From assembly GCF_023336935.1 (NCBI RefSeq), contig NZ_JAMBLR010000004.1, positions 1-64,000 on the forward strand: a DNA stretch of 64,000 bases, in the 5' to 3' direction. The notes under the pieces are model-generated. The model saw nothing but the letters and a program-made list of their open reading frames with translations. It did not search any database and was not told the DNA's origin. Below, piece by piece: positions 1 through 64,000 of this stretch. This DNA comes from Phascolarctobacterium sp. ET69. GTDB taxonomy: Bacteria; Bacillota; Negativicutes; Acidaminococcales; Acidaminococcaceae. The translations under genes were made by a program, and so were the position numbers. Each line of letters opens with the position of its first letter. Position 1 is the stretch's first letter.

Positions 1-197
1 AAAAGGTATGCCTTATTTTGTTGTGTCTTACTATGTTTTTTATTTTTTGTCTTTTTTGGTTTATTAAGCTTTTCTATTTTTAGTCTTTTCATCTTTTATT
101 GAAATTATTTTCCGCCTTCCTCACGATATTTTATTTGCCTTTATTCTGCTTATCTATTACAATGATGATAGATTACTTTTTGGTTGAGGTGCGGAAT

Positions 198-1685
198 ATG
201 GAATTAACAGAAGTAACCAAATTCAGGAGAGCAGTTTTAACCGGCATTGCCAAATTTACGTGGAGCGGAAATTTACCTGAACACGTTTATGACATTTTAT
301 ATAATACGGTTACCGAAGATACGCCGCGTGTCCGTTGCTGCGTACATAAAGAACGTGCCGTTTTAAAAAACCGTATTGATATGGCTTTAGGTTTGCAAAC
401 GGGAATAAATATTGTCGATGCCAGCAAAAAGGCTTTGGCTGAACCTTTGGACAGAACTCTGCCTGTTATTGATGTTTTGCCTGAAGCTTGTGACCAGTGC
501 CCTATTGATAAATTTTTAGTTACTGATGCCTGCCGCCATTGTGTAGCACATAAATGTATTAATAAATGCCCGCGCAAGGCGATTTCTATTTACCAAAACA
601 GAGCGTATATAGACAAAACTAAATGTGTTGAATGTGGTATTTGTAAAAAATCCTGTCCGTTTGGCGCTATTATTGAAGTAAGCCGCCCGTGTGAACGTTC
701 CTGCGTTTTGGGTGCAATTACTGCCGGTGCCGACAGAAAAGCAAAAATAGATTTTAACAAATGCGTACAGTGCGGAGCCTGCCGCAGCGCCTGCCCGTTT
801 GGCGCTATTGATGAGCGCAGTGCTATCGTGCAGGTAATAAAAGAAATTAAAGCAGGCAAACAGGTTTATGCTTTGCTGGCACCATCTTTTGTAGGCCAGC
901 TTGGCTTAAAGGTTACTCCTGCGCAGGTAGTGGCTGCTTTAATGAAAGCCGGTTTTGCTGCCGTTAAGGAAGTTGCCATTGGTGCCGATTTAACAGCTTG
1001 CCGCGAAGCAAAGGAACTTATGGAAAAAGTTCCGTCGGAACAAAAATATATGACGAGTTCCTGCTGCCCTTCTTTTGTAAATATGATTAAAAAACATGTT
1101 CCTGCCGCAGAAAGTAAAATTTCTCAGACTGTTTCACCCATGGTTGCTTGCGGGCGCTATGTAAAAGAACTTAATCCAGAGGCTGTAACGGTATTTATTG
1201 GCCCGTGCATAGCTAAAAAAGCAGAAGCGTATGCAAATTTAGATGCCATTGATTATGCTATGACTTTCGAAGAAATGTCCTGCCTGCTTGCCGGTGCAGA
1301 TATTGAAGCTGATAAAATGCAGGTGGACGAGTTTAATTCGGAAGCATCGCTTTATGGTATTTCTTTCCCGGTTACCTGCGGCGTAAAAAGTGCAGTTGTT
1401 AATGCTCTTGGCGATGAAGGTAAAAACTTAAAAACTCATTATGCCAGCGGGCTTGAACGTTGTTTAACTGAAGTTAAGCAGCTTGAAGATGGCAAATTGG
1501 ATTGTGAATATTTTGAAGGCATGGCTTGTGACAGAGGGTGCATGGATGGCCCGGGCAGCATGGTAGATTATAACATTGTTAATATGCTTTTGAAAAAATA
1601 TGCTGCTGCCAGCCCGCAAAAGAATGTCTGCGATGACAGCGAGGCAGCAAAAGTATTGGGCAAAGTAAATTTAGACGTAAAATAA
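198..1685 (+). CDS. [FeFe] hydrogenase, group B-like, monomeric
   Basis: Predicted cytoplasmic iron-only hydrogenase that interconverts protons and H2, probably with ferredoxin. The N-terminal part (about residues 95-215) is cysteine-rich and holds two clear 4Fe-4S ferredoxin motifs (CVECGICKKSCP and CVQCGACRSACP). The H-cluster domain follows, with L1 TSSCCPSF at 286-293, L2 GPCIAKKAEA near 335 and L3 GMACDRGCMDG near 441-451. The ferredoxin layout and motif variants fit the group B monomeric enzymes of anaerobic Firmicutes, as I recall that family. I chose the ATG at 198 because GAGGT lies 7 bases upstream; an in-frame start at 99 would add 33 hydrophobic, atypical residues. No hydE/F/G maturase is in the window. 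Bases 1-197 are T-rich and show nothing else I can name. Confidence 0.88.
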   Translation: MELTEVTKFRRAVLTGIAKFTWSGNLPEHVYDILYNTVTEDTPRVRCCVHKERAVLKNRIDMALGLQTGINIVDASKKALAEPLDRTLPVIDVLPEACDQCPIDKFLVTDACRHCVAHKCINKCPRKAISIYQNRAYIDKTKCVECGICKKSCPFGAIIEVSRPCERSCVLGAITAGADRKAKIDFNKCVQCGACRSACPFGAIDERSAIVQVIKEIKAGKQVYALLAPSFVGQLGLKVTPAQVVAALMKAGFAAVKEVAIGADLTACREAKELMEKVPSEQKYMTSSCCPSFVNMIKKHVPAAESKISQTVSPMVACGRYVKELNPEAVTVFIGPCIAKKAEAYANLDAIDYAMTFEEMSCLLAGADIEADKMQVDEFNSEASLYGISFPVTCGVKSAVVNALGDEGKNLKTHYASGLERCLTEVKQLEDGKLDCEYFEGMACDRGCMDGPGSMVDYNIVNMLLKKYAAASPQKNVCDDSEAAKVLGKVNLDVK

Positions 1686-1740
1686 CACAATTAAAACATA
1701 TTTGGCTTCTATAATGTAAGCAAATAATGGAGGTGTTAAT

Positions 1741-2460
1741 ATGAAAAAATTTACATCGGTACTTGCAGCAGCGCTACTGGTATTTAGTGTAGCCGGTACA
1801 AATCTGGCTGCTGCCGCGGATCCTAATACCATTGCCGTAAGCGGCATGGCAGAACAGGAAGTTGCGCCGGATATGGCTTATATTGATGTTGGCATTAACG
1901 TACGGGCAGATGATGCGGAAACTGCCAGAACTCAGGAAGCACAAATTGCTTCACAAATCCGCAGAGCACTTTTGGGGCTGACCATTACCGATAATGATTT
2001 GCAAAACACAAGCTATTATCTTTATCAGGAATATAAGGTAGACCGCAACGGCGTGCGCACTGCCGATAAATACGTTCTTGATTCTTCCATAAAAGTAACG
2101 GTTAAAGATTTGGATAAACTTTCTCAGGTTATCGATAACGTGGTCGAAGCCGGGGCAACAAATATCAGCAATATAACTTATGCGTTAAGCACGCAAAATA
2201 TTATTCAGCGCCAGCTGCTTGCAACGGCAGTTGAAAATGCCCGCGACAAGGCCGCTGTTGTAGCAAATGCAGGCAGCCGCACACTTGGCAATATGCTCAG
2301 CGCAGATATTAACAGTTTCGACGGCGGCACTATTGTTGCTTATGGTGCCAATAAATTAAGAAGCACTACTAACCTTGCCGAAGATGGGGTGGCAACGAAA
2401 CTTTCTCCCGGCAAGATTAAATTAAACGCACGTGTGCAAGTAGTATTTTCATTAAACTAA
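1741..2460 (+). CDS. SIMPL-domain (DUF541) exported protein
   Basis: A 239-residue protein with a Sec signal peptide (MKK, a hydrophobic core to about residue 24, then AAA) followed by a SIMPL/DUF541 domain. The hallmarks are the opening ITVSG-like strand (TIAVSGMAEQEVAPDMA), the stretch of paired alternating strands and the closing VQVVF strand. Family members are periplasmic or outer-membrane associated; some, such as BP26 of Brucella, form channel-like oligomers, but the role is generally unknown. An SD (GGAGG) lies just before the ATG, and a strong hairpin terminator follows directly, so it is probably monocistronic. Confidence 0.85.
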   Translation: MKKFTSVLAAALLVFSVAGTNLAAAADPNTIAVSGMAEQEVAPDMAYIDVGINVRADDAETARTQEAQIASQIRRALLGLTITDNDLQNTSYYLYQEYKVDRNGVRTADKYVLDSSIKVTVKDLDKLSQVIDNVVEAGATNISNITYALSTQNIIQRQLLATAVENARDKAAVVANAGSRTLGNMLSADINSFDGGTIVAYGANKLRSTTNLAEDGVATKLSPGKIKLNARVQVVFSLN

Positions 2461-2469
2461 AATAAAAAG

Positions 2470-2510
2470 ACAGCATTTCTGTCAGTTCAGGCAGAGATGC
2501 TGTTTTTTAT
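2470..2510 (+). terminator. Rho-independent terminator after SIMPL gene
   Basis: ACAGCATTTCTG pairs with CAGAGATGCTGT around a short loop, followed by TTTTTTA. It closes the SIMPL transcription unit ahead of dinB. Confidence 0.85.
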
Positions 2511-2547
2511 TTAACGGTGCTTATACTGCTAAAAATATGGCAAAAAG

Positions 2548-2561
2548 CGAACATATGTGTT
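2548..2561 (+). promoter_or_regulatory. LexA-like (SOS) box upstream of dinB
   Basis: CGAACATATGTGTT matches the Gram-positive LexA/DinR consensus CGAACATATGTTCG at the first 11 of 14 positions. It lies 34 bases before the dinB start and just upstream of a TATATT -10-like hexamer (2564-2569). This is what is expected for a damage-inducible Y-family polymerase. The right half-site is degenerate. Confidence 0.6.
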
Positions 2562-2594
2562 ATTATATTTATATAAAACTGTTGGAGTGATAAA

Positions 2595-3731
2595 ATGCTG
2601 CGCTGGATAATGCATGTCGATATGGATGCTTTTTTTGCATCGGTAGAACAACTTGATAATCCGAGCCTGAAGGGGCTGCCGGTAATTGTAGGCGGTTTAA
2701 GCGGAAGAGGCGTAGTTTCTACATGCTCTTACGAGGCGCGTAAGTTTGGCGTGCATTCTGCCATGCCGATGCATATGGCCAAGCGCCTGTGCCCGCAGGG
2801 CATTTACATTCAGGGGAGGATGCGCCGTTATAAAGAAATTTCTGACGGAATAATGGAAATTTTCCGCAGCTTTTCGCCGTTGGTGGAGCAGCTTTCTGTT
2901 GATGAGGCATTTTTGGATGTAACCGGTATGGAAGGTTTGTACCCTGATGTTGTGGCATTGGGCAAAGCTGTAAAAAACAAAATTTACGAGCAAACAGGCT
3001 TGCATGCTTCCGTTGGCATTGCACCCAATAAATTTTTGGCAAAACTTGCCTCCGATTTGGACAAACCGGACGGATTGGTATTAATAAAACATGAAACAGC
3101 GGCTGCCTTTATTGCGCCTATGCCGGTGCGTAAAATTTTTGGCATTGGCAAATCGGCAGAAGCAATGCTTTGGCAGTACGGTATTGATACAATCGGCAAA
3201 ATCGCCGCTGCTGATATAAGCATTCTGCAAAAAGTATTCGGCATTAATGCGCAGGCTGTACATAACCTGGCATGCGGCATAGATAACAGGCCGGTTGTAA
3301 ACGAAACAGAAGCCAAGTCAATAGGCAAAGAACATACTTATGATAAAGATTTGTATGAAGAAGCAGATTTGAAAAAGGCTGTGCGCGATTTATGCGGCGA
3401 AACCGGCTGGCGGTTGAGAAAGCGCAAATTAATCGGGTATACGGTAACTTTAAAAGTTAAATTCAGCTCTTTTAAAATAATTACCCGCAGCATAACATCA
3501 GAACTGCCGGTAGCATACGATGAAGAAATTTATGCGTTGGCACTAAAACTTATGCAGCAGGTAAGATTTACGGAAGGCGTGCGGCTGCTTGGCGTAAGCA
3601 TTTCGCATTTAGAAAGTGAAGACGCAGCGCCGGTTTTGAATTTTAACGAAAACGAAAAAATAAAAAAACGCAATATGGCCGTTGATTTTTTAAAAAACAA
3701 GTTTGGCGAAAGCATTATAAAACGCGGATAG
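2595..3731 (+). CDS. dinB: DNA polymerase IV (Y family)
   Basis: Translesion DNA polymerase that extends over lesions and mismatches. The N-terminal palm carries the catalytic acidic residues: MHVDMDAFFASVE at about residues 6-18 and the SVDEAFLDV motif near 102-110. The thumb and little-finger domains follow to residue 378, a normal length for PolIV. The ATG at 2595 has a TTGGAGTG SD. A LexA-like box about 34 bases upstream suggests SOS control. The gene converges on rpsT, and a bidirectional hairpin separates the two. Confidence 0.95.
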   Translation: MLRWIMHVDMDAFFASVEQLDNPSLKGLPVIVGGLSGRGVVSTCSYEARKFGVHSAMPMHMAKRLCPQGIYIQGRMRRYKEISDGIMEIFRSFSPLVEQLSVDEAFLDVTGMEGLYPDVVALGKAVKNKIYEQTGLHASVGIAPNKFLAKLASDLDKPDGLVLIKHETAAAFIAPMPVRKIFGIGKSAEAMLWQYGIDTIGKIAAADISILQKVFGINAQAVHNLACGIDNRPVVNETEAKSIGKEHTYDKDLYEEADLKKAVRDLCGETGWRLRKRKLIGYTVTLKVKFSSFKIITRSITSELPVAYDEEIYALALKLMQQVRFTEGVRLLGVSISHLESEDAAPVLNFNENEKIKKRNMAVDFLKNKFGESIIKRG

Positions 3732-3742
3732 GGTAAAAAAAT

Positions 3743-3770
3743 AAAGCCTGCAAGCTTTTGCAGGCTTTAA
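3743..3770 (-). terminator. Terminator for rpsT (bidirectional)
   Basis: AAAGCCTGCAAG and its complement form a near-perfect stem. On the minus strand it is followed by a run of seven T, so it mainly serves rpsT. It probably also stops dinB transcription coming from the other side. Confidence 0.8.
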
Positions 3771-3782
3771 TATACGGAGAAA

Positions 3783-4046
3783 TTACTCCATAGCATTGAC
3801 TTTTTTTGCAAGTCTGGATTTTCTGCGGTTTGCAGCGTTTTTGTGGATAATACCTTTACGTGCTGCTTTATCAATTAAACCGGATGCAGTTACATAAGTA
3901 GCTTTTGCATCTTCTTGAGTACCGGTTTCGGTTAAAGCAACTACTTTACGGGCAATGTTACGGATAGCAGCCTTTACAGGTGCATTTTTTGCACGGCGTT
4001 CTGCATCAGTTTTTACGCTACGAATGGAAGATTTAATGTTCGGCAA
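3783..4046 (-). CDS. rpsT: Small ribosomal subunit protein bS20
   Basis: Primary 16S rRNA-binding protein of the 30S subunit. The PNIKSSIRSVKTDAERRAKN start and basic helical composition are diagnostic. I place the start at the TTG at 4046, giving MPNIKSS as in other bS20 proteins (87 aa). The alternative GTG nine bases upstream lies inside the AGGAGGTG Shine-Dalgarno sequence and cannot be used with it. It sits alone on the minus strand, convergent with dinB and divergent from lepA. rpsT next to lepA is a common Firmicutes arrangement. Confidence 0.95.
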   Translation of the reverse strand: MPNIKSSIRSVKTDAERRAKNAPVKAAIRNIARKVVALTETGTQEDAKATYVTASGLIDKAARKGIIHKNAANRRKSRLAKKVNAME

Positions 4047-4084
4047 CGAATTCACCTCCTACCATCAATTACCTTTACCAAGTA

Positions 4085-4113
4085 ATTTTACCACAAAGTA
4101 AGGCACTGCGCAA
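4085..4113 (-). promoter_or_regulatory. Sigma-A-type promoter for rpsT
   Basis: Reading the minus strand, TTGCGC (4108-4113) and TAAAAT (4085-4090) are separated by 17 bases, a good fit to the -35/-10 consensus, about 40 bases before the TTG start. Confidence 0.65.
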
Positions 4114-4177
4114 GGATTTTTTATTATAAATCTTGCGGCAGCAATATTTTTTACAGGACGGCGTAAAGTTCATGTAC

Positions 4178-4207
4178 TTGCAGGCACTGCGCTATAAATG
4201 ATATAAT
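4178..4207 (+). promoter_or_regulatory. Promoter for lepA
   Basis: TTGCAG at 4178-4183 and a perfect TATAAT at 4202-4207 with an 18-base spacer, 36 bases ahead of the lepA ATG. Confidence 0.65.
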
Positions 4208-4242
4208 AATAAGTCAGATAAGTTTTTTATAAGGAGAACGCA

Positions 4243-6039
4243 ATGGATCAGCAACATATACGCAATTTTTCTATTATTGCCCATATCGACCATGGTAAAT
4301 CTACTCTGGCCGACCGTTTGATTGAATATACCGGCACATTAACCAAGCGCGAAATGGAAGAACAAATTCTTGACTCTATGGATTTGGAGCGTGAACGCGG
4401 CATTACCATTAAAGCGCAGGCTGTGCGCAGCATTTATACGGCACGCGACGGGCAGGAGTATATGCTTAATTTTATTGATACTCCGGGCCATGTCGATTTT
4501 ACTTATGAAGTATCGCGCGCGCTGGCTGCCTGTGAAGGCGCACTGCTGGTTATTGATGCTACGCAGGGCATTGAAGCGCAGACTCTTGCTAATGTTTACC
4601 TGGCTTTGGATAATGATTTGGAAATTATTCCCGTTATTAATAAAATTGACCTGCCGAGTGCAGACCCTGAACGTGTAAAGCATGAGATTGAAGATGTTAT
4701 CGGCATTGACGCATCCGAAGCCGTGCTTACAAGCGCTAAAACCGGCATAGGCATAGAAGACGTTTTGGAAGCGATTGTAGCAAAGATTCCAGCTCCCAAA
4801 GGCGACGCGCAAAAGCCTTTAAAAGCACTGGTGTTCGATTCCAAATTTGATGCTTATAAAGGTGTTGTGCTTTATTTCCGCGTAATAGACGGCCGCGTAA
4901 GAAAAGGCATGAAAATACGCATGATGGCAACCGGAGCTGAATTTGAAGTAACGGAAGTAGGCGTGTTTAAGCCTAACCCGGTAATTGTTGATGAGCTTGA
5001 TGCCGGACAGGTAGGATTTTTGGCAGCCGCTATTAAAAACGTTAAGGATGCGCGCGTTGGCGATACCATTACCGACGCCAACAATCCCGCAGATGAAGCT
5101 CTGCCCGGTTACCGCAAGGCCACGCCGATGGTTTACTGCGGCCTCTATCCGGTAGAAAATTCCGATTACGACAATCTGCGCGACGCGCTGGAAAAATTGC
5201 AGCTTAATGATGCTTCACTGGTGTTTGAGCCGGAAACTTCCGTCGCTTTGGGCTTTGGCTTCCGCTGCGGCTTTTTGGGCCTTTTGCATATGGATGTTAT
5301 TAAAGAGCGTTTGGAGCGCGAATATAATTTAGCACTTATTACTACGGCACCTAACGTAATTTATGAAGTGTTCCGCACTAACGGCGATGTGGAGCTGGTT
5401 GACAACCCGTCTAACTTTCCCGACCCGACGGTTATAGACCATGTTGAAGAACCTTATGTAAATGCTACCATTATTGTGCCGAAAGATTATGTAGGCGCTG
5501 TTATGGAACTGTCGCAGGAAAAGCGCGGCGAATATGAAAACATGACATACCTTGACGAAACCCGTGTTATGATTCATTATGCGCTGCCGCTTAGTGAAAT
5601 TATTTTTGACTATTTTGACCGCTTGAAATCGGCAACGCGCGGATATGCTTCGCTTGATTATGAACTTGCCGGTTACCGTGCTTCCGATTTGGTGAAGGTT
5701 GATATTTTGCTGAACGGTGACCCGGTTGACGCCTTGAGTGCTATTGTACACCGTGAAAAAGCCACGGTGCGCGGTAGGCAGCTTGTTGAAAAGCTGCGCA
5801 GCTTAATTCCGCGCCAGATGTTTGAAATACCTGTGCAGGCTGCTATTGGCAACAAAATTATTGCCCGCGAAAACGTGCGAGCTTTGCGCAAGGATGTTTT
5901 GGCAAAATGCTATGGCGGCGATATAAGCCGCAAGCGCAAACTTCTTGAAAAACAAAAAGAAGGCAAAAAACGCATGAAGCAGGTTGGCAGCGTGGAACTG
6001 CCGCAGGAAGCCTTTATGGCAATTTTAAAAATGGATTAA
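4243..6039 (+). CDS. lepA: Elongation factor 4 (ribosome back-translocating GTPase)
   Basis: Translational GTPase that acts on ribosomes, implicated in back-translocation and in 30S assembly. The G domain shows G1 AHIDHGKST at about residues 13-21, G3 DTPGHVDF and G4 [13 protein letters not shown]-like domains II, III and V and the LepA-specific C-terminal domain follow. The ending [16 protein letters not shown] is typical. At 598 aa it is full length. The SD AAGGAG precedes the ATG. The gene has its own promoter and terminator. Confidence 0.97.
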
Positions 6040-6041
6040 AA

Positions 6042-6078
6042 AATACGCAGAAGCCTTAATTGGTTTCTGCGTATTTTT
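6042..6078 (+). terminator. Terminator after lepA
   Basis: ATACGCAGAAGCC pairs with GGTTTCTGCGTAT and is followed by TTTTTG. It also sits at the 3' end of the small convergent gene at 6092-6259. Confidence 0.85.
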
Positions 6079-6091
6079 GTAACTGCTTGTT

Positions 6092-6259
6092 TTAATCATC
6101 AATTTTAATTTTGCCTTTTTGGTTTTCGTAGTCGTCAACAACCCATTTTAAAATCTGCTCAATTTCCTTGTTGACGCTGCGGCCGTTGTTTTCGGCAATT
6201 ACTTTCATTTTTTTCATTATAATTGGGTGAATGCGCAGGCTGAAACGCGCCGGTTCCAT
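6092..6259 (-). CDS. Small ribbon-helix-helix (Arc/MetJ-type) DNA-binding protein
   Basis: A 55-residue protein read from the minus strand. It opens MEPARFSLRIHP and continues through a region with MKKMKVIAENNGRSVNKEI to a KIKIDD end. One short strand (ARFSLRI) followed by two helices with NGRSVNKEI in the second matches the Arc-type RHH fold, in which the strand pairs in a dimer and reads the major groove. The SD AAGGAG lies 8 bases before the ATG, and a consensus promoter sits upstream. It has no toxin partner in reach, so it is more likely an autonomous regulator than an antitoxin; its target is unknown. Confidence 0.8.
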   Translation of the reverse strand: MEPARFSLRIHPIIMKKMKVIAENNGRSVNKEIEQILKWVVDDYENQKGKIKIDD

Positions 6260-6318
6260 AATAACAACTCCTTTATTTATGACATCAATAATATATTAAA
6301 TTGATTTGTTATGATGCC

Positions 6319-6347
6319 ATTATATAAAATTTGCAAAATTTTTGCAA
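6319..6347 (-). promoter_or_regulatory. Promoter for the RHH gene
   Basis: On the minus strand TTGCAA (6342-6347), a 17-base spacer and a perfect TATAAT (6319-6324). A second TTGCAA lies inside the spacer (6331-6336), forming a direct repeat that could be an autoregulatory RHH operator. Confidence 0.65.
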
Positions 6348-6424
6348 GTTGGCATTAAGATTTTTCGTCTGCATTGTAAAGATGTGATAAAATAAAAATA
6401 GTGTTGCAAGTTGGAGGTAAATTT

Positions 6425-9349
6425 ATGAAACTTGAAGTTAATAAAGTTTACAGCGGCTTTATTGTAAAGCATGCTGAATACGTTGAAGAAGTACAGAGCG
6501 AAGCATATTTAATGGAACATGAAAAAAGCGGCGCAAGGCTTTTATATCTTGGCAACAGCGACGATAACAAAGTGTTTTCCATCAGTTTCCGCACGCCGCC
6601 TTATGATGATACCGGCGTGCCGCATATTCTGGAACATTCTTCGCTGTGCGGTTCGCGCAAATATCATTTAAAAGAGCCTTTTGTAGAACTTGTTAAAGGC
6701 TCCATGAATACGTTTTTAAATGCAATGACATATCCGGATAAAACAATGTATCCGGTTGCCAGCCGCAATGATAAAGATTTTAAAAACTTAATGGATGTAT
6801 ATCTGGACGCGGTATTTTATCCGCTGATTTATGAAAACCCCTATACGCTTATGCAGGAAGGCTGGCACTACGAAATTGCCGGTAAAGAAGGCGAGCTTGC
6901 ATATAATGGCGTTGTTTACAACGAAATGAAGGGAGTATATTCTTCGGCAGATGCCATTGCCGAAAACGAAGTTATGCGTGCTTTGTTCCCTGACAGCCCG
7001 TACCGCTACGAATCCGGCGGCTACCCGGCAGCAATACCGCAGCTTACGCAGGAAGCGTTTGAAAACTTCCACCGTACTTATTACAGCCCGGAAAACTCCT
7101 TTATTTATCTGTACGGCGATATGGATATTGAAAAAACGCTGGAATATCTTGACGGTGAGTATTTATCGGCTTTTGAAAAAAGCGGCAGCGTTAATTCAGC
7201 CATTCCCTTACAGCAGCCGTTTGCCAAAACAAAAGAGGTAAAAGCCTTTTATCCTGCCGGGGCAGATGAAGACCTGGCGGCTAAAACCTACCATGAACTT
7301 GATATTGTGTGCGGCGATGCGCGCGACGCTAAAACTTCGCTGGCGCTGCGCCTTTTGGAAACAGTGCTTTTGGAAGGCAACAGTGCGCCGCTGCGCCTTG
7401 CTCTGCTGGAAAGCGGCATTTGTACGGATGCTTACGGGCAATATACCGGCAGTTTGCGCCAGCCTGTTTTTGCGGTTAAAGTTTCCGGTTCGGAAGAAGA
7501 TAAGCGTGATGAATTTATCAGCATTGTTTACCGCACCCTGCAAAAACTTACCATTGAAGGCTTAGATAAAGAACTTTTGGAAGCCTGCCTTAACATGCTG
7601 GAATTTAAACTGCGCGAGGCAGATTTCGGCGCTTATCCTAAAGGGCTTATTTACGGCATTGGCGTTATGGATACCTGGCTTTATCATGGTGACCCTTTAG
7701 ACGGACTGCGTTATAATAAACTGCTGGCAGAGCTGCGCGAAGGCATAAAAACAAATTATTATGAACAGTTAATTGAAAATTATCTGCTTGATAATACCCA
7801 CAAGGTTTTGCTTACGCTGATGCCTAAAAAAGGCATGGAAGAAGCAGAGCAGGCAGAACTTGCAGAAAAAATGCAGCAGATAAAAGCCGGTATGAGCGAA
7901 AAAGAAATTGAAGAAGCCGTTGAACATTGCCGCATTCTGCATGAACGCCAGGCAGCGCCCGACAGCCAGGAGGCTCTTTCAAGCATTCCCCTGCTTGAAA
8001 GAAGTGATATACGCCGCGAAGCGGAAAAACTTGAAGGCGAACTTACAACAGAGGGCAGCAATGAATTTTTGTATGTGCCTGCTTTTACAAACAAAATAGC
8101 TTATTTAAACTGGTATTTTGATATGAGCGGCATTGACGGCAGCCTGCTGCCTTATTGCTACCTGCTGAGCGATATGCTGGGCAAGGTTGACGCCGGTAAA
8201 TATACTTATCAGCAGCTTTCCACGCTGGGAATTAAATATACCGGCGGCGTAACCTTTCAGGTACACGCTTATTCCGCGGCAGAAAGCGTAAATGACTACA
8301 CTGTTAAATTTACGGTTACAGCCAAAGCTCTTGTACATAATTTAACCCATATGTTTGATATTCTGCGTGCCATTGCGCTTGAAAGCAGTTTTGACAGCGT
8401 TAAGCGCCTGCGTGAAGTATTGGCGGAGGTTAAAAGCGACTGGGACAGCAACTTCTTCAGCCGTGGGCAGACCGTGGCATGCGCACGCTTAAATTCGTAT
8501 TATTCTCCGGCGGCAAGGGTTAATGAGCAGGATTATTATTCCTACTATGAATTTTTAAAAGATTTAACCGAGCATTTTGATGAACGTGCCGGTGAAACCC
8601 TGCAAAAATTAAGCAGCCTTTTAGGTGTATTTTTTGAAAACAGCAAATATTTGCTTGCTTACAGCTGCGAAGAAGAAGATAAAGCGCAGGTTTTGGCAAT
8701 GGCAAAAGAATTTGCAGCTTTGCTGCCGCAGTCTGAAGCAGCAGGCAGTGCCGTAAAACCGCTTGCCGCACCGGGGCTTAACGAAGGCATTATGACGCCT
8801 GGTAAAGTTCAGTATGTTGCAGCCGGCGGCGATTTCCGCAAAGCTGGCCATAAATTTACCGGTTCAATGAAAGTTTTGGAAACGATTTTGCGCTATGAAT
8901 ATTTATGGACCAAGATACGTATTCAGGGCGGCGCTTACGGCGCATCTGCCGTATTTGACCGCAACGGCAGCATGTATTTTGCCTCTTACCGCGACCCGAA
9001 ACTCGCAGAATCGCTGGAGGCCTACCGCGGTTTGCCGGGCTGGCTGGAACAGCTTGATTTGCCCGAACGTGAGCTTACCAAGTATATTATCGGTACCATC
9101 AGTGCGGCAGACGTGCCTTTAACAAATTCCATGCGCCTTTCGCAGACAGCGCTTGCCCATATTAAAGGCGTGCCGCAGGAAATGCGCCAGAAAACACGCG
9201 ATGAAATACTAAATTTAACCAATGATGATTTACGCAGCCTCGCTCAGGCTGTCCGCGATACATTGAGCGGCAATTATATTTGTGTTGTTGGCGGCAGCAG
9301 TGCCGTTGAAGCCAATAAAGGAATTTTTAATTCGGTTAAACATATTTAA
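6425..9349 (+). CDS. M16C zinc metallopeptidase (presequence-protease-like)
   Basis: A large (974 aa) insulinase-family peptidase related to mitochondrial PreP. The inverted zinc motif HILEH is at residues 67-71, and the distal glutamate is in VYNEMKGVYS about 100 residues later. Two tandem M16 units and the M16C-associated central region make up the rest, consistent with a clamshell enzyme that degrades peptides. No signal peptide is seen, so it is probably cytoplasmic. The ATG at 6425 follows TTGGAGG; an ATG-less extension to 6401 is not needed. The DUF1848 gene starts 7 bases after the stop, so the two are likely cotranscribed. Confidence 0.9.
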   Translation: MKLEVNKVYSGFIVKHAEYVEEVQSEAYLMEHEKSGARLLYLGNSDDNKVFSISFRTPPYDDTGVPHILEHSSLCGSRKYHLKEPFVELVKGSMNTFLNAMTYPDKTMYPVASRNDKDFKNLMDVYLDAVFYPLIYENPYTLMQEGWHYEIAGKEGELAYNGVVYNEMKGVYSSADAIAENEVMRALFPDSPYRYESGGYPAAIPQLTQEAFENFHRTYYSPENSFIYLYGDMDIEKTLEYLDGEYLSAFEKSGSVNSAIPLQQPFAKTKEVKAFYPAGADEDLAAKTYHELDIVCGDARDAKTSLALRLLETVLLEGNSAPLRLALLESGICTDAYGQYTGSLRQPVFAVKVSGSEEDKRDEFISIVYRTLQKLTIEGLDKELLEACLNMLEFKLREADFGAYPKGLIYGIGVMDTWLYHGDPLDGLRYNKLLAELREGIKTNYYEQLIENYLLDNTHKVLLTLMPKKGMEEAEQAELAEKMQQIKAGMSEKEIEEAVEHCRILHERQAAPDSQEALSSIPLLERSDIRREAEKLEGELTTEGSNEFLYVPAFTNKIAYLNWYFDMSGIDGSLLPYCYLLSDMLGKVDAGKYTYQQLSTLGIKYTGGVTFQVHAYSAAESVNDYTVKFTVTAKALVHNLTHMFDILRAIALESSFDSVKRLREVLAEVKSDWDSNFFSRGQTVACARLNSYYSPAARVNEQDYYSYYEFLKDLTEHFDERAGETLQKLSSLLGVFFENSKYLLAYSCEEEDKAQVLAMAKEFAALLPQSEAAGSAVKPLAAPGLNEGIMTPGKVQYVAAGGDFRKAGHKFTGSMKVLETILRYEYLWTKIRIQGGAYGASAVFDRNGSMYFASYRDPKLAESLEAYRGLPGWLEQLDLPERELTKYIIGTISAADVPLTNSMRLSQTALAHIKGVPQEMRQKTRDEILNLTNDDLRSLAQAVRDTLSGNYICVVGGSSAVEANKGIFNSVKHI

Positions 9350-9355
9350 TGCAGC

Positions 9356-10297
9356 ATGATTATCAGCGTAAGCCGCAGAACAGACATACCGGCATTTTAT
9401 GCAGAGTGGTTTTATAACCGCCTGCGTGCCGGTTATGTGCTGGTGCGCAACCCCATGAATGTGCATAGTGTAAGTAAAGTAGCTTTATCGCCGGAGGTAG
9501 TGGATGCTTTTGTATTTTGGACGAAAAATCCGCTGCCGCTGATGAAGCGCCTTGATGAACTGGCGGAGTATCCATATTATTTTCAGTTTACTTTAACAGG
9601 TTACGAAAAAGACATAGAACCGGGCCTGCCCGATAAAAAGCAGGTTTTGCTGCCTGCATTTAAAGAATTGGCGGCAAAAACCGGCAGACAGCGCGTTATT
9701 TGGCGGTATGACCCTATATTTTTCAGCAGCAGGTACAGCGCGGAATATCATTTAGAGTGCTTTGAAGCGTTGGCGGCAGAGTTAAGCGGCAGCACGGAAC
9801 GCTGTGTTATCAGCTTTATGGATGAGTACCGCAATACAAAACGCAACGCACAAAAACTGAGTGCCGTTAGTTACAGCAGCGAAGAAATTTATGCTTTTGC
9901 CGCACGCCTTGCCAAAATTGCTGACAAATACGGATTAAAACTGCAAACCTGCGCCGAAACGGAAGATTTTACGCCGCTTGGCATTACGGCATCAGCATGT
10001 ATAGACAAGGACTTAATAGAAAATATCGGCGGTTTTAAACTGAAAGCAGGCAAAGATAAAAATCAGCGGCCGGAGTGCTGTTGCGTTGCCAGCATAGATA
10101 TAGGTGCTTACAATACCTGCCCCGGCGGCTGCTTGTATTGTTATGCCAATTATAATGCCGGTATGGTAAAAATAAATTGTGCCGCGCACGATAAAACAAG
10201 CCCGTTGCTGTTTGGCAAATTGTCGCCGCAGGATGTTGTAACAGAACGGAAAATGAAAAGCTGCAAATATTATGATACGGAATTATTTGAGGTGTAA
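9356..10297 (+). CDS. DUF1848 protein with radical-SAM-like cysteine motif
   Basis: A 313-residue DUF1848 protein. The family signature SVSRRTDIPAFYAEWF is at the very N-terminus, and a TIM-barrel-like middle follows. Near the C-terminus, TCPGGCLYCYAN (about residues 254-265) gives a Cx3Cx2C triad of the kind that binds the 4Fe-4S cluster of radical SAM enzymes, preceded by another cysteine cluster (ECCCVAS). In ordinary radical SAM enzymes the triad is at the start of the barrel; here it is at the end. The function is not known to me. It lies 6 bases downstream of the M16C gene, probably translationally coupled, as no strong SD is visible. Confidence 0.8.
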   Translation: MIISVSRRTDIPAFYAEWFYNRLRAGYVLVRNPMNVHSVSKVALSPEVVDAFVFWTKNPLPLMKRLDELAEYPYYFQFTLTGYEKDIEPGLPDKKQVLLPAFKELAAKTGRQRVIWRYDPIFFSSRYSAEYHLECFEALAAELSGSTERCVISFMDEYRNTKRNAQKLSAVSYSSEEIYAFAARLAKIADKYGLKLQTCAETEDFTPLGITASACIDKDLIENIGGFKLKAGKDKNQRPECCCVASIDIGAYNTCPGGCLYCYANYNAGMVKINCAAHDKTSPLLFGKLSPQDVVTERKMKSCKYYDTELFEV

Positions 10298-10324
10298 TTA
10301 TAAATAATTTGTGAGCGGAGGGGT

Positions 10325-11986
10325 ATGATGAAAATTTTTAAAGTTTTATTAATAATTTTGGTGTTATTAGCCAATAGTGCATTTGCCGCAGAATTTTCTG
10401 CGCAGGTAAAAACAAGCAAAGGCATTGTACAAGGTGTATATGACGAAAAATACAATGTTGTAAAATGGTTTGGCATACCTTATGCACAGCAGGCAAATGG
10501 AGAAAAACGTTGGGCATTGCCGCAGAAAGCAGAAAAATATACCGGTGTTAAAGATTGTTCGCAATATGCTCCTGCCAATTTGCAATTTAACGGCAAAAAT
10601 GTAATAGGGCAGGAGGGCGTTTTAACGCTTGATGTTTACCGCCCTGATACAGGCGAGAAGAATCTGCCGGTACTGGTGTTTATTCATGGCGGCAATAACC
10701 AAACCAGCAACGGCCGTTTATGGATGGGCGAGAAGTTTGCCAAAGAAGCTAATGCAGTTTATGTTTCTGTACAATATCGTTTAGGCTTGCTTGGCTTTAA
10801 TAATTTGCCTGCGCTGGCAAACGGTAACGCGCTTAATGACAGCGGCAACTATGGGCTTATTGACCAGGCATATGCACTGGAGTGGATTAAGAAAAATATT
10901 GATAAATTCGGCGGTGATGCCAATAATATCACTGTTTCCGGCTTTTCTGCCGGCGGGCGCGATGTAATGGCAATGCTTATTTCGCCGCTGTTTAAAGATA
11001 AGTTTGATAAAGCAATTTCCTTCAGCGGAGGGCTGACGGTTGCTGATTTTGCAGAAAGCCAAGAGATTATTGCCGGTAAACTTGCACCTCTTGTTGTTGC
11101 CGATGGTATTTGTGCCGATGAAAAAGATGCAGCAGAATGGCTGATGCAGGGCAGCGATGAAGTACGCAGTTATTTGATGAAGCTGCCCGGAGAACGGCTT
11201 GCTCCTGTAATGGCTGGTGCACTTATCAGAATGAAATCATTTCCGCATTTATATGGTGACGGCAAAGTATTGCCCAAAGAAGGTTTTGCAGCCGAAAAAT
11301 TTAACAGTGTGCCTCTTTTAATGCTGGCAAGCAGCGATGAATTTACTTCATTTTTGGCGCGTGACCCATATTTTAAAAACCATATGGATAAAGTGTTGAA
11401 AGATAAACTTACTACGGAAGAATTTGTGTTTGCAAATAAATACGGCAGTAAATTTTACGGTTTCTTTAACGGGCAGGAATCGGCAGAAGATATTTATGCC
11501 AACTACAAAGCTCCGATATATGTCTGCATGTTTGATTTTGGGCATGACCCGGCAGTGGTTGGAGAAACTTATGCAGTTAAAACCGGCGCTACGCATGGCA
11601 TCTTTTTGCCGTTCTTAACAGACCAGCCTTATCCGTATACGGCTGGCACCGATGTTTTTGCTAAACCCGGCCCGCAGGAGTTAAGTGATATTTTTATAGC
11701 ATCGCTGGCAGCATTTATCCGTACCGGCGACCCCAACAACGCCTTACTGCTTGAAAAATGGGAGGCATGGACGCCGCAAAACCGTGCAGAAACTGTTTTT
11801 GATGCTGACGGCAAGCAGGCAAAAGTTTATCAGCGAAGCAATGATACCAGCTATGAGGGAATTTTAAAAGAACTTGAAGCAGACAACAGCCTTAATGCTG
11901 ACAGCAAAAACTACATTATAAAAAATATTTTAAATGGCAGATGGTTCAGCGGCGGATTGGATGCCAAATATCATAACAAAAATTAA
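10325..11986 (+). CDS. Secreted type-B carboxylesterase
   Basis: A 553-residue esterase/lipase of the carboxylesterase type-B (PNB esterase) family, exported by an N-terminal signal peptide cleaved after AFA (about residue 22). The oxyanion-hole segment FIHGGNNQTSN near residue 120, the nucleophile elbow GFSAGG near 200 and the late GATHGIFLPF histidine motif near 420 make a complete Ser-Glu-His set plausible. It should act in the periplasm on ester substrates that cannot be named from sequence. The SD GGAGGGG is close to the first of two adjacent ATGs. A terminator follows. Confidence 0.88.
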   Translation: MMKIFKVLLIILVLLANSAFAAEFSAQVKTSKGIVQGVYDEKYNVVKWFGIPYAQQANGEKRWALPQKAEKYTGVKDCSQYAPANLQFNGKNVIGQEGVLTLDVYRPDTGEKNLPVLVFIHGGNNQTSNGRLWMGEKFAKEANAVYVSVQYRLGLLGFNNLPALANGNALNDSGNYGLIDQAYALEWIKKNIDKFGGDANNITVSGFSAGGRDVMAMLISPLFKDKFDKAISFSGGLTVADFAESQEIIAGKLAPLVVADGICADEKDAAEWLMQGSDEVRSYLMKLPGERLAPVMAGALIRMKSFPHLYGDGKVLPKEGFAAEKFNSVPLLMLASSDEFTSFLARDPYFKNHMDKVLKDKLTTEEFVFANKYGSKFYGFFNGQESAEDIYANYKAPIYVCMFDFGHDPAVVGETYAVKTGATHGIFLPFLTDQPYPYTAGTDVFAKPGPQELSDIFIASLAAFIRTGDPNNALLLEKWEAWTPQNRAETVFDADGKQAKVYQRSNDTSYEGILKELEADNSLNADSKNYIIKNILNGRWFSGGLDAKYHNKN

Positions 11987-11992
11987 AATTTA

Positions 11993-12026
11993 AGCCTGCA
12001 TGGATATACCGTGCAGGCTGTTTTAT
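11993..12026 (+). terminator. Terminator after carboxylesterase gene
   Basis: AGCCTGCA(C/T)GG and its complement form a stem around GATATA, followed by TTTTATT. Confidence 0.8.
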
Positions 12027-12101
12027 TATGTTTAATTAATTTATCAAAAGAGTTATAATAAAGATATCCTGTTAATGATTATTTAAAATACTGGAGGCAT
12101 T

Positions 12102-13547
12102 ATGGTTACGGAAGATAAAAAACAAAAGAAATCCGTTGGTGCGGAAGCGGCCGCTAATGTCTATGGCAACATAAGTAATGCCGCAACCAATTACGGTATA
12201 GATAAATTCAGTACACCGCGCGGACATGGTTTTGCTGCCGAACGAGCCAATCATCTGTATGATATTTTGCACAGAAAGGATTCCGTGATTGCCGGAGATA
12301 ATAATGCAAAAAATGGTGCGGACAGGATTGTGGACGGTGTAAATATTCAGTCTAAATACTGCAAAACAGGTGCTAAATGTATAAAAGAATGCTTTGAAAA
12401 TGACCGTTTCCGTTATTTTAATGCTGACGGCAGCCCAATGCAGATAGAGGTTCCGCTTGATAAATATGATGATGCCGTTAAAGCAATGGCAGAGCGTATA
12501 AAAAAAGGGCAGGTGCCTGGCGTTACAGACCCGGCCAAAGCTAAAGAAATTGTGCGCAAAGGTAATTTTACCTATGAGCAGGCTAAAAATATTGCTAAAG
12601 CCGGTACGGTGGAATCCATTACGTTTGACGCTGCCAATGGTGCTGTTATTGCCGCATACAGCTTTGGACTTAGCGCCGGGCTGACATTTGCAATATCGTT
12701 GTGGCGCGGCGAAGATGTTGATGTTGCTTTGGAATCTGCGGCAGCAGCAGGTTTAAAAGTAGGCGGCACGGCATTTTTAACAGCAGTAGTTACAAGCCAG
12801 CTGCAAAAATCAGTTTTAAATGGTGCTTTTAAGGCCAGCAGTGATGCTATTGTAAATTTGATGGGTCCAAAAGCATCACAAATGCTGGTTAACGCGCTGC
12901 GGACAGGAAAAAATATTTACGGTGCGGCAGCTATGAAAAGTGCGTCCAAATTGCTGCGCGGCAATGTAGTAACGGCGGCAGCTTCTGTTGTTGTGCTTTC
13001 GAGTGTTGATATCATAAATATTTTCCGCGGCAGAATTTCTGCAGCTCAGCTTTTTAAAAATATTACAAATACTACGGCCACGGTTGCAGGCGGTACGGCA
13101 GGTTGGGTTGGAGGTGCTTCTGCTGGCGCGGCACTTGGTTCTGTAGTTCCGGTAATAGGCACTGCCGTAGGAGGTTTTGTCGGCGGGCTGATAGGTTCAT
13201 TTGTCGGCGGTTCAGCCGCTAACAGTGTTTCTTCAGCCGTGCTGGATGAATTTATTGAAGACGATGCCAAAGAAATGGTTGAAATTATTGAAGATGTTTT
13301 TAAAGATATGGCAGGCGAATTTCTTATAAGCCAGAAAGAGGCAGAAAAAATTGCCGATATATTAAAAGATACAATTGATGGCGGTTTGCTGAAAGATATG
13401 TATGCCAGTGATTACAGGTATAGTTTTGCCCGTGAAATAATGCAGCCAGTGTTTGAGCAGGTAACGTCCGAACGTGAAAAAATAATTTTGCCGCAGCAGG
13501 AAGAAATGTTTAACGGCATACGTATGCTGCTGGAAAATGCTGAATAA
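12102..13547 (+). CDS. Glycine-zipper membrane protein of unknown function
   Basis: A 481-residue protein I cannot assign to a function. The N-terminal half is soluble-looking and carries conserved-looking blocks: RGHGFAAERANHLYD near 41-55, NGADRIVDG near 70-80, and GVTDPAKAKEIVRKG near 140-155. The middle has alternating hydrophobic segments (about 180-320). It ends with a long glycine-zipper run (about 328-375, repeating GG.AGW, GGASAG, GGFVGG, GSFVGG) able to pack as transmembrane helices, then an acidic helical tail. SD CTGGAGG. I have the impression of a widespread uncharacterised family with the same N-terminal signature. It heads the accessory region, converging on an HTH gene. Confidence 0.75.
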   Translation: MVTEDKKQKKSVGAEAAANVYGNISNAATNYGIDKFSTPRGHGFAAERANHLYDILHRKDSVIAGDNNAKNGADRIVDGVNIQSKYCKTGAKCIKECFENDRFRYFNADGSPMQIEVPLDKYDDAVKAMAERIKKGQVPGVTDPAKAKEIVRKGNFTYEQAKNIAKAGTVESITFDAANGAVIAAYSFGLSAGLTFAISLWRGEDVDVALESAAAAGLKVGGTAFLTAVVTSQLQKSVLNGAFKASSDAIVNLMGPKASQMLVNALRTGKNIYGAAAMKSASKLLRGNVVTAAASVVVLSSVDIINIFRGRISAAQLFKNITNTTATVAGGTAGWVGGASAGAALGSVVPVIGTAVGGFVGGLIGSFVGGSAANSVSSAVLDEFIEDDAKEMVEIIEDVFKDMAGEFLISQKEAEKIADILKDTIDGGLLKDMYASDYRYSFAREIMQPVFEQVTSEREKIILPQQEEMFNGIRMLLENAE

Positions 13548-13556
13548 GAAAACACT

Positions 13557-13601
13557 AAAAACGCATTCTTAAAGTTTTAAGGCTTTGAGAATGCGTTTTC
13601 T
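13557..13601. terminator. Bidirectional terminator between convergent genes
   Basis: AAAACGCATTCT and AGAATGCGTTTT form a 12-bp stem around an 18-base loop, with A-rich and T-rich flanks on both sides. It serves the gene at 12102 and the minus-strand gene at 13605. Confidence 0.75.
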
Positions 13602-13604
13602 TTA

Positions 13605-14030
13605 TCATTTCAATATTTCCAAATTGTTTTCATCAAGTAAAATGTTTACTGCATCTAAATCTTTACCGTGTTCAATAGCGTAAAAAATAAGTCCGTCGCG
13701 TCTGTCGCGTACATAAAGCGGCCGTTCGCCGGCGTATTTTAGCAAATTTTGCGTTTCGGTAATATTGGCTTGAGCGGCAAGTGCCAAAATAATAAGTTTG
13801 TCGCGCCCCGGATTTTTGTTTCCATTTAAAATATGATAGACGTAGGTCCTTTCAAGGTTTGTCTTTTTTATAAAATCGGCTTTATTTGTTATGCCTTTTA
13901 AATCAAGCAAATAATTTAAATAATCAACAGCTGAAGGGAACTTAATTTCGGATGTATTTTTATCGTAAAATTCGTCATATGATTGTACTTGCGTAAGTTC
14001 AGACTGTAAATCTTCGGTTGATTTTTCCAT
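13605..14030 (-). CDS. HTH regulator divergent from a protein kinase
   Basis: A 141-residue protein with a central helix-turn-helix (about residues 30-85: ADFIKKTNLERTYVYHILNG) and a C-terminal helical extension ending in DAVNILLDENNLEILK. The same domain pair is found at the C-terminus of the macrodomain protein at 22953-23939, where the order HTH, ETxxLLxxAG and a final N..L segment is repeated. It is transcribed divergently from the Ser/Thr kinase at 14092, with 61 bases between the starts, so it is probably a kinase-linked regulator or kinase substrate. The SD AGAGGTG precedes the ATG. Confidence 0.75.
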   Translation of the reverse strand: MEKSTEDLQSELTQVQSYDEFYDKNTSEIKFPSAVDYLNYLLDLKGITNKADFIKKTNLERTYVYHILNGNKNPGRDKLIILALAAQANITETQNLLKYAGERPLYVRDRRDGLIFYAIEHGKDLDAVNILLDENNLEILK

Positions 14031-14091
14031 AATACACCTCTGAAAAATTCTATGCTATAATATTATACAACAAATTTATGGTCGGAGTAAA

Positions 14092-15486
14092 ATGAGTATT
14101 ACAGCTGAATTTATTGAAACTAATTTTAAAAGAATATCGGTATTGAAAGAAAATGCAAATGGCCGGACAGAACTGGTGGCAGATACTACGGGTGCAGTTT
14201 ATATCCGCAAAATTATTGCACGTACCGGTTTGCCGTATAAAAAGCTGGTGCAGATAAAATGCGCGCATATACCTGAAATTTATTATTGTTCGGAAGCATA
14301 TGGCAAAACTTATGTAATAGAAGAATTTATCAGCGGTGAAACTTTAGCGGCAGAGCTTGAACAAGGCAAAAAATTTACAGCAGAGCAGGTTCGTAATATT
14401 GCTTTGCAGATTTGCGAGGCACTGATCGTACTTCACGGATATGGCATATTGCACCGCGATATTAAACCTGGCAACATAATTGTGCAGGGCAGCAGTGTTT
14501 GGCTGATTGATTTTGGGGCTGCAAAAGCTGAAGGCAACACTAAAGAACATGATACTGTTATTTTAGGCACGCCTGGTTTTGCTCCGCCGGAACAATATGG
14601 TTTTACAACTACGGACGCGCGCAGTGATATTTATGCTTTGGGAAAAACTATGGAAATTCTTTGCGGAAGTTCTCATAATGCAAAGTTTTGCAAAATAATT
14701 GCAGGCTGTACTGCCTTCGACCCGCAAAAACGCATAGCTTCTGCCGCAGAATTAAAAAAGCTGCTGCTTAAAAATAATAGTGGCAAAAAGAAATTTATTT
14801 TCATAATTTTAGCAATAATTATTGCGTGCAGCGGAATATATTTTTTGTTTAACCGGCATGTGCAACAAGAAGCTATACCGCCTGGCGCAGAACAAAAGGC
14901 TGAAGAAAAAGTACAACCTAAAGATATGCCGCAGGAAAAACCAAGAGAACAAAAAACAGAGATTGAGCAGCCGGTGCAAAAGCCGAAAACTGCTTTGCCA
15001 CAAGAAAAAAGTCAACGCGCAGCAACAAACAGCATAACGCTGAACGCCAATAATTTAGTGTTTGCGGTAAATACAAATCCGCTTAACGAAACGGCACGTA
15101 AACAAGGTGCTCAGCAAGGGCTAACGTTATTACAGCCGGAAAAATATCCTGTTTTTACAGTGCAAAATAACAGCGGCCAGGCAATGGAAAACCCGACAGT
15201 GAAAATAAAGTTTACCGGTATTTGTGCAGCCGGAAATAATTTTACAGCAAAAGCGTGGGGTGGCAGAACGATTAACTGGCGGCTTACAAAAAATGCTGCA
15301 GGCTATGCCGATGAAGTAACAATTTTACTTGCAGGCACAATACCTGCCGGTGATTATTTTGAGTTTCCGCTGACAGGCGCAATAGCTGATTATTATCAAA
15401 CCGGCAGTGAGCCGGCAGCTGAAGTTACAGTAAGCGGCGATAATATAATACCTATAACGAAGAACTATAATATAAAAATAAACTAA
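14092..15486 (+). CDS. Receptor-like Ser/Thr protein kinase
   Basis: A single-pass membrane kinase of 464 aa. The catalytic loop LHRDIKPGN lies near residue 121 and the DFG motif (LIDFGAAK) near 139. The activation segment (GTPGFAPPEQYG) is intact, so the enzyme is probably active. The glycine loop is degenerate, and the beta-3 lysine is probably in VYIRKII. After about 232 residues comes one transmembrane helix (FIFIILAIIIACSGIYFLF), a proline/lysine/glutamate-rich linker and an extracytoplasmic beta-rich domain without PASTA repeats. The sensed signal is unknown. Its divergent HTH neighbour is the likeliest partner. The SD is weak (GGTCGGAG), with TATAAT in the shared upstream region. Confidence 0.87.
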   Translation: MSITAEFIETNFKRISVLKENANGRTELVADTTGAVYIRKIIARTGLPYKKLVQIKCAHIPEIYYCSEAYGKTYVIEEFISGETLAAELEQGKKFTAEQVRNIALQICEALIVLHGYGILHRDIKPGNIIVQGSSVWLIDFGAAKAEGNTKEHDTVILGTPGFAPPEQYGFTTTDARSDIYALGKTMEILCGSSHNAKFCKIIAGCTAFDPQKRIASAAELKKLLLKNNSGKKKFIFIILAIIIACSGIYFLFNRHVQQEAIPPGAEQKAEEKVQPKDMPQEKPREQKTEIEQPVQKPKTALPQEKSQRAATNSITLNANNLVFAVNTNPLNETARKQGAQQGLTLLQPEKYPVFTVQNNSGQAMENPTVKIKFTGICAAGNNFTAKAWGGRTINWRLTKNAAGYADEVTILLAGTIPAGDYFEFPLTGAIADYYQTGSEPAAEVTVSGDNIIPITKNYNIKIN

Positions 15487-15491
15487 AATTT

Positions 15492-15522
15492 TAGCGCAGA
15501 TTTACGGTCTGCGCTATTTTTG
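15492..15522 (+). terminator. Terminator after the kinase gene
   Basis: AGCGCAGA and TCTGCGCT flank a short loop, followed by ATTTTTG. Confidence 0.85.
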
Positions 15523-15702
15523 TGTCCTGATGGGACACCGATTAAAATTTAATTTAGTTTAAAATAAGAACTGTAAAGTACTAAAAATAAAATTGCAGGC
15601 GCCTTTGCATAAACTATTAAAGCTAAATTTAAAACCATAAGTGCAAGAAGCATTTTTATATAAATGTCATAATTATTTATATAGCGACAGGTTGGTGATT
15701 AA

Positions 15703-15930
15703 ATGGGCGATGAACGCGAGCGGTATATTAAAATCGGTGCCAAAATAAAATTTTACAGGCAGCTTAAAAAGATTGGGCAAACAGAACTTGCAGGAAAAGT
15801 AGGCATAACCTCACAGTATTTAAGCAAAATAGAATGCGGAAAGCAAATGCCAAGCTTGCAGGTGCTTTTACTGATTGCAGAAAAGCTGGAGATTGACGCA
15901 GCGGCACTGATTAGTGATAGTGTTGTGTAA
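15703..15930 (+). CDS. XRE-family HTH regulator (paralogue 1)
   Basis: A 75-residue, single-domain Cro/C1-type repressor: IKFYRQLKKIGQTELAGKVGI, then SQYLSKIECGKQMPSL and a final dimerisation-type helix. It is a paralogue of the regulator at 18360; both have the pattern K(I/L)..YR..., ELAGK(V/I)GI, YL..IE.G. A decamer ATAAGTGCAA lies 57 bases upstream of the start and recurs upstream of the paralogue. It precedes the small membrane and zinc-ribbon genes and may control them. The SD is weak (GGTGA). Confidence 0.85.
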   Translation: MGDERERYIKIGAKIKFYRQLKKIGQTELAGKVGITSQYLSKIECGKQMPSLQVLLLIAEKLEIDAAALISDSVV

Positions 15931-15988
15931 AGTTAAACAATAGTTTTAAACACATAATATAAAATTTTATTACAGGAGGAATGTTAAA

Positions 15989-16204
15989 ATGGATGGTTTG
16001 TTAATAGTTGTGTATATTTTACTGGGGTATAATGCCAATCAGTATTTAAGGCGAACTCTGCTTGGACAAGTTGGGGTAATTTATTTTAATACAGGCTATT
16101 ATATCATTAGGGAAATTGTTTTAGCTGCTTTTTTAGGTATGTTTACAATACCATTAGCAATAATTGTATTTGCTTTTAAAACTTTTTTATCCGGAAATAA
16201 ATGA
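15989..16204 (+). CDS. Small two-helix membrane protein
   Basis: A 71-residue hydrophobic protein with a good SD (CAGGAGG, 8 bases from the ATG). Two predicted membrane segments (about 2-14 plus a weaker middle, and 43-65) flank a tyrosine/asparagine-rich centre. No family recognised. It is the first gene of a same-strand run with the two zinc-ribbon proteins. Confidence 0.65.
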   Translation: MDGLLIVVYILLGYNANQYLRRTLLGQVGVIYFNTGYYIIREIVLAAFLGMFTIPLAIIVFAFKTFLSGNK

Positions 16205-16230
16205 TTTTATAATTAAAGGAGTTGTTTATT

Positions 16231-16749
16231 ATGGCTGAACAAAAATATGTATGCCCAAACTGCAGCGGGTTAATTGATTACGGAACAAGGTTTTGTCCGC
16301 ATTGCGGCAATGCTTTGGGAAATTGGGGTAATGCTTATTCTTCTGCGCCGGTAAATAATAATGCTGCTGTTGTAAAAGAAGAATCATTTTTTGAAAAATA
16401 CTTTTCTACCAAAGGCAGGTTAAACAGAAAAGCTGCCTTTTTAAGAAATTTATCTTTAGGTGTAGTTGCTTCGGTAATTTCATTTATGCTGGGAATTATA
16501 GGTGCCAACTCAATGCTTGAGGGAGATTTGACGGGTTATTTAATAACAGTAGTTTTGTGTTTAATTATTTGTACAGTGATGTTTTATTCAAGCCTTACTA
16601 TTAATATCAGAAGATGCCATGACCTTGATAAATCGGGCTTATACATTTTTGCAACACTTTTAATTATACCTGCATTTAAACTGGTGTTTGCTAAAGGTAC
16701 AACCGGTCCCAATAAATACGGACCGGACCCGCTTGCAGGCAAATATTGA
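16231..16749 (+). CDS. Zinc-ribbon plus DUF805 membrane protein
   Basis: A 172-residue fusion. An N-terminal zinc ribbon (CPNC ... CPHC, residues about 7-25) is followed by a linker and a DUF805 membrane domain with several transmembrane helices and the family hallmarks RLNRKAAF-like entry, RRCHDLDKSG and the C-terminal GPNKYGPDP. DUF805 proteins are inner-membrane proteins of unknown role. I use the ATG at 16231 with SD AAAGGAG; an upstream ATG at 16222 overlaps that SD. The zinc ribbon is closely similar to that of the next gene, suggesting a shared partner. Confidence 0.85.
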   Translation: MAEQKYVCPNCSGLIDYGTRFCPHCGNALGNWGNAYSSAPVNNNAAVVKEESFFEKYFSTKGRLNRKAAFLRNLSLGVVASVISFMLGIIGANSMLEGDLTGYLITVVLCLIICTVMFYSSLTINIRRCHDLDKSGLYIFATLLIIPAFKLVFAKGTTGPNKYGPDPLAGKY

Positions 16750-16766
16750 TAATGGGGTGTTAAAAC

Positions 16767-18203
16767 ATGGACGAACCAAAATACATCTGCCCAAGCTGCG
16801 GCGGATTAGTAGATTACGGCAGCAAGTTTTGCCAGCACTGCCGTTATGAATTTGGCGAATGGGCGGCACAGGCTGACGCAAATCAAAACAGCCTGCCCAG
16901 CGGCGATAGCGTTGATAACGGCAATGCCGAGCCGGAAGATAAAACGTCAAAAACATCGCCATTTTCTTTAATTGCAGTAGTTGCCGTGATTGTGGCGGCA
17001 ATAGGCGGCGCCGTTTATTGGTTTATGCACGACGATACAGAAAAAATAGTTGCCGAAGCTATTAAAACAGGCAACATGGCGCCGGTTTTTGAACTTTACC
17101 GTAACGCGCCGGACGCAGATAAACCGCAGGTTGCTTATAATATTGCCGACGCAGCTTTTGAAATTACATTAAAAGAAGTGGGCGGCAATGATAACAGGCA
17201 ATTTTTACAAACGCTGTACGAAGCCGTAAACAACGATAAAAACGCCAACCTGCACATTGAAGCAGGCGGCAGAGATGAATATATGTCGCCGTTTATAGCG
17301 CTGGTAAAATACGCTTATATACAGTCAACATTAGAAAAAATGGTTAATGAAACCAAAGCAGATATTGAAGATTACCTGCCTGCAAACAAAGGCATTAACG
17401 CCGATAATTTAAACCCACGCGAAGTTAGAAATATTTACGCATGGGTCGATCAGCCTCTCGACGGTGGCTATGTACTTTATGGAACGCAGCGGCTATTTTT
17501 TGAAACCTTTCCTAACTTTAGAAACTGCCTTGGCGTTTTATATCTGCCTAATGGCGCCGATGGCAGCGAGCTGCCTGGCTATGCCTACAACGGCGACGTG
17601 CTGCAAATAGGCACAACCACCTTAACATGGAAAAACGGCAGAGAGCAGGACGTGCCGGAATATTTGCTGATACACCCGCAATTTAAAGAATTGCTGTGGA
17701 AAAATAACGCGCTGAAAGACGTATACAAACCGTTAGACCGGGTGCAGCAGGATTTAAAAACAATGCACGAAAACCTCGGTATCATCAAAAAGCATTATAA
17801 AAATGCAACGCCAAACCTTAATTTTGACGGTTTAAACTTTAACTCTACAGAAGATGAATTTTACAGCAAAGCACCGCTTCAATTACAAAAAGGCGAGGGC
17901 ACAATTCATATTACCAACGTGTTTGCCAACGGTGTAGTGGTTGATTTTATGCCGTATTTTAATTACCAGGTGCAGGATAGTGTAAGTGTAATTGAAAGTT
18001 TTACAGGCAGTTTAAGCAACGGTATTAAAATTGGTGACAGTATGAATACTGTTGCAAAAAAAATGCAGCCTTACTACCAACTTTCGGCGCAGCCCGATTG
18101 GCTTAATTACTTAATGCCCAACGGGCAGATATACAGCTTTGGCTTTGTGGATGGCAAACTTTACCAAGTAAATGTACGGGAAGCGCCGGACTGGAAAAAT
18201 TAA
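16767..18203 (+). CDS. Zinc-ribbon single-pass membrane protein, unknown C-terminal domain
   Basis: A 478-residue protein with a cytoplasmic zinc ribbon (CPSC ... CQHC, residues 8-27), an acidic linker, one transmembrane helix (about 71-92, FSLIAVVAVIVAAIGGAVYWF) and a large extracytoplasmic part. That part opens with a helical stretch (FELYRNAPDADKPQ) and continues with a beta-rich region I cannot name. The overall plan resembles receptor or chaperone-like stress membrane proteins. It lies 17 bases after the DUF805 gene and is probably in the same operon; a terminator follows. Confidence 0.75.
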   Translation: MDEPKYICPSCGGLVDYGSKFCQHCRYEFGEWAAQADANQNSLPSGDSVDNGNAEPEDKTSKTSPFSLIAVVAVIVAAIGGAVYWFMHDDTEKIVAEAIKTGNMAPVFELYRNAPDADKPQVAYNIADAAFEITLKEVGGNDNRQFLQTLYEAVNNDKNANLHIEAGGRDEYMSPFIALVKYAYIQSTLEKMVNETKADIEDYLPANKGINADNLNPREVRNIYAWVDQPLDGGYVLYGTQRLFFETFPNFRNCLGVLYLPNGADGSELPGYAYNGDVLQIGTTTLTWKNGREQDVPEYLLIHPQFKELLWKNNALKDVYKPLDRVQQDLKTMHENLGIIKKHYKNATPNLNFDGLNFNSTEDEFYSKAPLQLQKGEGTIHITNVFANGVVVDFMPYFNYQVQDSVSVIESFTGSLSNGIKIGDSMNTVAKKMQPYYQLSAQPDWLNYLMPNGQIYSFGFVDGKLYQVNVREAPDWKN

Positions 18204-18218
18204 ATTTATCGTATTTTA

Positions 18219-18248
18219 AGGCAGCTTCATAGCAGGCTGCCTTTTGTT
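18219..18248 (+). terminator. Terminator after zinc-ribbon operon
   Basis: GGCAGC and GCTGCC flank TTCATAGCAG, followed by TTTTGTTT. Confidence 0.8.
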
Positions 18249-18359
18249 TAACTTAACAAAACTCCAACACAAACTATATACCTAAAAATACAGTCTATAA
18301 GTGCAAAATAAAAAATTAAAAATATGAGAAAATAAAATATAGGGAGTGTGAGGATAGCC

Positions 18360-18590
18360 GTGTTTGCAATGCGATATAAAATGATAGGTTTAAAAATTGC
18401 ATATTACAGAAAAATGCGCGGCTATACTCAGGGGCAGCTTGCAGGTAAAATCGGTATCAGTACAACATATTTAGGCCAGATAGAACGAGGCAATAACGGT
18501 AAAAGCTATTCACTCGAAACGCTGCTTTCGATTGCCGTAGGGCTTGATATAGATGTAAATTTACTTTTAAGCAGCAGCGAAAATATTTAA
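18360..18590 (+). CDS. XRE-family HTH regulator (paralogue 2)
   Basis: A Cro/C1-type DNA-binding protein of about 76 residues: LKIAYYRKMRGYTQGQLAGKIGIS, then TTYLGQIERGNNGKSYSL. I prefer the GTG at 18360 because GAGG sits 6 bases before it; the GTG at 18348 overlaps the SD, and the ATG at 18369 is also possible. The decamer ATAAGTGCAA lies 54 bases upstream, at nearly the same distance as in the paralogue at 15703, so both may bind the same operator. Confidence 0.82.
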   Translation: MFAMRYKMIGLKIAYYRKMRGYTQGQLAGKIGISTTYLGQIERGNNGKSYSLETLLSIAVGLDIDVNLLLSSSENI

Positions 18591-18759
18591 TTATGTTTAA
18601 AGAAGGTAATTTGCTGTAATTTATAGAATTATATAAAATCTGTACTTCTGCTTTAAAATTAAAGCAGTTCTTGATAAAAATAAATTACACATAGCCACAT
18701 GCTGGCCAGATAGTTTTGTAATATATAATATATAAAACTGTCTGCGGAAGGTAATTATT

Positions 18760-19725
18760 ATGACTACGGAACAAAAAGACTTAAAAATAGCTAAAGACCG
18801 CCTGCTTGCTATGTATGCGCAGCTTGCTGAAGGCAAGCCATTGTATAAAGCGTGCGAAGCAGTAAAATATAACTGCTCACTGCGTTCAATACAGCGTGAC
18901 ATAGAGGATTTGCGGTCTTTTTTTGCTGACAGAAGCGAAACTACCGGCGTAGTTCAGGAACTTATCTACGACAGAAAGCTTAATGCCTACCGTCTTGTGC
19001 CTCCGCTGCGTAATTTACTAACTAACGAAGAAACTTTTGCCGTGCTGAAAGTTTTGCTTGAAAGCCGCTCGCTGACCAAGGTTGAATTATTCCCGATACT
19101 GGAAAAACTTATAAGCTGCTGCGTGCCGCCGTATAACAGACGGCAAGTAACGGATTTGATTGCTAATGAAAAATATCATTACGTAGAACCAAGGCACAAA
19201 AAAGAAATTCTTGAAAAAATGTGGAATTTATCTGCGGCAATAAGGGAACATAAAGAAATTAAAATAACCTATATGCGCCAGAGTGGTGATGATGTAAGCC
19301 GTGTACTCAAGCCTGTAGGCATAATGTTCTCCGAGTTTTATTTTTACATTGTAGGGTTTATAAATGAAGATGAACAGAGCGAAAAAGTAAAATTTGAAGT
19401 AGAAAACGACCCATTTCCAACAATTTACAGGATAGACCGCATAAAAGAATACGCCGTAACTGAGAGGCATTTTAACGTGCCATACCAAAATAGATTTGAA
19501 GAAGGCGAGTTCCGTAAGCGCGTGCAGTTTATGTACGGTGGCAAACTGCAAAAAATAAAGTTCTGGTACAAGGGACCTTCGGTAGAAGCTGTTTTAGACA
19601 GATTACCAACGGCTAAAATATTACAGTATGACGGTAGCGGCTATTTAATCAGCGCCGAAGTATTTGGTAAGGGTATTAATATGTGGCTGCGCAGCCAAGG
19701 CGATATGGTGGAGGTAGTGGAATAA
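18760..19725 (+). CDS. WYL-domain transcriptional regulator
   Basis: A 321-residue regulator with an N-terminal DeoR-like winged helix (about 10-60: CSLRSIQRDIEDLRSFF) and a WYL sensor domain (about 150-235). In place of the exact WYL triplet, the usual GW.L..Y..... region reads as FYFYIVGFINED. The C-terminal WCX-type domain includes KIKFWYKGPSVEAVL. WYL regulators bind ligands, often nucleic acid or nucleotides, and are frequent in phage-defence loci. This one sits at the edge of the AT-rich unknown two-gene module, as expected if it controls it, but that is inference. Confidence 0.85.
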   Translation: MTTEQKDLKIAKDRLLAMYAQLAEGKPLYKACEAVKYNCSLRSIQRDIEDLRSFFADRSETTGVVQELIYDRKLNAYRLVPPLRNLLTNEETFAVLKVLLESRSLTKVELFPILEKLISCCVPPYNRRQVTDLIANEKYHYVEPRHKKEILEKMWNLSAAIREHKEIKITYMRQSGDDVSRVLKPVGIMFSEFYFYIVGFINEDEQSEKVKFEVENDPFPTIYRIDRIKEYAVTERHFNVPYQNRFEEGEFRKRVQFMYGGKLQKIKFWYKGPSVEAVLDRLPTAKILQYDGSGYLISAEVFGKGINMWLRSQGDMVEVVE

Positions 19726-19851
19726 TATGAATACAATAAAATCAAAATAATTTAAATTATAATGCAAAATAAAAGTTATATCGTGAAAATTGCTTAAAGT
19801 CTTAATAAAAGATTTGTAGAAAATTAAGATAATGTATTGGGGGTTACAAAA

Positions 19852-20379
19852 ATGACTAATGCTAAGTCAGTCATTGGCATATTAGTTGGTACAGTAGTAT
19901 GCACAAGTGTTGGATATGTGTTAGGAAAGAAGAAGGGATTTGAAAAAGGGTATCGAGATGGGCATGAGAGTGGATATAAAAATGGATATAGAGAAGGTAA
20001 TGTTGATACTGCAAAAAAATTTAATAAATCTACGAAACAGCATGTCATTAAAGTAGCTGGAGCTTTTGCAATAGCATTATACATTGGTAATTTAGATGGC
20101 TTATGGTCTGAAAATGATGAGAAAGCAACACAGGAGGTCCTTGGAAATTTATATTTTCAAGAAGAATATGTTAAAGATGAAGTATTAAAAGTATATAAAA
20201 CAAGACCTAATTTTGAAGAAATAAAAAAGTTGTATTTAAATGAGATGAATTATAAGGATTTAAAGGAACTGGATGAAAGAATTAGAGCCATATTTTTTGC
20301 TTGCAAAGAATATCCAAGTGAAAACGAGAAAATTTTTTATGAGCAGCAGTGGAAACAATATCTTGAAAGCAGGAAATAA
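19852..20379 (+). CDS. AT-rich membrane-anchored protein with xxGY tetrapeptide repeat
   Basis: A 175-residue protein of unknown function. One N-terminal transmembrane helix (about 7-24, VIGILVGTVVCTSVGYVLG) is followed by a charged run in which a glycine plus aromatic or histidine recurs every four residues (GF, GY, GH, GY, GY, GN; about 29-50). The rest is helical and charged. GGGGG lies 9 bases before the ATG at 19852; the upstream in-frame TTG overlaps that SD. The gene is visibly more AT-rich than its flanks. It ends 17 bases before the next unknown gene, whose SD immediately follows its stop, so the two form a module. Confidence 0.7.
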   Translation: MTNAKSVIGILVGTVVCTSVGYVLGKKKGFEKGYRDGHESGYKNGYREGNVDTAKKFNKSTKQHVIKVAGAFAIALYIGNLDGLWSENDEKATQEVLGNLYFQEEYVKDEVLKVYKTRPNFEEIKKLYLNEMNYKDLKELDERIRAIFFACKEYPSENEKIFYEQQWKQYLESRK

Positions 20380-20396
20380 TTTTGGAGGATGTTATT

Positions 20397-21575
20397 GTGA
20401 TTCAAAAACCAGCAAAGAGAGGACCTTTTGATTTAGGGGATAATAATAAATCTTTAGATGAGATTTTATTAATGGATAAAACGGAAATAGAAATAGCAAC
20501 GCAATTGCATATGGATAAGTATGATAAGTTAGTTCAAGAATTTAAGTTTAAAACTGCGTTAACTGATTTAGATTTAAAGATACTTGTTTTTTGTTCTGCA
20601 TTACAAGTATTACGTTGGTCAGTTTTGTCAAATGAAGCTTTAAAATTGGAACAGGCTAGTTCGGCAGATGAATTTATAGAAAAATATATGCCCGCTACAT
20701 TAAGTCAATTATTGGGGGATTTATCTGTTCCATATGATGCAATACAACGTTCTGAATGGTTTAAAGCAAAATATGGTGATGATTTTTCTACTGGTTTATC
20801 TGGAGCAACTCATAGATATAAAACTTTAGGTCATGATTTAATAGCTGGGTGGGTAGTTGGGACTGCAAATATTGCAACGAATACATTAACAGTGAATAAC
20901 GGTATTTTAAATTATGAAAATGGTGAATTTATATTAGATACAGATTTTAAAAAGCTTATTGCTGAATGGTATCCATCTTATAAAGTAGTAGAGCATAAGA
21001 TAAATGAGAAAACTCATATATCAAAAATTTTAAACTGGACAATGGATATGGTAGAGGATAATCGTAAAATTTTAGCTGTTTCATTTTTTAAACAAGCAAT
21101 TCATATGGGAAGTGATTTCTTTACTAAGCAAGGTTTACCATTACCATATTTAAATATACTAAGCCCAGAAATTTCTAAATATTTAATGGGAACAAATATA
21201 CGTATAGATAGCTGGAGTGTAACTAAAGGTGCGGCACTCTCTATGCTTATTAATTTGATTATTTGGTATTTTCACAGATTGTGGTTTAATCCAAATTTGG
21301 ACGATAACAAGCTTTATGAAGCACGAACAAGAAAAATTTTAATGTATTCTAATACTTTATCATCAATTATAAACGTTGGTTATGTTGGCTTAACTGACGA
21401 TTATAAAAAAATTGATATTGGTGGAATTGGCGTAACCTTATGGCGTCTTATAAACGATAGTAAAAAAATGCAGAATATTTTTTCGGAGTTTATAGAAAGA
21501 ACAATGAGTAATGATTTACAAAAGCAAGAAGATGAAGTTAGAGAGCAATTAGCTCGTTTTGGATATTCATTTTAA
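20397..21575 (+). CDS. AT-rich protein of unknown function, possible defence component
   Basis: A 392-residue protein I do not recognise with confidence. It starts at a GTG with SD GGAGG 8 bases away; a TTG fifteen bases upstream overlaps that SD. Features: a helical N-terminal region; a histidine/aspartate cluster THRYKTLGHD near 137-146 followed by GWVVGTANIATNT, which looks like a conserved site; and a hydrophobic segment (ALSMLINLIIWYFHRLWF, about 277-297). The GHD..GW.xGTANI pattern gives me an impression of a family seen sporadically in bacteria, but I cannot name it. Base composition matches the upstream gene and differs from the surroundings, indicating joint transfer. Confidence 0.7.
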   Translation: MIQKPAKRGPFDLGDNNKSLDEILLMDKTEIEIATQLHMDKYDKLVQEFKFKTALTDLDLKILVFCSALQVLRWSVLSNEALKLEQASSADEFIEKYMPATLSQLLGDLSVPYDAIQRSEWFKAKYGDDFSTGLSGATHRYKTLGHDLIAGWVVGTANIATNTLTVNNGILNYENGEFILDTDFKKLIAEWYPSYKVVEHKINEKTHISKILNWTMDMVEDNRKILAVSFFKQAIHMGSDFFTKQGLPLPYLNILSPEISKYLMGTNIRIDSWSVTKGAALSMLINLIIWYFHRLWFNPNLDDNKLYEARTRKILMYSNTLSSIINVGYVGLTDDYKKIDIGGIGVTLWRLINDSKKMQNIFSEFIERTMSNDLQKQEDEVREQLARFGYSF

Positions 21576-21586
21576 TTAATTATAAG

Positions 21587-22057
21587 ATGATAGATATGAA
21601 ACTTGATTTAAAATCAAAAAGAAATACTAATATCAAAACATCATTAGGTAATACTAATGCAAATTTTAATTCGGCTGCCCACAATACCGAGTTGGAACGT
21701 TTGCATGGCAATCAGGGACATGGTTATGCTGATGAGCAGGAGTATGCACCAGCACAAAATCAATTGGGCTAGTGCTATGCTTTTGGCGATGGGGTTGAAC
21801 AAGATTATCAAAAAGCATTAGAATGGTATATGAAAGCAGCAGATCAAAATGATAGTGATGCTCAGTATAATATTGGTGTCTGTTATTTCGCCGGCAGTGG
21901 AGTCGAGGCAGATTGGTATAAGGCTGTTGAATGGTATAAAAAATCAGCGGATAATGGTAATGAAAGAGCAAAAACTCAGCTAGAAGGTATGTTAAGTAGT
22001 ACAAGTAATAGTGCGGTAAATACGTTAGGAAGCATTTTTAAAGGGTTATTTCCTTAA
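21587..22057 (+). pseudogene. Sel1-repeat protein broken by an in-frame amber codon
   Basis: One continuous reading frame from the ATG at 21587 (or 21596) to the TAA at 22055-22057, interrupted only by a TAG at 21770-21772. Upstream of the TAG the frame reads YAPAQNQLG and downstream CYAFGDGVEQDYQKALEWY, so the stop falls exactly in the LG-x-CY position of a Sel1 (TPR-like) repeat, where Y or W is usual. Two further repeats follow (AQYNIGVCYFAGSGVE, and a partial). The N-terminal part has an LHGNQGHGYADEQ segment reminiscent of RGHGFAAER in the protein at 12102. A single point mutation explains it. No clear SD. Confidence 0.8.
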
Positions 22058-22098
22058 GTTATATTGAATAAATTTTAGAATGTAAATATATTATTGCT

Positions 22099-22132
22099 AC
22101 GAGATAGCCAAAATTTGGCTATCTCGTTTTTT
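22099..22132 (+). terminator. Terminator after the Sel1 pseudogene
   Basis: CGAGATAGCCAAA and TTTGGCTATCTCG form a near-perfect 13-bp stem, followed by TTTTTTA. It closes the AT-rich segment. Confidence 0.9.
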
Positions 22133-22218
22133 ATAATATAAGTACAGCGAAGGCGGTAAGGTTTTTGCTGATGATAGTGAAAGAATAAGATTTGTAAAAG
22201 AAAGAGAGGTAATTTATT

Positions 22219-22521
22219 ATGGCATTTCCGGTTGTATGGGCAGTAGGCAGTTTTATTGGCGGGCTTTTGGTAAAAGGCTTTTATGATAATGTTATTGCCG
22301 AAAACGATGATGATTATGAAGTAAAAAGCGGTTATTCCGATGATGTTTTGACAGCACTTTTGGATAAACTGCAAAAAGCAGGTGACGCTAAAGGTTTATA
22401 CGATTTTGGCTGTATTTTAGAGAAAGAGGATATTGACTGGGCGCGTAAATTTTTAAAGGCTGCTGCCGGTATGGATTTTGCTATTGCACAAAACAAGCTG
22501 CGCAGCTTGAATGAAGATTAA
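22219..22521 (+). CDS. Small Sel1-like membrane-associated protein
   Basis: A 100-residue protein with an N-terminal hydrophobic segment (FPVVWAVGSFIGGLLVKGF) and an acidic linker. Its C-terminal half resembles a degenerate Sel1 repeat (GLYDFGCILEKEDIDWARKFLKAAA..D..IAQNKL). The SD GAGAGG is well placed. It may be related in role to the broken Sel1 gene just upstream. Base composition is back to that of the host. No function can be assigned. Confidence 0.65.
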   Translation: MAFPVVWAVGSFIGGLLVKGFYDNVIAENDDDYEVKSGYSDDVLTALLDKLQKAGDAKGLYDFGCILEKEDIDWARKFLKAAAGMDFAIAQNKLRSLNED

Positions 22522-22527
22522 ATAAAA

Positions 22528-22561
22528 AAGCCGGAGTTGTAAATGCGCAGCTCCGGTTTTG
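22528..22561 (+). terminator. Terminator
   Basis: GCCGGAG and CTCCGG(T) flank a 14-base loop, followed by TTTTG, right after the stop of the 22219 gene. Confidence 0.75.
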
Positions 22562-22592
22562 TAGTTGTTATAAAAATTAAGGCGGTGATAAT

Positions 22593-22778
22593 ATGGGGTA
22601 TGCTTTAGGTGCCTGGCTGTGCAGTTCTTTAGCTTATGTTTTTGTTGAATATTTTTATCCGCACAAGCGATTACAGGCAGTTGTTATATTGATGGTTATA
22701 GTTAATATTTTACTGGCTATTGTACATAGCTTGCCGCAAAATGCTTCTGTGATAAATTTGTTGTGGGGGGAATTGTAA
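22593..22778 (+). CDS. Small membrane protein, unknown
   Basis: A 61-residue, almost wholly hydrophobic protein with two predicted membrane helices (about 2-20 and 28-47) joined by FYPHKRLQA. SD AAGGCGG is about 8 bases before the ATG. Its stop codon overlaps the start of the next mini-ORF (TAATG). It is short and lacks a recognised family, so expression is not certain. Confidence 0.5.
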   Translation: MGYALGAWLCSSLAYVFVEYFYPHKRLQAVVILMVIVNILLAIVHSLPQNASVINLLWGEL

Positions 22779-22876
22779 TGCAGTTTACTAAGGATGAAGT
22801 TTGTTCTATTATTTGTTATGGGCTGATGTTTGCGGCGTTGTTCAAGGCTTTGCAGTTAAAAGGAATTACTTTTTAA
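22778..22876 (+). CDS. Candidate 32-aa peptide coupled by TAATG
   Basis: An ORF starting at the ATG that shares its A with the upstream TAA stop. The peptide begins MQFTKDEVCSIICYGLM and has one hydrophobic stretch (SIICYGLMFAALFKAL). A GGGGGG run 6 bases before the start can act as SD. The overlap geometry suggests translational coupling with the 61-aa membrane protein. It is too short to rule out chance. Confidence 0.4.
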   Translation: MQFTKDEVCSIICYGLMFAALFKALQLKGITF

Positions 22877-22892
22877 TTTAACAGCCTGATTT

Positions 22893-22921
22893 TTGCGCAA
22901 AAAGCGTTGCTGGTGTAAAAT
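22893..22921 (+). promoter_or_regulatory. Promoter for the macrodomain gene
   Basis: TTGCGC (22893-22898), a 17-base spacer and TAAAAT (22916-22921), 31 bases upstream of the ATG. The same TTGCGC/17/TAAAAT arrangement drives rpsT. Confidence 0.55.
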
Positions 22922-22952
22922 AAAATTATAATGTTTTACGGGAGGACGCAAA

Positions 22953-23939
22953 ATGCCGTTACAAATTATAAAAGCAGATATAACTACGTTAAAAGTAGAC
23001 GCTATTGTTAACGCTGCCAATAACAGCCTTTTGGGTGGCGGCGGTGTAGACGGTGCCATACACCGCGCAGCAGGCAGAGGACTGTTGGAAGAATGCCGCA
23101 GGCTTAACGGCTGCCGTACCGGTGAAGCCAAGATAACCGGCGGGTATAATTTGCCTGCAAAGTATGTAATTCATACAGTAGGCCCGGTTTGGCGCGGCGG
23201 CAAAAGTAAAGAAAAGGAATTACTGCAATCGTGCTACCGTGAGGCACTGAAACTTGCTGTGGCCAATAACTGCGAATCGGTAGCGTTTCCGCTGATATCT
23301 GCCGGTGCATATGGTTACCCTAAAGATGAGGCTTTGGCTGTTGCGGTAAAAACTGTTGGTGAATTTCTTCTGCATAATGATATCAGCGTTTATATTGCGC
23401 TTTTTGAAGCAAAACCTCGGCGCACGGAAGCAGAAATTTTAAAAGAAGTTTCGCTGTTTTTAGGCAAAGATGATTTTGAAATTCCGTTAGAAAAATTAAG
23501 TTTGTTAAAATTTTGCAATGCTCCTGCCGCAGCTGTTTTTAACAAGAACATGCGTGATGAAGAACTTGAGCGCTGCCTGGCTTATGCAGACGAAAGTTTT
23601 TCACAAATGCTGCTGCGCAAGATAGACGAAAACGGTATGACGGACGCAGAATGTTACAGGGCTGCAAATGTGGACAGGCGGTTGTTCAGCAAAATACGCG
23701 GCGACAAAAATTACAAGCCGAAAAAGCAGACTGCTGTTGCTTTTGCAGTAGCGCTTAAGCTTACGCTAGACGAAACGGAAGAACTGTTGGAAAAGGCCGG
23801 TTTTGCTCTGTCGCCGTCGCAGCCTTTCGATATTATTGTTGAGTATTATATAAGCCGCGGTATTTATGATATTTGCGAAATAAATTTGTCTTTGTATAAG
23901 TTTGACCAGCTTTTGCTTGGCGGCGCAAATGTCGCTTGA
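22953..23939 (+). CDS. Macrodomain (ADP-ribose hydrolase-like) fused to HTH domain
   Basis: A 328-residue two-part protein. Residues 1-170 form a macrodomain of the YmdB/MacroD type, with [27 protein letters not shown] at the start ([15 protein letters not shown] is the ADP-ribose loop) and the phosphate loop SAGAYGYP near 115. This predicts binding or hydrolysis of ADP-ribose, O-acetyl-ADP-ribose or ADP-ribosyl-protein. Residues about 195-328 are an HTH domain with the same order of elements as the kinase-linked protein at 13605: [26 protein letters not shown]. The fusion ties ADP-ribose signalling to this regulator domain. SD GGGAGGA. Confidence 0.87.
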
Positions 23940-23954
23940 AAGGCGACCTTTTAA
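23931..23954 (+). terminator. Terminator overlapping the macrodomain stop codon
   Basis: GTCGC and GCGAC form a stem whose loop contains the TGA stop, followed by CTTTT. A second 12-bp hairpin (23976-24007, AAGCTGTAAGCA with one G-T pair in its partner arm, then ATTTATATTTT) lies just downstream and may be a backup terminator before the VWA gene. Confidence 0.6.
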
Positions 23955-24032
23955 AAATGAAAATCTTTTACAATAAAGCTGTAAGCAAAATAAAGTGCTT
24001 GCAGCTTATTTATATTTTGGAGGTAAAAGATT

Positions 24033-24683
24033 ATGAAAAAGAATTTAACGGAATTGGTATTTATTCTTGACAAAAGCGGTTCTATGAGCGGCCTTGAAAA
24101 AGACACGGTGGGCGGATTTAATTCTATGCTTAAAAAGCAGAAAGAAAGCGGCGGTGAAGTGCTTGTAACAACAGTACTTTTTAGCCATGAAACGGAAACG
24201 CTTCATGACAGGCTAAAAGCGGAAAATGTGGAAGCTTTAACAGAGAAAGAATATTATGTTGGCGGCTGCACGGCACTTTTGGATGCGGTTGGCAAAACTG
24301 TTGAGCATATAAAAGGCATTCATAAATATATCCGTGACGAAGATGTGCCGGAACATACATTGGTTGTAATTACTACGGATGGTTTGGAAAATGCCAGCAA
24401 ACATTATACGGCATCGCAGGTAAAACAGCTTATTGAAGCACAGAAAGAAGCCGGCTGGGAGTTTTTGTTCTTTGGTGCCAATATAGATGCAGTAGCAACG
24501 GCAGCCGGTTTTGGTATTGAAAAAGAGCGCGCGGTTGATTTTAATAATGACGGCGAGGGCATTAACCTTAATTTTGAAGGGGTGTGCAAATTTATTAAAA
24601 CAATGAGTGCAGGGGCACCGAACGGCGCAGAATGGAAGCGCGATATTGAAAAAGATTATAAATGCCGGAAAAAACAAAAATAA
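24033..24683 (+). CDS. von Willebrand factor A (VWA) domain protein
   Basis: A 216-residue stand-alone VWA protein. The MIDAS metal site is intact: DKSGSMSG at residues 12-19, a threonine in the GGCTALLDAVG region, and TTDGLENAS. No signal peptide, so it is cytoplasmic. Such VWA proteins (for example TerY) work with kinases, phosphatases or AAA proteins in stress response and defence. Here the macrodomain gene is immediately upstream and a Ser/Thr kinase lies 9 kb away. SD TTGGAGG. A terminator follows. Confidence 0.87.
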   Translation: MKKNLTELVFILDKSGSMSGLEKDTVGGFNSMLKKQKESGGEVLVTTVLFSHETETLHDRLKAENVEALTEKEYYVGGCTALLDAVGKTVEHIKGIHKYIRDEDVPEHTLVVITTDGLENASKHYTASQVKQLIEAQKEAGWEFLFFGANIDAVATAAGFGIEKERAVDFNNDGEGINLNFEGVCKFIKTMSAGAPNGAEWKRDIEKDYKCRKKQK

Positions 24684-24689
24684 ACAGAA

Positions 24690-24722
24690 AAACAGGACGG
24701 CTGATTAGGCTGTCCTGTTTTC
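24690..24722 (+). terminator. Terminator after VWA gene
   Basis: AACAGGAC and GTCCTGTT flank a 13-base loop, followed by TTTTC. Confidence 0.75.
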
Positions 24723-24730
24723 GTTATACA

Positions 24731-24764
24731 AACAAAAACGCTTCTGAAATAAGTTCAGAAGCGT
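24731..24764 (-). terminator. Terminator of tRNA-Leu
   Basis: On the minus strand ACGCTTCTGAA and its complement form a stem with a short loop, followed by TTTTTGTTTG, 12 bases after the tRNA 3' end. Confidence 0.85.
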
Positions 24765-24775
24765 AAATTTCATTT

Positions 24776-24863
24776 TGGTGCCGAAGGCCGGACTCGAACC
24801 GGCACGTGGGGTAACCACGCTTGATTTTGAGTCAAGTGCGTCTGCCAATTCCGCCACTTCGGC
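24776..24863 (-). tRNA. tRNA-Leu (anticodon CAA)
   Basis: An 88-base class II tRNA on the minus strand, with CCA encoded. Acceptor stem GCCGAAG/CTTCGGC, D-loop GGAATTGGCAGAC, anticodon stem-loop CTTGA-CTCAAAA-TCAAG (anticodon CAA, reading UUG), a long variable arm GTGGTTACCCCAC and T-arm GGTTCGAGTCC. It sits at the end of the accessory region. tRNA-Leu genes are common integration targets, but I found no direct repeat of its 3' end within the window. Confidence 0.96.
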
Positions 24864-25061
24864 ACGTTTTTTATGTCCGTGGTGTCACGGAACAATAGTA
24901 ATAATACCATGGCAGGTTGTTTTTGTCAATAGTTTTTAATTTTAAGTAAAATAATATTTAAAGTGCCGGGTTTGTAAACTATTTTTAATATTTTATTGTT
25001 TTATATTTTTTGTTGGTTTTGATATAATATAAGCATAACCATATAAAAGAAGGATTGTATA

Positions 25062-25808
25062 ATGAAAGTTAAATTTGATGAACCTTTAAAAATCAGCGGT
25101 CCGTATGGCGATATGGACGCTAAGTTTCAGCCGTGCCAGGATGACGAGGCGCCGAACAACCTTTTAATAATGGCGCACGGTTTCCGCGGCAGTATGGAAG
25201 GTGGCGGCAGGGCGGCGTATCTTTCACAGATGGCGTCGCTGTTTGTGAACGTTCTGCGTTTTAATTTTACCGGCAGCCAGATTCTTTCGCATCAGATTGA
25301 AGAACTGAATTCTGTGCTTGATTTTGCAATGAAAGAATATAAAAATCCGCGTATTTTTTTACTGGGGCGCAGCATGGGCGGAGCGGCTTCGTTGGTTACT
25401 GCTTCGCGCCGCAGTGAAATTGCCGGGCTTGCTTTATGGGCAACGCCGAATGATTTGCACGCTACTTTTAAAAATGCACTGGGCACTGATAATTACAACC
25501 GTTTAAAAAACGGAGAAACGCTTAATTTGGAGGATGAACGCGGCAGTATTACGCTGACGCCGGATTTTGTAAGTGACCTTGATAATTACGATTTGCAGGC
25601 AATGCTTAAAGCGTGGCAGAAACGCCCGCTGCTTGTAATTCACGGCAGTGAGGATGAAACGGTGAATGTAGAGCAGGCGCAGCGCAGCTTTGCTCTTGCA
25701 GGGCGGCCGAAGAAACTGGTTATTGTAAACGGCGCCGACCACAGTTTTACCAATCACAGCAATAAAGCGGCGGAAGAAGTTATCGGCTGGCTGCGTTCGC
25801 GCCTGTAA
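25062..25808 (+). CDS. Alpha/beta hydrolase (esterase-like)
   Basis: A 248-residue cytoplasmic serine hydrolase. Oxyanion region MAHGFRGSMEGG near 44-55, nucleophile elbow GRSMGG near 105-110, acid in HGSEDETV near 195-202 and histidine in GADHSFTNH near 228-236 make a complete triad. It resembles the small esterase/acylpeptide-hydrolase-like families. Substrate unknown. SD AAGGA; a TATAAT lies at 25023-25028 but with no well-spaced -35. Confidence 0.85.
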   Translation: MKVKFDEPLKISGPYGDMDAKFQPCQDDEAPNNLLIMAHGFRGSMEGGGRAAYLSQMASLFVNVLRFNFTGSQILSHQIEELNSVLDFAMKEYKNPRIFLLGRSMGGAASLVTASRRSEIAGLALWATPNDLHATFKNALGTDNYNRLKNGETLNLEDERGSITLTPDFVSDLDNYDLQAMLKAWQKRPLLVIHGSEDETVNVEQAQRSFALAGRPKKLVIVNGADHSFTNHSNKAAEEVIGWLRSRL

Positions 25809-25811
25809 TTT

Positions 25812-25841
25812 TTGACGCGCGAGTCTTTTAAGAGGTATAAT
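25812..25841 (+). promoter_or_regulatory. Promoter for the cyclophilin-phoH operon
   Basis: TTGACG (25812-25817), an 18-base spacer and a perfect TATAAT (25836-25841). It begins only 4 bases after the previous stop. Confidence 0.7.
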
Positions 25842-25879
25842 ATACTTATAACTATTTTTAAATTTTGGGAGGAATGGTT

Positions 25880-26428
25880 TTGAAAAAACTGTTACTGTTA
25901 ATAATGCTTATGTGCAGCGTGGCTGTAAGTGCCTGCGGCAGCGAACCGCAGAAAGAAGCAATGCCTCCGGCAACGGCGGTGTTTGAAACCAATATGGGCA
26001 ATTTTGAAGTGGCTCTGGCAACCGATTTGGCGCCGAATACCTGCAAAAATTTTATTGACCTTGCCAACAAAGGTTTTTACAACGGCGTAATTTTTCACCG
26101 CGTTATTGATAATTTCATGATTCAGGGCGGCGACCCGACGGGAACCGGTATGGGCGGCCCCGGCTACACCATTAAAGATGAGTTCAACAGCAAGCTGCTT
26201 CACGACGGGCCGGGCGTACTTTCCATGGCTAACGCAGGCCCTGATACCGGCGGCAGCCAGTTTTTCATCACGCTGCGCGACTGCCCGTGGCTTGACGGCA
26301 AACATGCCGTGTTTGGCAAAGTAACCAAAGGCATGGAAGTTGTTTACCGCATTGGCAAAGTGGCAACCGATGCTAACGATAAACCTTTAAAAGATGTTGT
26401 AATTAACAAAATAACCATTAAGCAGTAA
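25880..26428 (+). CDS. Lipoprotein peptidyl-prolyl cis-trans isomerase (cyclophilin)
   Basis: A 182-residue cyclophilin exported as a lipoprotein: signal peptide with lipobox VSAC (cysteine near residue 18), then the PPIase core with [28 protein letters not shown] and GKHAVFGKV, all catalytic-site hallmarks. It should help fold proteins in the periplasm. I chose the TTG at 25880 because GGGAGG lies 7 bases before it; an ATG at 25874 is only one base from that SD. It is followed 16 bases later by phoH. Confidence 0.9.
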
Positions 26429-26444
26429 TGAAAGGAGCGCGGAC

Positions 26445-27452
26445 TTGACTTTAATGCAAAGCGAAGGCTTGATTGAAGTACAGGACCAGCAGGAGATGCT
26501 GGCCATTCTGGGGCGTAATGACGAACTTTTGCGCGTTATTCAGGAGTGTTATGACGCTAAAATCGTAGCGCGCGGTAATGTAATCAGTTTCAGCGGCAGC
26601 GAAGAAGAAGTTAAGCAGCTGGAGAACCTTTTTAAGGAGCTGCTGTTTTTGGAGCGTCAGGGTGCTGCCATTACCACGCACGATGTGCGTTACAGCATAC
26701 GCATGATTGCCGAAGCGCAGCTTGACGCACTGCACCGCATGTATGCCGATACGATTATCGTAACAAGGCGCGGCAGACAGGTTAAGGCAAAAACACTGGG
26801 GCAGTGGAATTATATTGATGCAATCCGCCGTAATGCGATAACCATTGGCATAGGGCCTGCCGGTACAGGCAAAACTTACCTGGCCGTGGCGCTTGCGGTT
26901 AAGGCGCTGAAAAACAAAGAAGTTGAGCGCATTATTTTAACGCGTCCTGCCGTTGAAGCCGGTGAAAAATTAGGCTTTTTGCCCGGCGATATGCAGGATA
27001 AAGTTGACCCTTACCTGCGCCCTTTGTATGATGCGCTTTATGACATGCTTGGCAATGAAACCTTTCAGAAATATATTACCCGCGGCACGATTGAGGTTGC
27101 GCCGCTGGCGTATATGCGCGGACGCACGCTGAACGAAGCGTTTATCATCTTGGACGAGGCGCAGAATACTACGCCGGAGCAGATGAAGATGTTTTTAACC
27201 CGTTTCGGCTTCGGCTCTAAAATGGTTATAACAGGTGACGTTACCCAGATAGACCTGCCGGGCGGCAAAAAGAGCGGTTTAAAGCAGGCCGCCTATATTT
27301 TGCGCAATACTCCCGGTATTGGCGTGGTAAATTTTGGCGAAACGGATGTTGTGCGCCACGAAATTGTCGGTGCCGTTATCCGCGCTTACGAAGAATACGA
27401 AAAAGAAAAGCATAAACGGGAGAAAAAACATGCTGATAACGTTAGAAAATGA
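26445..27452 (+). CDS. phoH: PhoH family ATPase
   Basis: A 335-residue PhoH/YbeZ-type ATPase linked to RNA metabolism together with YbeY. The Walker A GPAGTGKT is at residues 137-144, Walker B IILDEAQN near 231-238, and an N-terminal KH-like region precedes it. The start is a TTG preceded by AAGGAG at good distance, which gives the expected N-terminal length. It overlaps ybeY by 23 bases, the classic Firmicutes order phoH-ybeY. Confidence 0.94.
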   Translation: MTLMQSEGLIEVQDQQEMLAILGRNDELLRVIQECYDAKIVARGNVISFSGSEEEVKQLENLFKELLFLERQGAAITTHDVRYSIRMIAEAQLDALHRMYADTIIVTRRGRQVKAKTLGQWNYIDAIRRNAITIGIGPAGTGKTYLAVALAVKALKNKEVERIILTRPAVEAGEKLGFLPGDMQDKVDPYLRPLYDALYDMLGNETFQKYITRGTIEVAPLAYMRGRTLNEAFIILDEAQNTTPEQMKMFLTRFGFGSKMVITGDVTQIDLPGGKKSGLKQAAYILRNTPGIGVVNFGETDVVRHEIVGAVIRAYEEYEKEKHKREKKHADNVRK

Positions 27453-27921
27453 CCAGGACAAAATAGTAATAGATGATGCTTTAAAGAGCAGGCTTGTTGC
27501 CGGGCTGAATGCTGCTGCACGCCTGCACGGGCTTACAGAGCAGACGGAAGTTGACATTACCATTGTTGACGACGAAGAAATACACCGCCTGAACCGTGAA
27601 TACAGGGATGTTGATCGCCCGACTGATGTTTTAAGCTTTGCGCTTGACGAAGGCGGCGAAGATGAGCCGGAACTGTTAGACGCGCCGGAAGAACATCTTT
27701 TGGGCGATATTATAATTTCTGCCGAAACTGCGCAGCGCCAGGGTGAAGAATTTGGGCACGGGCTGACGCGCGAAGTGGTTTACCTTGCCGTACATGGGCT
27801 TTTGCATCTGCTCGGTTATGACCACATGACGGAAGAAGACAAGGTAATTATGCGTGCCAAAGAAGAAGAAGCCCTGCGCGAGATTGAACTGAGCGAGGAA
27901 TTTTTAGAAGGCGGCAGATAA
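27430..27921 (+). CDS. ybeY: Endoribonuclease YbeY (rRNA maturation)
   Basis: A 163-residue metalloprotein involved in 16S rRNA 3' processing and ribosome quality control. The zinc motif HGLLHLLGYDH (H3xH5xH) is near residues 119-129, and the RPTDVLSF segment is typical. I start at the ATG at 27430 with SD CGGGAG, inside the end of phoH; a frame opening at 27334 would add 32 unrelated residues. Its stop overlaps the cdd start (TAATG). Confidence 0.94.
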   Translation: MLITLENDQDKIVIDDALKSRLVAGLNAAARLHGLTEQTEVDITIVDDEEIHRLNREYRDVDRPTDVLSFALDEGGEDEPELLDAPEEHLLGDIIISAETAQRQGEEFGHGLTREVVYLAVHGLLHLLGYDHMTEEDKVIMRAKEEEALREIELSEEFLEGGR

Positions 27922-28325
27922 TGGACGCAAAAGAACTGATGAAAATAGCGCGCAAAGCGCGCCAAAATGCCTATGCACCTTATTCGCACTTTGCCGTAGG
28001 CGCAGCGCTGCTTGCCGAAAGCGGCAGGGTTTATACAGGCTGCAATATAGAAAACGCCAGTTACGGCTTAACCTGCTGCGCGGAGCGCAACGCCATATTT
28101 GCGGCAGTTGGCGCCGGTGAGCGCAGGTTTAAAATGCTGGCAGTGGCGGCAGACAGCCCCGAACCGGTAGCGCCCTGCGGAGCATGCCGGCAGGTAATTG
28201 CCGAGTTTGGCATACCGATTGTTGTTATGGGCAATTTAAAGGAAGCAATCAAAACCATGTCGGCAGAAGAATTGCTGCCTTACGGTTTTGGGCAGGAAAG
28301 CATGAATAACAAAGGAGAGAAATAA
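27921..28325 (+). CDS. cdd: Cytidine deaminase
   Basis: A 134-residue homotetramer-type cytidine deaminase of pyrimidine salvage (cytidine or deoxycytidine to uridine). Zinc and proton-shuttle motifs are intact: CAERNA near 53-58 and PCGACRQ near 86-92, and FAVGAAL is at the substrate site. It overlaps ybeY by one base (TAATG) and is followed after one base by the era frame. Confidence 0.95.
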   Translation: MDAKELMKIARKARQNAYAPYSHFAVGAALLAESGRVYTGCNIENASYGLTCCAERNAIFAAVGAGERRFKMLAVAADSPEPVAPCGACRQVIAEFGIPIVVMGNLKEAIKTMSAEELLPYGFGQESMNNKGEK

Positions 28326-28326
28326 A

Positions 28327-29226
28327 ATAGAAAAGAACAAACATTACACAGGCTTTGCCGCTATGGTTGGAAGGCCTAACGTTGGCAAAAGCACATTAAC
28401 AAACGCGCTTATCGGCGAAAAAATTGCCATTATGAGCGACCGTCCGCAAACAACGCGCAACAAAATTATGTGCATTTTAAATACTGATAACGCGCAGATT
28501 ATGTTTCTCGACACGCCGGGCATTCACAAACCGCATCACAAACTTGGGCAGTACATGGTGCGCGCGGCAGAAAGCACGTTAAAAGAGGTAGACGTAATTC
28601 TTTTTGTTGTGGATGTGAGCGAAAAACGCGGCTCAGGCGAAGATTACATTATCGAGCAGCTTAAAAAAGTAAAAACCACGGTAATACTTGTTGCCAACAA
28701 AGTTGATAAACTTGAAGATAAATCAAAGCTTTTCGGAATTATTGCCAATTACGTAAACGATTATAATTTTGCCGCCGTGGTGCCGGTATCTGCCTTGCAG
28801 GACACTGATTTTAAAGCGCTGGTTGATGAAATTACCAAACATCTGCCGGAAGGCCCTGCATATTATGATGAGGACATGATAACCGACCAGCCGGAACGCG
28901 TAATTGCAGCTGAAATGATACGCGAAAAAGTTTTGACAAATACGCGCGACGAAATTCCTCATTCCGTTGCTGTTGAGGTTGAAGAATTTAAAGTGCGTAC
29001 CAACAACGATATTTATATCCGCGCTACCATTTTTGTGGAGCGCGAATCGCAGAAGGGCATTGTTATAGGCGCCAAGGGCAGCCTGCTTAAAAAGATAGGC
29101 CTGGAAGCCCGCAGCGACATTGAAGCGCTTTTGGGCGACAAGGTATTTTTGGATTTGTGGGTTAAAGTTAAGCCCGACTGGCGCAACAAGGACAAAGCCT
29201 TAAAACAGTTTGGCTACAGCAGCTAA
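28327..29226 (+). CDS. era: GTPase Era, with apparent ATA start codon
   Basis: Era GTPase binds 16S rRNA and helps 30S assembly. G1 GRPNVGKST, G2 PQTTRNK, G3 DTPGIHKP, G4 NKVDK and a C-terminal KH domain (GIVIGAKGSLLKKIG) are all present. Between the in-frame TGA at 28303 and the ATG at 28363 there is no ATG, GTG or TTG. Starting at 28363 would cut the first strand of the G domain (GFAAMVGRP) and leaves no SD. An ATA at 28327 has GGAG 9 bases upstream and gives a 299-residue protein with the normal N-terminus (EKNKHYTGFAAMVG). I therefore propose ATA initiation; the alternative is 28363-29226. Confidence 0.88.
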   Translation: MEKNKHYTGFAAMVGRPNVGKSTLTNALIGEKIAIMSDRPQTTRNKIMCILNTDNAQIMFLDTPGIHKPHHKLGQYMVRAAESTLKEVDVILFVVDVSEKRGSGEDYIIEQLKKVKTTVILVANKVDKLEDKSKLFGIIANYVNDYNFAAVVPVSALQDTDFKALVDEITKHLPEGPAYYDEDMITDQPERVIAAEMIREKVLTNTRDEIPHSVAVEVEEFKVRTNNDIYIRATIFVERESQKGIVIGAKGSLLKKIGLEARSDIEALLGDKVFLDLWVKVKPDWRNKDKALKQFGYSS

Positions 29227-29264
29227 TTTATTTATGTGGGGAGAGATGACTTATTGACAGTCAC

Positions 29265-30581
29265 GTGGCGGATTTATTAAAAATTTTGGCCGCTCTTTTA
29301 ATTACAGGCTTAAACGCATTTTTTGTTGTATCTGAATACGCTTTGGTAAGCATACGCCCGGCAAGGCTTGAAGAACTTATTGCACAGGGCAACAGCCGTG
29401 CGGAGCTGGTGCTTAAAATGACGCAGAAGCGTGATACTTATATCAGCGCCGTTCAGCTTGGCATAACGGCGTCATCGCTGATTTTGGGCTGGTTCTGCGG
29501 CCCGCTTCTGGCAGGCATTATTGCTGACGGCTTTGACTTAATCGGTGAGCACTGGTATGACGATGGCGTAGTTGTTTTATGCGCATTTTTGCTGATTGTG
29601 TTTGTGCATGTTGTGTTTGGTGAGCTTGTGCCGAGGGTTATCAGCCTTGCGCATGTGGAGCATGCGGCAATGGCAATAGCTTATCCGCTGATATTTTTCC
29701 ATTATTTAATGTACCCGCTGGTTGTGTTTTTTAATAAAGCAGCCAAGGCGGTGCTTAAAGCATTAAAAATGGATAAGGTACCGACGGAAGATATTTCGCG
29801 CAGTGAGGAAGAACTGCGTATGATTGTAAGCGCCAGTGAACAGGGCGGCAAGCTTGACCATATGGAAAGCCGCCTGCTTGATAATGTTTTTGACTTTGCC
29901 GACCGCGTGGCGCGTGAAGTTATGGTGCCGCGTCAGGATATGGTGTGCCTGTACGTTGAAGACAGTTTTGAAAAAAACATTGCCAAAGTGATGGCTACAA
30001 GGCATACACGCTACCCGCTGGTGCATGAGGATAAGGACCATGTGCTAGGCGTTGTGCATGTACGCAGCCTTATTAACATTAAAGACAGCGAAAAGGAAAA
30101 TTTTGACATGCGTTCGCGCATGAGCCCGATTATGGTAGTGCCGGAGAGCATGGATATAAGCAAGGTTTTGCAGACCATGCAGCAAAAACGCGTGCAGCTT
30201 GTTGTTGTGGCCGATGAATACGGCGGCACGGCAGGGCTTGTAACCATGGAAGATTTGCTTGAGGAAATTGTCGGTGACATTCAGGACGAGCATGACGCCG
30301 ATAAGGAGGAAGAAGTTGTACACCGCGCCGACGGCACTTATGAGTTTGACGGCATGGTGCTGCTTGACGATATTACCGACCTTTTGCATATTAAATTTGA
30401 AGAGCCGGAAGAAGATACCATCGGCGGGCTGGTGTTCGGCTTACTGGAACGCAAGCCTGAACCCGGCGATAAAATTGAGGTAGACGGCTGGAGCTTTGAG
30501 GTACTGCGTGCCGAAGGCTTCCGCGTAACGCGCGTGCGTGCGGCAAAGCAGCCGGAAATGCCTGTTTATGCGGATGAATAG
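29265..30581 (+). CDS. CNNM/CorC-type membrane protein with CBS domains
   Basis: A 438-residue 'hemolysin family' protein, now linked to Mg2+/divalent cation transport. An N-terminal CNNM (DUF21) membrane domain with about three helices (residues 1-180, NAFFVVSEYALVSIRPARLEEL) is followed by paired CBS domains (about 205-330, HTRYPLVHEDKDHVLGVVH) and a CorC/HlyC domain. The GTG at 29265 is 20 bases from GGGGAGAG; an in-frame ATT at 29253 is 8 bases from it and could be the true start. A TGA at 29247 blocks anything further upstream. It lies between era and recO, where many Firmicutes have other genes. Confidence 0.88.
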   Translation: MADLLKILAALLITGLNAFFVVSEYALVSIRPARLEELIAQGNSRAELVLKMTQKRDTYISAVQLGITASSLILGWFCGPLLAGIIADGFDLIGEHWYDDGVVVLCAFLLIVFVHVVFGELVPRVISLAHVEHAAMAIAYPLIFFHYLMYPLVVFFNKAAKAVLKALKMDKVPTEDISRSEEELRMIVSASEQGGKLDHMESRLLDNVFDFADRVAREVMVPRQDMVCLYVEDSFEKNIAKVMATRHTRYPLVHEDKDHVLGVVHVRSLINIKDSEKENFDMRSRMSPIMVVPESMDISKVLQTMQQKRVQLVVVADEYGGTAGLVTMEDLLEEIVGDIQDEHDADKEEEVVHRADGTYEFDGMVLLDDITDLLHIKFEEPEEDTIGGLVFGLLERKPEPGDKIEVDGWSFEVLRAEGFRVTRVRAAKQPEMPVYADE

Positions 30582-30583
30582 CA

Positions 30584-31318
30584 ATGACTGATAAAGGTTT
30601 TAACGACGAAGCACTAATTTTAAAGGTTAAAAACTGGCAGACTGCGGATAAGTACGCAGTCTGCTTTTCGCGCGGGCACGGCAAAATAAGTTTTCTGGCG
30701 TACGGAGCGCGGTATGCACGTACCAACGGCGGCAGGCTGGTGCAGCCGTTTGCTGTGCTTGACATGAACTTTTTTGCCGGCAAGAAGCTGGACACTTTAA
30801 AAAGCTGCGAACTTATAAGTTACCCGTTGCAGTTTGATTTAAAGCAGATGGCTTATGCCGCTTTAATTGCGGAAGTAACGGAAAACTTAACTGAAGAACA
30901 TCAGCCGCAGGAAGAAATATACGAACTGCTTTTGGCTGTGCGCAGCGTGCTTACAAAGCATAATCCGCGCCTGGTGGCGCTTTCTTACATAGTAAAGCTG
31001 CTGTTTTTAACAGGCATTCTGCCAAATTGCCAGAGCTGCGTAAACTGCGGCAAACCGGCAGAAGGCGATGCGTATTTCAGCGTGGTGCAGGGCGGGCTTG
31101 TGTGCAATGACTGTCACGGTGGCGAAGAGTTGCCGTTCGGTACGGAAGCGCAGGAGTTTATGGCGCAGCTTTTAACGCTTGATTTTAACAACCCGCAGCC
31201 TTTTAAAGTGCGCGGCGGCGCCTTGATGGAGCTTGAAAAAATTTTGCAGCGCTTTATCGTTTTCCAGACCGACAAACCTTTAAAAAGCCTCGGCTTTTTA
31301 AGTCAGACCGGTTTTTAA
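30584..31318 (+). CDS. recO: DNA repair protein RecO
   Basis: A 244-residue recombination mediator that helps load RecA on SSB-coated DNA. The N-terminal OB fold (EALILKVKNW... GKISFLAYGARYAR) and the C4 zinc module CQSCVNCG ... CNDCHG (about 147-185) are intact. It starts 2 bases after the CNNM stop. RecO next to era is the usual arrangement. Confidence 0.93.
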   Translation: MTDKGFNDEALILKVKNWQTADKYAVCFSRGHGKISFLAYGARYARTNGGRLVQPFAVLDMNFFAGKKLDTLKSCELISYPLQFDLKQMAYAALIAEVTENLTEEHQPQEEIYELLLAVRSVLTKHNPRLVALSYIVKLLFLTGILPNCQSCVNCGKPAEGDAYFSVVQGGLVCNDCHGGEELPFGTEAQEFMAQLLTLDFNNPQPFKVRGGALMELEKILQRFIVFQTDKPLKSLGFLSQTGF

Positions 31319-31321
31319 GCA

Positions 31322-31350
31322 TTGACAAAACAGCAGTTATTTGGTATATT
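31322..31350 (+). promoter_or_regulatory. Promoter for the glyQS T-box transcript
   Basis: A perfect TTGACA (31322-31327), a 17-base spacer and TATATT (31345-31350), starting 3 bases after recO. Confidence 0.85.
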
Positions 31351-31357
31351 TTCTGTT

Positions 31358-31560
31358 AAGCAATGATAAGAAGTAGTAACCGCACATTCAGCGAGCCGGG
31401 GCGGTGTAAGCCGGCAACAGCGGCGAAGGCGTCTTGGAGCCAAATTATATAAACATCGAGGCGGGCTGCAAATTGCAGCCAAGCAGGGTGGAACCGCGGA
31501 AGCATTTGTGCCTCCGTCCCTGTAACTAATATTGTTACAGAGACGGGGGCTTTCGTTTTT
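31358..31560 (+). ncRNA. T-box leader (glycine) upstream of glyQS
   Basis: Uncharged tRNA-Gly-sensing leader. The T-box core AGGGTGGAACCGCGG is at 31485-31499. Stem I lies before it, with GAAGGCG near 31423-31430 as the likeliest specifier region (GGC, glycine). The terminator CCGTC..CTGTAAC/GTTACAG..GACGG with a T-rich tail ends at about 31560. When uncharged tRNA-Gly pairs with the T-box, the antiterminator forms and glyQS is transcribed. The specifier position is my reading and not proven. Confidence 0.9.
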
Positions 31561-31585
31561 GTAACGCAAATACAGGAGGGATATT

Positions 31586-32464
31586 ATGGATTTTCAGACA
31601 ATTATTTTGAAGCTGCAAAAATTCTGGGGCGAACAGAAATGTATTTTAACGCAGCCCTACGATATTGAAAAAGGCGCAGGTACCATGAACCCGCGCACGT
31701 TTTTAAGAGTGCTTGGGCCTGAACCCTGGCGCGTGGCCTATGTAGAGCCTTCCCGCCGCCCAGCGGACGGACGCTACGGCGATAACCCGAACCGCCTTTT
31801 CCAGCATCATCAATTCCAGGTTATTATTAAACCTTCGCCGGATAATATTCAGGAGCTGTACCTGCAAAGCCTTGCCGAGCTCGGCATTCATCAGGATGAG
31901 CACGACATCCGCTTTGTAGAGGACAACTGGGAATCCCCGACTTTGGGCGCCTGGGGCCTTGGCTGGGAAGTATGGCTGGACGGCATGGAAATTACCCAGT
32001 TTACCTATTTCCAGCAGGTTGGCAGCATTGACGTTAAACCCGTCAGCGTAGAAATTACCTATGGTTTGGAACGCCTTGCCATGTACATTCAGGGCGTGGA
32101 AAACGTATTCGACATTCAGTGGGTTGACGGCGTTACCTACGGTGATGTTTTCCATACCAACGAAGTTGAGCAGTCCTACTACAACTTCCAGATTGCCGAT
32201 ACCGATTTACTGTTCGATTTGTTTGACAAGTACGAAGCAGAAGCGAAACGCGTAATCGAAGCAGGCTATATCCGCCCGGCTTACGACTATGTTTTGAAAT
32301 GCTCGCATACCTTTAACCTGCTCGATTCCCGCGGGGCAATCAGCGTAAGCGAAAGAACGGCCTTTATTGCCCGCGTGCGCGCCATGGCAAGGCTGTGTGC
32401 CGCTGCTTATGTTGAACAAAGGGAGAAGCTCGGCTTCCCGATGCTGAAAGGGGAGAATTTATAA
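31586..32464 (+). CDS. glyQ: Glycyl-tRNA synthetase alpha subunit
   Basis: The 292-residue catalytic-core alpha subunit of the bacterial alpha2-beta2 GlyRS. It has the family start [17 protein letters not shown] and the segments [14 protein letters not shown] and [19 protein letters not shown]. It charges tRNA-Gly in the cytoplasm with GlyS. SD CAGGAGGG. Its stop overlaps the glyS start by one base (TAATG). It is controlled by the T-box. Confidence 0.97.
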
Positions 32465-34611
32465 TGGAAAAATTATTGTTTGAAATTGGCACCGAAGAAA
32501 TACCGGCTAAATTTATGCCCGGCATTTTAAAACAGTTAAAAGAACTTGCAGCTGCTAAAATGCAGGAGCTGCGTATTCCTTGTGAAGATATTACCGTTTA
32601 CGGCACTCCCCGCCGTATGGCTTTTATTGCCGGCGGCGTTGCCGAAACACAGGCTGACGTTGTTGTTGAAGCCAAAGGCCCTTCCGTTAAAATTGCCTAT
32701 GTAAGCGGCGCACCCAGCAAAGCTGCACAGGGTTTTGCGCGCGGCCAGGGCGTTGACGTAAAAGACCTTGTTGTACGCGACAACTACGTTTATGCCGTTA
32801 AACATCTGGCAGGTCAGCCCGTTATTGAACTTTTGCCGGGCCTTTTAATGGACATTTTAACTTCTTTAAGTTTCCCGAAAACCATGCGCTGGGCAGATTA
32901 CGAATTCCGTTTTGTACGTCCTATCCGCTGGATGGTTGCACTCTTTGGCGACCAGATTATCCCTGTTGAAATCTGCGGCGTAAAAAGCGGTAAATTCAGC
33001 ATGGGTCACCGCTTTATGCAGCAGTCGCTTAAAGCTGCGGCAGAAAGCCAGGGCTTACTCAGCGCAGCGCTCAGCAAAGTTGGCAACAAAGTTTATTCTG
33101 CTCTGGCAGGAGTTAAAGGCGCTGTGGAAATTCCTTCGGCCGGCGATTACAAAAAAGTTATGTACGACAATTTTGTAATGGTTGACCAGGATGAACGCCG
33201 TGCGCTGATTTTGCAGCAGATTAAGGATTTGGCTGCGCAGAACGGCGGCGAAGCCGAGATTAACGAAGATTTGCTTGAAGAAGTAAACTACCTTGTTGAG
33301 TGGCCGACCGCTTTGTGCGGCAAGTTTGAGGAAAAATTCCTGAGCCTGCCGAAAGAATGCATTATTACCCCGATGCGTGAGCACCAGAGATATTTCCCTG
33401 TGCTTGACGAAGACGGCAATCTGCTGAATAAATTTATTACCGTACGCAACGGCGGCAGCGAACACCTTGATATTGTAACCCACGGCAATGAACGCGTACT
33501 GCGCGCACGTTTGAGCGATGCCGAGTTCTTCTTTAACGAAGACCGTGCAATCAAACTGGAAGACCGTCTGGAAAAACTTAAAACTGTTTCCTTCCAGGAA
33601 GGTCTGGGCAATATGTACGACAAGAGCGAACGCCTTGTTAAAATGGCGGAAATGCTGCGCTTTGCCATTAACACCCCCGTTGATGAAGAAGAACTGCGCC
33701 GCTGCGCACTTTTGTGCAAAACCGACCTTGTTACCGGCATGGTAATTGAATTTACCGAACTGCAGGGCGTAATGGGCCGCGAATATGCGCTGCTGGACGG
33801 CGAAAAACCGGAAGTTGCCACCGGCATTTTTGAACACTATCTGCCGCGTTTTGCAGGCGATGCACTGCCGGCAACAACCATCGGCCGCATTGTCGGCATC
33901 GGCGACAAACTCGACAACATCTGCGCTACTTTCAGCCGCGGGCTTGCTCCTACCGGTTCTCAGGACCCGTATGCGCTGCGCCGTCAGGCTCTTGGCGTTA
34001 TCAATATCCTGCTTGATGCAAACTATCATATTTCACTGGCTAAAATTATCGCCGGTACTTTGTATCTGTTGGACATCAAACCGGAAGAAACCGGCAAACT
34101 GGTGCCGCAGATTATGGAATTCTTCAAACAGCGCCTGCGTAACCTTTTGATGGACCAGGGTATCCGTTACGACGTTATCGATGCAGTATTTGCCGATAAA
34201 CGCAACGACGATATGGTAGATTTGGCAGTACGCTGCAAAGCTTTGGCTGCTTATGTTGAAGCAGGCAACGCTGAGCCTCTGGTACAGGTTTCCGTGCGCG
34301 TAAGCAATCTGTGCAAAAAAATCGAAAAAGAAGTTGCAATCAGCGGCGCGCTGTTTAAAGATGAATCCGAAAACAAACTGCATGAAGTTGTTGCAGCAGT
34401 AAGCAAGGAAATTATTCCGGAAATTGTACTGTACGATTATGCTGCCGTTTTAAAAGCAGGTGAAAAGGTTATTGAACCTGTTAACACCTTCTTTGACAAT
34501 GTAATGGTTATGGACGAAGACGAAAACGTTAAAAATAACCGCCTGGCAATGCTTGAAGAAGTACGCGGCATAGTTAACGCCGTTGGCGATTTGAGCCTGC
34601 TGGTGCTGTAA
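32464..34611 (+). CDS. glyS: Glycyl-tRNA synthetase beta subunit
   Basis: The 715-residue beta subunit that recognises tRNA-Gly. It opens with LLFEIGTEEIPAKFM; the middle holds the HD-like region and REHQRYFPV, and the C-terminal part is an anticodon-binding-type helical domain. It is slightly longer than the roughly 690 residues usual for the family, without an obvious inserted domain. Translationally coupled to glyQ. A terminator follows 40 bases after the stop. Confidence 0.96.
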   Translation: MEKLLFEIGTEEIPAKFMPGILKQLKELAAAKMQELRIPCEDITVYGTPRRMAFIAGGVAETQADVVVEAKGPSVKIAYVSGAPSKAAQGFARGQGVDVKDLVVRDNYVYAVKHLAGQPVIELLPGLLMDILTSLSFPKTMRWADYEFRFVRPIRWMVALFGDQIIPVEICGVKSGKFSMGHRFMQQSLKAAAESQGLLSAALSKVGNKVYSALAGVKGAVEIPSAGDYKKVMYDNFVMVDQDERRALILQQIKDLAAQNGGEAEINEDLLEEVNYLVEWPTALCGKFEEKFLSLPKECIITPMREHQRYFPVLDEDGNLLNKFITVRNGGSEHLDIVTHGNERVLRARLSDAEFFFNEDRAIKLEDRLEKLKTVSFQEGLGNMYDKSERLVKMAEMLRFAINTPVDEEELRRCALLCKTDLVTGMVIEFTELQGVMGREYALLDGEKPEVATGIFEHYLPRFAGDALPATTIGRIVGIGDKLDNICATFSRGLAPTGSQDPYALRRQALGVINILLDANYHISLAKIIAGTLYLLDIKPEETGKLVPQIMEFFKQRLRNLLMDQGIRYDVIDAVFADKRNDDMVDLAVRCKALAAYVEAGNAEPLVQVSVRVSNLCKKIEKEVAISGALFKDESENKLHEVVAAVSKEIIPEIVLYDYAAVLKAGEKVIEPVNTFFDNVMVMDEDENVKNNRLAMLEEVRGIVNAVGDLSLLVL

Positions 34612-34651
34612 GTAAAATTATAATTTAAGCTTTTTTGCTTTGTTTTATCAA

Positions 34652-34687
34652 AACTCCCGTTGGCACGCAAAACTAACGGGAGTTTTT
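34652..34687 (+). terminator. Terminator after glyQS
   Basis: AACTCCCGTT and AACGGGAGTT flank a 13-base loop, followed by TTT. Confidence 0.85.
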
Positions 34688-35271
34688 GTGTGCTTTTACA
34701 TAGTTATTGCAGGATGATTCTGCAAATGAAGTTTAGCGCAAAACCCTGCTTACGGCACTATCTCAGTTTGGAGATAGTGCCTGTTTGCATAAAACTGTCA
34801 AGAAACGCTGCTAACGTACTGCTGCTTTTTCTGCTTCCTTACTTTTTAACAAGCCCATTAGGTTTTATTGCTTACGTACGTTAGTAGTATTGGGAACAAG
34901 GTAGATTATATATACTAATCTTTTAACTTATACTGAACAAGGTAAGAACGTAATACGGCAAAGAAAAGAACAAGAGAAAAAACAGACAAAAAAGAGAACA
35001 AGAAAAGAAATTCTCACCCACATAAACGGATTTTTAACACCGAAAATTTACCTGCGGCGAAAAAATATTTAAAAAATTTTTGGCTGCCGGTAAATTTTTT
35101 AATGCTTAAAGGCGTTTATATGGCTGAGGGGCAATAATGCCTGTAAAAACAAAACCGTGTAAATTTTCTTTTTGGGCATCTGTTTTGGCGGCTCCGGCTA
35201 TGGTAAAATATTGCCATAAGCTGTTTATGAAATTGCGTTTTTAATTTAACAACAAAGGGGTTGCTGTAAAA
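34688..35271. other. Long intergenic region with hairpins, no convincing gene
   Basis: About 580 bases without a supported CDS. It contains a perfect 11-bp hairpin at 34754-34781 (GGCACTATCTC/GAGATAGTGCC), an inverted repeat CTAACGTAC (34811-34819) / GTACGTTAG (34876-34884), a direct repeat GAACAAGGTA (34894 and 34935), a 56-base stretch free of T (34955-35010), and a terminator-like hairpin at 35043-35100 (AAAATTTACC/GGTAAATTTT then T). These could belong to an unannotated small RNA or to a decayed element; I cannot decide. Confidence 0.5.
35043..35100 (+). terminator. Terminator-like hairpin in the intergenic region
   Basis: A 10-bp outer stem with a partly paired GC inner part, ending in TTTTTT. 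There is no CDS directly upstream, so it would end a non-coding transcript. Confidence 0.5.
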
Positions 35272-36894
35272 ATGATGGTGGAAAGGTTTAAGCGTGACCT
35301 GATTAAAGAGTTCCGCAATTACGATAGAATGATGCTGATGCAGGATTTAATGGCCGGGCTTACCGTTACGGCGGTGGCTATTCCGCTGGCGCTGGCTTTT
35401 GGTGTTGGCAGTGGCGCAACGGCGGCATCGGGCCTTGTAACGGCAATTATTGCCGGTGTTATCATCAGCGCGCTGGGCGGGGCGTATTTTCAAATTTCCG
35501 GGCCGACGGGCGCTATGGCGGCGATATTGATGTCCATTATTGCGCAGTACGGTTTGCAGGGCGTGTTTGTGGCTACGGTGCTTGCGGGCATTATCCTCGT
35601 TATAGCAGGAGTGCTGCATCTGGGCAAGCTTATTTCGTTTATCCCGATGCCAGTTATCAGCGGCTTTACTTCCGGCATTGCCGTTATTATTGCCATGGGG
35701 CAGATTGATAATTTTTTTGGCGTTACCTCCGAAGGCAGCAGCGTAACGGAGAAGTTTTTAAGTTACTGGCAGCTTGGCTTTGAGCCGAATATGACGGCGG
35801 TGAGCATTGGCCTGTTTGTAATGCTGATGATGCTGCTGTTTCCGATGCGGTACAGCAAGTATATACCTTCTTCGCTGTTTGCCATTATTGTGGCGACGGC
35901 GGCCAATATTGCGCTGAACCTTGATGTGGCGGTGGTAGGCAACATACCGGCAACGCTTATTTTGGATGACCGCTTGGAGCTTGCTTCGCTGCTTGATTTC
36001 CGTACTGTTATCGGGCTTTTGGCGCCTGCCGTGAGTATTGCGGTGCTGGCGATGATTGAAAGCCTGTTGTGCGGCGCAACTGCTTCGCGTATGACCGGCG
36101 CAAGGCTCGACAGCAACCGTGAACTTCTGGCGCAGGGCATTGGCAACATCATAGTGCCGTTTTTTGGCGGCATTCCGGCAACGGCGGCTATTGCGCGTAC
36201 CAGCGTGGCGATAAAATCCGGTGCGGTTACGCGCCTGACGGGCATTTTCCACGCGCTTGGCATTTTGCTGGCCATGTTTGTGCTGGCGCCGGTAATGAGC
36301 CAGATTCCGCTGGCGGCGCTGGCCGGTGTTTTGATGGTGGTTTCGTGGCGTATGAACGAATGGGTAACGATTAATTTTATTTTAAAAGGCAAATTTAAAG
36401 GCGCTATTTTAAAATTTGTTGTTACCATGCTGACAACGATTATTGTTGACCTGACGACCGCCATTATGATAGGTGTTATTATCGGGCTTGTTTTGCAGGC
36501 TGTGCGTTTTTCGCACCTGCGTATTACTTACGACGAAATTGACCCGCAGCGCCTGCACGAAGAAATTGAGGATTTGCCGGATGACGGGCTGGTTTGCTAC
36601 ATTAACGGGCCGATTGTATTTGCCAATACGGAACGCCTTGAAGAGATACCCAAAAAGGCAAAGCGTTACGGCTATGTATATTTTTCAATGCGCGGTGTGC
36701 CGGATATTGACATAAGCGGCGTGCAGGAATTTGCCAAAATTGTGCAGGAAATGAAGGACGCCGGCAAAAAGATTTACCTTTGCAGTTTGCAGGATGAAGC
36801 AATGGAAATGCTTAAACGCGGCGGCGTATACGATATGATTGGACAGGACGCGGTTTACTGGAGCGTGGAACGCGCGCTGCTGCACAGGCACTAA
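35272..36894 (+). CDS. SulP family anion transporter with STAS domain
   Basis: A 540-residue SLC26/SulP permease. The N-terminal transporter (about residues 25-420) has repeated glycine/alanine-rich membrane helices and the family segment FFGGIPATAAIARTSVAIKSGAVTRLTGI. The cytoplasmic STAS domain (about 440-540, DISGVQEFAKIVQEM) is complete. Substrates in the family are sulfate, bicarbonate or dicarboxylates; the sequence alone does not decide. It starts at tandem ATGs after AAAGGGG. Likely monocistronic. Confidence 0.92.
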   Translation: MMVERFKRDLIKEFRNYDRMMLMQDLMAGLTVTAVAIPLALAFGVGSGATAASGLVTAIIAGVIISALGGAYFQISGPTGAMAAILMSIIAQYGLQGVFVATVLAGIILVIAGVLHLGKLISFIPMPVISGFTSGIAVIIAMGQIDNFFGVTSEGSSVTEKFLSYWQLGFEPNMTAVSIGLFVMLMMLLFPMRYSKYIPSSLFAIIVATAANIALNLDVAVVGNIPATLILDDRLELASLLDFRTVIGLLAPAVSIAVLAMIESLLCGATASRMTGARLDSNRELLAQGIGNIIVPFFGGIPATAAIARTSVAIKSGAVTRLTGIFHALGILLAMFVLAPVMSQIPLAALAGVLMVVSWRMNEWVTINFILKGKFKGAILKFVVTMLTTIIVDLTTAIMIGVIIGLVLQAVRFSHLRITYDEIDPQRLHEEIEDLPDDGLVCYINGPIVFANTERLEEIPKKAKRYGYVYFSMRGVPDIDISGVQEFAKIVQEMKDAGKKIYLCSLQDEAMEMLKRGGVYDMIGQDAVYWSVERALLHRH

Positions 36895-36929
36895 GCGTTT
36901 TAACATAAATTGATGAAAGAGGCGTAACA

Positions 36930-37553
36930 ATGAAGGATTTTTTACTGGTGGATTTTGAGTTTACAACATATACCAAGCCGGTTGGGCGGCCGCGTGGATT
37001 TTTTTCGGAAATTATTGAAATTGGTGCGGTTAAGCTGACTGGCGCTGAATTAAAAGAGGACGGCAAAATACAGAATTTTGTAAAGCCGCATTTTTACCCC
37101 AAACAGGCAAAAGACAGCATGGATTTTTGCATGATTACCGAAAAAGACATGAAAAAAGGCATTGAATACCCGGAAATGGTGGCGAAGCTGGCGGAAATTT
37201 ACGAAGCCGGGCAGACTTATTTTGTTGCCTGGGGTACGGAAGATTACAAAGTTTTAAACACCGGCTGCGAACGCCATAAAATAGAAAACCCGGTTCAGTA
37301 TGAAGATTACCTTGACCTTGCCGAAGCATACAAGCTGTGGAAGGGCGACGAGCTTACAACCGGGCTGAAACGCGCAACAGAGGAGCAGGAAGTTGACACG
37401 GCAGGTCTGTGGCATACTGCTTATGACGATGCTGCCAACACCGGCAAACTGCTTGTAAGAATGCTGGAAAAAGGCTGGACGCCCGAATTTTATTTTGAAC
37501 AGAAAGCTGCGTATGATGCGGAAAAGGCAGAACGCAGGCTGCACGGCAGGTAA
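36930..37553 (+). CDS. DEDDh 3'-5' exonuclease domain protein
   Basis: A 207-residue exonuclease of the DnaQ/KapD-like DEDDh group. ExoI is LLVDFEF (D8, E10), ExoII lies around FVAWGTEDYKVL, and ExoIII HTAYDDAANTGKL supplies the catalytic H and D. It probably trims RNA or DNA 3' ends. SD AGAGGCG. It lies 35 bases after the SulP gene, possibly cotranscribed, and is followed by a hairpin. Confidence 0.85.
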   Translation: MKDFLLVDFEFTTYTKPVGRPRGFFSEIIEIGAVKLTGAELKEDGKIQNFVKPHFYPKQAKDSMDFCMITEKDMKKGIEYPEMVAKLAEIYEAGQTYFVAWGTEDYKVLNTGCERHKIENPVQYEDYLDLAEAYKLWKGDELTTGLKRATEEQEVDTAGLWHTAYDDAANTGKLLVRMLEKGWTPEFYFEQKAAYDAEKAERRLHGR

Positions 37554-37572
37554 ATTTTATAATAAAAACAAC

Positions 37573-37601
37573 AAGCGCATCCGCTGTTAACGGGTGCGCT
37601 T
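37573..37601 (+). terminator. Hairpin after the exonuclease gene
   Basis: AAGCGCATCCG and CGGGTGCGCTT form a stem around CTGTTAA. The following sequence is only weakly T-rich, so termination efficiency is uncertain. Confidence 0.55.
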
Positions 37602-37676
37602 AAAGTATCTTTACAGGATTATATTTTTCTGTTAAACTATCTAAGCAAATGTGCTGCCATAACGGTAGGCGGTTAG

Positions 37677-37747
37677 CCCTCCCCGGAGGGACTGTGACCC
37701 TCCGTTGACATAGAAATCCGTAAAACGGAAATACTATGCAGGAGGGG
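37677..37747 (+). promoter_or_regulatory. Structured 5' UTR hiding the SD of the 31-aa peptide
   Basis: Two CCCTCC boxes (37677, 37698) alternate with two GGAGGG boxes (37685, 37741); the last is the Shine-Dalgarno sequence. The second CCCTCC can pair with the SD, closing a stem that also has CATAG/CTATG and TCCGT/ACGGA. The first pair can form a competing hairpin. This is a translation-blocking leader of the kind seen in type I toxin mRNAs. A -35/-10-like pair TTTACA/TAAACT with 17-base spacing is at 37610-37638. Confidence 0.7.
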
Positions 37748-37752
37748 ATAGT

Positions 37753-37848
37753 GTGGAAGTTATTGATATTTTAACCATTATAGGTTATACAATAACAGTA
37801 TTTTCCCTTGGCTATGCCCTCGGAAAAGACTACGCTAAAAAACAGTAA
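37753..37848 (+). CDS. 31-aa holin-like type I toxin-like peptide
   Basis: A GTG-started ORF with SD GGAGGGG 5 bases away, encoding one hydrophobic helix (VIDILTIIGYTITVFSLGY) and a charged tail ending KDYAKKQ. Size, single membrane helix, basic tail and the surrounding RNA structures match the 'putative holin-like toxin' peptides common in Firmicutes, which are thought to be type I toxins controlled by an antisense RNA. The start and antisense partner are inferred. Confidence 0.7.
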   Translation: MEVIDILTIIGYTITVFSLGYALGKDYAKKQ

Positions 37849-37942
37849 CGGCCGCCATTAGCCTCGCAAACTTTGACGGTCGTTACTTATAACAACTTTT
37901 CATTATTTGCGGCTGACCGTCTATCGGCAGCCGTTTGTTTTT
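37845..37942 (+). ncRNA. Conserved-type 3' structure and terminator of the toxin-like locus
   Basis: GTAACGGCCG (37845-37854) pairs with CGGTCGTTAC (37877-37886). A terminator stem CGGCTG.CCG/CGG.CAGCCG at 37910-37933 is followed by TTTGTTTTT. GACGGTC (37875) can alternatively pair with GACCGTC (37915), so the two stems are mutually exclusive. In related loci such a region is transcribed from both strands as toxin mRNA tail and antitoxin RNA. Confidence 0.6.
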
Positions 37943-38036
37943 CTATAATTATTATATCAAACATAACGCAAAAGTCAAAGTATGCTATAATTAAAATAAA
38001 AATCAGCGTAAAATTAGCCGTTGCTTACTGCAAAAA

Positions 38037-38066
38037 TTGCTGAAAAGGTTTAAATTATGGTATAAT
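38037..38066 (+). promoter_or_regulatory. Promoter for the miaB-mutSL operon
   Basis: TTGCTG (38037-38042), an 18-base spacer and a perfect TATAAT (38061-38066), 28 bases before the miaB ATG. Confidence 0.65.
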
Positions 38067-38094
38067 TTATTATTAGAGATTTTTGGAGGTAAGT

Positions 38095-39447
38095 ATGATT
38101 TCAGATAAAAATTTTGTTGATGCCGCTGAGGGAAAAACTTATTTTATCCTCAATTACGGGTGCCAGATGAACGAAAGCGACGCCGAGCACTATGCGGGGC
38201 AGCTGGAGGAAATGGGCTATGCCAAAGCGGACGATTTCCATAATGCGGATATTATCGTTGTTAATACCTGCTGCGTGCGCGAAAGCGCGGAAAAACGCAT
38301 TTTGGGCAAAATCGGGGAACTGAAGCGCGTTAAGGAAAACCATCCGGGGCAGGTTATCTGCGTGGCAGGCTGCATGGCGCAGAAAGACGGCGAAAAGCTT
38401 ATTAAAAAGCATCCGCAGATTGATTTATTAATAGGCACTGCGCATGTAAACAGCTTTAAGAAAATTCTTACAGATTTTCTGGCGGACAAAGGCGGACGCA
38501 TTTATGACGATATGATAATTGCTGACAGCGAGTTTGAAGGCAACCGCGTGCGCCAGAGCGGTTTTTCGGCGTGGATACCAATTATGTACGGATGCAACAA
38601 TTTCTGCACTTACTGCATAGTGCCTTATGTGCGCGGGCGCGAGCGCAGCCGCAGCATTGAAAACATTGTGGAAGAAGTTGAACAGGCAGTGGCTAACGGC
38701 TACAAAGAGTTTACCCTGCTTGGGCAGAACGTAAATTCCTACGGCAAGGATTTTGGCGAAAAGGGCATGTTTGCCAAACTTCTGCGCCGTGTAAACGATG
38801 TGCCAGGTGTTGAGCGCATCCGCTATATGACAAGCCATCCGCGCGACATGGGTGAGGACGTTATTCAGGCGGTTGCGGAATGTGAACACATCTGCGAAAA
38901 CTTCCATGTGCCGTTTCAGGCAGGTTCCAGCCGCATTTTAAAAATGATGAACCGCGGCTACACGCGCGAACAGTACCTTGAACTTGTGAAAATGATTCGC
39001 CGCTATGTGCCGGACGCCGCTGTTACAACCGATATAATTGTGGGCTTCCCGGGTGAAACGGAAGAAGATTTTGAAGAAACGCTTTCTCTTGTAAAAGAGG
39101 TTGGCTTTGACGCTGCCTACACCTTTATTTACAGTAAGCGCAGCGGTACGCCTGCCGCCAAAATGGAAGGTCAGGTGCCGCTGGACGTTAAAAAAGCACG
39201 CCTTAACCGTTTAATGGCCGTGCAGAACGAAAACAGCCTGAAGCGCAACGAAGAAATGGTTGGCAAAACCTACGAGGTGCTTGCCGAAGGGCCAAGCGCC
39301 AATAACCCCAATGTATGGAGCGGCAGGACGCGCACCAATAAACTCGTGCTGTGGCCCACGGAAGGGCGCACTTTTACAGCAGGGCAGAAGGTTAACGTAA
39401 AAATCTGCAATGCGCAGACTTGGCTTGTGAAAGGACAGGCAGAATAA
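38095..39447 (+). CDS. miaB: tRNA-2-methylthio-N6-dimethylallyladenosine synthase
   Basis: A radical SAM methylthiotransferase that converts i6A37 to ms2i6A37 in tRNA. The N-terminal UPF0004 domain has the three cluster cysteines (YGCQMN, NTCCVRE, AGCMAQ), the radical SAM motif CNNFCTYC is near residues 163-170, and a C-terminal TRAM domain follows (450 aa). Start at the ATG at 38095 with SD TTGGAGG; the in-frame TTG at 38083 is part of that SD. miaA, which makes its substrate, is four genes downstream in the same operon. Confidence 0.96.
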   Translation: MISDKNFVDAAEGKTYFILNYGCQMNESDAEHYAGQLEEMGYAKADDFHNADIIVVNTCCVRESAEKRILGKIGELKRVKENHPGQVICVAGCMAQKDGEKLIKKHPQIDLLIGTAHVNSFKKILTDFLADKGGRIYDDMIIADSEFEGNRVRQSGFSAWIPIMYGCNNFCTYCIVPYVRGRERSRSIENIVEEVEQAVANGYKEFTLLGQNVNSYGKDFGEKGMFAKLLRRVNDVPGVERIRYMTSHPRDMGEDVIQAVAECEHICENFHVPFQAGSSRILKMMNRGYTREQYLELVKMIRRYVPDAAVTTDIIVGFPGETEEDFEETLSLVKEVGFDAAYTFIYSKRSGTPAAKMEGQVPLDVKKARLNRLMAVQNENSLKRNEEMVGKTYEVLAEGPSANNPNVWSGRTRTNKLVLWPTEGRTFTAGQKVNVKICNAQTWLVKGQAE

Positions 39448-39448
39448 A

Positions 39449-42031
39449 ATGGCTGCAAACTATACGCCTATGGTGCAGCAGTATCTGGAGGTTAAACGCC
39501 AGCATCAGGATGAACTGCTGTTTTTCCGTTTGGGCGATTTTTACGAAATGTTTTTTGACGATGCCTTAACGGCGTCGCGCGAACTGAATATTACTTTAAC
39601 CGGGCGTGCCGCAGGGCTTGAAGAACGCATACCCATGTGCGGCGTGCCTTACCACAGTGTTGACGGCTACATTGCCAAGCTGATAAAAAAAGGCTACCGC
39701 ATTGCCATTTGCGAGCAGGTGGAAGACCCCAAACTTGCCAAAGGCATTGTAGAACGCAAGGTTATAAAAATTATTACGCCGGGCACGGCTTTAAACGAGC
39801 AGCTTTTGGACGACAAGCATAACCGTTTTCTGGTGTTTTTGCAGCAAGACGGCGCGCGTTTGTGCCTTGTAGCGGCAGATATTTCTACCGGCGAGTGCCA
39901 GTGGTTTACCGGCGAAGGCAGCGAAATGCTGAGCGCGGTACAGGAGCAGCTGTTCCGCATTCAGCCGGCGGAAGCTGTGGTATACAGCGGCATTGAAGGC
40001 TGGGAAAAACTGGAAGCATGGCTGAAGGCAAAGCTGCCGGAATGTGCAATATCCTTTTACCAGGAAGAAAACGAAAATGCCGGTTATTTTGAACAGCATT
40101 TTGCTGATAGCGAATACGGTGGCGACGCTCTTGTACACAGTGCGGCGGAGCATATGCTGCGCTATCTGCACAGCACTGTTAAGGCGGATTTAACGCATAT
40201 AAACCGCTTAACGCGCATTGCAGTGGAAAAATTTATGAACCTTGACGCCACTGCTATACGTAATCTGGAGCTTGTTAAAAACATGCGTGACGGCACTAAG
40301 CGCGGCACGCTTCTGGATGTGCTTGATTTTACTGTAACCAGCATGGGCGCGCGCAAGCTCCGCAGCTGGATTGAGTGCCCGCTTTTGGATTTGGCGCAGA
40401 TAAACGCACGCCAGCAGGCAGTGAAAGAGCTTTTGGAAAATTTGCAGCTGCGTACCGGTCTTGCGGAAGAAATGAAAAAAGTTTTCGATTTGGAACGCAT
40501 TATTTCCCGCATTGAAGTAGGCAGCGCCAATGCCCGCGATTTGGTAGCCCTGCGAAGCTCGCTTGCCGTGCTGCCGGGCATAAAAGAGATTTTAAACAAT
40601 GCGTCAAGCCGCCTGCTTGCGCATCTTGCCTCCGGCATCCACTTGCATCAGGAAATTTACGATACTCTGGCAGCGGCGATTGTGGATGAACCGCCGTTTT
40701 CCGTCCGTGAAGGCGGCATGATACGCACCGGCTTTGATTTGGAACTGGACGAGCTGCACAGCATTGCCAGCGATAACAAAACATGGATGCAGAATTTTGA
40801 GCAGCGCATTAAAGAAGAAACAGGCATTAAAACTTTAAAAGTAGGTTACAACAAGGTTTTCGGCTATTATATCGAAGTCAGCAAGGGTCAGTCGGCTTCC
40901 GTGCCGGATTATTTTGTGCGCAAGCAGACCCTTGTTAACGCCGAGCGCTACATTGTGCCGGAACTGAAGGATTTTGAGAACAAAATTTTAAGCGCCAAAG
41001 AAAAAATAGAACAGCTTGAATATTATATTTTTAACAATCTGCGCGAGCAGATACGCGCCAAAATACCGGAGATACAGGAAACCGCGCGTGCGCTGGCCAA
41101 TATCGACGTGCTGGCTTCGCTGGCAGAAGCGGCGTTTAAATACAACTATATTAAGCCGGAACTGAACAACCGCAGTGAAATACGTATCCTTGACGGGCGC
41201 CACCCGGTTGTGGAGCGCCTTTTGGAGCGCGATATTTTTGTGCCCAACGATACCAACTTAAACAGTACGGACGAGCGCATGATTATTATTACCGGGCCGA
41301 ACATGGCAGGCAAATCAACCTATATGCGCCAGGTTGCGCTTTTAACGCTGATGACGCAGATGGGCAGCTTTATTCCTGCGCGGCAAGCCAGCATTTGCCC
41401 GGTAGATAAGATTTTTACCCGCGTAGGCGCAAGCGACGACCTTGCCACGGGGCAAAGCACCTTTATGGTGGAAATGAACGAGGTGGCACAGATTTTAAAA
41501 TACGCTACCAGAAACAGCCTTATTATTCTGGACGAAGTAGGCCGCGGCACCAGTACTTTTGACGGTATGAGCATTGCCCGCGCCGTTATGGAATACATTC
41601 ACGAAAAAATTAAAGCCAAAACGCTGTTTGCCACGCATTACCATCAGCTTATTGAACTGGAAAACATTATGGAGGGCGTAAAAAATTACAGCGTTGCGGT
41701 TAAGGAACGCGGCAACGATATTGTATTTTTGCGCCGCATTGTGCGCGGCGGCAGCGATAAAAGCTACGGCGTACATGTTGCACGCTTGGCGGGGCTGCCA
41801 AAGAAGGTTCTTGAACGCGCCAACGAATTTTTAAAGGAATACGACAGCGAAGGGCCGAAACAGGCGCAGCCGGCACAGACGCAGGACAGCGGCATGATGG
41901 GCTCGCTGTTTGGCAGCGCTTTGCAACAGCGCCTTGCCAATATGGATGTTATGAGCATGACGCCCATTGAGGCTATGAACACATTATATAAACTGCAGGA
42001 GGAGGCTAAGCGCGAAGGAGGTGCTTTATGA
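39449..42031 (+). CDS. mutS: DNA mismatch recognition protein MutS
   Basis: An 860-residue mismatch sensor ATPase. The N-terminal mismatch-binding domain has the F-x-E motif (GDFYEMFFDDA near 30), the core/clamp domains follow, and the ATPase has Walker A GPNMAGKST near 616-624 and the signature DEVGRGTSTFDG. The C-terminal dimerisation helix is present. It starts 1 base after the miaB stop. It overlaps mutL by 4 bases (ATGA). Confidence 0.97.
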   Translation: MAANYTPMVQQYLEVKRQHQDELLFFRLGDFYEMFFDDALTASRELNITLTGRAAGLEERIPMCGVPYHSVDGYIAKLIKKGYRIAICEQVEDPKLAKGIVERKVIKIITPGTALNEQLLDDKHNRFLVFLQQDGARLCLVAADISTGECQWFTGEGSEMLSAVQEQLFRIQPAEAVVYSGIEGWEKLEAWLKAKLPECAISFYQEENENAGYFEQHFADSEYGGDALVHSAAEHMLRYLHSTVKADLTHINRLTRIAVEKFMNLDATAIRNLELVKNMRDGTKRGTLLDVLDFTVTSMGARKLRSWIECPLLDLAQINARQQAVKELLENLQLRTGLAEEMKKVFDLERIISRIEVGSANARDLVALRSSLAVLPGIKEILNNASSRLLAHLASGIHLHQEIYDTLAAAIVDEPPFSVREGGMIRTGFDLELDELHSIASDNKTWMQNFEQRIKEETGIKTLKVGYNKVFGYYIEVSKGQSASVPDYFVRKQTLVNAERYIVPELKDFENKILSAKEKIEQLEYYIFNNLREQIRAKIPEIQETARALANIDVLASLAEAAFKYNYIKPELNNRSEIRILDGRHPVVERLLERDIFVPNDTNLNSTDERMIIITGPNMAGKSTYMRQVALLTLMTQMGSFIPARQASICPVDKIFTRVGASDDLATGQSTFMVEMNEVAQILKYATRNSLIILDEVGRGTSTFDGMSIARAVMEYIHEKIKAKTLFATHYHQLIELENIMEGVKNYSVAVKERGNDIVFLRRIVRGGSDKSYGVHVARLAGLPKKVLERANEFLKEYDSEGPKQAQPAQTQDSGMMGSLFGSALQQRLANMDVMSMTPIEAMNTLYKLQEEAKREGGAL

Positions 42032-43950
42032 CCGTAAGCGCAGAAGTAAAACTTTTAGACCAGAACACGGCCAACCAGATTGCGGCCGGTGAAGTTGTTG
42101 AAAAACCGGCTTCGGTAGTTAAGGAACTTGTAGAAAACGCCCTTGACGCCGGTGCCGGAAAGATAGATGTTACAATTTTTGAAGGCGGCACGCAGTATAT
42201 CCGCGTGGCGGACGACGGCAGCGGCATGACGGAAGCCAATGCAAAACTTGCGGTGCTGCGCCACGCAACAAGCAAAATCCGCGCGGCGGAAGATTTAATG
42301 AGCCTGCACACACTGGGCTTCCGCGGCGAGGCTTTGCCGAGTATTGCGTCCGTAAGCAATTTTCAGCTTTTGACGCGCCCGGCGGACGAAGAATTTGCAA
42401 CGAGCATCCGTATTGACGGCGGCGAACAGAGCGAATGCCAGCAGACCGGCGGGCAGGCGGGCACAACGGTTATTGTGGAAAACCTGTTTTTTAACGTGCC
42501 GGCACGCCGTAAGTTTTTGCGCACCAACGCAACGGAAGGCCGCTATATTAACGAACTTTTAACTCGGCTTGCGCTTTCGCGCCCGGATGTGCGCTTTAAG
42601 CTTGTAAGCAACGATAAAGAGGTGCTAAGCACGCCCGGCAACGGCAGTTTGTTTGACGCCATTACTGCCCTGTACGGCAAAAAAGTTAGTGACGAACTTT
42701 TAAAAGTGGATTTTACCGGCACTGATGTAAAAATTACTGGCTATATCGGTAAGCCTACTTTGTTAAAAGGCACGCGCCAGTGGCAGACCTTTATGGTTAA
42801 CGGCCGCATTATCAACAACCGCATGATAAGCAAGGCGATTGACCACGCTTACCAGTCGCAGGTGCCGAAAAGCGGTTTTCCCTTTGCTGTGCTGATGGTG
42901 GAGGTTGATACTCACACCATTGACGTTAACGTGCATCCGCAGAAAAGCGAAATAAAATTCAGCGACGACAGCGTAATTTATAAAGCAATGTATAAGGCGC
43001 TGACAGACGCACTTACAAAACCAATGAGCGCCAAGCCTCAGCAGGCGCTTGACCTTTTGCCGGACAGCGAACTTGCCGTGTTTAAGCCGGTGGGGCAGGG
43101 CATTATTACGGACGGTATGCCGCTGCCGAAACAGCAGAGCGTGCCGAAACCGGCACCGGTGCAGCAGCCAAAGCCTGCTTACGCAGATATTTTTAAAACA
43201 GCTCCGGCACATGAGCCGCAGCCTGAACCCGTGCAGAGCGAAGTATGGAAACAGGTGGAATATACATACACTCCGCCTAAAAAGGAGCCTGTTTATACCA
43301 TTAACGAAGTGCGCGAGGAGTTTAAAAAGCAGGACGAAGTTAGCGCTAACGTTATAGGTTTTACCGATACTAATAACGAAACGGAAAGCATCTGGCCGAT
43401 TGGGCAGGTTGACAAAACCTTTATTATTGCCCAAAGCGAAGACACGCTGTATTTAATTGACCAGCATGCTGCGCACGAGCGCATTTTGTACGATAAATTT
43501 GTTAACGCGCACAACAACATACCGGCGCAGACCATGCTGATGCCGCTGTACATTGATGTTACCGCGCACGATACGGAAATTATCGAAAAGCACCGTGAAG
43601 ATTTTTCGCGCCTCGGCGTGGATATAGAACCGGCCGGTGAAGCGCTTTTAAGGGTTTCCAGCCTGCCTGCCGATATAAAGGCGGACGGTGCGGAGGATTT
43701 TATCCGCGAGATAACCAAAATGCTGAGCGAGATGAAAAACATCAGCCCGAGCGATTTGCGCCAGAACATGCTGCACATGATGGCATGCAAGGCGGCGATA
43801 AAAGCAGGCGAGGTGCTTAATATGCGCCAGATGCGCCAGCTGATTATTGATTTGTGCAATACGGAGCATCCGTTTACCTGCCCGCACGGACGCCCGTGTA
43901 TGATAGAAATAAGCTCGGCAGAGCTTTATAAAATGTTTAAACGCACATGA
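42028..43950 (+). CDS. mutL: DNA mismatch repair protein MutL
   Basis: A 640-residue GHKL ATPase that couples mismatch recognition to strand incision. N-terminal motifs IAAGEVVEKPASVVKEL, DDGSGM and GFRGEAL are intact. A proline/glutamine-rich linker (about 340-430) leads to the C-terminal dimerisation domain with LIDQHAAHERI. A DQHAAHERI motif and a downstream CPHGRP zinc-type motif point to an endonuclease-active MutL, as in organisms without MutH. It overlaps both neighbours by 4 bases. Confidence 0.97.
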   Translation: MTVSAEVKLLDQNTANQIAAGEVVEKPASVVKELVENALDAGAGKIDVTIFEGGTQYIRVADDGSGMTEANAKLAVLRHATSKIRAAEDLMSLHTLGFRGEALPSIASVSNFQLLTRPADEEFATSIRIDGGEQSECQQTGGQAGTTVIVENLFFNVPARRKFLRTNATEGRYINELLTRLALSRPDVRFKLVSNDKEVLSTPGNGSLFDAITALYGKKVSDELLKVDFTGTDVKITGYIGKPTLLKGTRQWQTFMVNGRIINNRMISKAIDHAYQSQVPKSGFPFAVLMVEVDTHTIDVNVHPQKSEIKFSDDSVIYKAMYKALTDALTKPMSAKPQQALDLLPDSELAVFKPVGQGIITDGMPLPKQQSVPKPAPVQQPKPAYADIFKTAPAHEPQPEPVQSEVWKQVEYTYTPPKKEPVYTINEVREEFKKQDEVSANVIGFTDTNNETESIWPIGQVDKTFIIAQSEDTLYLIDQHAAHERILYDKFVNAHNNIPAQTMLMPLYIDVTAHDTEIIEKHREDFSRLGVDIEPAGEALLRVSSLPADIKADGAEDFIREITKMLSEMKNISPSDLRQNMLHMMACKAAIKAGEVLNMRQMRQLIIDLCNTEHPFTCPHGRPCMIEISSAELYKMFKRT

Positions 43951-44726
43951 TGCAGCAGAAATTTGCCGTAACGGCAGGGCGCAACAGCGGGCTCCAGTGG
44001 CAGGCGCGCGTCTGGGCACAGGGGTTTGGCGTGCCGTACCTGCGCCGCGGGCGCAGCGGCAGTTTGGAAGAACTGTGCCAAAAACATAACGTAAGCGCGC
44101 TTTTGGTGGCAACAAAGCTTGGCCCGCAGGTGTTTACGGAAGAAGGCAGGTTCTTTTTTCACCCCAGCATGGCCGATTTGCGCTTAAAACACGTTGCCGC
44201 GGGAGAAAGCGACCACTTAATAGAAGCGTTGGCCTTAAAACCGGGCATGAAGGTGCTGGACTGCACTTTGGGGCTTGCCAGCGATGCCATTGTGGCAAGT
44301 TACGCGGTGGGTGCAGCAGGCAAAGTGGTTGGCGTGGAAGCATCGCCGCTGCTTGCTTTTGTTGTTGCGCGCGGGCTTGCCTGCTATGAAACCGGCAGGC
44401 AAGACGTTGACGCAGCCATGCGCAGAATAAAAGCTGTACATGCCAGGGCAGATGATTATTTGATGAATGTGTCGCCGGACAGTTTTGACGCGGTTTATTT
44501 TGACCCGATGTTCCGCTTCGGCGTAAAAACTTCGGCTAACATGAAGCCGCTGCGGCCGCTGGCTTACGAAAAGGAAGTTAACGCAGAGATAATAGAGCTG
44601 GCGCTGAAAGCTGCACCGCGCGTTGTTATTAAAGAGCGCAGCGAAAGTTTTCTGCGCAGCCTGGGCTGCACGGAAATTCAGGGCGGCAGGTACAGCCGCG
44701 TAAAATACGGAATTATCAGGAGATAG
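43947..44726 (+). CDS. RsmJ-like SAM-dependent methyltransferase
   Basis: A 259-residue class I methyltransferase. The SAM site is MKVLDCTLGLASDAIVAS near 95-112, and the motif YFDPMFRFGVK near 178-188 followed by PLRPL resembles RsmJ (16S rRNA m2G1516 methyltransferase, DPMF motif). The N-terminal 60 residues are extra relative to RsmJ and unassigned. It overlaps mutL by 4 bases (ATGA) and is 2 bases before miaA, so it belongs to the RNA-modification/repair operon. The exact substrate is inferred. Confidence 0.8.
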   Translation: MMQQKFAVTAGRNSGLQWQARVWAQGFGVPYLRRGRSGSLEELCQKHNVSALLVATKLGPQVFTEEGRFFFHPSMADLRLKHVAAGESDHLIEALALKPGMKVLDCTLGLASDAIVASYAVGAAGKVVGVEASPLLAFVVARGLACYETGRQDVDAAMRRIKAVHARADDYLMNVSPDSFDAVYFDPMFRFGVKTSANMKPLRPLAYEKEVNAEIIELALKAAPRVVIKERSESFLRSLGCTEIQGGRYSRVKYGIIRR

Positions 44727-44728
44727 TT

Positions 44729-45658
44729 ATGAAAAAGCAAATAGCCGTTATTCTCGGCCCTACGGCAACGGGCAAAAGCCACTGCGGCATAGCCCTCGCC
44801 CAGGCGCTGGACGGCGAAATTATATCGGGCGACTCAATGCTCGTATACCGCGGCATGGATATCGGCACTGCCAAACCAACGACGGAGGAACTGGCGCTTG
44901 TGCCGCACCATATGGTGGATATTCTGCCTCCGGAAGCCTCGTTTAATGTGGTTGATTTTAAAGAACGCGCAGAGCGTTTGATTGATGAAATTACCTCGCG
45001 CGGCAAACTGCCCATTATAGTTGGCGGTACGGGGCTTTATATTAAAGCGCTGCTTGAAGATTACAAGTTCAGCTCCAAAGGTGAAGATTCCGCACTGCGC
45101 GCGGAGCTTGAAGCGCTTTTGGCTGAGCAGGGCAAAGACGCGCTTTATGCAAGGCTTGAAAAATCTGCACCGGCAGAAGCCGGAAAAATAGATATTAACA
45201 ACACGCGCCGAGTGATACGCGCCATTGAAGCCGCCGAAAGCGGGGATGACCTTTCGCACAGCAAAAGCGAAGAACTTGTTTATGACGCCGCTGTTTTTGG
45301 CCTGCGCATGGAGCGCAGCGTGCTGTATGAGCGCATTAACCGCCGCGTGGATATTATGCTGGAGCAGGGGCTGATAGAAGAAACGCGCCGCCTGCTTGAA
45401 GAAGGCGTGCCGGAAACGGCGCAGTCCATGCAGGCTATCGGCTACCGGCAGACGGTGCTGTATTTAAAGGGCGAATGGGATAAGGCTACCGCCGTTGACA
45501 AAATTAAGCAGGCAACGCGCAATTTTGCCAAAAGGCAGTTTACCTGGTATAAAAAAATGCCGTATGTAAAATGGTTTAACCTTGACGCAGAACCCAATTA
45601 CGAAAATGTTACGGCAGAAATGATTAAAACAGTTGTAGAAAAGTTTAAGATAGGTTAA
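44729..45658 (+). CDS. miaA: tRNA dimethylallyltransferase
   Basis: A 309-residue enzyme that adds the dimethylallyl group to A37 of tRNAs reading UNN codons. P-loop GPTATGKS at residues 9-16; DSMLVYRGMDIGTAKP and VGGTGLYIKALL are family hallmarks; C-terminal FAKRQFTWYK is present. It provides the substrate of MiaB encoded upstream. It is followed 36 bases later by hfq, the conserved miaA-hfq order. Confidence 0.97.
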   Translation: MKKQIAVILGPTATGKSHCGIALAQALDGEIISGDSMLVYRGMDIGTAKPTTEELALVPHHMVDILPPEASFNVVDFKERAERLIDEITSRGKLPIIVGGTGLYIKALLEDYKFSSKGEDSALRAELEALLAEQGKDALYARLEKSAPAEAGKIDINNTRRVIRAIEAAESGDDLSHSKSEELVYDAAVFGLRMERSVLYERINRRVDIMLEQGLIEETRRLLEEGVPETAQSMQAIGYRQTVLYLKGEWDKATAVDKIKQATRNFAKRQFTWYKKMPYVKWFNLDAEPNYENVTAEMIKTVVEKFKIG

Positions 45659-45694
45659 AATTATAACAATAATAAAATTATGGAGGGGCTGTAA

Positions 45695-45952
45695 ATGACC
45701 ATGAACAATGCAAAACCGGCTATGAATTTGCAGGACAGCTTTTTAAACCATGTCAGAAAGGAAAACCTTGGCGTAATTATTTACCTTGTGAACGGTTTCC
45801 AAATCAGGGGGCTGGTACGCGGGTTTGATAATTTTACCGTTATTATAGAAAACGAAGGCAAGCAGCAGCTTGTTTATAAGCATGCCATTTCTACAATTTC
45901 CCCGGCGGCAAACATTACAATTATGCAGCCGGAAAGACGTGAGCAACAATAA
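45695..45952 (+). CDS. hfq: RNA chaperone Hfq
   Basis: An 85-residue Sm-like hexameric RNA chaperone that pairs small RNAs with mRNAs. Sm1 ([27 protein letters not shown]) and Sm2 with YKHAIS are intact. SD GGAGGGG. The C-terminal tail is short. It ends in its own terminator. Confidence 0.97.
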
Positions 45953-45958
45953 AAAGCT

Positions 45959-45993
45959 AAGAAAAACGGCGCTGTGGCGTTGTTTTTCTTTAT
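45959..45993 (+). terminator. Terminator after hfq
   Basis: AAGAAAAAC and GTTTTTCTT with a GC inner part (CGCtGTGGCG), followed by TATATA. Confidence 0.7.
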
Positions 45994-46006
45994 ATAGGGT
46001 ATTTTT

Positions 46007-46897
46007 ATGACAGGCAGGATGCAGCTTTTTTTGGAATATTTAACAGTGGAGCTTGGCCTTTCGGCAAATACCAGGCAGGCGTACGAGCGTGATTTGCGCC
46101 TGTTTTGCAAAACGCTTGGCTTTAAAAACAGCGATGCGCTGGTTAATGTAAGCCGTGAGCAGATAACCGGGTATATGACGCAGCTGAAGGAAAAAGGCCT
46201 TGCCGCGGCAACCATTGCACGCAAGCTGGCAGCCATTAAGGCGTTTTACCGCTTTATGACTGCCGAAGGCTATATGGATGCTAACCCGGCAGAAGTTGTT
46301 GAAGCAGGCACCAAAGGCATTAAGCTGCCGCGCGTTTTAAGCGAGGACGAGGTTGTGCGCCTATTAAACCAGCCCGATATAACAACAGCGGAGGGTTTTC
46401 GTGACCGCACGATGCTTGAAGTGCTGTACGCTACCGGCATGCGCGTTTCCGAACTTATTAACCTTACGCTGGAGCGCGTTGATTTAAACATGAAGTATAT
46501 CATTGCATTCGGCAAGGGCAGCAAAGAGCGTATTGTGCCGCTTGGTTCTGTTGCGGCGGAATTTTTGCAGCAGTACCTTGAAAAAGTGCGCCCAAAACTT
46601 ACGCATGAGGACAGAAACACCAACATAGTTTTTCTGGCTTTCGGCGGGCACGAACTTACGCGCCAGCGCTTCTGGCAGATTATCCGCGCCTACGGCAGAA
46701 AAGCAAACATCAACAAAGCGCTTACCCCGCATATTCTGCGCCATTCGTTTGCCACGCATCTTTTGGATAACGGTGCCGACCTGCGCAGCGTGCAGGAGCT
46801 TTTAGGGCATTCGGATATTTCCACAACGCAGATTTATACGCATTTAACAAATAAACGCTTGCGTGATATTTACGCAAAAGCCCATCCGCGGGCCTGA
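46007..46897 (+). CDS. xerD: Tyrosine recombinase XerD
   Basis: A 296-residue site-specific recombinase for chromosome dimer resolution. The N-terminal SAM-like DNA-binding domain (about 1-100) precedes a catalytic domain with the R (ATGMRVSELINL), K (GKGSKERIVPL), HxxR (HILRHSFATHLLDNGADLRSVQELLGH) and Y (TTQIYTH) residues all present. It sits between hfq and a deacetylase on the same strand and is not linked to any integrase module, so I take it as the housekeeping enzyme. XerC versus XerD cannot be fully separated by eye. Confidence 0.88.
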   Translation: MTGRMQLFLEYLTVELGLSANTRQAYERDLRLFCKTLGFKNSDALVNVSREQITGYMTQLKEKGLAAATIARKLAAIKAFYRFMTAEGYMDANPAEVVEAGTKGIKLPRVLSEDEVVRLLNQPDITTAEGFRDRTMLEVLYATGMRVSELINLTLERVDLNMKYIIAFGKGSKERIVPLGSVAAEFLQQYLEKVRPKLTHEDRNTNIVFLAFGGHELTRQRFWQIIRAYGRKANINKALTPHILRHSFATHLLDNGADLRSVQELLGHSDISTTQIYTHLTNKRLRDIYAKAHPRA

Positions 46898-46912
46898 TTA
46901 AAGGAGGACATT

Positions 46913-48151
46913 ATGGCTAAAAGAGGCAGGAGCAAAAAATCTTCCAACTGGTTTACCGTTCTTTTGCTGGCAGTGGTTTTGCTCGCTGCCATAGCGGCGG
47001 GAATTTATTATGCTTCCTCACGTTCCGAAAAGGATGTTGAAAACACGGGCATTACAGGTCCGTCGCAGATAGAATTGCTGGAGGAATCAAAATCGGCGCA
47101 GAAGGCCGTTGACGATATTCTGCTGACCCGTGACAACTGGCAGCTTACCGATAACGGACGCAGCAGCCAGAAGGAAAAACAGCGTTCCGGGGCAGAAGTA
47201 ATCTGGAACAAGCGTGAACTGGCTATAGGCGTTCCGCGCGATACCCAGCTGCGTGACGCTGCAAACTGGCTTGCTGGCAAGCTGGAAGGCAGCAAATTAA
47301 AAACCGTCCGTATGGAAGAAACAACCTATAACGACTGGGATTCCGTAAGGCTTGATATTGCCATCAGCACTAAAGCCGGTGAAGGCACCAAAGAATTTGT
47401 TACGGATACGGTTTATTTTTACCATAACCTTAATTTGGATAAACCTGATAAGGATATTAAAAAGGAGCAAACCACAACACGCAGCCACCACGGCAGGCTT
47501 GCCGTAATAATTGACGACTGCGGCTATGATGTAGACCTGGTGCAGCGCCTTGTAAATTTGCGCGCGCCGTTCAGTTTTGCCATTATTCCGTACCGCGATT
47601 TCAGCAGCGATTCGCTGCATGTAATTAACGGCGGCGGCCAGGTTGCTATGCTGCATCTGCCAATGGAGCCGATGAACGCTTCGGCTATGAGCGAGGGTAA
47701 AAGCACGGTGCTTACCAGCATGGATGACAAGCGCATTATGCAGCTTACCGGCGAACTGATTAACAGCCTGCCGGGCATCAGCGGCGTAAATAACCATCAG
47801 GGCAGTAAGGCAACGAGCGATGAACGCACCATGCGCGCAGTTTTAAAAGAAATTAAACGCCAGGGGCTGTTCTTTGTAGACAGCAACACCTATGCCAAAT
47901 CGCTGGGCGATAAACTGGCGGCAGGCATGGGCGTACCGACAGGGCGCAACAATATTTTCCTTGACAACAGCACCAACGAGGACGAAATAATTAAAAAAAT
48001 CTGGCAGGCTGCGGCCATTGCCGATAAATACGGCAGCGCTATTGCCATTTGCCATGCGCGCCCGCATACCGTTAACGCCTGGGAGCAGGTTATAGACGAG
48101 GTTAAGGCTTCGGGGCTGAAACTGGTGCCTGTCACAGAAGTTTTACATTAA
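46913..48151 (+). CDS. Divergent polysaccharide deacetylase family protein
   Basis: A 412-residue protein with one N-terminal transmembrane helix (about 14-35, a signal anchor) and a C-terminal DUF610/YibQ-type divergent polysaccharide deacetylase domain (GRLAVIIDDCGYDVDLVQRL near 190, LHLPMEPM, NHQGSKAT, FFVDSNTYAKS). It should act in the periplasm or cell wall. Family members lack part of the classic NodB metal site, and their substrate is uncertain. It lies 15 bases after xerD with SD AAGGAGG. Confidence 0.88.
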   Translation: MAKRGRSKKSSNWFTVLLLAVVLLAAIAAGIYYASSRSEKDVENTGITGPSQIELLEESKSAQKAVDDILLTRDNWQLTDNGRSSQKEKQRSGAEVIWNKRELAIGVPRDTQLRDAANWLAGKLEGSKLKTVRMEETTYNDWDSVRLDIAISTKAGEGTKEFVTDTVYFYHNLNLDKPDKDIKKEQTTTRSHHGRLAVIIDDCGYDVDLVQRLVNLRAPFSFAIIPYRDFSSDSLHVINGGGQVAMLHLPMEPMNASAMSEGKSTVLTSMDDKRIMQLTGELINSLPGISGVNNHQGSKATSDERTMRAVLKEIKRQGLFFVDSNTYAKSLGDKLAAGMGVPTGRNNIFLDNSTNEDEIIKKIWQAAAIADKYGSAIAICHARPHTVNAWEQVIDEVKASGLKLVPVTEVLH

Positions 48152-48166
48152 TGGCTTATATGGTAT

Positions 48167-48195
48167 TTGAAAGTTAATCTTAAAATTGTTATAAT
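48167..48195 (+). promoter_or_regulatory. Promoter for htpX
   Basis: TTGAAA (48167-48172), a 17-base spacer and a perfect TATAAT (48190-48195). Confidence 0.75.
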
Positions 48196-48266
48196 ATTTA
48201 ATAGGGCTTTGCCTTAAATGTTTTGCAGTGTTTTGTTTTATGAAATGAAGGAGGACACAAATTATT

Positions 48267-49124
48267 ATGAAAACAGCTTTTTTAATGACAGCACTGACCG
48301 TGCTTTTAGTGCTTATCGGCGATTATTTCGGCGGTTTGCAGGGCATGATTGTGATGCTCAGCTTTTCGGTAATCATGAACTTTTATGCTTACTGGAACAG
48401 CGACAAAATGGTGCTGAGGCATTACAATGCGCGCGAAGTTGACGCACAGTCTGCGCCGGCATTATATAAAATGGTGCAGGAGCTTGCCCGCCGCGGCAAC
48501 CTGCCGATGCCGAAGGTTTATATTATCGACAGCCCGGTGCCTAACGCTTTTGCTACCGGCCGCAACCCGGAACACGCTGCGGTTGCAGTAACAACAGCGC
48601 TGTATGACGTGCTTGACAAACGCGAAATTGCCGGTGTGCTCGGCCACGAACTGAGCCACGTTAAGCACAACGATATTTTAATAAGCACCATTGCGGCTAC
48701 CATGGCCGGTATTATTACAACCATTGCCCAGTGGGGCATGTTCCTTGGCGGCGGCCACAGCGACGACGAGGGCAACAACGGCGGCAACTTTATCGTTACT
48801 CTGCTGATTATGATTCTGGCGCCTATTGCTGCGGCCTTAATTCAAATGGCTGTATCCCGCTCCCGTGAATACATGGCTGACGAAGGCGGCGGCGAACTCA
48901 GCGGCGACCCGGACGCACTGGCTGACGCGCTTTTAAAAATTGACGCTTATGCACAGCGCCGCACCATGCCGGGCGCAACCGAAGTTACGGCGCATATGTT
49001 TATAGTTTGCCCGTTCAGCAGAAAAACCATGCAGCAAATGTTCAGCACTCACCCCAGCACTGAAGAACGTGTAGCGCGTCTGCGCGAACAGGCTGCCGAA
49101 ATGAGAAAACACGGAGGCCGTTAA
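48267..49124 (+). CDS. htpX: Membrane zinc metalloprotease HtpX (M48)
   Basis: A 285-residue inner-membrane protease for quality control of membrane proteins. Two N-terminal helices (about 3-40), HEXXH motif GHELSHVKHND near 128-138, two further hydrophobic segments and the downstream zinc ligand in SREYMADEGG. SD AAGGAGG. It has its own promoter and is followed by the M42 peptidase after one base. Confidence 0.95.
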   Translation: MKTAFLMTALTVLLVLIGDYFGGLQGMIVMLSFSVIMNFYAYWNSDKMVLRHYNAREVDAQSAPALYKMVQELARRGNLPMPKVYIIDSPVPNAFATGRNPEHAAVAVTTALYDVLDKREIAGVLGHELSHVKHNDILISTIAATMAGIITTIAQWGMFLGGGHSDDEGNNGGNFIVTLLIMILAPIAAALIQMAVSRSREYMADEGGGELSGDPDALADALLKIDAYAQRRTMPGATEVTAHMFIVCPFSRKTMQQMFSTHPSTEERVARLREQAAEMRKHGGR

Positions 49125-49125
49125 A

Positions 49126-50208
49126 ATGGATAAAAAAACCAAACTGGCGTGGCTTAAAAGATATTCGGAAACAAACGCCGTTTCCGGCTTTGAAGCGCCA
49201 ATGAAAGAACTTTTGCAGGAACGCCTTGCAGGCAAAGCGGAAGTAAGTTATGATAAACTTGGAAGCGTAGTATTTACCAATGCTTCGGCAGATGAAAACG
49301 CGCCGAAAATTATGCTGGCAAGCCATATGGATGAAATTGGTTTTATGGTTAAGCATATTACCAAAGAAGGCTTTTTAAAATTCGTCTGCCTCGGCGGCTG
49401 GTGGGAGCAGGTTATGCTTGGCCAGCGTGTTACCGTACACGGCAGCAAAGGCGATTTGGTGGGTGTTATCGGCAGCAAGCCGCCCCACATTTTAACGCCG
49501 GAGGAACGCACCAAAGTAGTGCAGAAACGCGATATGTATATTGATATCGGCGTTAAGGATGAAAAAGAAGCACGCAAATTTGGCGTTTTTGAAGGCTGCC
49601 CGGTTACGCCGTATGCCGAAATGGCAGTTATGGCCGACGGTAAAACACTGCTTGGCAAAGCCTGGGATAACCGTATCGGCTGCGCTGTAATGGCTGACGT
49701 TATGGATAAACTGGCCGGCAAAAAACACGGCAACACTGTTTACGGCGTGGCAACCGTGCAGGAAGAAGTTGGCCTGCGCGGCGCGCAGACCAGCGTTAAC
49801 CTTTTAAAACCGGACGTTGCCTTTGTTATTGATACCTGCGTTGCAGGCGGCACGCCGGGCGTTGCAGATGATGTTGCGCCTGCCAAAATAGGCGAAGGCA
49901 TTGCCATTACGATTTTTGATGCAGGTATGATTCCGAACACTGCCCTGCGTGATTTTGCGGCAAAGGTTGCCAAAGATTTAAAAATACCAACGCAAATCAG
50001 TATTTCCGAAGGCGGCGCTACCGACGGCGGACGTATTCATCTGCACGGGGACGGTGTTTTAACCTTAACCTTCAGCATACCGACGCGCTATATTCACAGC
50101 CATCAGTCCATTATTCATCTGGACGATTATGAAGGTGCAGTGGAACTTATTACCGCAATGATTGAAAAACTGGACAGTAAAAAATACCAGGAACTTTTAA
50201 AAGGCTAA
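49126..50208 (+). CDS. M42 family aminopeptidase
   Basis: A 360-residue cobalt/zinc aminopeptidase of the PepA/FrvX-type M42 family, normally a tetrahedral dodecamer that trims peptides in the cytoplasm. Metal ligands and catalytic residues: ASHMDEIGFMV, KAWDNRIGCAV, VQEEVGLRGA, IDTCVAGGTPG and the final HSHQSIIHLDD. The start overlaps the SD region at the htpX end (GGAGG), 1 base after its stop, so the two are cotranscribed. Confidence 0.93.
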   Translation: MDKKTKLAWLKRYSETNAVSGFEAPMKELLQERLAGKAEVSYDKLGSVVFTNASADENAPKIMLASHMDEIGFMVKHITKEGFLKFVCLGGWWEQVMLGQRVTVHGSKGDLVGVIGSKPPHILTPEERTKVVQKRDMYIDIGVKDEKEARKFGVFEGCPVTPYAEMAVMADGKTLLGKAWDNRIGCAVMADVMDKLAGKKHGNTVYGVATVQEEVGLRGAQTSVNLLKPDVAFVIDTCVAGGTPGVADDVAPAKIGEGIAITIFDAGMIPNTALRDFAAKVAKDLKIPTQISISEGGATDGGRIHLHGDGVLTLTFSIPTRYIHSHQSIIHLDDYEGAVELITAMIEKLDSKKYQELLKG

Positions 50209-50264
50209 AATCGTTTAACGATTTAGTATAAAATTATAATTAAGAAGAATAGGAGCGATTTTTA

Positions 50265-50678
50265 ATGCAGCAAACTCTCGTACTTGTAAAACCTGATGGA
50301 GTAAGAAAAAATCTTATCGGTGAAATCATTTCCCGTTTTGAACGCCGCGGCCTCAAAGTTTCCGCTTTGAAACTTGTTAAAATGACCGAAGCTCAGGCTA
50401 AATTCCATTATGCTGAACATGAAGGCAAACCCTTCTTCGGCGAACTGGTTGACTTCATCACCTCCGGCCCGGTTGCCGCTATGGTAATTTCCGGCGAAAA
50501 CGCTATTAAAGCAGTACGCGGCCTGATGGGCGCTACCAACCCGCTGGAATCCGTACCCGGTTCCATCCGCGGCGATTTCGCACTGTCTATCGGTGAAAAC
50601 ATTGTTCATGGCAGCGACAGCGAAGAATCCGCAGCACGCGAAATTAACAACTTCTTCAAACCCGAAGAAATTTACTAA
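50265..50678 (+). CDS. ndk: Nucleoside diphosphate kinase
   Basis: A 137-residue enzyme that equilibrates NTP pools through a phosphohistidine. [21 protein letters not shown] starts the fold; the active histidine is in [16 protein letters not shown] near 115. SD AGGAGCG. TATAAT-like sequence lies before it. Confidence 0.97.
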
Positions 50679-50716
50679 GATTAAAAGAGAGATTGTTCCG
50701 GAAGGATGGTGGCAGC

Positions 50717-51235
50717 ATGACTAAAGCAGCGGTTTATACAAGAACTGGCGATAAAGGCACTACCGGCCTTTATACCGGTGAACGTGTTTCCAAGCACAGC
50801 TTGCGCGTGGAAGCATACGGTACGGTAGATGAAATTACTTCGGCACTGGGCCTGGCCCGTGCTACGGTAACAAGGCAGGATGTAAAAGGCACTATATTAA
50901 AAGTTCAGCAGCTTTTAATGTCGCTGATGGCCGATATTGCAAGCATGAATCTGCCGGAGCCCTATATTAAAGAGGAACACGTAAAAATGCTGGAAAGCAC
51001 CATTGATAAATACGATGCAATGCTTGAGCCGCTGGGGCATTTTATAATTCCCGGCGATACTTTGGGAGCGGCTGCGCTTGATATAGCACGTACTACTACC
51101 CGTCGTGCAGAACGCTGCGCACTGCGCCTTGCTGAGGAAGAACCGGTTAACCAGCAGGCTTTGATTGCACTGAACCGTTTATCCGATTTGTGCTTCATTC
51201 TGGCAAGGGTAGAGGCCGAAGTAGGCAATAAATAA
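50717..51235 (+). CDS. Cobalamin adenosyltransferase (PduO type)
   Basis: A 172-residue ATP:cob(I)alamin adenosyltransferase making adenosylcobalamin, the cofactor of methylmalonyl-CoA mutase and other isomerases. TRTGDKGTTGLYTGERVSK binds ATP, and RTTTRRAERCAL carries the arginine and glutamate of the active site. I chose the ATG at 50717, which gives the normal KAAVYTRTGDKG start; a frame start at 50693 adds 8 residues. Consistent with the cobalamin riboswitches near the window end. It is followed by a terminator. Confidence 0.93.
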   Translation: MTKAAVYTRTGDKGTTGLYTGERVSKHSLRVEAYGTVDEITSALGLARATVTRQDVKGTILKVQQLLMSLMADIASMNLPEPYIKEEHVKMLESTIDKYDAMLEPLGHFIIPGDTLGAAALDIARTTTRRAERCALRLAEEEPVNQQALIALNRLSDLCFILARVEAEVGNK

Positions 51236-51250
51236 TAATAAGTTTGGCAG

Positions 51251-51285
51251 GCCGCCGCTTGTATTTAACGGCGGCTTTTTCTTTT
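51251..51285 (+). terminator. Terminator after adenosyltransferase gene
   Basis: GCCGCCG and CGGCGGC flank an 11-base loop, followed by TTTTTCTTTTT. Confidence 0.88.
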
Positions 51286-51301
51286 TGCAGGGGGTTATAT
51301 A

Positions 51302-52492
51302 TTGAAAAACTGGAAAATTATATTGGCAATTTTAACTGCCAATGTTGTTTTTATGTCGGCAAGTTATACAATGCTGATACCGTTTTTACCGATGTATCTG
51401 GTGCGCGAGCTTGGCGTAAGCCAGAGCGAGGTTACCATGTGGTCGGGCGTGGTATTTTCGGTTACCTTTTTAATCGGCGGCATTATGGCGCCGGTATGGG
51501 GTAAAATGGCCGATACTCACGGCAAAAAGCCCATGGCGATACGCAGCGGCCTGGGGCTCGCGTTATCATACTTGTTGGGTGGTATGGTTACAAGCCCGGA
51601 ACAAATGGTTGGCGTGCGCGTTTTGCAGGGCTTTGCTGCCGGGCTGTGGTCGGTGTGCCTTGCCATTGCCACTTCTTCGGTACCTGTCGGTAAATTAGGT
51701 ATGAGCCTTGGCATACTGCAGTCCGGCTTAACGGCAGGCAATGTAATCGGCCCGTTGATAGGCGGCGTGCTGGCTTCCATGTTCGGCATGCGCACTTCGT
51801 TTTATCTGGGCGGTGCGGTGCTGTTTATGATAACGCTGGTGTTCTGGTTCTATATTCCCGAACCGCCGGGAAGCAAGGCTTCCAAAGAGGAAGCTGCCAA
51901 CGAACCTGCAACGGCGCTGTTAAAAAATGCGCCTATCCGCGAAGCGCTTATCTGCTCCGGCATTGTGCAGATGGTAATACTTTTAATTCAGCCGATTATC
52001 AGCCTGTATGTGGAAAAACTTTACCACGGCACGGATAATATTATTTTTGTTGCCGGGCTGGTATTTTCTCTGGTGGGCATTGCCAGTGCCATGACGGCGC
52101 CGTTTTGGGGACGCTTCGGGCAGAACAGGGGCTTTTACCTGTCGCTGGCACTTTCTTCCGTTTGTGCGGGCGTGGTAATGATTATGCAGTCGGTGCCTTC
52201 TTCCTTACTTTTGTTTGCGGCGCTTAATTTTACGGTGGGGCTGTTTTTTGCCGGTATTCAGCCATCCATAAGTGCAATTCTGGCAAACAAAACGGAACGC
52301 ACGCAGCGCGGGCGCGTATTTGGCATGCTGTTTTCAGCTCAGCAGTTCGGCTCTATGGTTGGCCCCTTAATCGGCGGGCTGATTGCGTCTTTTTTGCCGA
52401 TGAACAGCTTGTTTGTTATCGGCGGCTGTATTTTGATACTTATTGCGGCATTTATTTATAACAGGCACCGCGGCGAAGCGTTAAATATTTAA
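51302..52492 (+). CDS. MFS transporter, drug-efflux type
   Basis: A 396-residue major facilitator with 12 predicted helices. Motif A in the loop 2-3 region reads GKMADTHGKKPMAIR. The second helix region and LGILQSGLTAGNVIGPLIGGVL (motif C-like, with GP) point to the DHA1 drug/proton antiporters. It starts at TTG with a GGGGG SD 8 bases away. It lies just after a strong terminator, so it needs a promoter I did not find. Substrate unknown. Confidence 0.87.
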   Translation: MKNWKIILAILTANVVFMSASYTMLIPFLPMYLVRELGVSQSEVTMWSGVVFSVTFLIGGIMAPVWGKMADTHGKKPMAIRSGLGLALSYLLGGMVTSPEQMVGVRVLQGFAAGLWSVCLAIATSSVPVGKLGMSLGILQSGLTAGNVIGPLIGGVLASMFGMRTSFYLGGAVLFMITLVFWFYIPEPPGSKASKEEAANEPATALLKNAPIREALICSGIVQMVILLIQPIISLYVEKLYHGTDNIIFVAGLVFSLVGIASAMTAPFWGRFGQNRGFYLSLALSSVCAGVVMIMQSVPSSLLLFAALNFTVGLFFAGIQPSISAILANKTERTQRGRVFGMLFSAQQFGSMVGPLIGGLIASFLPMNSLFVIGGCILILIAAFIYNRHRGEALNI

Positions 52493-52582
52493 TTTTTGTT
52501 TTTAAACTGTTCCTGCAATTTTTGCAGGGCAGTTTTTATTTTGTGTAAAACCTTAAAATTTTTTTATTTGTATACAGCAATT

Positions 52583-52611
52583 TTGTTAAAAATGTATTAT
52601 AATATTATAAG
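52583..52611 (+). promoter_or_regulatory. Promoter for alr
   Basis: TTGTTA (52583-52588), a 17-base spacer and TATAAG (52606-52611), 56 bases before the ATG. Confidence 0.55.
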
Positions 52612-52667
52612 TTTAGTAAAAAAACGGCCTTTTTGCAGGCTGAAAAGTCAGGAAGGTTTTACTGCTG

Positions 52668-53804
52668 ATGAGAACAACGTATTTAAAAATATATTTGGAT
52701 GCTTTGCGCCATAACCTGCGTGCCATACGCGCTTTGGTGCCTAAACATACCGAAACCGTCGCTGTTGTTAAGGCAAATTCGTACGGCTACGGTGCTGTGC
52801 AGGTGGCAGCAATGGCCATGGAAGAAGGTTACGAGGCGCTTGCCGTTGCCGTAACAAGCGAAGCAAAACAGCTGCGTGAGGCAGGCTTTAAGTGCCCGAT
52901 TTACCTTTTGGGGCTTTTAATGCCTGAAGAATACGAAGATGCCTTTAATACGGATTCCATCATTCCGGTGTGCGAATCGACAGATTTGCAGCAGCTTGAC
53001 GAAACGGCGGTACGTTTTGGCAAAAACGCCAGCGTAATGGTAGCGGTAGACAGCGGCATGAACCGTATCGGCGTGCAGGCGGAAGAAGTGCCCGAATTTT
53101 TAGAGGGCATAAAAAAATACGCCAACATTACCGTGCACGGCTTTTTTACACATTATGCCTGCGCTGACGGCGAGAGCCACGAGCACGTAAAACGCCAGAT
53201 GCAGCGCTTTGAAAGCATGGTAAGGCGCATACCGCAGCCTGAAAAATATGTTTTTACCGCCGCCAACAGCTCAACGACGCTGTATTTTCCGGAATCTTAT
53301 TACGACGCTGTGCGCCCGGGGCAGATTATTTACGGCTATATGCCGGAAGGGCACGCCGAAACGCAGGAACGTGCGGCAAAGCTGCCCAGGTTTGAAAGCG
53401 CGCTGGGGCTGTTCAGCCGCGTAGTGCATATTCACAAGATTAAGGCCGGCGATACCGTTGGCTACGGCGCAACTTATAAATGCAATGAAGATACCTGGAT
53501 TGGCACTGTTCCCATTGGCTATGCGGACGGTTATCCGCGCTGCCTTTCCAATACCGGCGAAGTTTTAATCGGCGGCAGGCGTTATAAAGTGGCAGGGCGC
53601 GTGTGCATGGACCAGCTGATGATTGACCTTGGCAGCGAAACCGATGTTAAGGTTGGCGACGAGGTGGTGCTTATCGGCAGGCAGGGCAACGATGAAATTA
53701 CAGTAATTGACATTGCAAAACTTGCCAATACACATCCTGATGAAATTTCCTGCCAGTTAAGCCCGCGCATACCGCGTGTGTACTGCAATAAATACGAAAA
53801 TTAA
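52668..53804 (+). CDS. alr: Alanine racemase
   Basis: A 378-residue PLP enzyme that makes D-alanine for peptidoglycan. The PLP lysine is in VAVVKANSYGYG (K35). The second catalytic base, tyrosine, is in VGYGATYKC near 264. The C-terminal beta domain has GRVCMDQLMIDLG. SD GGAAGG about 12 bases before the ATG. It ends at a bidirectional hairpin shared with the minus-strand gene. Confidence 0.96.
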   Translation: MRTTYLKIYLDALRHNLRAIRALVPKHTETVAVVKANSYGYGAVQVAAMAMEEGYEALAVAVTSEAKQLREAGFKCPIYLLGLLMPEEYEDAFNTDSIIPVCESTDLQQLDETAVRFGKNASVMVAVDSGMNRIGVQAEEVPEFLEGIKKYANITVHGFFTHYACADGESHEHVKRQMQRFESMVRRIPQPEKYVFTAANSSTTLYFPESYYDAVRPGQIIYGYMPEGHAETQERAAKLPRFESALGLFSRVVHIHKIKAGDTVGYGATYKCNEDTWIGTVPIGYADGYPRCLSNTGEVLIGGRRYKVAGRVCMDQLMIDLGSETDVKVGDEVVLIGRQGNDEITVIDIAKLANTHPDEISCQLSPRIPRVYCNKYEN

Positions 53805-53819
53805 AACATGTAAAATAAA

Positions 53820-53868
53820 AAGCATCTGTTTTGGAAGAAAAACTCCAAAGCAGATGCTTAATTTTTTG
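53820..53868. terminator. Bidirectional terminator (alr / 53885 gene)
   Basis: AAGCATCTG(T/C) and CAGATGCTT form the stem, with an inner TTTGGA/TCCAAA. T-rich flanks on both strands. Confidence 0.8.
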
Positions 53869-53884
53869 TTTGTTAAGTTTGTGT

Positions 53885-54262
53885 TTACATTACAGGGGTC
53901 GGCGGCAGCGGAGTGTCGGTTGCACCGGGCTGTTCAAAAATAAAGGCCGGGGAAGGATAGTAGAACTGGCAGTGCTGGAAAGCAACGGTTTCGGTGGAGA
54001 AGCGTTTTAAAAGTGCCAGTGATACACGTTCTTCAAAGTCGATAAGGTTGTCTTTGTTGATATCGGCGTCGTCTACAATAACCAGAAGAAAAGGGCTTAC
54101 CTGCGGTGCGTCGGCAGGAAGCAGGCTTCTGTCAAGCGGCAGGCAGGGCACAATACGCAGCTTGCCGATAACGTCTTTGTTGTCGTTTAATACTCTTGCC
54201 GCATAAGTGTTTTCAAAAAGGGTTTTGGCAAGCTGAAGATTATAAGCATTGTTGTTTTGCAT
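53885..54262 (-). CDS. Hypothetical protein, 125 aa
   Basis: A soluble-looking 125-residue protein on the minus strand with SD AAGGATG about 8 bases from the ATG. Helical N-terminus (NLQLAKTLFENTYAARVLNDN). An acidic segment VDDADINKDNLIDFEERV resembles an EF-hand-like calcium loop (D-x-N-x-D-x-L-I-D-F-E-E). The proline-rich C-terminal tail is PGATDTPLPPTP. I do not recognise a family. It stands alone between alr and the TRAP operon. The 277 bases upstream are AT-rich with no other gene. Confidence 0.6.
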   Translation of the reverse strand: MQNNNAYNLQLAKTLFENTYAARVLNDNKDVIGKLRIVPCLPLDRSLLPADAPQVSPFLLVIVDDADINKDNLIDFEERVSLALLKRFSTETVAFQHCQFYYPSPAFIFEQPGATDTPLPPTPVM

Positions 54263-54539
54263 TTATAACACATCCTTTTATTATAAGTTTGTAATGCTTA
54301 CATATTTTTACTTATTAATGATAACATAGTTACAGTTTTTTTGCAAAAGTTTACATAAAACAGGCAATTTTAAAATGTATTTAAAAAGAATATTGTATAC
54401 AAACAATAAAATGCCAAAAATAAAAACAGCTTTGCAGGAATTTGTGAAAAAAAAGCGAATTTAACAGCATAATAATGTGGCGTAATACCTGTTTACATTC
54501 AAGAAGGATATTCGTTCACTATTTACAGGGGGGAAAACT

Positions 54540-55511
54540 ATGAAAAAACTATTGGCTTTTTTAATGTCCATGATGCTCTTTGCTGTACTTGCCGCAGGCT
54601 GCGGCGGCGGTGAAGACCAGGCAGGCGGTAAAGCCGCAACGCAGAAATTCATTAATATCGCAACAGGCGGCACTGCCGGTACTTATTATCCGCTCGGCGG
54701 CGCAATTGCGGATATCCTTAACAAGAATATTCCGGGCTGCAACGCTTCTGCACAGGCAACCGGCGCATCCATTGCCAACATTAACATGCTGCAGCAGGGG
54801 CAGGTTGATATCGCCTTCATTCAGAACGATAACGCTTATTATGCCGTAAACGGCACTGAAATGTTTAAAGACAAAAAAGTTACCAACCTTTATGGCCTGG
54901 CAACTCTGTATCCGGAAACCATTCAGATTGTAACCCTTGCCGAAACCGGCATTACAGACCTTTCCCAGGTTAAGGGCAAACGCGTAGCAGTAGGCGCACC
55001 GGGTTCCGGCACCGAAGCAAACGCACGCCAGATTCTTGCAGCATATGGTGTTACTTACGATGATATTAACGTTCAGTACCTTTCCTTTGCTGAAGCTTCC
55101 AGCGCACTGAAAGACGGCAATGTTGATGTTGCTTTCGTAACCGCAGGCCATCCGACCGCAGCAATTCAGGATATCGCTACCCAGAACAATGTAGTTCTGC
55201 TTCCGGTTGCAACTGATAAAGCTGACGCTTTGATTAAAGAATATCCGTTCTACACCAAAGTTAACATTCCGGCTAACACCTATAATAAACAGGCTGCCGA
55301 CTGCTCCGCAGTAGCAGTACGCTGCATGCTTGCTGTAACCGATAAGATGGATGCTGATACCGGTTATGCTGTAACCAAGGCTATCTACACCAACCTCGAC
55401 CGTCTTAAAGCAGCTCATTCCGCAGCAAATGTAATCACTAAAGAAAGCGCTATGGATGGTATGTCCATTCCTGTAAATGCAGGCGCTGAAAAATTCTTTA
55501 AAGAAAAATAA
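54540..55511 (+). CDS. TAXI-family TRAP transporter solute-binding lipoprotein
   Basis: A 323-residue periplasmic receptor of a TRAP-T system. Lipobox LAAGC (cysteine near residue 20), then the TAXI core with INIATGGTAGTYYPLGGAIAD and NDNAYYAVNG. TAXI receptors bind small carboxylates (glutamate or related acids in studied cases). SD AGGGGGG. It heads a three-gene operon with DUF1850 and the fused permease. Confidence 0.93.
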   Translation: MKKLLAFLMSMMLFAVLAAGCGGGEDQAGGKAATQKFINIATGGTAGTYYPLGGAIADILNKNIPGCNASAQATGASIANINMLQQGQVDIAFIQNDNAYYAVNGTEMFKDKKVTNLYGLATLYPETIQIVTLAETGITDLSQVKGKRVAVGAPGSGTEANARQILAAYGVTYDDINVQYLSFAEASSALKDGNVDVAFVTAGHPTAAIQDIATQNNVVLLPVATDKADALIKEYPFYTKVNIPANTYNKQAADCSAVAVRCMLAVTDKMDADTGYAVTKAIYTNLDRLKAAHSAANVITKESAMDGMSIPVNAGAEKFFKEK

Positions 55512-55513
55512 CA

Positions 55514-56044
55514 ATGTGGTTTAAAGAGACGCCCCGGTCACCGTTTGTGCTCGGTAACCGGGGTGTATCTAAATTATATACGGTTTTTATATGCAGCGTT
55601 ATTGCCGCCGCAGGTTTGTTTTACTGGTATGCTTCGCAGCTTGTAGTTGCCATGCTGCCGGAGCGCGGTGCAAAAGCATGTTTTGCGGTTGAACCGGGAG
55701 AAACCTGGCAGATGGAATTCAAGCATTCTTATGAGCTTACGCTGTGGCGCGATAATTTTACCGTTAACGGCGCGGATGATATGGTTTTAACGCATACCAT
55801 TTACCAGTCGCAGGGGTGCGGCTTTCCGTTTTCGGCCTCTGAAGGGAAATTTGAAGCGCTGCCTGACGGGCATTTTAAACTTACATTAAACCGGCCTTAT
55901 AAAATTATAAAAATGCGGCCCGCAGTGCAGGCGAGCCCCAAAATACTGCATAATGAAACTGTATATGATTTATGTAAGATGTTCGGGCACGGCACGCTGC
56001 TTACCATAAAAGCAGAACCGCGTTACCGTTACTGGCTGGAATGA
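55514..56044 (+). CDS. DUF1850 protein of the TAXI-TRAP operon
   Basis: A 176-residue protein starting 2 bases after the TAXI stop. It has one N-terminal hydrophobic segment (about 20-42) and a small periplasmic beta domain (WQMEFKHSYELTLWRDNF, SQGCGFPF). DUF1850 genes recur between the TAXI receptor and the fused permease and presumably assist that transporter, by an unknown mechanism. Confidence 0.88.
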   Translation: MWFKETPRSPFVLGNRGVSKLYTVFICSVIAAAGLFYWYASQLVVAMLPERGAKACFAVEPGETWQMEFKHSYELTLWRDNFTVNGADDMVLTHTIYQSQGCGFPFSASEGKFEALPDGHFKLTLNRPYKIIKMRPAVQASPKILHNETVYDLCKMFGHGTLLTIKAEPRYRYWLE

Positions 56045-56083
56045 GTTTGTTTTTATAAAATTTGTTTGTGAGAGGTGGATGTA

Positions 56084-58021
56084 ATGGATTTAAAGAAAGA
56101 AATTATGGACGATATTGAAAAGGCCCAGCTTTCCGCAGAAGAAATTTTAAGAAAATATGATAAAGAATCGGATAAGAGGGAACTTACGGGCGTTTGGAAT
56201 ACGATTATTAATGCAATCTGCATTATTTTCTGTATTTTTCAGGTTTATACTGCGGCGTTTGGTATTTTAGACGCGCAGCTGCAAAGAGCCATTCATCTGG
56301 CCTTTGGTTTTGCACTGGTATTTTTGCTTTACCCGATGCGCCAGTCCTGGTCGCGCAAGGAAATGAACTGGATTGACGTTGGCTTTGCCGTTGTTGGCGT
56401 TGCTGTTTCGATGTACATAGTTGTGTTTTACCACGATCTGGTACTGCGTGCAGGTATGAACAACGAAACGGACTATATTATAGCGCTGATTGGCACGCTG
56501 CTTGTAATTGAAGGCGCACGCCGCGTAGTTGGCTGGCCGATGATTACCATTGCCATTTTGTTTGTGCTGTACGGTTTGTTCGGGCGCATGCTGCCGGGCA
56601 TTATTGCTCACCGCGGCCTTGGCCTGCATGAACTTGTAAACTACCTGTATTACACAACAGAAGGTATTTTCGGTACCCCGATGGGCGTATCTTCAACCTT
56701 TATTTATCTGTTTATTTTGTTCGGCGCTTATCTGGAAGCTACCGGTCTTGGCAAATTCTTTATTGATATTTCCAATGCCATTGCAGGTTGGGCATCCGGC
56801 GGCCCGGCAAAAGTAGCGGTTATCTCCAGTGCTTTGGAAGGAACCGTATCCGGCAGCTCTGTTGCTAACGTAGTAGGCAGCGGCTCGTTCACCATTCCGA
56901 TGATGAAAAAATTAGGCTACGGCAAAGACTTTGCCGGTGCCGTTGAAGCTGCGGCTTCTACCGGCGGCCAGTTAATGCCTCCTGTAATGGGCGCGGCAGC
57001 CTTTTTAATGGCTGAATTCGTAGGCGTTCCTTACATGGAAGTTGTAAAAGCAGGCGTTATTCCGGCTATTTTGTACTTTACCGGCATTTGGCTTGGCGTA
57101 CATTTTGAAGCCAAAAAGCTCGGCCTTAAAGGCATGAGCCGCGATGAAATGCCGAGCTACAAATCTATTTTCATCGAAAGAGGCCATCTGGTAATTCCTC
57201 TTATCGCTATCATTTACTTCCTTACCAACGGTTATACTCCGATGCGTGCGGCTCTGGTAGGCATTGTGCTTGCAATTGTAAGCTCCTGCCTGCGCAAATC
57301 AACCCGCATTACCTTTAAAGATTTTGTAAACGGCATGATTAACGGTTCCAAAGGCATTTTGGGCGTACTTATTGCCTGCGCAACCGCCGGTATTATTATC
57401 GGCGTTGTAACCAAAACCGGCGTTGGCCTTAAAATGGCAACCGCACTGCTCGACCTTGCAGGCGGCCACCTTATGCCGGCAATGGTATTTACCATGCTTA
57501 CTTCCCTTATCCTCGGCATGGGCGTGCCTACAACCGCTAACTACGTAATTACTTCCACCATTGCTGCACCGGCTCTTATCCAGATGGATGTGCCTGTACT
57601 GGCAGCGCATATGTTCGTATTCTACTTCGGCATTGTTGCCGATATTACACCGCCGGTTGCTCTGGCAGCTTACGCCGGTTCCGGTATTTCCGGCGGCGAC
57701 CCGCTGCGTACCGGCATCAACGCTTCCAAACTGGCTATTGCGGCATTCATCATTCCGTACATCTTTGTACTGTCGCCTGAAATTCTGATGATTAACGCTA
57801 CTCCGTTCGGCGTTGTATTCTCTTGCTGCACGGCTATTTTGGGCATGGTTGGCGTTGCTGCGGCAATGGGCGCGTACTTTACCCGCCATCTTAGCTTCCT
57901 GCAGCGCTGCCTGTTCTTCTTCGGCGGCCTCGGCCTTATCGACCCGGGTCTGTATACCGACGTTGCCGGTGTTGTTTTAATGGCAATCGGCTATCTGTGG
58001 AGCCGTAAAAACCCTAAATAA
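56084..58021 (+). CDS. TRAP transporter permease, fused small and large subunits
   Basis: A 645-residue inner-membrane permease in which the DctQ-like four-helix part (about 40-160) is fused to the DctM-like transport domain. The latter has paired hairpin motifs such as SALEGTVSGSSVANVVGSGSFTIP, ASTGGQLMPPVMGAAAF, and GMGVPTTANYV. It couples ion import to uptake of the TAXI-bound solute. Start at the ATG at 56084 with SD GAGAGG; an ATG at 56075 overlaps that SD. A terminator follows. Confidence 0.93.
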   Translation: MDLKKEIMDDIEKAQLSAEEILRKYDKESDKRELTGVWNTIINAICIIFCIFQVYTAAFGILDAQLQRAIHLAFGFALVFLLYPMRQSWSRKEMNWIDVGFAVVGVAVSMYIVVFYHDLVLRAGMNNETDYIIALIGTLLVIEGARRVVGWPMITIAILFVLYGLFGRMLPGIIAHRGLGLHELVNYLYYTTEGIFGTPMGVSSTFIYLFILFGAYLEATGLGKFFIDISNAIAGWASGGPAKVAVISSALEGTVSGSSVANVVGSGSFTIPMMKKLGYGKDFAGAVEAAASTGGQLMPPVMGAAAFLMAEFVGVPYMEVVKAGVIPAILYFTGIWLGVHFEAKKLGLKGMSRDEMPSYKSIFIERGHLVIPLIAIIYFLTNGYTPMRAALVGIVLAIVSSCLRKSTRITFKDFVNGMINGSKGILGVLIACATAGIIIGVVTKTGVGLKMATALLDLAGGHLMPAMVFTMLTSLILGMGVPTTANYVITSTIAAPALIQMDVPVLAAHMFVFYFGIVADITPPVALAAYAGSGISGGDPLRTGINASKLAIAAFIIPYIFVLSPEILMINATPFGVVFSCCTAILGMVGVAAAMGAYFTRHLSFLQRCLFFFGGLGLIDPGLYTDVAGVVLMAIGYLWSRKNPK

Positions 58022-58041
58022 TTTAAAATAGTTTAATTTAA

Positions 58042-58075
58042 AGCCCGTCATAATAAAATGGCGGGCTTTTGTAAA
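58042..58075 (+). terminator. Terminator after the TRAP operon
   Basis: AAGCCCG(T/C)CA and TGGCGGGCTT flank a short A-rich loop, followed by TTG. Confidence 0.8.
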
Positions 58076-58101
58076 ATGTTTGGAGAAATTTTTAAAACAG
58101 C

Positions 58102-58140
58102 TTGAATATAATACACAAGTGTGATATAGTATACACTATA
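58102..58140 (+). promoter_or_regulatory. ppsA promoter overlapped by nested palindromes
   Basis: TTGAAT (58102-58107), a 17-base spacer and TATAGT (58125-58130). Palindromes cover it: ACACAAGTGT (58113-58122), AGTGT...ACACT (58119-58137) and ATATAGT-ATAC-ACTATAT. A further AGGGT-GCA-ACCCT hairpin lies in the leader (58144-58156). The palindromes overlap the -10, as expected for a repressor site; the regulator is unknown. Confidence 0.6.
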
Positions 58141-58184
58141 TTAAGGGTGCAACCCTAAAAGTATATTACAAAGGAGTAACGGAC

Positions 58185-60563
58185 ATGAATAAGGAAAAAG
58201 AATTTCTTCTCTGGTTCGAGCAAATGGAAAGAGGCGACGTTGCCATTGTAGGCGGCAAATCTTCCTCTCTTGGTGAAATGACATCTAAAACTGATGTACC
58301 TGTACCGTATGGTTTTGCAACTACTGCATATGCTTATAGATATTTTATTGAAAAGAGCGGTCTGAAAGAAAAAATGCAGGCTATCCTGGCTGAACTTACC
58401 GACGTTGAAAACAGCGCCCTGCTGCGCGACGTAAGCGCACGCCTGCGCGAAGCCATTATGGCAGAAGAAATGCCGGAAGATTTAAAAGCAGCCATTGCCG
58501 CAGCTTATGAAGAACTGGGCAAAAAAGTTGGCGAAGCTGAACCTTATGTTGCAGTACGCAGCAGCGCAACCGCAGAAGACCTGCCGGATGCCAGCTTTGC
58601 AGGCCAGCAGGATACTTACCTTAACGTAAAAGGCGCAGAAAACATCATTGCGAAAGTTAAGGAATGCTATGCTTCCTGCTTTACCGACCGCGCCGTATAC
58701 TACCGTGAAAAACAGGGCTTCGACCATATCGAAGTAGCTCTCAGCGCAGTTATTCAAATGATGGTATTCAGCAAAGCCGCCGGCGTTATGTTTACCGTTA
58801 ACGTTGCTACCGGCGACGACAGCAACATCCTTATTGAAGCTGCATTCGGCCTTGGCGAATATGTTGTACAGGGTACCGTTACCCCGGATAACTACACCGT
58901 TTCCAAAGCAGAAAATAAAATTGTTGACCGCTGCGTAAACGAGCAGGATGTTATGCTTGTGCGCAAAGAAGGCGGCGACTGCGAAGAACTGCCCGTACCG
59001 GAAGCAGAACGCAATGTTCAGACCCTTACCGACGAACAGATTCTTGAACTTGCAGGCTATGCTAAAAAAATTGAAGCACATTATGGCTGCTATATGGATA
59101 TGGAATGGGGCATTGATTCCCGCAATGGCAAAATCTGGATTCTCCAGGCACGCCCTGAAACCGTATGGAGCCGCCGCAATAAAGAAAACAAACCTAAAGT
59201 TGAAGCAAAAGCAGCAGCTACCGACCGCAAGGTTATCGTTAAAGGCCTGCCCGCAAGCCCGGGTCTTGTATCCGGCCGCACTCACGTTATCCTCGACCCG
59301 TCCCATATCGACGAGTTCAAGGAAGGCGAAATCCTCGTAACCGAAATGACCGCTCCTGACTGGGTACCGGCTATGAAGAAAGCCAAAGCCATTGTAACCG
59401 ACAGCGGCGGAATGACCTGCCACGCTTCCATTGTAAGCCGTGAACTTGGCATTCCGTGTATCGTAGGCACCAAGAGCCGCGGTGAAGCTGCAACCACTAC
59501 CGTTCCCGACGGCATTGATGTAACCGTTGACGCAACCCATGGCGTTGTATATGAAGGCATTCTGGAAGAAAAGAAACCGGAAGCACAGGCTCAGGCTGCT
59601 GCTCCCGTTGCCGAATACTTCCCGCCGACCGGCACCAAAATTTACATGAACCTCGGTGACCCGGACCTTGCAGAAAAATATTCCGCACTGCCCTGCGACG
59701 GCATTGGCCTGATGCGCGAAGAATTTATCTGGACCACTTACATTCATGAACATCCGCTGTATCTTATTAAAACCGGCCATCCGGAAAAAGTTGTTGACCA
59801 GCTTGCCGAAGGCATCCGCCAGGTATGCCAGGCAATGGCTCCGCGTCCGGTAACTCTGCGCTTCAGCGATTTCAAATCCAGCGAATACCGCGATTTGAAG
59901 GGCGGCGACGAATTTGAGCCGTATGAACCTTCCGCACTTCTTGGCTGGCGCGGCGCTTCCCGTTACTATGACCCGAAATATGTAGAAGCATTCAAACTGG
60001 AATGCCAGGCAGTACGCAAAGTACGCGAAGAATTCGGCCTGAAAAACCTTAACGTAATGATTCCGTTCTGCCGCAACGTGGAAGAATGTGAAAAAGTTAC
60101 CGCCATTATGGCAGGCGAAGGCCTTGTACGCGGCAAAGACTTTAAAGTATGGCTGATGGCAGAAATTCCTTCCAATATTATTCTTGCCGACCAGTTCAAC
60201 AAATATGTTGACGGTTACTCCATCGGCTCTAACGACCTTACCATGCTGATTCTGGGCTGCGACCGTGACAATGACACCGTATCCCATATTTATGACGAAC
60301 GCAATCTGGCAGTACGCCGTGCAATCCGCCACCTTATCGAAGTTGCACATAAAGACGGCAAAACCGTTTCCATCTGTGGCCAGGCACCGAGCGTATATCC
60401 TGAATTCTGCGAATTCCTCATTAAGAGCGGTATCGACAGCATGTCCGTAAACCCGGATACCGTTAAATTTACCAAAAAACTTGCCGCACAGCTTGAACAG
60501 CGCATTATGCTGGATGCCCTTACCGGCAGAGGCCGCGTTGAAACCGAAAACCTTGACTGGTAA
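58185..60563 (+). CDS. ppsA: Phosphoenolpyruvate synthase
   Basis: A 792-residue enzyme making PEP from pyruvate and ATP, central to gluconeogenesis in an organism feeding on organic acids. The N-terminal ATP-grasp domain has AVRSSATAEDLPDASFAGQQDTYL. The swivelling phosphohistidine domain has GGMTCHASIVSRELGIP with the active His near 413. The C-terminal PEP/pyruvate barrel ends with GQAPS and IDSMSVNPDT. Length and order fit PpsA and not PpdK. SD AAAGGAG. Confidence 0.95.
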   Translation: MNKEKEFLLWFEQMERGDVAIVGGKSSSLGEMTSKTDVPVPYGFATTAYAYRYFIEKSGLKEKMQAILAELTDVENSALLRDVSARLREAIMAEEMPEDLKAAIAAAYEELGKKVGEAEPYVAVRSSATAEDLPDASFAGQQDTYLNVKGAENIIAKVKECYASCFTDRAVYYREKQGFDHIEVALSAVIQMMVFSKAAGVMFTVNVATGDDSNILIEAAFGLGEYVVQGTVTPDNYTVSKAENKIVDRCVNEQDVMLVRKEGGDCEELPVPEAERNVQTLTDEQILELAGYAKKIEAHYGCYMDMEWGIDSRNGKIWILQARPETVWSRRNKENKPKVEAKAAATDRKVIVKGLPASPGLVSGRTHVILDPSHIDEFKEGEILVTEMTAPDWVPAMKKAKAIVTDSGGMTCHASIVSRELGIPCIVGTKSRGEAATTTVPDGIDVTVDATHGVVYEGILEEKKPEAQAQAAAPVAEYFPPTGTKIYMNLGDPDLAEKYSALPCDGIGLMREEFIWTTYIHEHPLYLIKTGHPEKVVDQLAEGIRQVCQAMAPRPVTLRFSDFKSSEYRDLKGGDEFEPYEPSALLGWRGASRYYDPKYVEAFKLECQAVRKVREEFGLKNLNVMIPFCRNVEECEKVTAIMAGEGLVRGKDFKVWLMAEIPSNIILADQFNKYVDGYSIGSNDLTMLILGCDRDNDTVSHIYDERNLAVRRAIRHLIEVAHKDGKTVSICGQAPSVYPEFCEFLIKSGIDSMSVNPDTVKFTKKLAAQLEQRIMLDALTGRGRVETENLDW

Positions 60564-60592
60564 TTTTATCAATAAAGCGGTGTAATACCTGT

Positions 60593-60628
60593 AAACCCCG
60601 GAATTTAAAAGTTCCGGGGTTTATTTTT
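60593..60628 (+). terminator. Terminator after ppsA
   Basis: AAACCCCGGAA and TTCCGGGGTTT form an 11-bp stem, followed by ATTTTTA. Confidence 0.88.
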
Positions 60629-60644
60629 ATACCCATACGGGAAT
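60629..60644 (+). promoter_or_regulatory. CsoR-like palindrome, copy 1 (degenerate)
   Basis: ATACCC-ATAC-GGGAAT. The left arm and centre are identical to copies 2 and 3; the right arm has T to A. It is about 95 bases upstream of the promoter of the amino-acid binding protein gene, so its relevance is less certain than for the other copies. Confidence 0.5.
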
Positions 60645-60723
60645 GTAATATGTAATTCTAAAAGATAGAAAAAATAAAACGCATTAAAGTATTTATAAAT
60701 ATAAAAAACTTAATTAAATACAG

Positions 60724-60752
60724 TTGATTTTAGTATTTAACAGGTTTATAAT
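60724..60752 (+). promoter_or_regulatory. Promoter for the amino-acid binding lipoprotein
   Basis: TTGATT (60724-60729), a 17-base spacer and a perfect TATAAT (60747-60752). Confidence 0.7.
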
Positions 60753-60777
60753 AAAAGCATAACCGGATGCAAGGTTT

Positions 60778-60818
60778 ACACTCTCACAATTCTTACAGGT
60801 TGGGGGAGTGTTTTTTTT
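60778..60818 (+). promoter_or_regulatory. Terminator-like leader hairpin that sequesters the SD
   Basis: ACACTCTC (60778-60785) pairs with GGGAGTGT (60804-60811) around an 18-base loop, and eight T directly precede the ATG at 60819. The G-run that must serve as SD (60802-60808) is in the 3' arm. This can act as an attenuator, a translational switch, or both. The triggering ligand or factor is unknown; the preceding segment CCGGATGCAAGG may form the alternative structure. Confidence 0.55.
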
Positions 60819-61592
60819 ATGAAAAAATTACTGCTTGTTGTTATGAGCCTTGTGTGCATGCTTTTGATAGCAGCGTGCGCAGGGCAGAAAGAAGCTGGGG
60901 AGGAAGGTTCCCGGGTACTTAAAGTGGGGCTTGACGCCAACTTTCCGCCTTTTGAGTATTACCAGAAGGGCACGGATAATTTTACCGGGTTTGATGTTGA
61001 ACTTATGCGCGGCGTGGCTGCCAACATGGGTTACAGCGGGGTTGAATTTGTAAATACCGGCTTAAATGATTTAATAAACGGGCTTAACGGCAAGCGTTAT
61101 GATGTAATTGCCTCCGGTTTCAGCGTTACACCGGAAAGGCAGCAGGCGGTTGATTTTTCGGAAAGTTATTTGAATGACGGGTTCAGGATTGCTGTTGCTG
61201 CCGGAAACGATTTTACGGCAGATAATATAAGCGCTTTAAAAGACAAGGTTGTAGCCGTAAAACATAACAGCTTTGCACTGGCAATGGTTAATGATTTTGG
61301 CGGCGCTGCCAAAGTTATTGAAACACCGAGCATAGAAGAAGCAATGGCCAAAGTAATTGGCGGCGAAGCCGATTGTGCCGTAATTTCCAAATCGGCCGGC
61401 AGCTTTTTTATAGCAAACGGTTATGCGGATAAAATTAAATTTGCCTCCGGCGATTTAAAAACAGATAATGTTGCTCTTGCCGTAAGAAAAGGTGACAAAG
61501 AATTTTTAAGCAAATTAAACGAAGGTTTGAGAAACTTTAGAAAATCACAGGAATTTGACCGTTTAAAGAAAACCTACTTTGGTGAATTTTAA
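60819..61592 (+). CDS. Amino-acid ABC transporter substrate-binding lipoprotein (orphan)
   Basis: A 257-residue type II periplasmic binding protein. Lipobox LIAAC (cysteine near 20), then VGLDANFPPFEYYQKGTDNFTGFDVEL, the usual polar amino-acid binding signature, DVIASGFSVTPERQQAVDFS, and a C-terminal EFDRLKKTYFG. It should capture a polar or basic amino acid for an ABC importer. No permease or ATPase gene is adjacent, so it is an orphan receptor using a transporter encoded elsewhere. The start lies directly after an SD-masking hairpin. Confidence 0.9.
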   Translation: MKKLLLVVMSLVCMLLIAACAGQKEAGEEGSRVLKVGLDANFPPFEYYQKGTDNFTGFDVELMRGVAANMGYSGVEFVNTGLNDLINGLNGKRYDVIASGFSVTPERQQAVDFSESYLNDGFRIAVAAGNDFTADNISALKDKVVAVKHNSFALAMVNDFGGAAKVIETPSIEEAMAKVIGGEADCAVISKSAGSFFIANGYADKIKFASGDLKTDNVALAVRKGDKEFLSKLNEGLRNFRKSQEFDRLKKTYFGEF

Positions 61593-61627
61593 TGACTGCT
61601 GGTGTATTAAATAAAAGGATAATGTTT

Positions 61628-61645
61628 TATACCCATACGGGTATA
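61628..61645 (+). promoter_or_regulatory. CsoR-like palindrome, copy 2
   Basis: TATACCC-ATAC-GGGTATA, perfect 7-base arms. It lies about 40 bases upstream of the -35 of the first riboswitch promoter. Half-sites ATACCC/GGGTAT resemble operators of CsoR/RcnR-family metal or persulfide sensors (for example the B. subtilis copZA site, from memory). Confidence 0.65.
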
Positions 61646-61685
61646 CGATATATAAAATTAAATAGTAAAATTTACTGATAGCGTA

Positions 61686-61714
61686 TTTACATTACTGAGA
61701 AGTAGTGCTAAAAT
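61686..61714 (+). promoter_or_regulatory. Promoter of the first cobalamin riboswitch
   Basis: TTTACA (61686-61691), a 17-base spacer ending GTAGTGC and TAAAAT (61709-61714). The same spacer end and -10 recur at 63848-63876. Confidence 0.7.
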
Positions 61715-61733
61715 ATAATCAAGTTAATATTGT

Positions 61734-61842
61734 TGTGCAGCAATGTTAACCGGTGCAAAGCCGGTGCGGTCCCGCCGCTGTAAGGGCACGCCTGTTATGC
61801 AGGCAGGTTTTGGCTAAGCCCAAGCCAGCAGATTGCTGTACA
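61734..61842 (+). ncRNA. Cobalamin riboswitch 1
   Basis: Contains CCGGTGCAAAGCCGG, then GCGGTCCCGCCGCTGTAA, the diagnostic core of the cobalamin class, and a B12-box-like AAGCCAGCAGATTGCTG. TGTGCAGCAAT (61734-61744) pairs with ATTGCTGTACA (61832-61842) to enclose the core. The peripheral domain is short, as in the compact cobalamin-II type. With the terminator at 61919-61961 it should shut off expression when cobalamin is plentiful. Confidence 0.88.
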
Positions 61843-61918
61843 TAAGCATTTAGCTTAGCCTGCGGGAGACGGGTATGTATTGATAATTGCGCATTAAGGC
61901 GTTAATGTATCTTTGCAT

Positions 61919-61961
61919 AAAAACCGTTTCCGAAAAACCGGGGACGGTTTTAATTATTTAT
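61919..61961 (+). terminator. Expression-platform terminator of riboswitch 1
   Basis: AAAACCGTTTCC and GGGGACGGTTTT flank GAAAAACC, followed by AATTATTT. It lies between the aptamer and the SD of the next gene. Confidence 0.75.
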
Positions 61962-61981
61962 TCAGACAGGAGGAATTAAAA

Positions 61982-62341
61982 ATGGCAGAAGATTTTTTGG
62001 GCTATGGCGGAAGATTGGATGAAGAATTTGTTCATGCTGAAAACAAAAGCATAAAAACAGAACCTTTTGAAAAATTTGAGGTGCGTGCCGCGTTTGAAAA
62101 ACCGGAGCTTTTGGACGGGCTTGTACGTTTAAAAACGGCAATGGGTGAAGCAGCCTTTGAAAAATACATTAATCCGCTGGAAAACATTAACATCAGCGGC
62201 AATTCGCTGTTAATACTTGCCGGTGCAGAAAAACTGCGTACTGCCCTTGTAAGCCGCTGGCTGCCGGTAATTAAGGCAGCGTTTAACGTAGTAAACGTAC
62301 GCGTTGTAGGCGGAGGGCGCGGCGGCGTTGACGCTTATTAA
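61982..62341 (+). CDS. Stand-alone DnaA N-terminal-domain-like protein
   Basis: A 119-residue protein. Residues about 40-115 read like the DnaA N-terminal interaction domain (DnaA_N): L..LKTAMGEAAFEKYI.PLENINISGNSLLI, then LVSRWLPVIKAAF.VVNVRVV, matching the family pattern xFETWIxPLxxxxxxGNxLxL...W....Y.P.I. There is no AAA+ or DNA-binding domain. The N-terminal 40 residues are acidic and unassigned. ATG at 61982 with SD AGGAGG; an in-frame upstream ATG at 61913 lies inside the terminator hairpin. It is controlled by riboswitch 1. In other proteins this domain binds helicase or DnaA partners; its role here is unknown. Confidence 0.75.
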   Translation: MAEDFLGYGGRLDEEFVHAENKSIKTEPFEKFEVRAAFEKPELLDGLVRLKTAMGEAAFEKYINPLENINISGNSLLILAGAEKLRTALVSRWLPVIKAAFNVVNVRVVGGGRGGVDAY

Positions 62342-62349
62342 GCAAACCG

Positions 62350-62402
62350 GCCGCAGCGGAAAGAGCGGGGAAGCCAGGAGACCTTACTGTTTTTGCTGCG
62401 GC
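62350..62402 (+). promoter_or_regulatory. B12-box fragment in a hairpin before the porin gene
   Basis: GAAGCCAGGAGACC at 62370-62383 is a textbook B12 box, preceded by GAGCGGG, but no 5' riboswitch core is present upstream. It is enclosed by a perfect stem GCCGCAGC (62350-62357) / GCTGCGGC (62395-62402). I read it as the 3' remnant of a second cobalamin riboswitch, or as a new structure built from one. Confidence 0.6.
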
Positions 62403-62432
62403 TTTATATAAATAAAAAATGGAGGAAAGCAA

Positions 62433-63671
62433 ATGAAAAAAACTTTACTTTTAGCAATGACGATAGCGATGGGAATTACCGCTTCCGCGTACGCGGCAAA
62501 TCCGTTCAGCGATGTTCCGGCAGGGCACTGGGCTTATGACGCTGTAAACAAGCTGGCGGCAGAGGGCGTGGTAGAAGGTTACCCGGACGGCACTTACGGC
62601 GGCGACAGGTTGATGACCCGCTATGAAATGGCGCAGATTGTAGCCAAAGCAATGGCGAAGGGTGCAAATGCAGACAGGCTTGCAGCAGAATTTGCCGGTG
62701 AGCTCGACAGCCTTGGCGTGCGTGTAGCAAACTTGGAAAAGAAAAGCGATAATGTGCGCATTACAGGGCAAATCCGCTATGAATACGGCGACAGAAATGG
62801 CGATATGCAGAAAACTAAAGGCAAAGTGGCACAGCACCGCCTGCGCAGCCGTATTTTTGTAAACGGCAATATTAATGAGGACTGGAGCTACACCGGGCGT
62901 TTTGAAAATAACCAGAGCCTTAAAAACAGCAGCGGTGACGATACCCTGAAATTCAATCAGGCTTATGTAAACGGTAAAATTGGCGGCGCAAAAGTAATTG
63001 CCGGTAAAACAGACCACTATGCAGGCAATGGTTTTATTTATGATGATACCGCCGAAAAAATTGAGCTGTCTTACGGGAAGGATGTAAAACTTACCGCTTA
63101 TTACGGTATTCCCACCGATTATGGTTATGATAAAATGTGGGGTGCATCCGTTGGCGGCAAAGTTGGCAATTTAAGCCTTTCTGCCGGTTATGATAAATTT
63201 CAGGATGCTTTAAATGAAATCCAAGGCTATGGGGTTCCTAACAGTGCAAAAACAGGTTCTGATAACGGCATATGGAATTTAAGCGCCAATTATAAATTCG
63301 GTGATTTTACTTTGGCGGCAACTTATCTTGATTCCGATATTGATTTAAGGGATAATTCCTCATATAAAGACGTTGACACCAACGGTTATGTTGTAGGCCT
63401 TAATTACAAAGGTGCCGATAAAAACAAACCCGGCACATGGGGCCTGTTTGCCAATTACTATGACCAGGGCGCAGGTACTTTTGTGGCGCATACCATGTAC
63501 CCGGGTGACTGGAGTTACTATGTAGACGAAGGCTTTAAAGGCTATATGGTCGGCGGCGGTGTAACCCTTGCCAAAAACATGGTTTACCAGCTGCATTACT
63601 ATGACCTTGAAGGCAAGGAAAGCGGGCTGGATGACCAGGTTATCTGGAGCCGCCTGCAAATTATGTTTTAA
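62433..63671 (+). CDS. SLH-domain beta-barrel porin (OmpM-like)
   Basis: A 412-residue outer-membrane porin of the Negativicutes type. Signal peptide cleaved after AYA (about residue 21), one SLH domain (FSDVPAGHWAYDAVNKLAAEGVVEGYPDGTYGGDRLMTRYEMAQIVAKAM) that binds cell-wall polyamine, a short coiled coil (LDSLGVRVANLEKKSDN), then an amphipathic beta-barrel that starts VRITGQIRYEYG and ends with an aromatic-rich strand finishing in F. SD ATGGAGG. Its position behind a cobalamin riboswitch and a B12 box suggests regulation by cobalamin. Confidence 0.92.
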   Translation: MKKTLLLAMTIAMGITASAYAANPFSDVPAGHWAYDAVNKLAAEGVVEGYPDGTYGGDRLMTRYEMAQIVAKAMAKGANADRLAAEFAGELDSLGVRVANLEKKSDNVRITGQIRYEYGDRNGDMQKTKGKVAQHRLRSRIFVNGNINEDWSYTGRFENNQSLKNSSGDDTLKFNQAYVNGKIGGAKVIAGKTDHYAGNGFIYDDTAEKIELSYGKDVKLTAYYGIPTDYGYDKMWGASVGGKVGNLSLSAGYDKFQDALNEIQGYGVPNSAKTGSDNGIWNLSANYKFGDFTLAATYLDSDIDLRDNSSYKDVDTNGYVVGLNYKGADKNKPGTWGLFANYYDQGAGTFVAHTMYPGDWSYYVDEGFKGYMVGGGVTLAKNMVYQLHYYDLEGKESGLDDQVIWSRLQIMF

Positions 63672-63762
63672 TAAATTAAATTACCTGTACTGCCGGGTTA
63701 AGGCATACGCAGCATAAGCAAAATATTTGCGGACTGCTGCCAGATAAGCTTTATCCGCAAGG

Positions 63763-63785
63763 CGGTGCAGGTTTTGCACTTTTTG
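63763..63785 (+). terminator. Terminator after the porin gene
   Basis: GTGCA and TGCAC flank GGTTT, followed by TTTTT. A second possible stem TTGCGGA/TCCGCAA lies just upstream (63727-63760). Confidence 0.65.
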
Positions 63786-63788
63786 GGA

Positions 63789-63810
63789 GGTATACCCATA
63801 CGGGTATACC
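63789..63810 (+). promoter_or_regulatory. CsoR-like palindrome, copy 3
   Basis: GGTATACCC-ATAC-GGGTATACC, perfect 9-base arms. It lies 38 bases before the -35 of the second riboswitch promoter, the same geometry as copy 2. It is the best copy of the three. Confidence 0.7.
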
Positions 63811-63847
63811 GTATAAAATACTAATTAAAATTTTTAACAAAAAAATT

Positions 63848-63876
63848 ATTTACTTTATTAGTAATTAGTGCTAAAA
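63848..63876 (+). promoter_or_regulatory. Promoter of the second cobalamin riboswitch
   Basis: TTTACT (63848-63853), a 17-base spacer ending TTAGTGC and TAAAAT (63871-63876), a near copy of the promoter at 61686. Confidence 0.7.
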
Positions 63877-63903
63877 TTAAAACATGATAATTGAATAAAC
63901 TGG

Positions 63904-64000
63904 TTAAAGGTGCCTTGTGGCTTAAAATGGAAACCCGGTGCAAAACCGGTACGGTCCCGCCGCTGTAAGCAGCTTTGCAAGTCAGCAGCCTGCCTTTAAT
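63904..64000 (+). ncRNA. Cobalamin riboswitch 2 (runs to window end)
   Basis: TTAAAGG (63904-63910) pairs with CCTTTAA (63993-63999). Between them are CCCGGTGCAAAACCGG, CGGTCCCGCCGCTGTAA and the B12 box AAGTCAGCAGCCTGCC. The aptamer seems nearly complete; its expression platform and target gene lie beyond the window. Confidence 0.88.

Follow-up and report, generated by a model that had tools for sequence, protein, structure and literature searches.

RESULTS

Genes and features at the locus

The window analyzed here is the whole stretch of 64,000 nucleotides (positions 1 to 64,000) of contig NZ_JAMBLR010000004.1 from the gut bacterium Phascolarctobacterium sp. ET69 (GCF_023336935.1), and coordinates are window positions unless a contig is named. 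Toward its end, the plus strand carries orf2 (61982..62341; 119 amino acids), which has no match in Pfam or NCBIfam, and a gene for an OmpM-like outer membrane porin with an SLH domain (62433..63671; PF00395 and PF07396). The orf2 product is 87% identical in two other genomes of the genus (G001 and G002), where it also lies between a riboswitch and the porin. Upstream of orf2, an exact copy of the palindrome ATACCC-ATAC-GGGTAT (copy 2, 61629..61644, strand unassigned), identified by the 16-mer, its TAC-N8-GTA anchor, and its placement in relatives, is followed on the plus strand by a promoter with an extended TG, TTTACA-N17-TAAAAT (61686..61714), a partial covariance-model match to the cobalamin riboswitch RF00174 (61748..61832; 41.7 bits versus a gathering threshold of 31.5), and a hairpin with a T-run that is, by consensus match, the likely terminator of the riboswitch expression platform (61920..61951; 1921-1952 of locus L015).

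The arrangement recurs past the porin gene. The 20-base palindrome GTATACCCATACGGGTATAC (copy 3, 63790..63809, strand unassigned), with the exact 16-mer as its core (63792-63807), precedes a second plus-strand promoter with an extended TG, TTTACT-N17-TAAAAT (63849..63877), and a second RF00174 riboswitch (63891..64000, continuing to 64011 past the window end; 57.0 bits within the window and 61.3 bits for the full match). This riboswitch lies upstream of the gene for a nikB-type permease (contig C4:64121), and the permeases downstream of it match NF045470 and NF045474 above the curated cut-offs, which marks a nickel-type ABC transporter (nik). In both cassettes, the distance between the palindrome and the sigma-70-like promoter is 41 bp, as the original prediction had put it at about 40 bases before near-identical promoters leading into cobalamin riboswitches. 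The transporter was invisible to that prediction because it is located past the window end; the proposed dual-control anatomy, a DNA site plus a riboswitch, is conserved and extends past porins. All promoters are consensus calls with predicted start positions, and neither inspection by eye nor a promoter scan of the nik and porin cassettes revealed a convincing additional promoter that overlaps the palindrome. MerR-type spacing was ruled out for the riboswitch promoters, whose -35/-10 spacer does not contain the site.

The palindrome relative to chance

Three copies had been predicted, at 60629, 61628, and 63789. Copies 2 and 3 were confirmed as exact, with shifts of 1 to 3 bases (61629 and 63792), but copy 1 (60629..60644, strand unassigned), which has one mismatch, is probably a chance word. 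At up to one mismatch, the word occurs at 6 places in the genome versus 5 in the reversed control; this lack of excess makes copy 1 indistinguishable from chance, and it was rejected as a regulon member. Relative to the closest promoter identified, it is at about -122, and a relative of its gene was seen, among the loci compared, only in G027, where the upstream sequence is too short for a palindrome search. Within the window, 4 matches at up to two mismatches are weakly unusual (shuffle mean, 1.37; 4 reached in 5 of 100 shuffles). The exact word, in contrast, occurs at 4 places in the genome and 12 times across the six genomes of the genus, with none in either reversed control. It is tied to promoters, so the scatter without promoters that would have spoken against the original prediction does not hold.

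Riboswitch loci of the genus

Thirty riboswitch loci were read in the six genomes, leaving out two weak rows (G002:C162 and G001:C7) and a fourth G003 match. A word with up to two mismatches lies within 300 bp upstream of 15 of the 16 nik, porin, and cbiK riboswitches versus 0 of the 14 others, and only 0.9% of 6,000 mononucleotide shuffles of the 310-bp stretch beside each riboswitch (for minus-strand loci, its other side) reach such a match. The looser TAC-N8-GTA anchor separates the groups similarly (14/16 versus 0/14), with 8.5% of shuffles matching. The cobU and ridA labels derive from open reading frames of the ET69 genome only, where ridA was assigned by the start of its sequence, and were assigned elsewhere by similar upstream sequence.

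The exact word precedes the nik riboswitch in 6/6 genomes. For porin riboswitches, the site is at the usual place in 7/8, mostly degenerate, and it is degenerate at all porin sites outside the ET69 genome. The exception is the orf2-porin cassette of G002, whose word with up to two mismatches is at -169, while the usual-place copy has 3 mismatches; the TAC or GTA anchor is broken in this copy and in the G001 porin cassette. The G001:C15:23474 cassette comprises orf2 and porin and is counted under that label. No site was found upstream of the cbiK riboswitch of the ET69 genome. Where a site is present, it is 41 bp from the -35 element in 14 of 15 cassettes and 40 bp in the remaining one, and the nik, porin, and cbiK cassettes resemble one another from the palindrome to the -10 element. 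An AstE-like gene has the word at -81/-82 in the four genomes read, with no listed riboswitch at those places.

The only CsoR-family protein of the genome

The possibility that the genome encodes no matching regulator also fell away: a genome search identified exactly one CsoR-family gene (C2:462157; 91 amino acids; PF02583, 90.4 bits versus a cut-off of 22.8). Each of the six genomes of the genus has one such gene, and it always belongs to what, judged by sequence, is a distinct CsoR/RcnR subclass, for which we coin the name class B. The class B clade has support of 100/99 and comprises 14 rows (G026, four genomes of the related genus g17, three Selenomonadales, and the six genomes of the genus). 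Its metal ligands, C34, H59, and C63, align with those of the CsoR in PDB entry 4m1p. Near the C terminus, the ET69 protein has Asn where 4m1p has a Glu that presumably matters. The proteins thus have the Cys-His-Cys ligands of copper CsoR but Ala or Pro in place of the Tyr before the first Cys, and the same Ala or Pro, together with the retained H...C, sets them apart from the RcnR/DmeR Ni/Co sensors; PMC4531530 gives YC.D...H...C for copper CsoR and [DE]C without H...C for RcnR/DmeR.

The original prediction had proposed looking for a CsoR/RcnR-family gene with its own copy of the palindrome. In the ET69 genome, the word is present about 490 bp downstream of csoR, where it covers the region around the start of a gene for a P-type ATPase, the product of which has copper, zinc, and cadmium ATPases as its closest solved chains. 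In g17, the N4 word is located about 125 bp past the class B stop codon; it is exact in G043, G045, and G055 and has one mismatch in G054. The words beside the class B genes of these four genomes occupy repressor-like positions. The 10 remaining g17 genomes have neither a class B gene nor an exact N4 word. G043 also has an exact N4 word at C14:233637.

The arms had been likened to CsoR/RcnR-family operators. The TAC/GTA dyads around two short G/C tracts with 2 to 4 bases between them, which define a type 2 CsoR operator, are present (TAC-CC-ATAC-GG-GTA), but TAC and GTA are separated by 8 bp rather than the 9 bp of the type. For class A CsoR, of the same family, N5 sites upstream of the class A gene itself account for 16 of 26 exact N5/N6 places in 11 genomes (reversed control, 4 places). 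These sites calibrate the word as a CsoR operator and agree with the Streptomyces consensus ATATACCCCTNAGGGGTATAT (PMC3902906). Even within class A, the word is not universal: nine class A genes of genus g2 lack such a site in their vicinity.

Distribution and position of sites

Beyond the family, Selenomonadales pair the site with a riboswitch before nik genes and an OmpM-like porin gene, and a class B gene is present in 3 of the 4 genomes with the pairing. In G027 and G061, the site is present and a class B gene was not found; the G027 assembly is 73% complete. The nik site of G026 has N5 spacing, with 9 bp between TAC and GTA, and a similar N5 site precedes the cobalt transporter gene cbtA in four Streptomyces genomes. 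With strict words, the pairing occurs in only 7/380 genomes of the class and 3/102 genera; the reversed control of the combined pattern gave 0 in 380 genomes. In the all-genome scan, 30/47 matches had no riboswitch above the gathering score at that place. N4 words inside open reading frames in G013, G014, G026 (C74), and G028 were set aside as chance. The scan also returned matches in Deltaproteobacteria (L154) and Streptomyces (L138).

Sites were split by position using 33 rows minus G002 m14b (the same site on the wrong strand) and minus window copy 1; the second g17 sites, G045, G054, L201, L213, and the Streptomyces cbtA sites are outside this set, and L160, whose gene is beyond the sequence covered, was labeled nik by its upstream similarity to L161 (79% over 500 bp). 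Each of the 26 sites belonging to nik, porin, cbiK, or AstE-like genes is upstream of the core promoter, at -81 to -84, -48, or -42. The 5 other placed sites, including that of the P-type ATPase, either overlap the core promoter or fall shortly after the start (-17 to +18). In genus g9 (two genomes), the site abuts the -35 element, with its center at -42; at the five Selenomonadales loci, it is 5 bp before the -35 element, with its center at -48. By simple arithmetic, neither -48 nor the -81 of the AstE-like gene shares the helical phase of -84 and -42.

DISCUSSION

The word recurs beside class B genes and, among riboswitches of the genus, is restricted to those of nik, porin, and some cbiK genes. 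We consider it probable that the palindrome is the operator of the genome's only CsoR/RcnR-family protein on the porin and nickel-type transporter riboswitch operons, and the genes with both elements probably bring in cobalt or nickel. On the porin and nickel-type (probably nickel/cobalt) transporter operons, the predicted class B operator would sit about 84 bp ahead of the predicted start; the sensor would act first, on DNA, and cobalamin would then control the transcript on RNA through the terminator. We tentatively suggest that the metal-free protein activates cobalt/nickel import from about -84 and represses efflux where its site covers the core promoter or the start, as at the P-type ATPase gene, with the riboswitch vetoing the same import transcripts; metal binding would release the protein, so that import falls and efflux rises. 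Binding, effector, direction, and cobalt as the cargo are all presumed in this proposal, which, if it holds, would provide the first case of a cobalt importer under a protein metal sensor.

The same operator and protein could also work with the opposite sign, the apo form repressing import until cobalt, nickel, another metal, or a thiol species induces it, with cobalamin as the limiting end product. This is a possibility that we hold with no more than limited confidence. Members of the family are described as repressors, typically of exporters (PMC7689651), no activator precedent for the family appears among the literature matches listed, and a tetramer bound at -42 (g9) or -48 (Selenomonadales) could block polymerase; however, the -84 site of the genus clears the -35 element by 41 bp in 14/15 riboswitch cassettes (40 bp in the other), and a metal importer induced by its own metal would amount to positive feedback. 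Activators classically bind with centers close to -42 and -84, and CRP/FNR-type sites usually have arms spaced by N4, so an unrelated activator of this type, with a TACCC-N4-GGGTA site, might bind the palindrome instead of CsoR. We regard this as unlikely, since words of this kind occur next to class B csoR in g17, at repressor positions, and about 490 bp from csoR in the ET69 genome and since the nik site of G026 is N5 spaced.

Still less probable is that duplicated promoter-riboswitch cassettes share a functionless palindrome by descent. The similarity from palindrome to -10 among the cassettes would fit, but the AstE-like gene has the word without a listed riboswitch, the nik sites are exact in all six genomes, and a second family has the pairing at a different spacing. 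That the described sites are chance words is very improbable: the many scan matches without a riboswitch and the absence of excess at one mismatch point that way, but the reversed controls are empty in the genus at 0 mismatches and in 380 genomes for the combined pattern, and few shuffles match even at 2 mismatches.

According to a 2021 review, no protein cobalt sensor is known to regulate a cobalt importer, and the pairing therefore bears on an open question. A candidate CsoR-type operator together with a cobalamin riboswitch is found on nickel-type uptake genes in Acidaminococcaceae and Selenomonadales, and a similar site precedes cbtA in four Streptomyces genomes. Such a pairing could explain how cells adjust metal import to the supply of the metal and also to the demand for the vitamin. 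Confirmed binding of the class B protein would open this gap to direct tests, among them whether activation is within the reach of the CsoR family in addition to repression, and would bring the outer membrane porins of diderm Firmicutes into metal homeostasis.

Our proposed operator resembles the type 2 operators of CsoR in Streptomyces lividans and at Bacillus subtilis copZA in its TAC...GTA inverted repeat with G/C tracts, in the CsoR-family regulator, and in the P-type ATPase site near csoR. It differs in that described type 2 sites are TAC-X9-GTA, one base longer than the N8 seen here, in that the class B protein has no Tyr before the first Cys, and in that most sites of the genus are at uptake-type genes, far upstream of the promoter, and many have a cobalamin riboswitch. 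RcnR, DmeR, and InrS belong to the same protein family, and cobalt or nickel are plausible effectors. However, RcnR and DmeR control exporters (PMC7689651); InrS acts at nrsD, again in exporter control (PMC4235346); class B falls outside the RcnR/DmeR motif (PMC4531530); and RcnR sites are of type 1, TACT-G6-N-AGTA (PMC3902906). The B. subtilis copper uptake operon ycnKJI likewise links CsoR to a metal importer, but the titles of the reports on it concern copper and the repressor YcnK and do not mention a riboswitch, and one of them calls the regulation direct and indirect. With cobalamin-riboswitch cobalt import, for which negative feedback of B12 is described as common (PMC7689651), our cassettes share an RF00174 aptamer and a likely terminator before metal uptake genes; here, a candidate protein operator also precedes the promoter.

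Results

The window covers positions 1-64000 of contig C4. Two exact copies of the palindrome ATACCC-ATAC-GGGTAT, at positions 61629-61644 (copy 2) and 63792-63807 (copy 3), lie ahead of sigma-70-like promoters that run into cobalamin riboswitches. At both loci, 41 bp separate the end of the word from the promoter, which was called by consensus, and this part of the original prediction stands. In the first cassette, a terminator-like hairpin (61920-61951; consensus call) comes after the riboswitch, and then a 119-amino-acid open reading frame (orf2, 61982-62341) and a gene for a porin with an SLH domain. Orf2 is 87% identical in two other genomes of the genus (G001 and G002) and has no family match in Pfam or NCBIfam; it may resemble the N-terminal domain of DnaA. 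The second riboswitch extends past the window end and leads into an operon (here referred to as nik) coding for two nickel-transporter permeases, a family 5 solute-binding protein, and two ABC ATPases. The permeases score over the cut-offs of NF045470 (391.9; cut-off, 350 bits) and NF045474 (331.7; cut-off, 300), but the nickel/cobalt NCBIfam models score under their own cut-offs, and hence cobalt as a substrate is inferred from the riboswitch. Past this operon lie a heavy-metal P-type ATPase gene and a third riboswitch ahead of cbiK and a Btu-like transporter gene. We also noticed that the -35/-10 spacer (61692-61708 and 63855-63871) resembles TTATTAGTAAT or TTAATAGGAAT. Such spacers occur in many cobalamin riboswitch promoters of the genus, whether the palindrome is present or absent, as well as in the compared genome G027, and could be a second operator.

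The four matches with up to two mismatches in the window, versus a shuffle mean of 1.37, are not decisive by themselves. In the source genome (1.88 Mb), the exact word occurs at four places, versus none in a control search with the reversed word. With up to one mismatch, there was no excess in this genome (6 versus 5), which argues against copy 1, a one-mismatch word at 60629, as a member of the cassette; it is probably a chance word. Exact words number 12 versus 0 in the control for the genus (six genomes) and 11 versus 3 for the rest of the family (53 genomes). Among 30 riboswitch loci of the genus, the word (up to two mismatches, within 300 bp upstream) is present at all six nik, all five porin, all three orf2-porin, and one of two cbiK loci, and is absent from the cobU-type cobalamin biosynthesis (0/6), ridA-type (0/6), and weak riboswitch (0/2) loci; the nik, porin, orf2, and cbiK labels come from tblastn and the remainder from the source genome and upstream similarity. 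The G002 orf2-porin locus has its two-mismatch word at -169, with three mismatches in the copy at the usual place. Within the genus, these sequence comparisons show the palindrome-riboswitch anatomy to be both conserved and specific. In the other five genomes, nik has an exact site with the 4-base spacer (N4); the only further ones are at an AstE/AspA-like gene in G002, G003, and G005, making the nik cassette the sole exact site in G001 and G004.

To look beyond the genus, a collection of 84,980 species, each represented by one genome, was scanned for ATACCC-N3-6-GGGTAT followed by a riboswitch core at 125 to 155 bp. For 17 of the 47 stretches found, Rfam confirms a cobalamin riboswitch there; in the remaining 30 nothing scored over threshold, and these were treated as chance. 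By our rough estimate, about two riboswitches with such a word would arise by chance in the whole collection. The 17 comprise five from the genus itself, G027, five Selenomonadales loci (including Schwartzia, with L137 and L161 on one contig), five from Streptomyces, and one from the Deltaproteobacteria. Within the Selenomonadales, L134 and L161 continue into a nik operon; the L127 operon is headed by an AstE-like gene (1596-2645) and also contains a MATE exporter gene and nik genes. All three loci have nikB-type permeases above the NF045470 cut-off of 350 bits (383.6, 384.7, and 384.4). The L137 porin is 55% identical to the window porin over 148 aligned positions, and the L160 DNA ends ahead of its downstream gene. 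In four Streptomyces stretches, the site has a 5-base spacer (N5) and the adjoining gene matches CbtA (PF09490; L140, L146, L150, and, via its first 102 residues, L156). Under stricter criteria, 380 genomes of the class yielded the pairing in seven, which belong to 3 of 102 genera; the reversed control gave 0. These figures are lower bounds because the search passes over four genomes of the genus with a longer word-riboswitch distance. At the sequence level, the pairing recurs in a second Negativicutes group and in Streptomyces, there with N5 spacing; it is not general across the class.

The AstE/AspA-like hydrolase gene (7072-8037 in stretch L014, on contig C2 of the source genome) has an exact palindrome at about -81 in four of the six genomes of the genus, the four that were read. 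Its own palindrome and the relative heading the L127 operon with its MATE exporter hint at a metal-chelate handling system. In four Selenomonadales genomes (L201, L202, L203, and L213), a similar palindrome is conserved around the start of a tetR-family gene (label from a Pfam test in L203), which a radical-SAM-like gene follows.

The expectation that a CsoR-family regulator is encoded was borne out, with a single such gene in all six genomes of the genus, the source genome included. These proteins fall into a clade, class B, of 14 rows (support, 100/99; a tree of few columns with a long-branch warning), together with proteins from four genomes of a related genus (g17), G026, and three Selenomonadales genomes. 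They retain Cys-His-Cys, have Ala or Pro in place of the copper-sensor Tyr before the first Cys, and do not fit the RcnR/DmeR motif as excerpted from PMC4531530. Another subclass in the family, class A, calibrates the word as a CsoR operator, since many of its genes are preceded by ATACCC-N5-GGGTAT. Exact N5/N6 words occur at 26 places in the family, 16 of them (11 genomes) immediately ahead of a class A gene, and the reversed control has 4 places; nine class A genes in genus g2 have no such site nearby. These N5 sites match the published Streptomyces CsoR consensus as excerpted from PMC3902906, in keeping with the predicted resemblance of the arms to CsoR-type operators. As for class B itself, csoR in the source genome is followed after about 490 bp by an N4 word, which lies a little downstream of the predicted start of a P-type ATPase gene. 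The g17 csoR genes have an N4 word about 125 bp beyond the stop codon, which is exact in three of the genomes and carries one mismatch in the fourth; the G043 word, ATACCCGTATGGGTAT, is the window word on the opposite strand. In the two g17 genomes that were placed (G043 and G055), the first site falls in the spacer between the -35 and -10 elements, ahead of an open reading frame of 25 to 27 residues, and the second lies past the promoter. Taken together, a matching regulator, as a putative binder of the palindrome, is encoded. The g17 open reading frame, beside csoR, has a conserved FMFW stretch (L093, 6691-6900; L095, 5013-5210; L098, 3880-4100). Separately, stretch L099 (G021, 1-1482) carries a cobalamin riboswitch ahead of two genes: an InrS-like CsoR-family gene, apparently with its own site with longer G/C tracts, and a gene for an HMA-type protein with the appearance of a P-type ATPase.

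Discussion

In the textbook layout, CsoR represses an exporter gene by binding over its core promoter. Site centers, measured against consensus-called promoters, were placed for 26 sites at nik, porin, cbiK, and AstE-like genes: 15 are at -84 or -83, 4 at -81 or -82 (the AstE-like gene), 2 at -42 (related genus g9), and 5 at -48 (Selenomonadales). The other five placed sites (P-type ATPase, two g17, and two tetR) have centers ranging from -17 to +18, which puts them on the core promoter or slightly downstream of the start. With 41 bp between site and -35 at uptake-type genes, an activating or helper role of the same metal-free protein would be the better fit. When metal is scarce, metal-free class B protein on the upstream sites would turn import on, and the same protein over the core promoter or start sites would keep efflux off, both arms serving one aim; the cobalamin riboswitch would add feedback from the end product. 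We infer this sign of regulation. The reverse, that the protein represses import and that metal or another signal induces it, would keep the repressor role of the textbook layout, but given the distance from -35 we consider it less likely.

Titles and abstract openings on CsoR, cobalamin riboswitches, and cobalt/nickel import contained no description of the palindrome-cobalamin riboswitch pairing among the matches listed. According to the excerpted text of PMC7689651, no protein cobalt sensor was known to regulate a cobalt importer. Overall, the anatomy that was predicted is conserved and specific in the genus and a matching CsoR-family gene is present as the likely regulator, with the shift that the most conserved putative target is the nickel-type transporter and not the porin. 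A link of the kind proposed here, between CsoR and a metal importer, has a reported counterpart in Bacillus subtilis, where CsoR is said to be linked to a copper importer.
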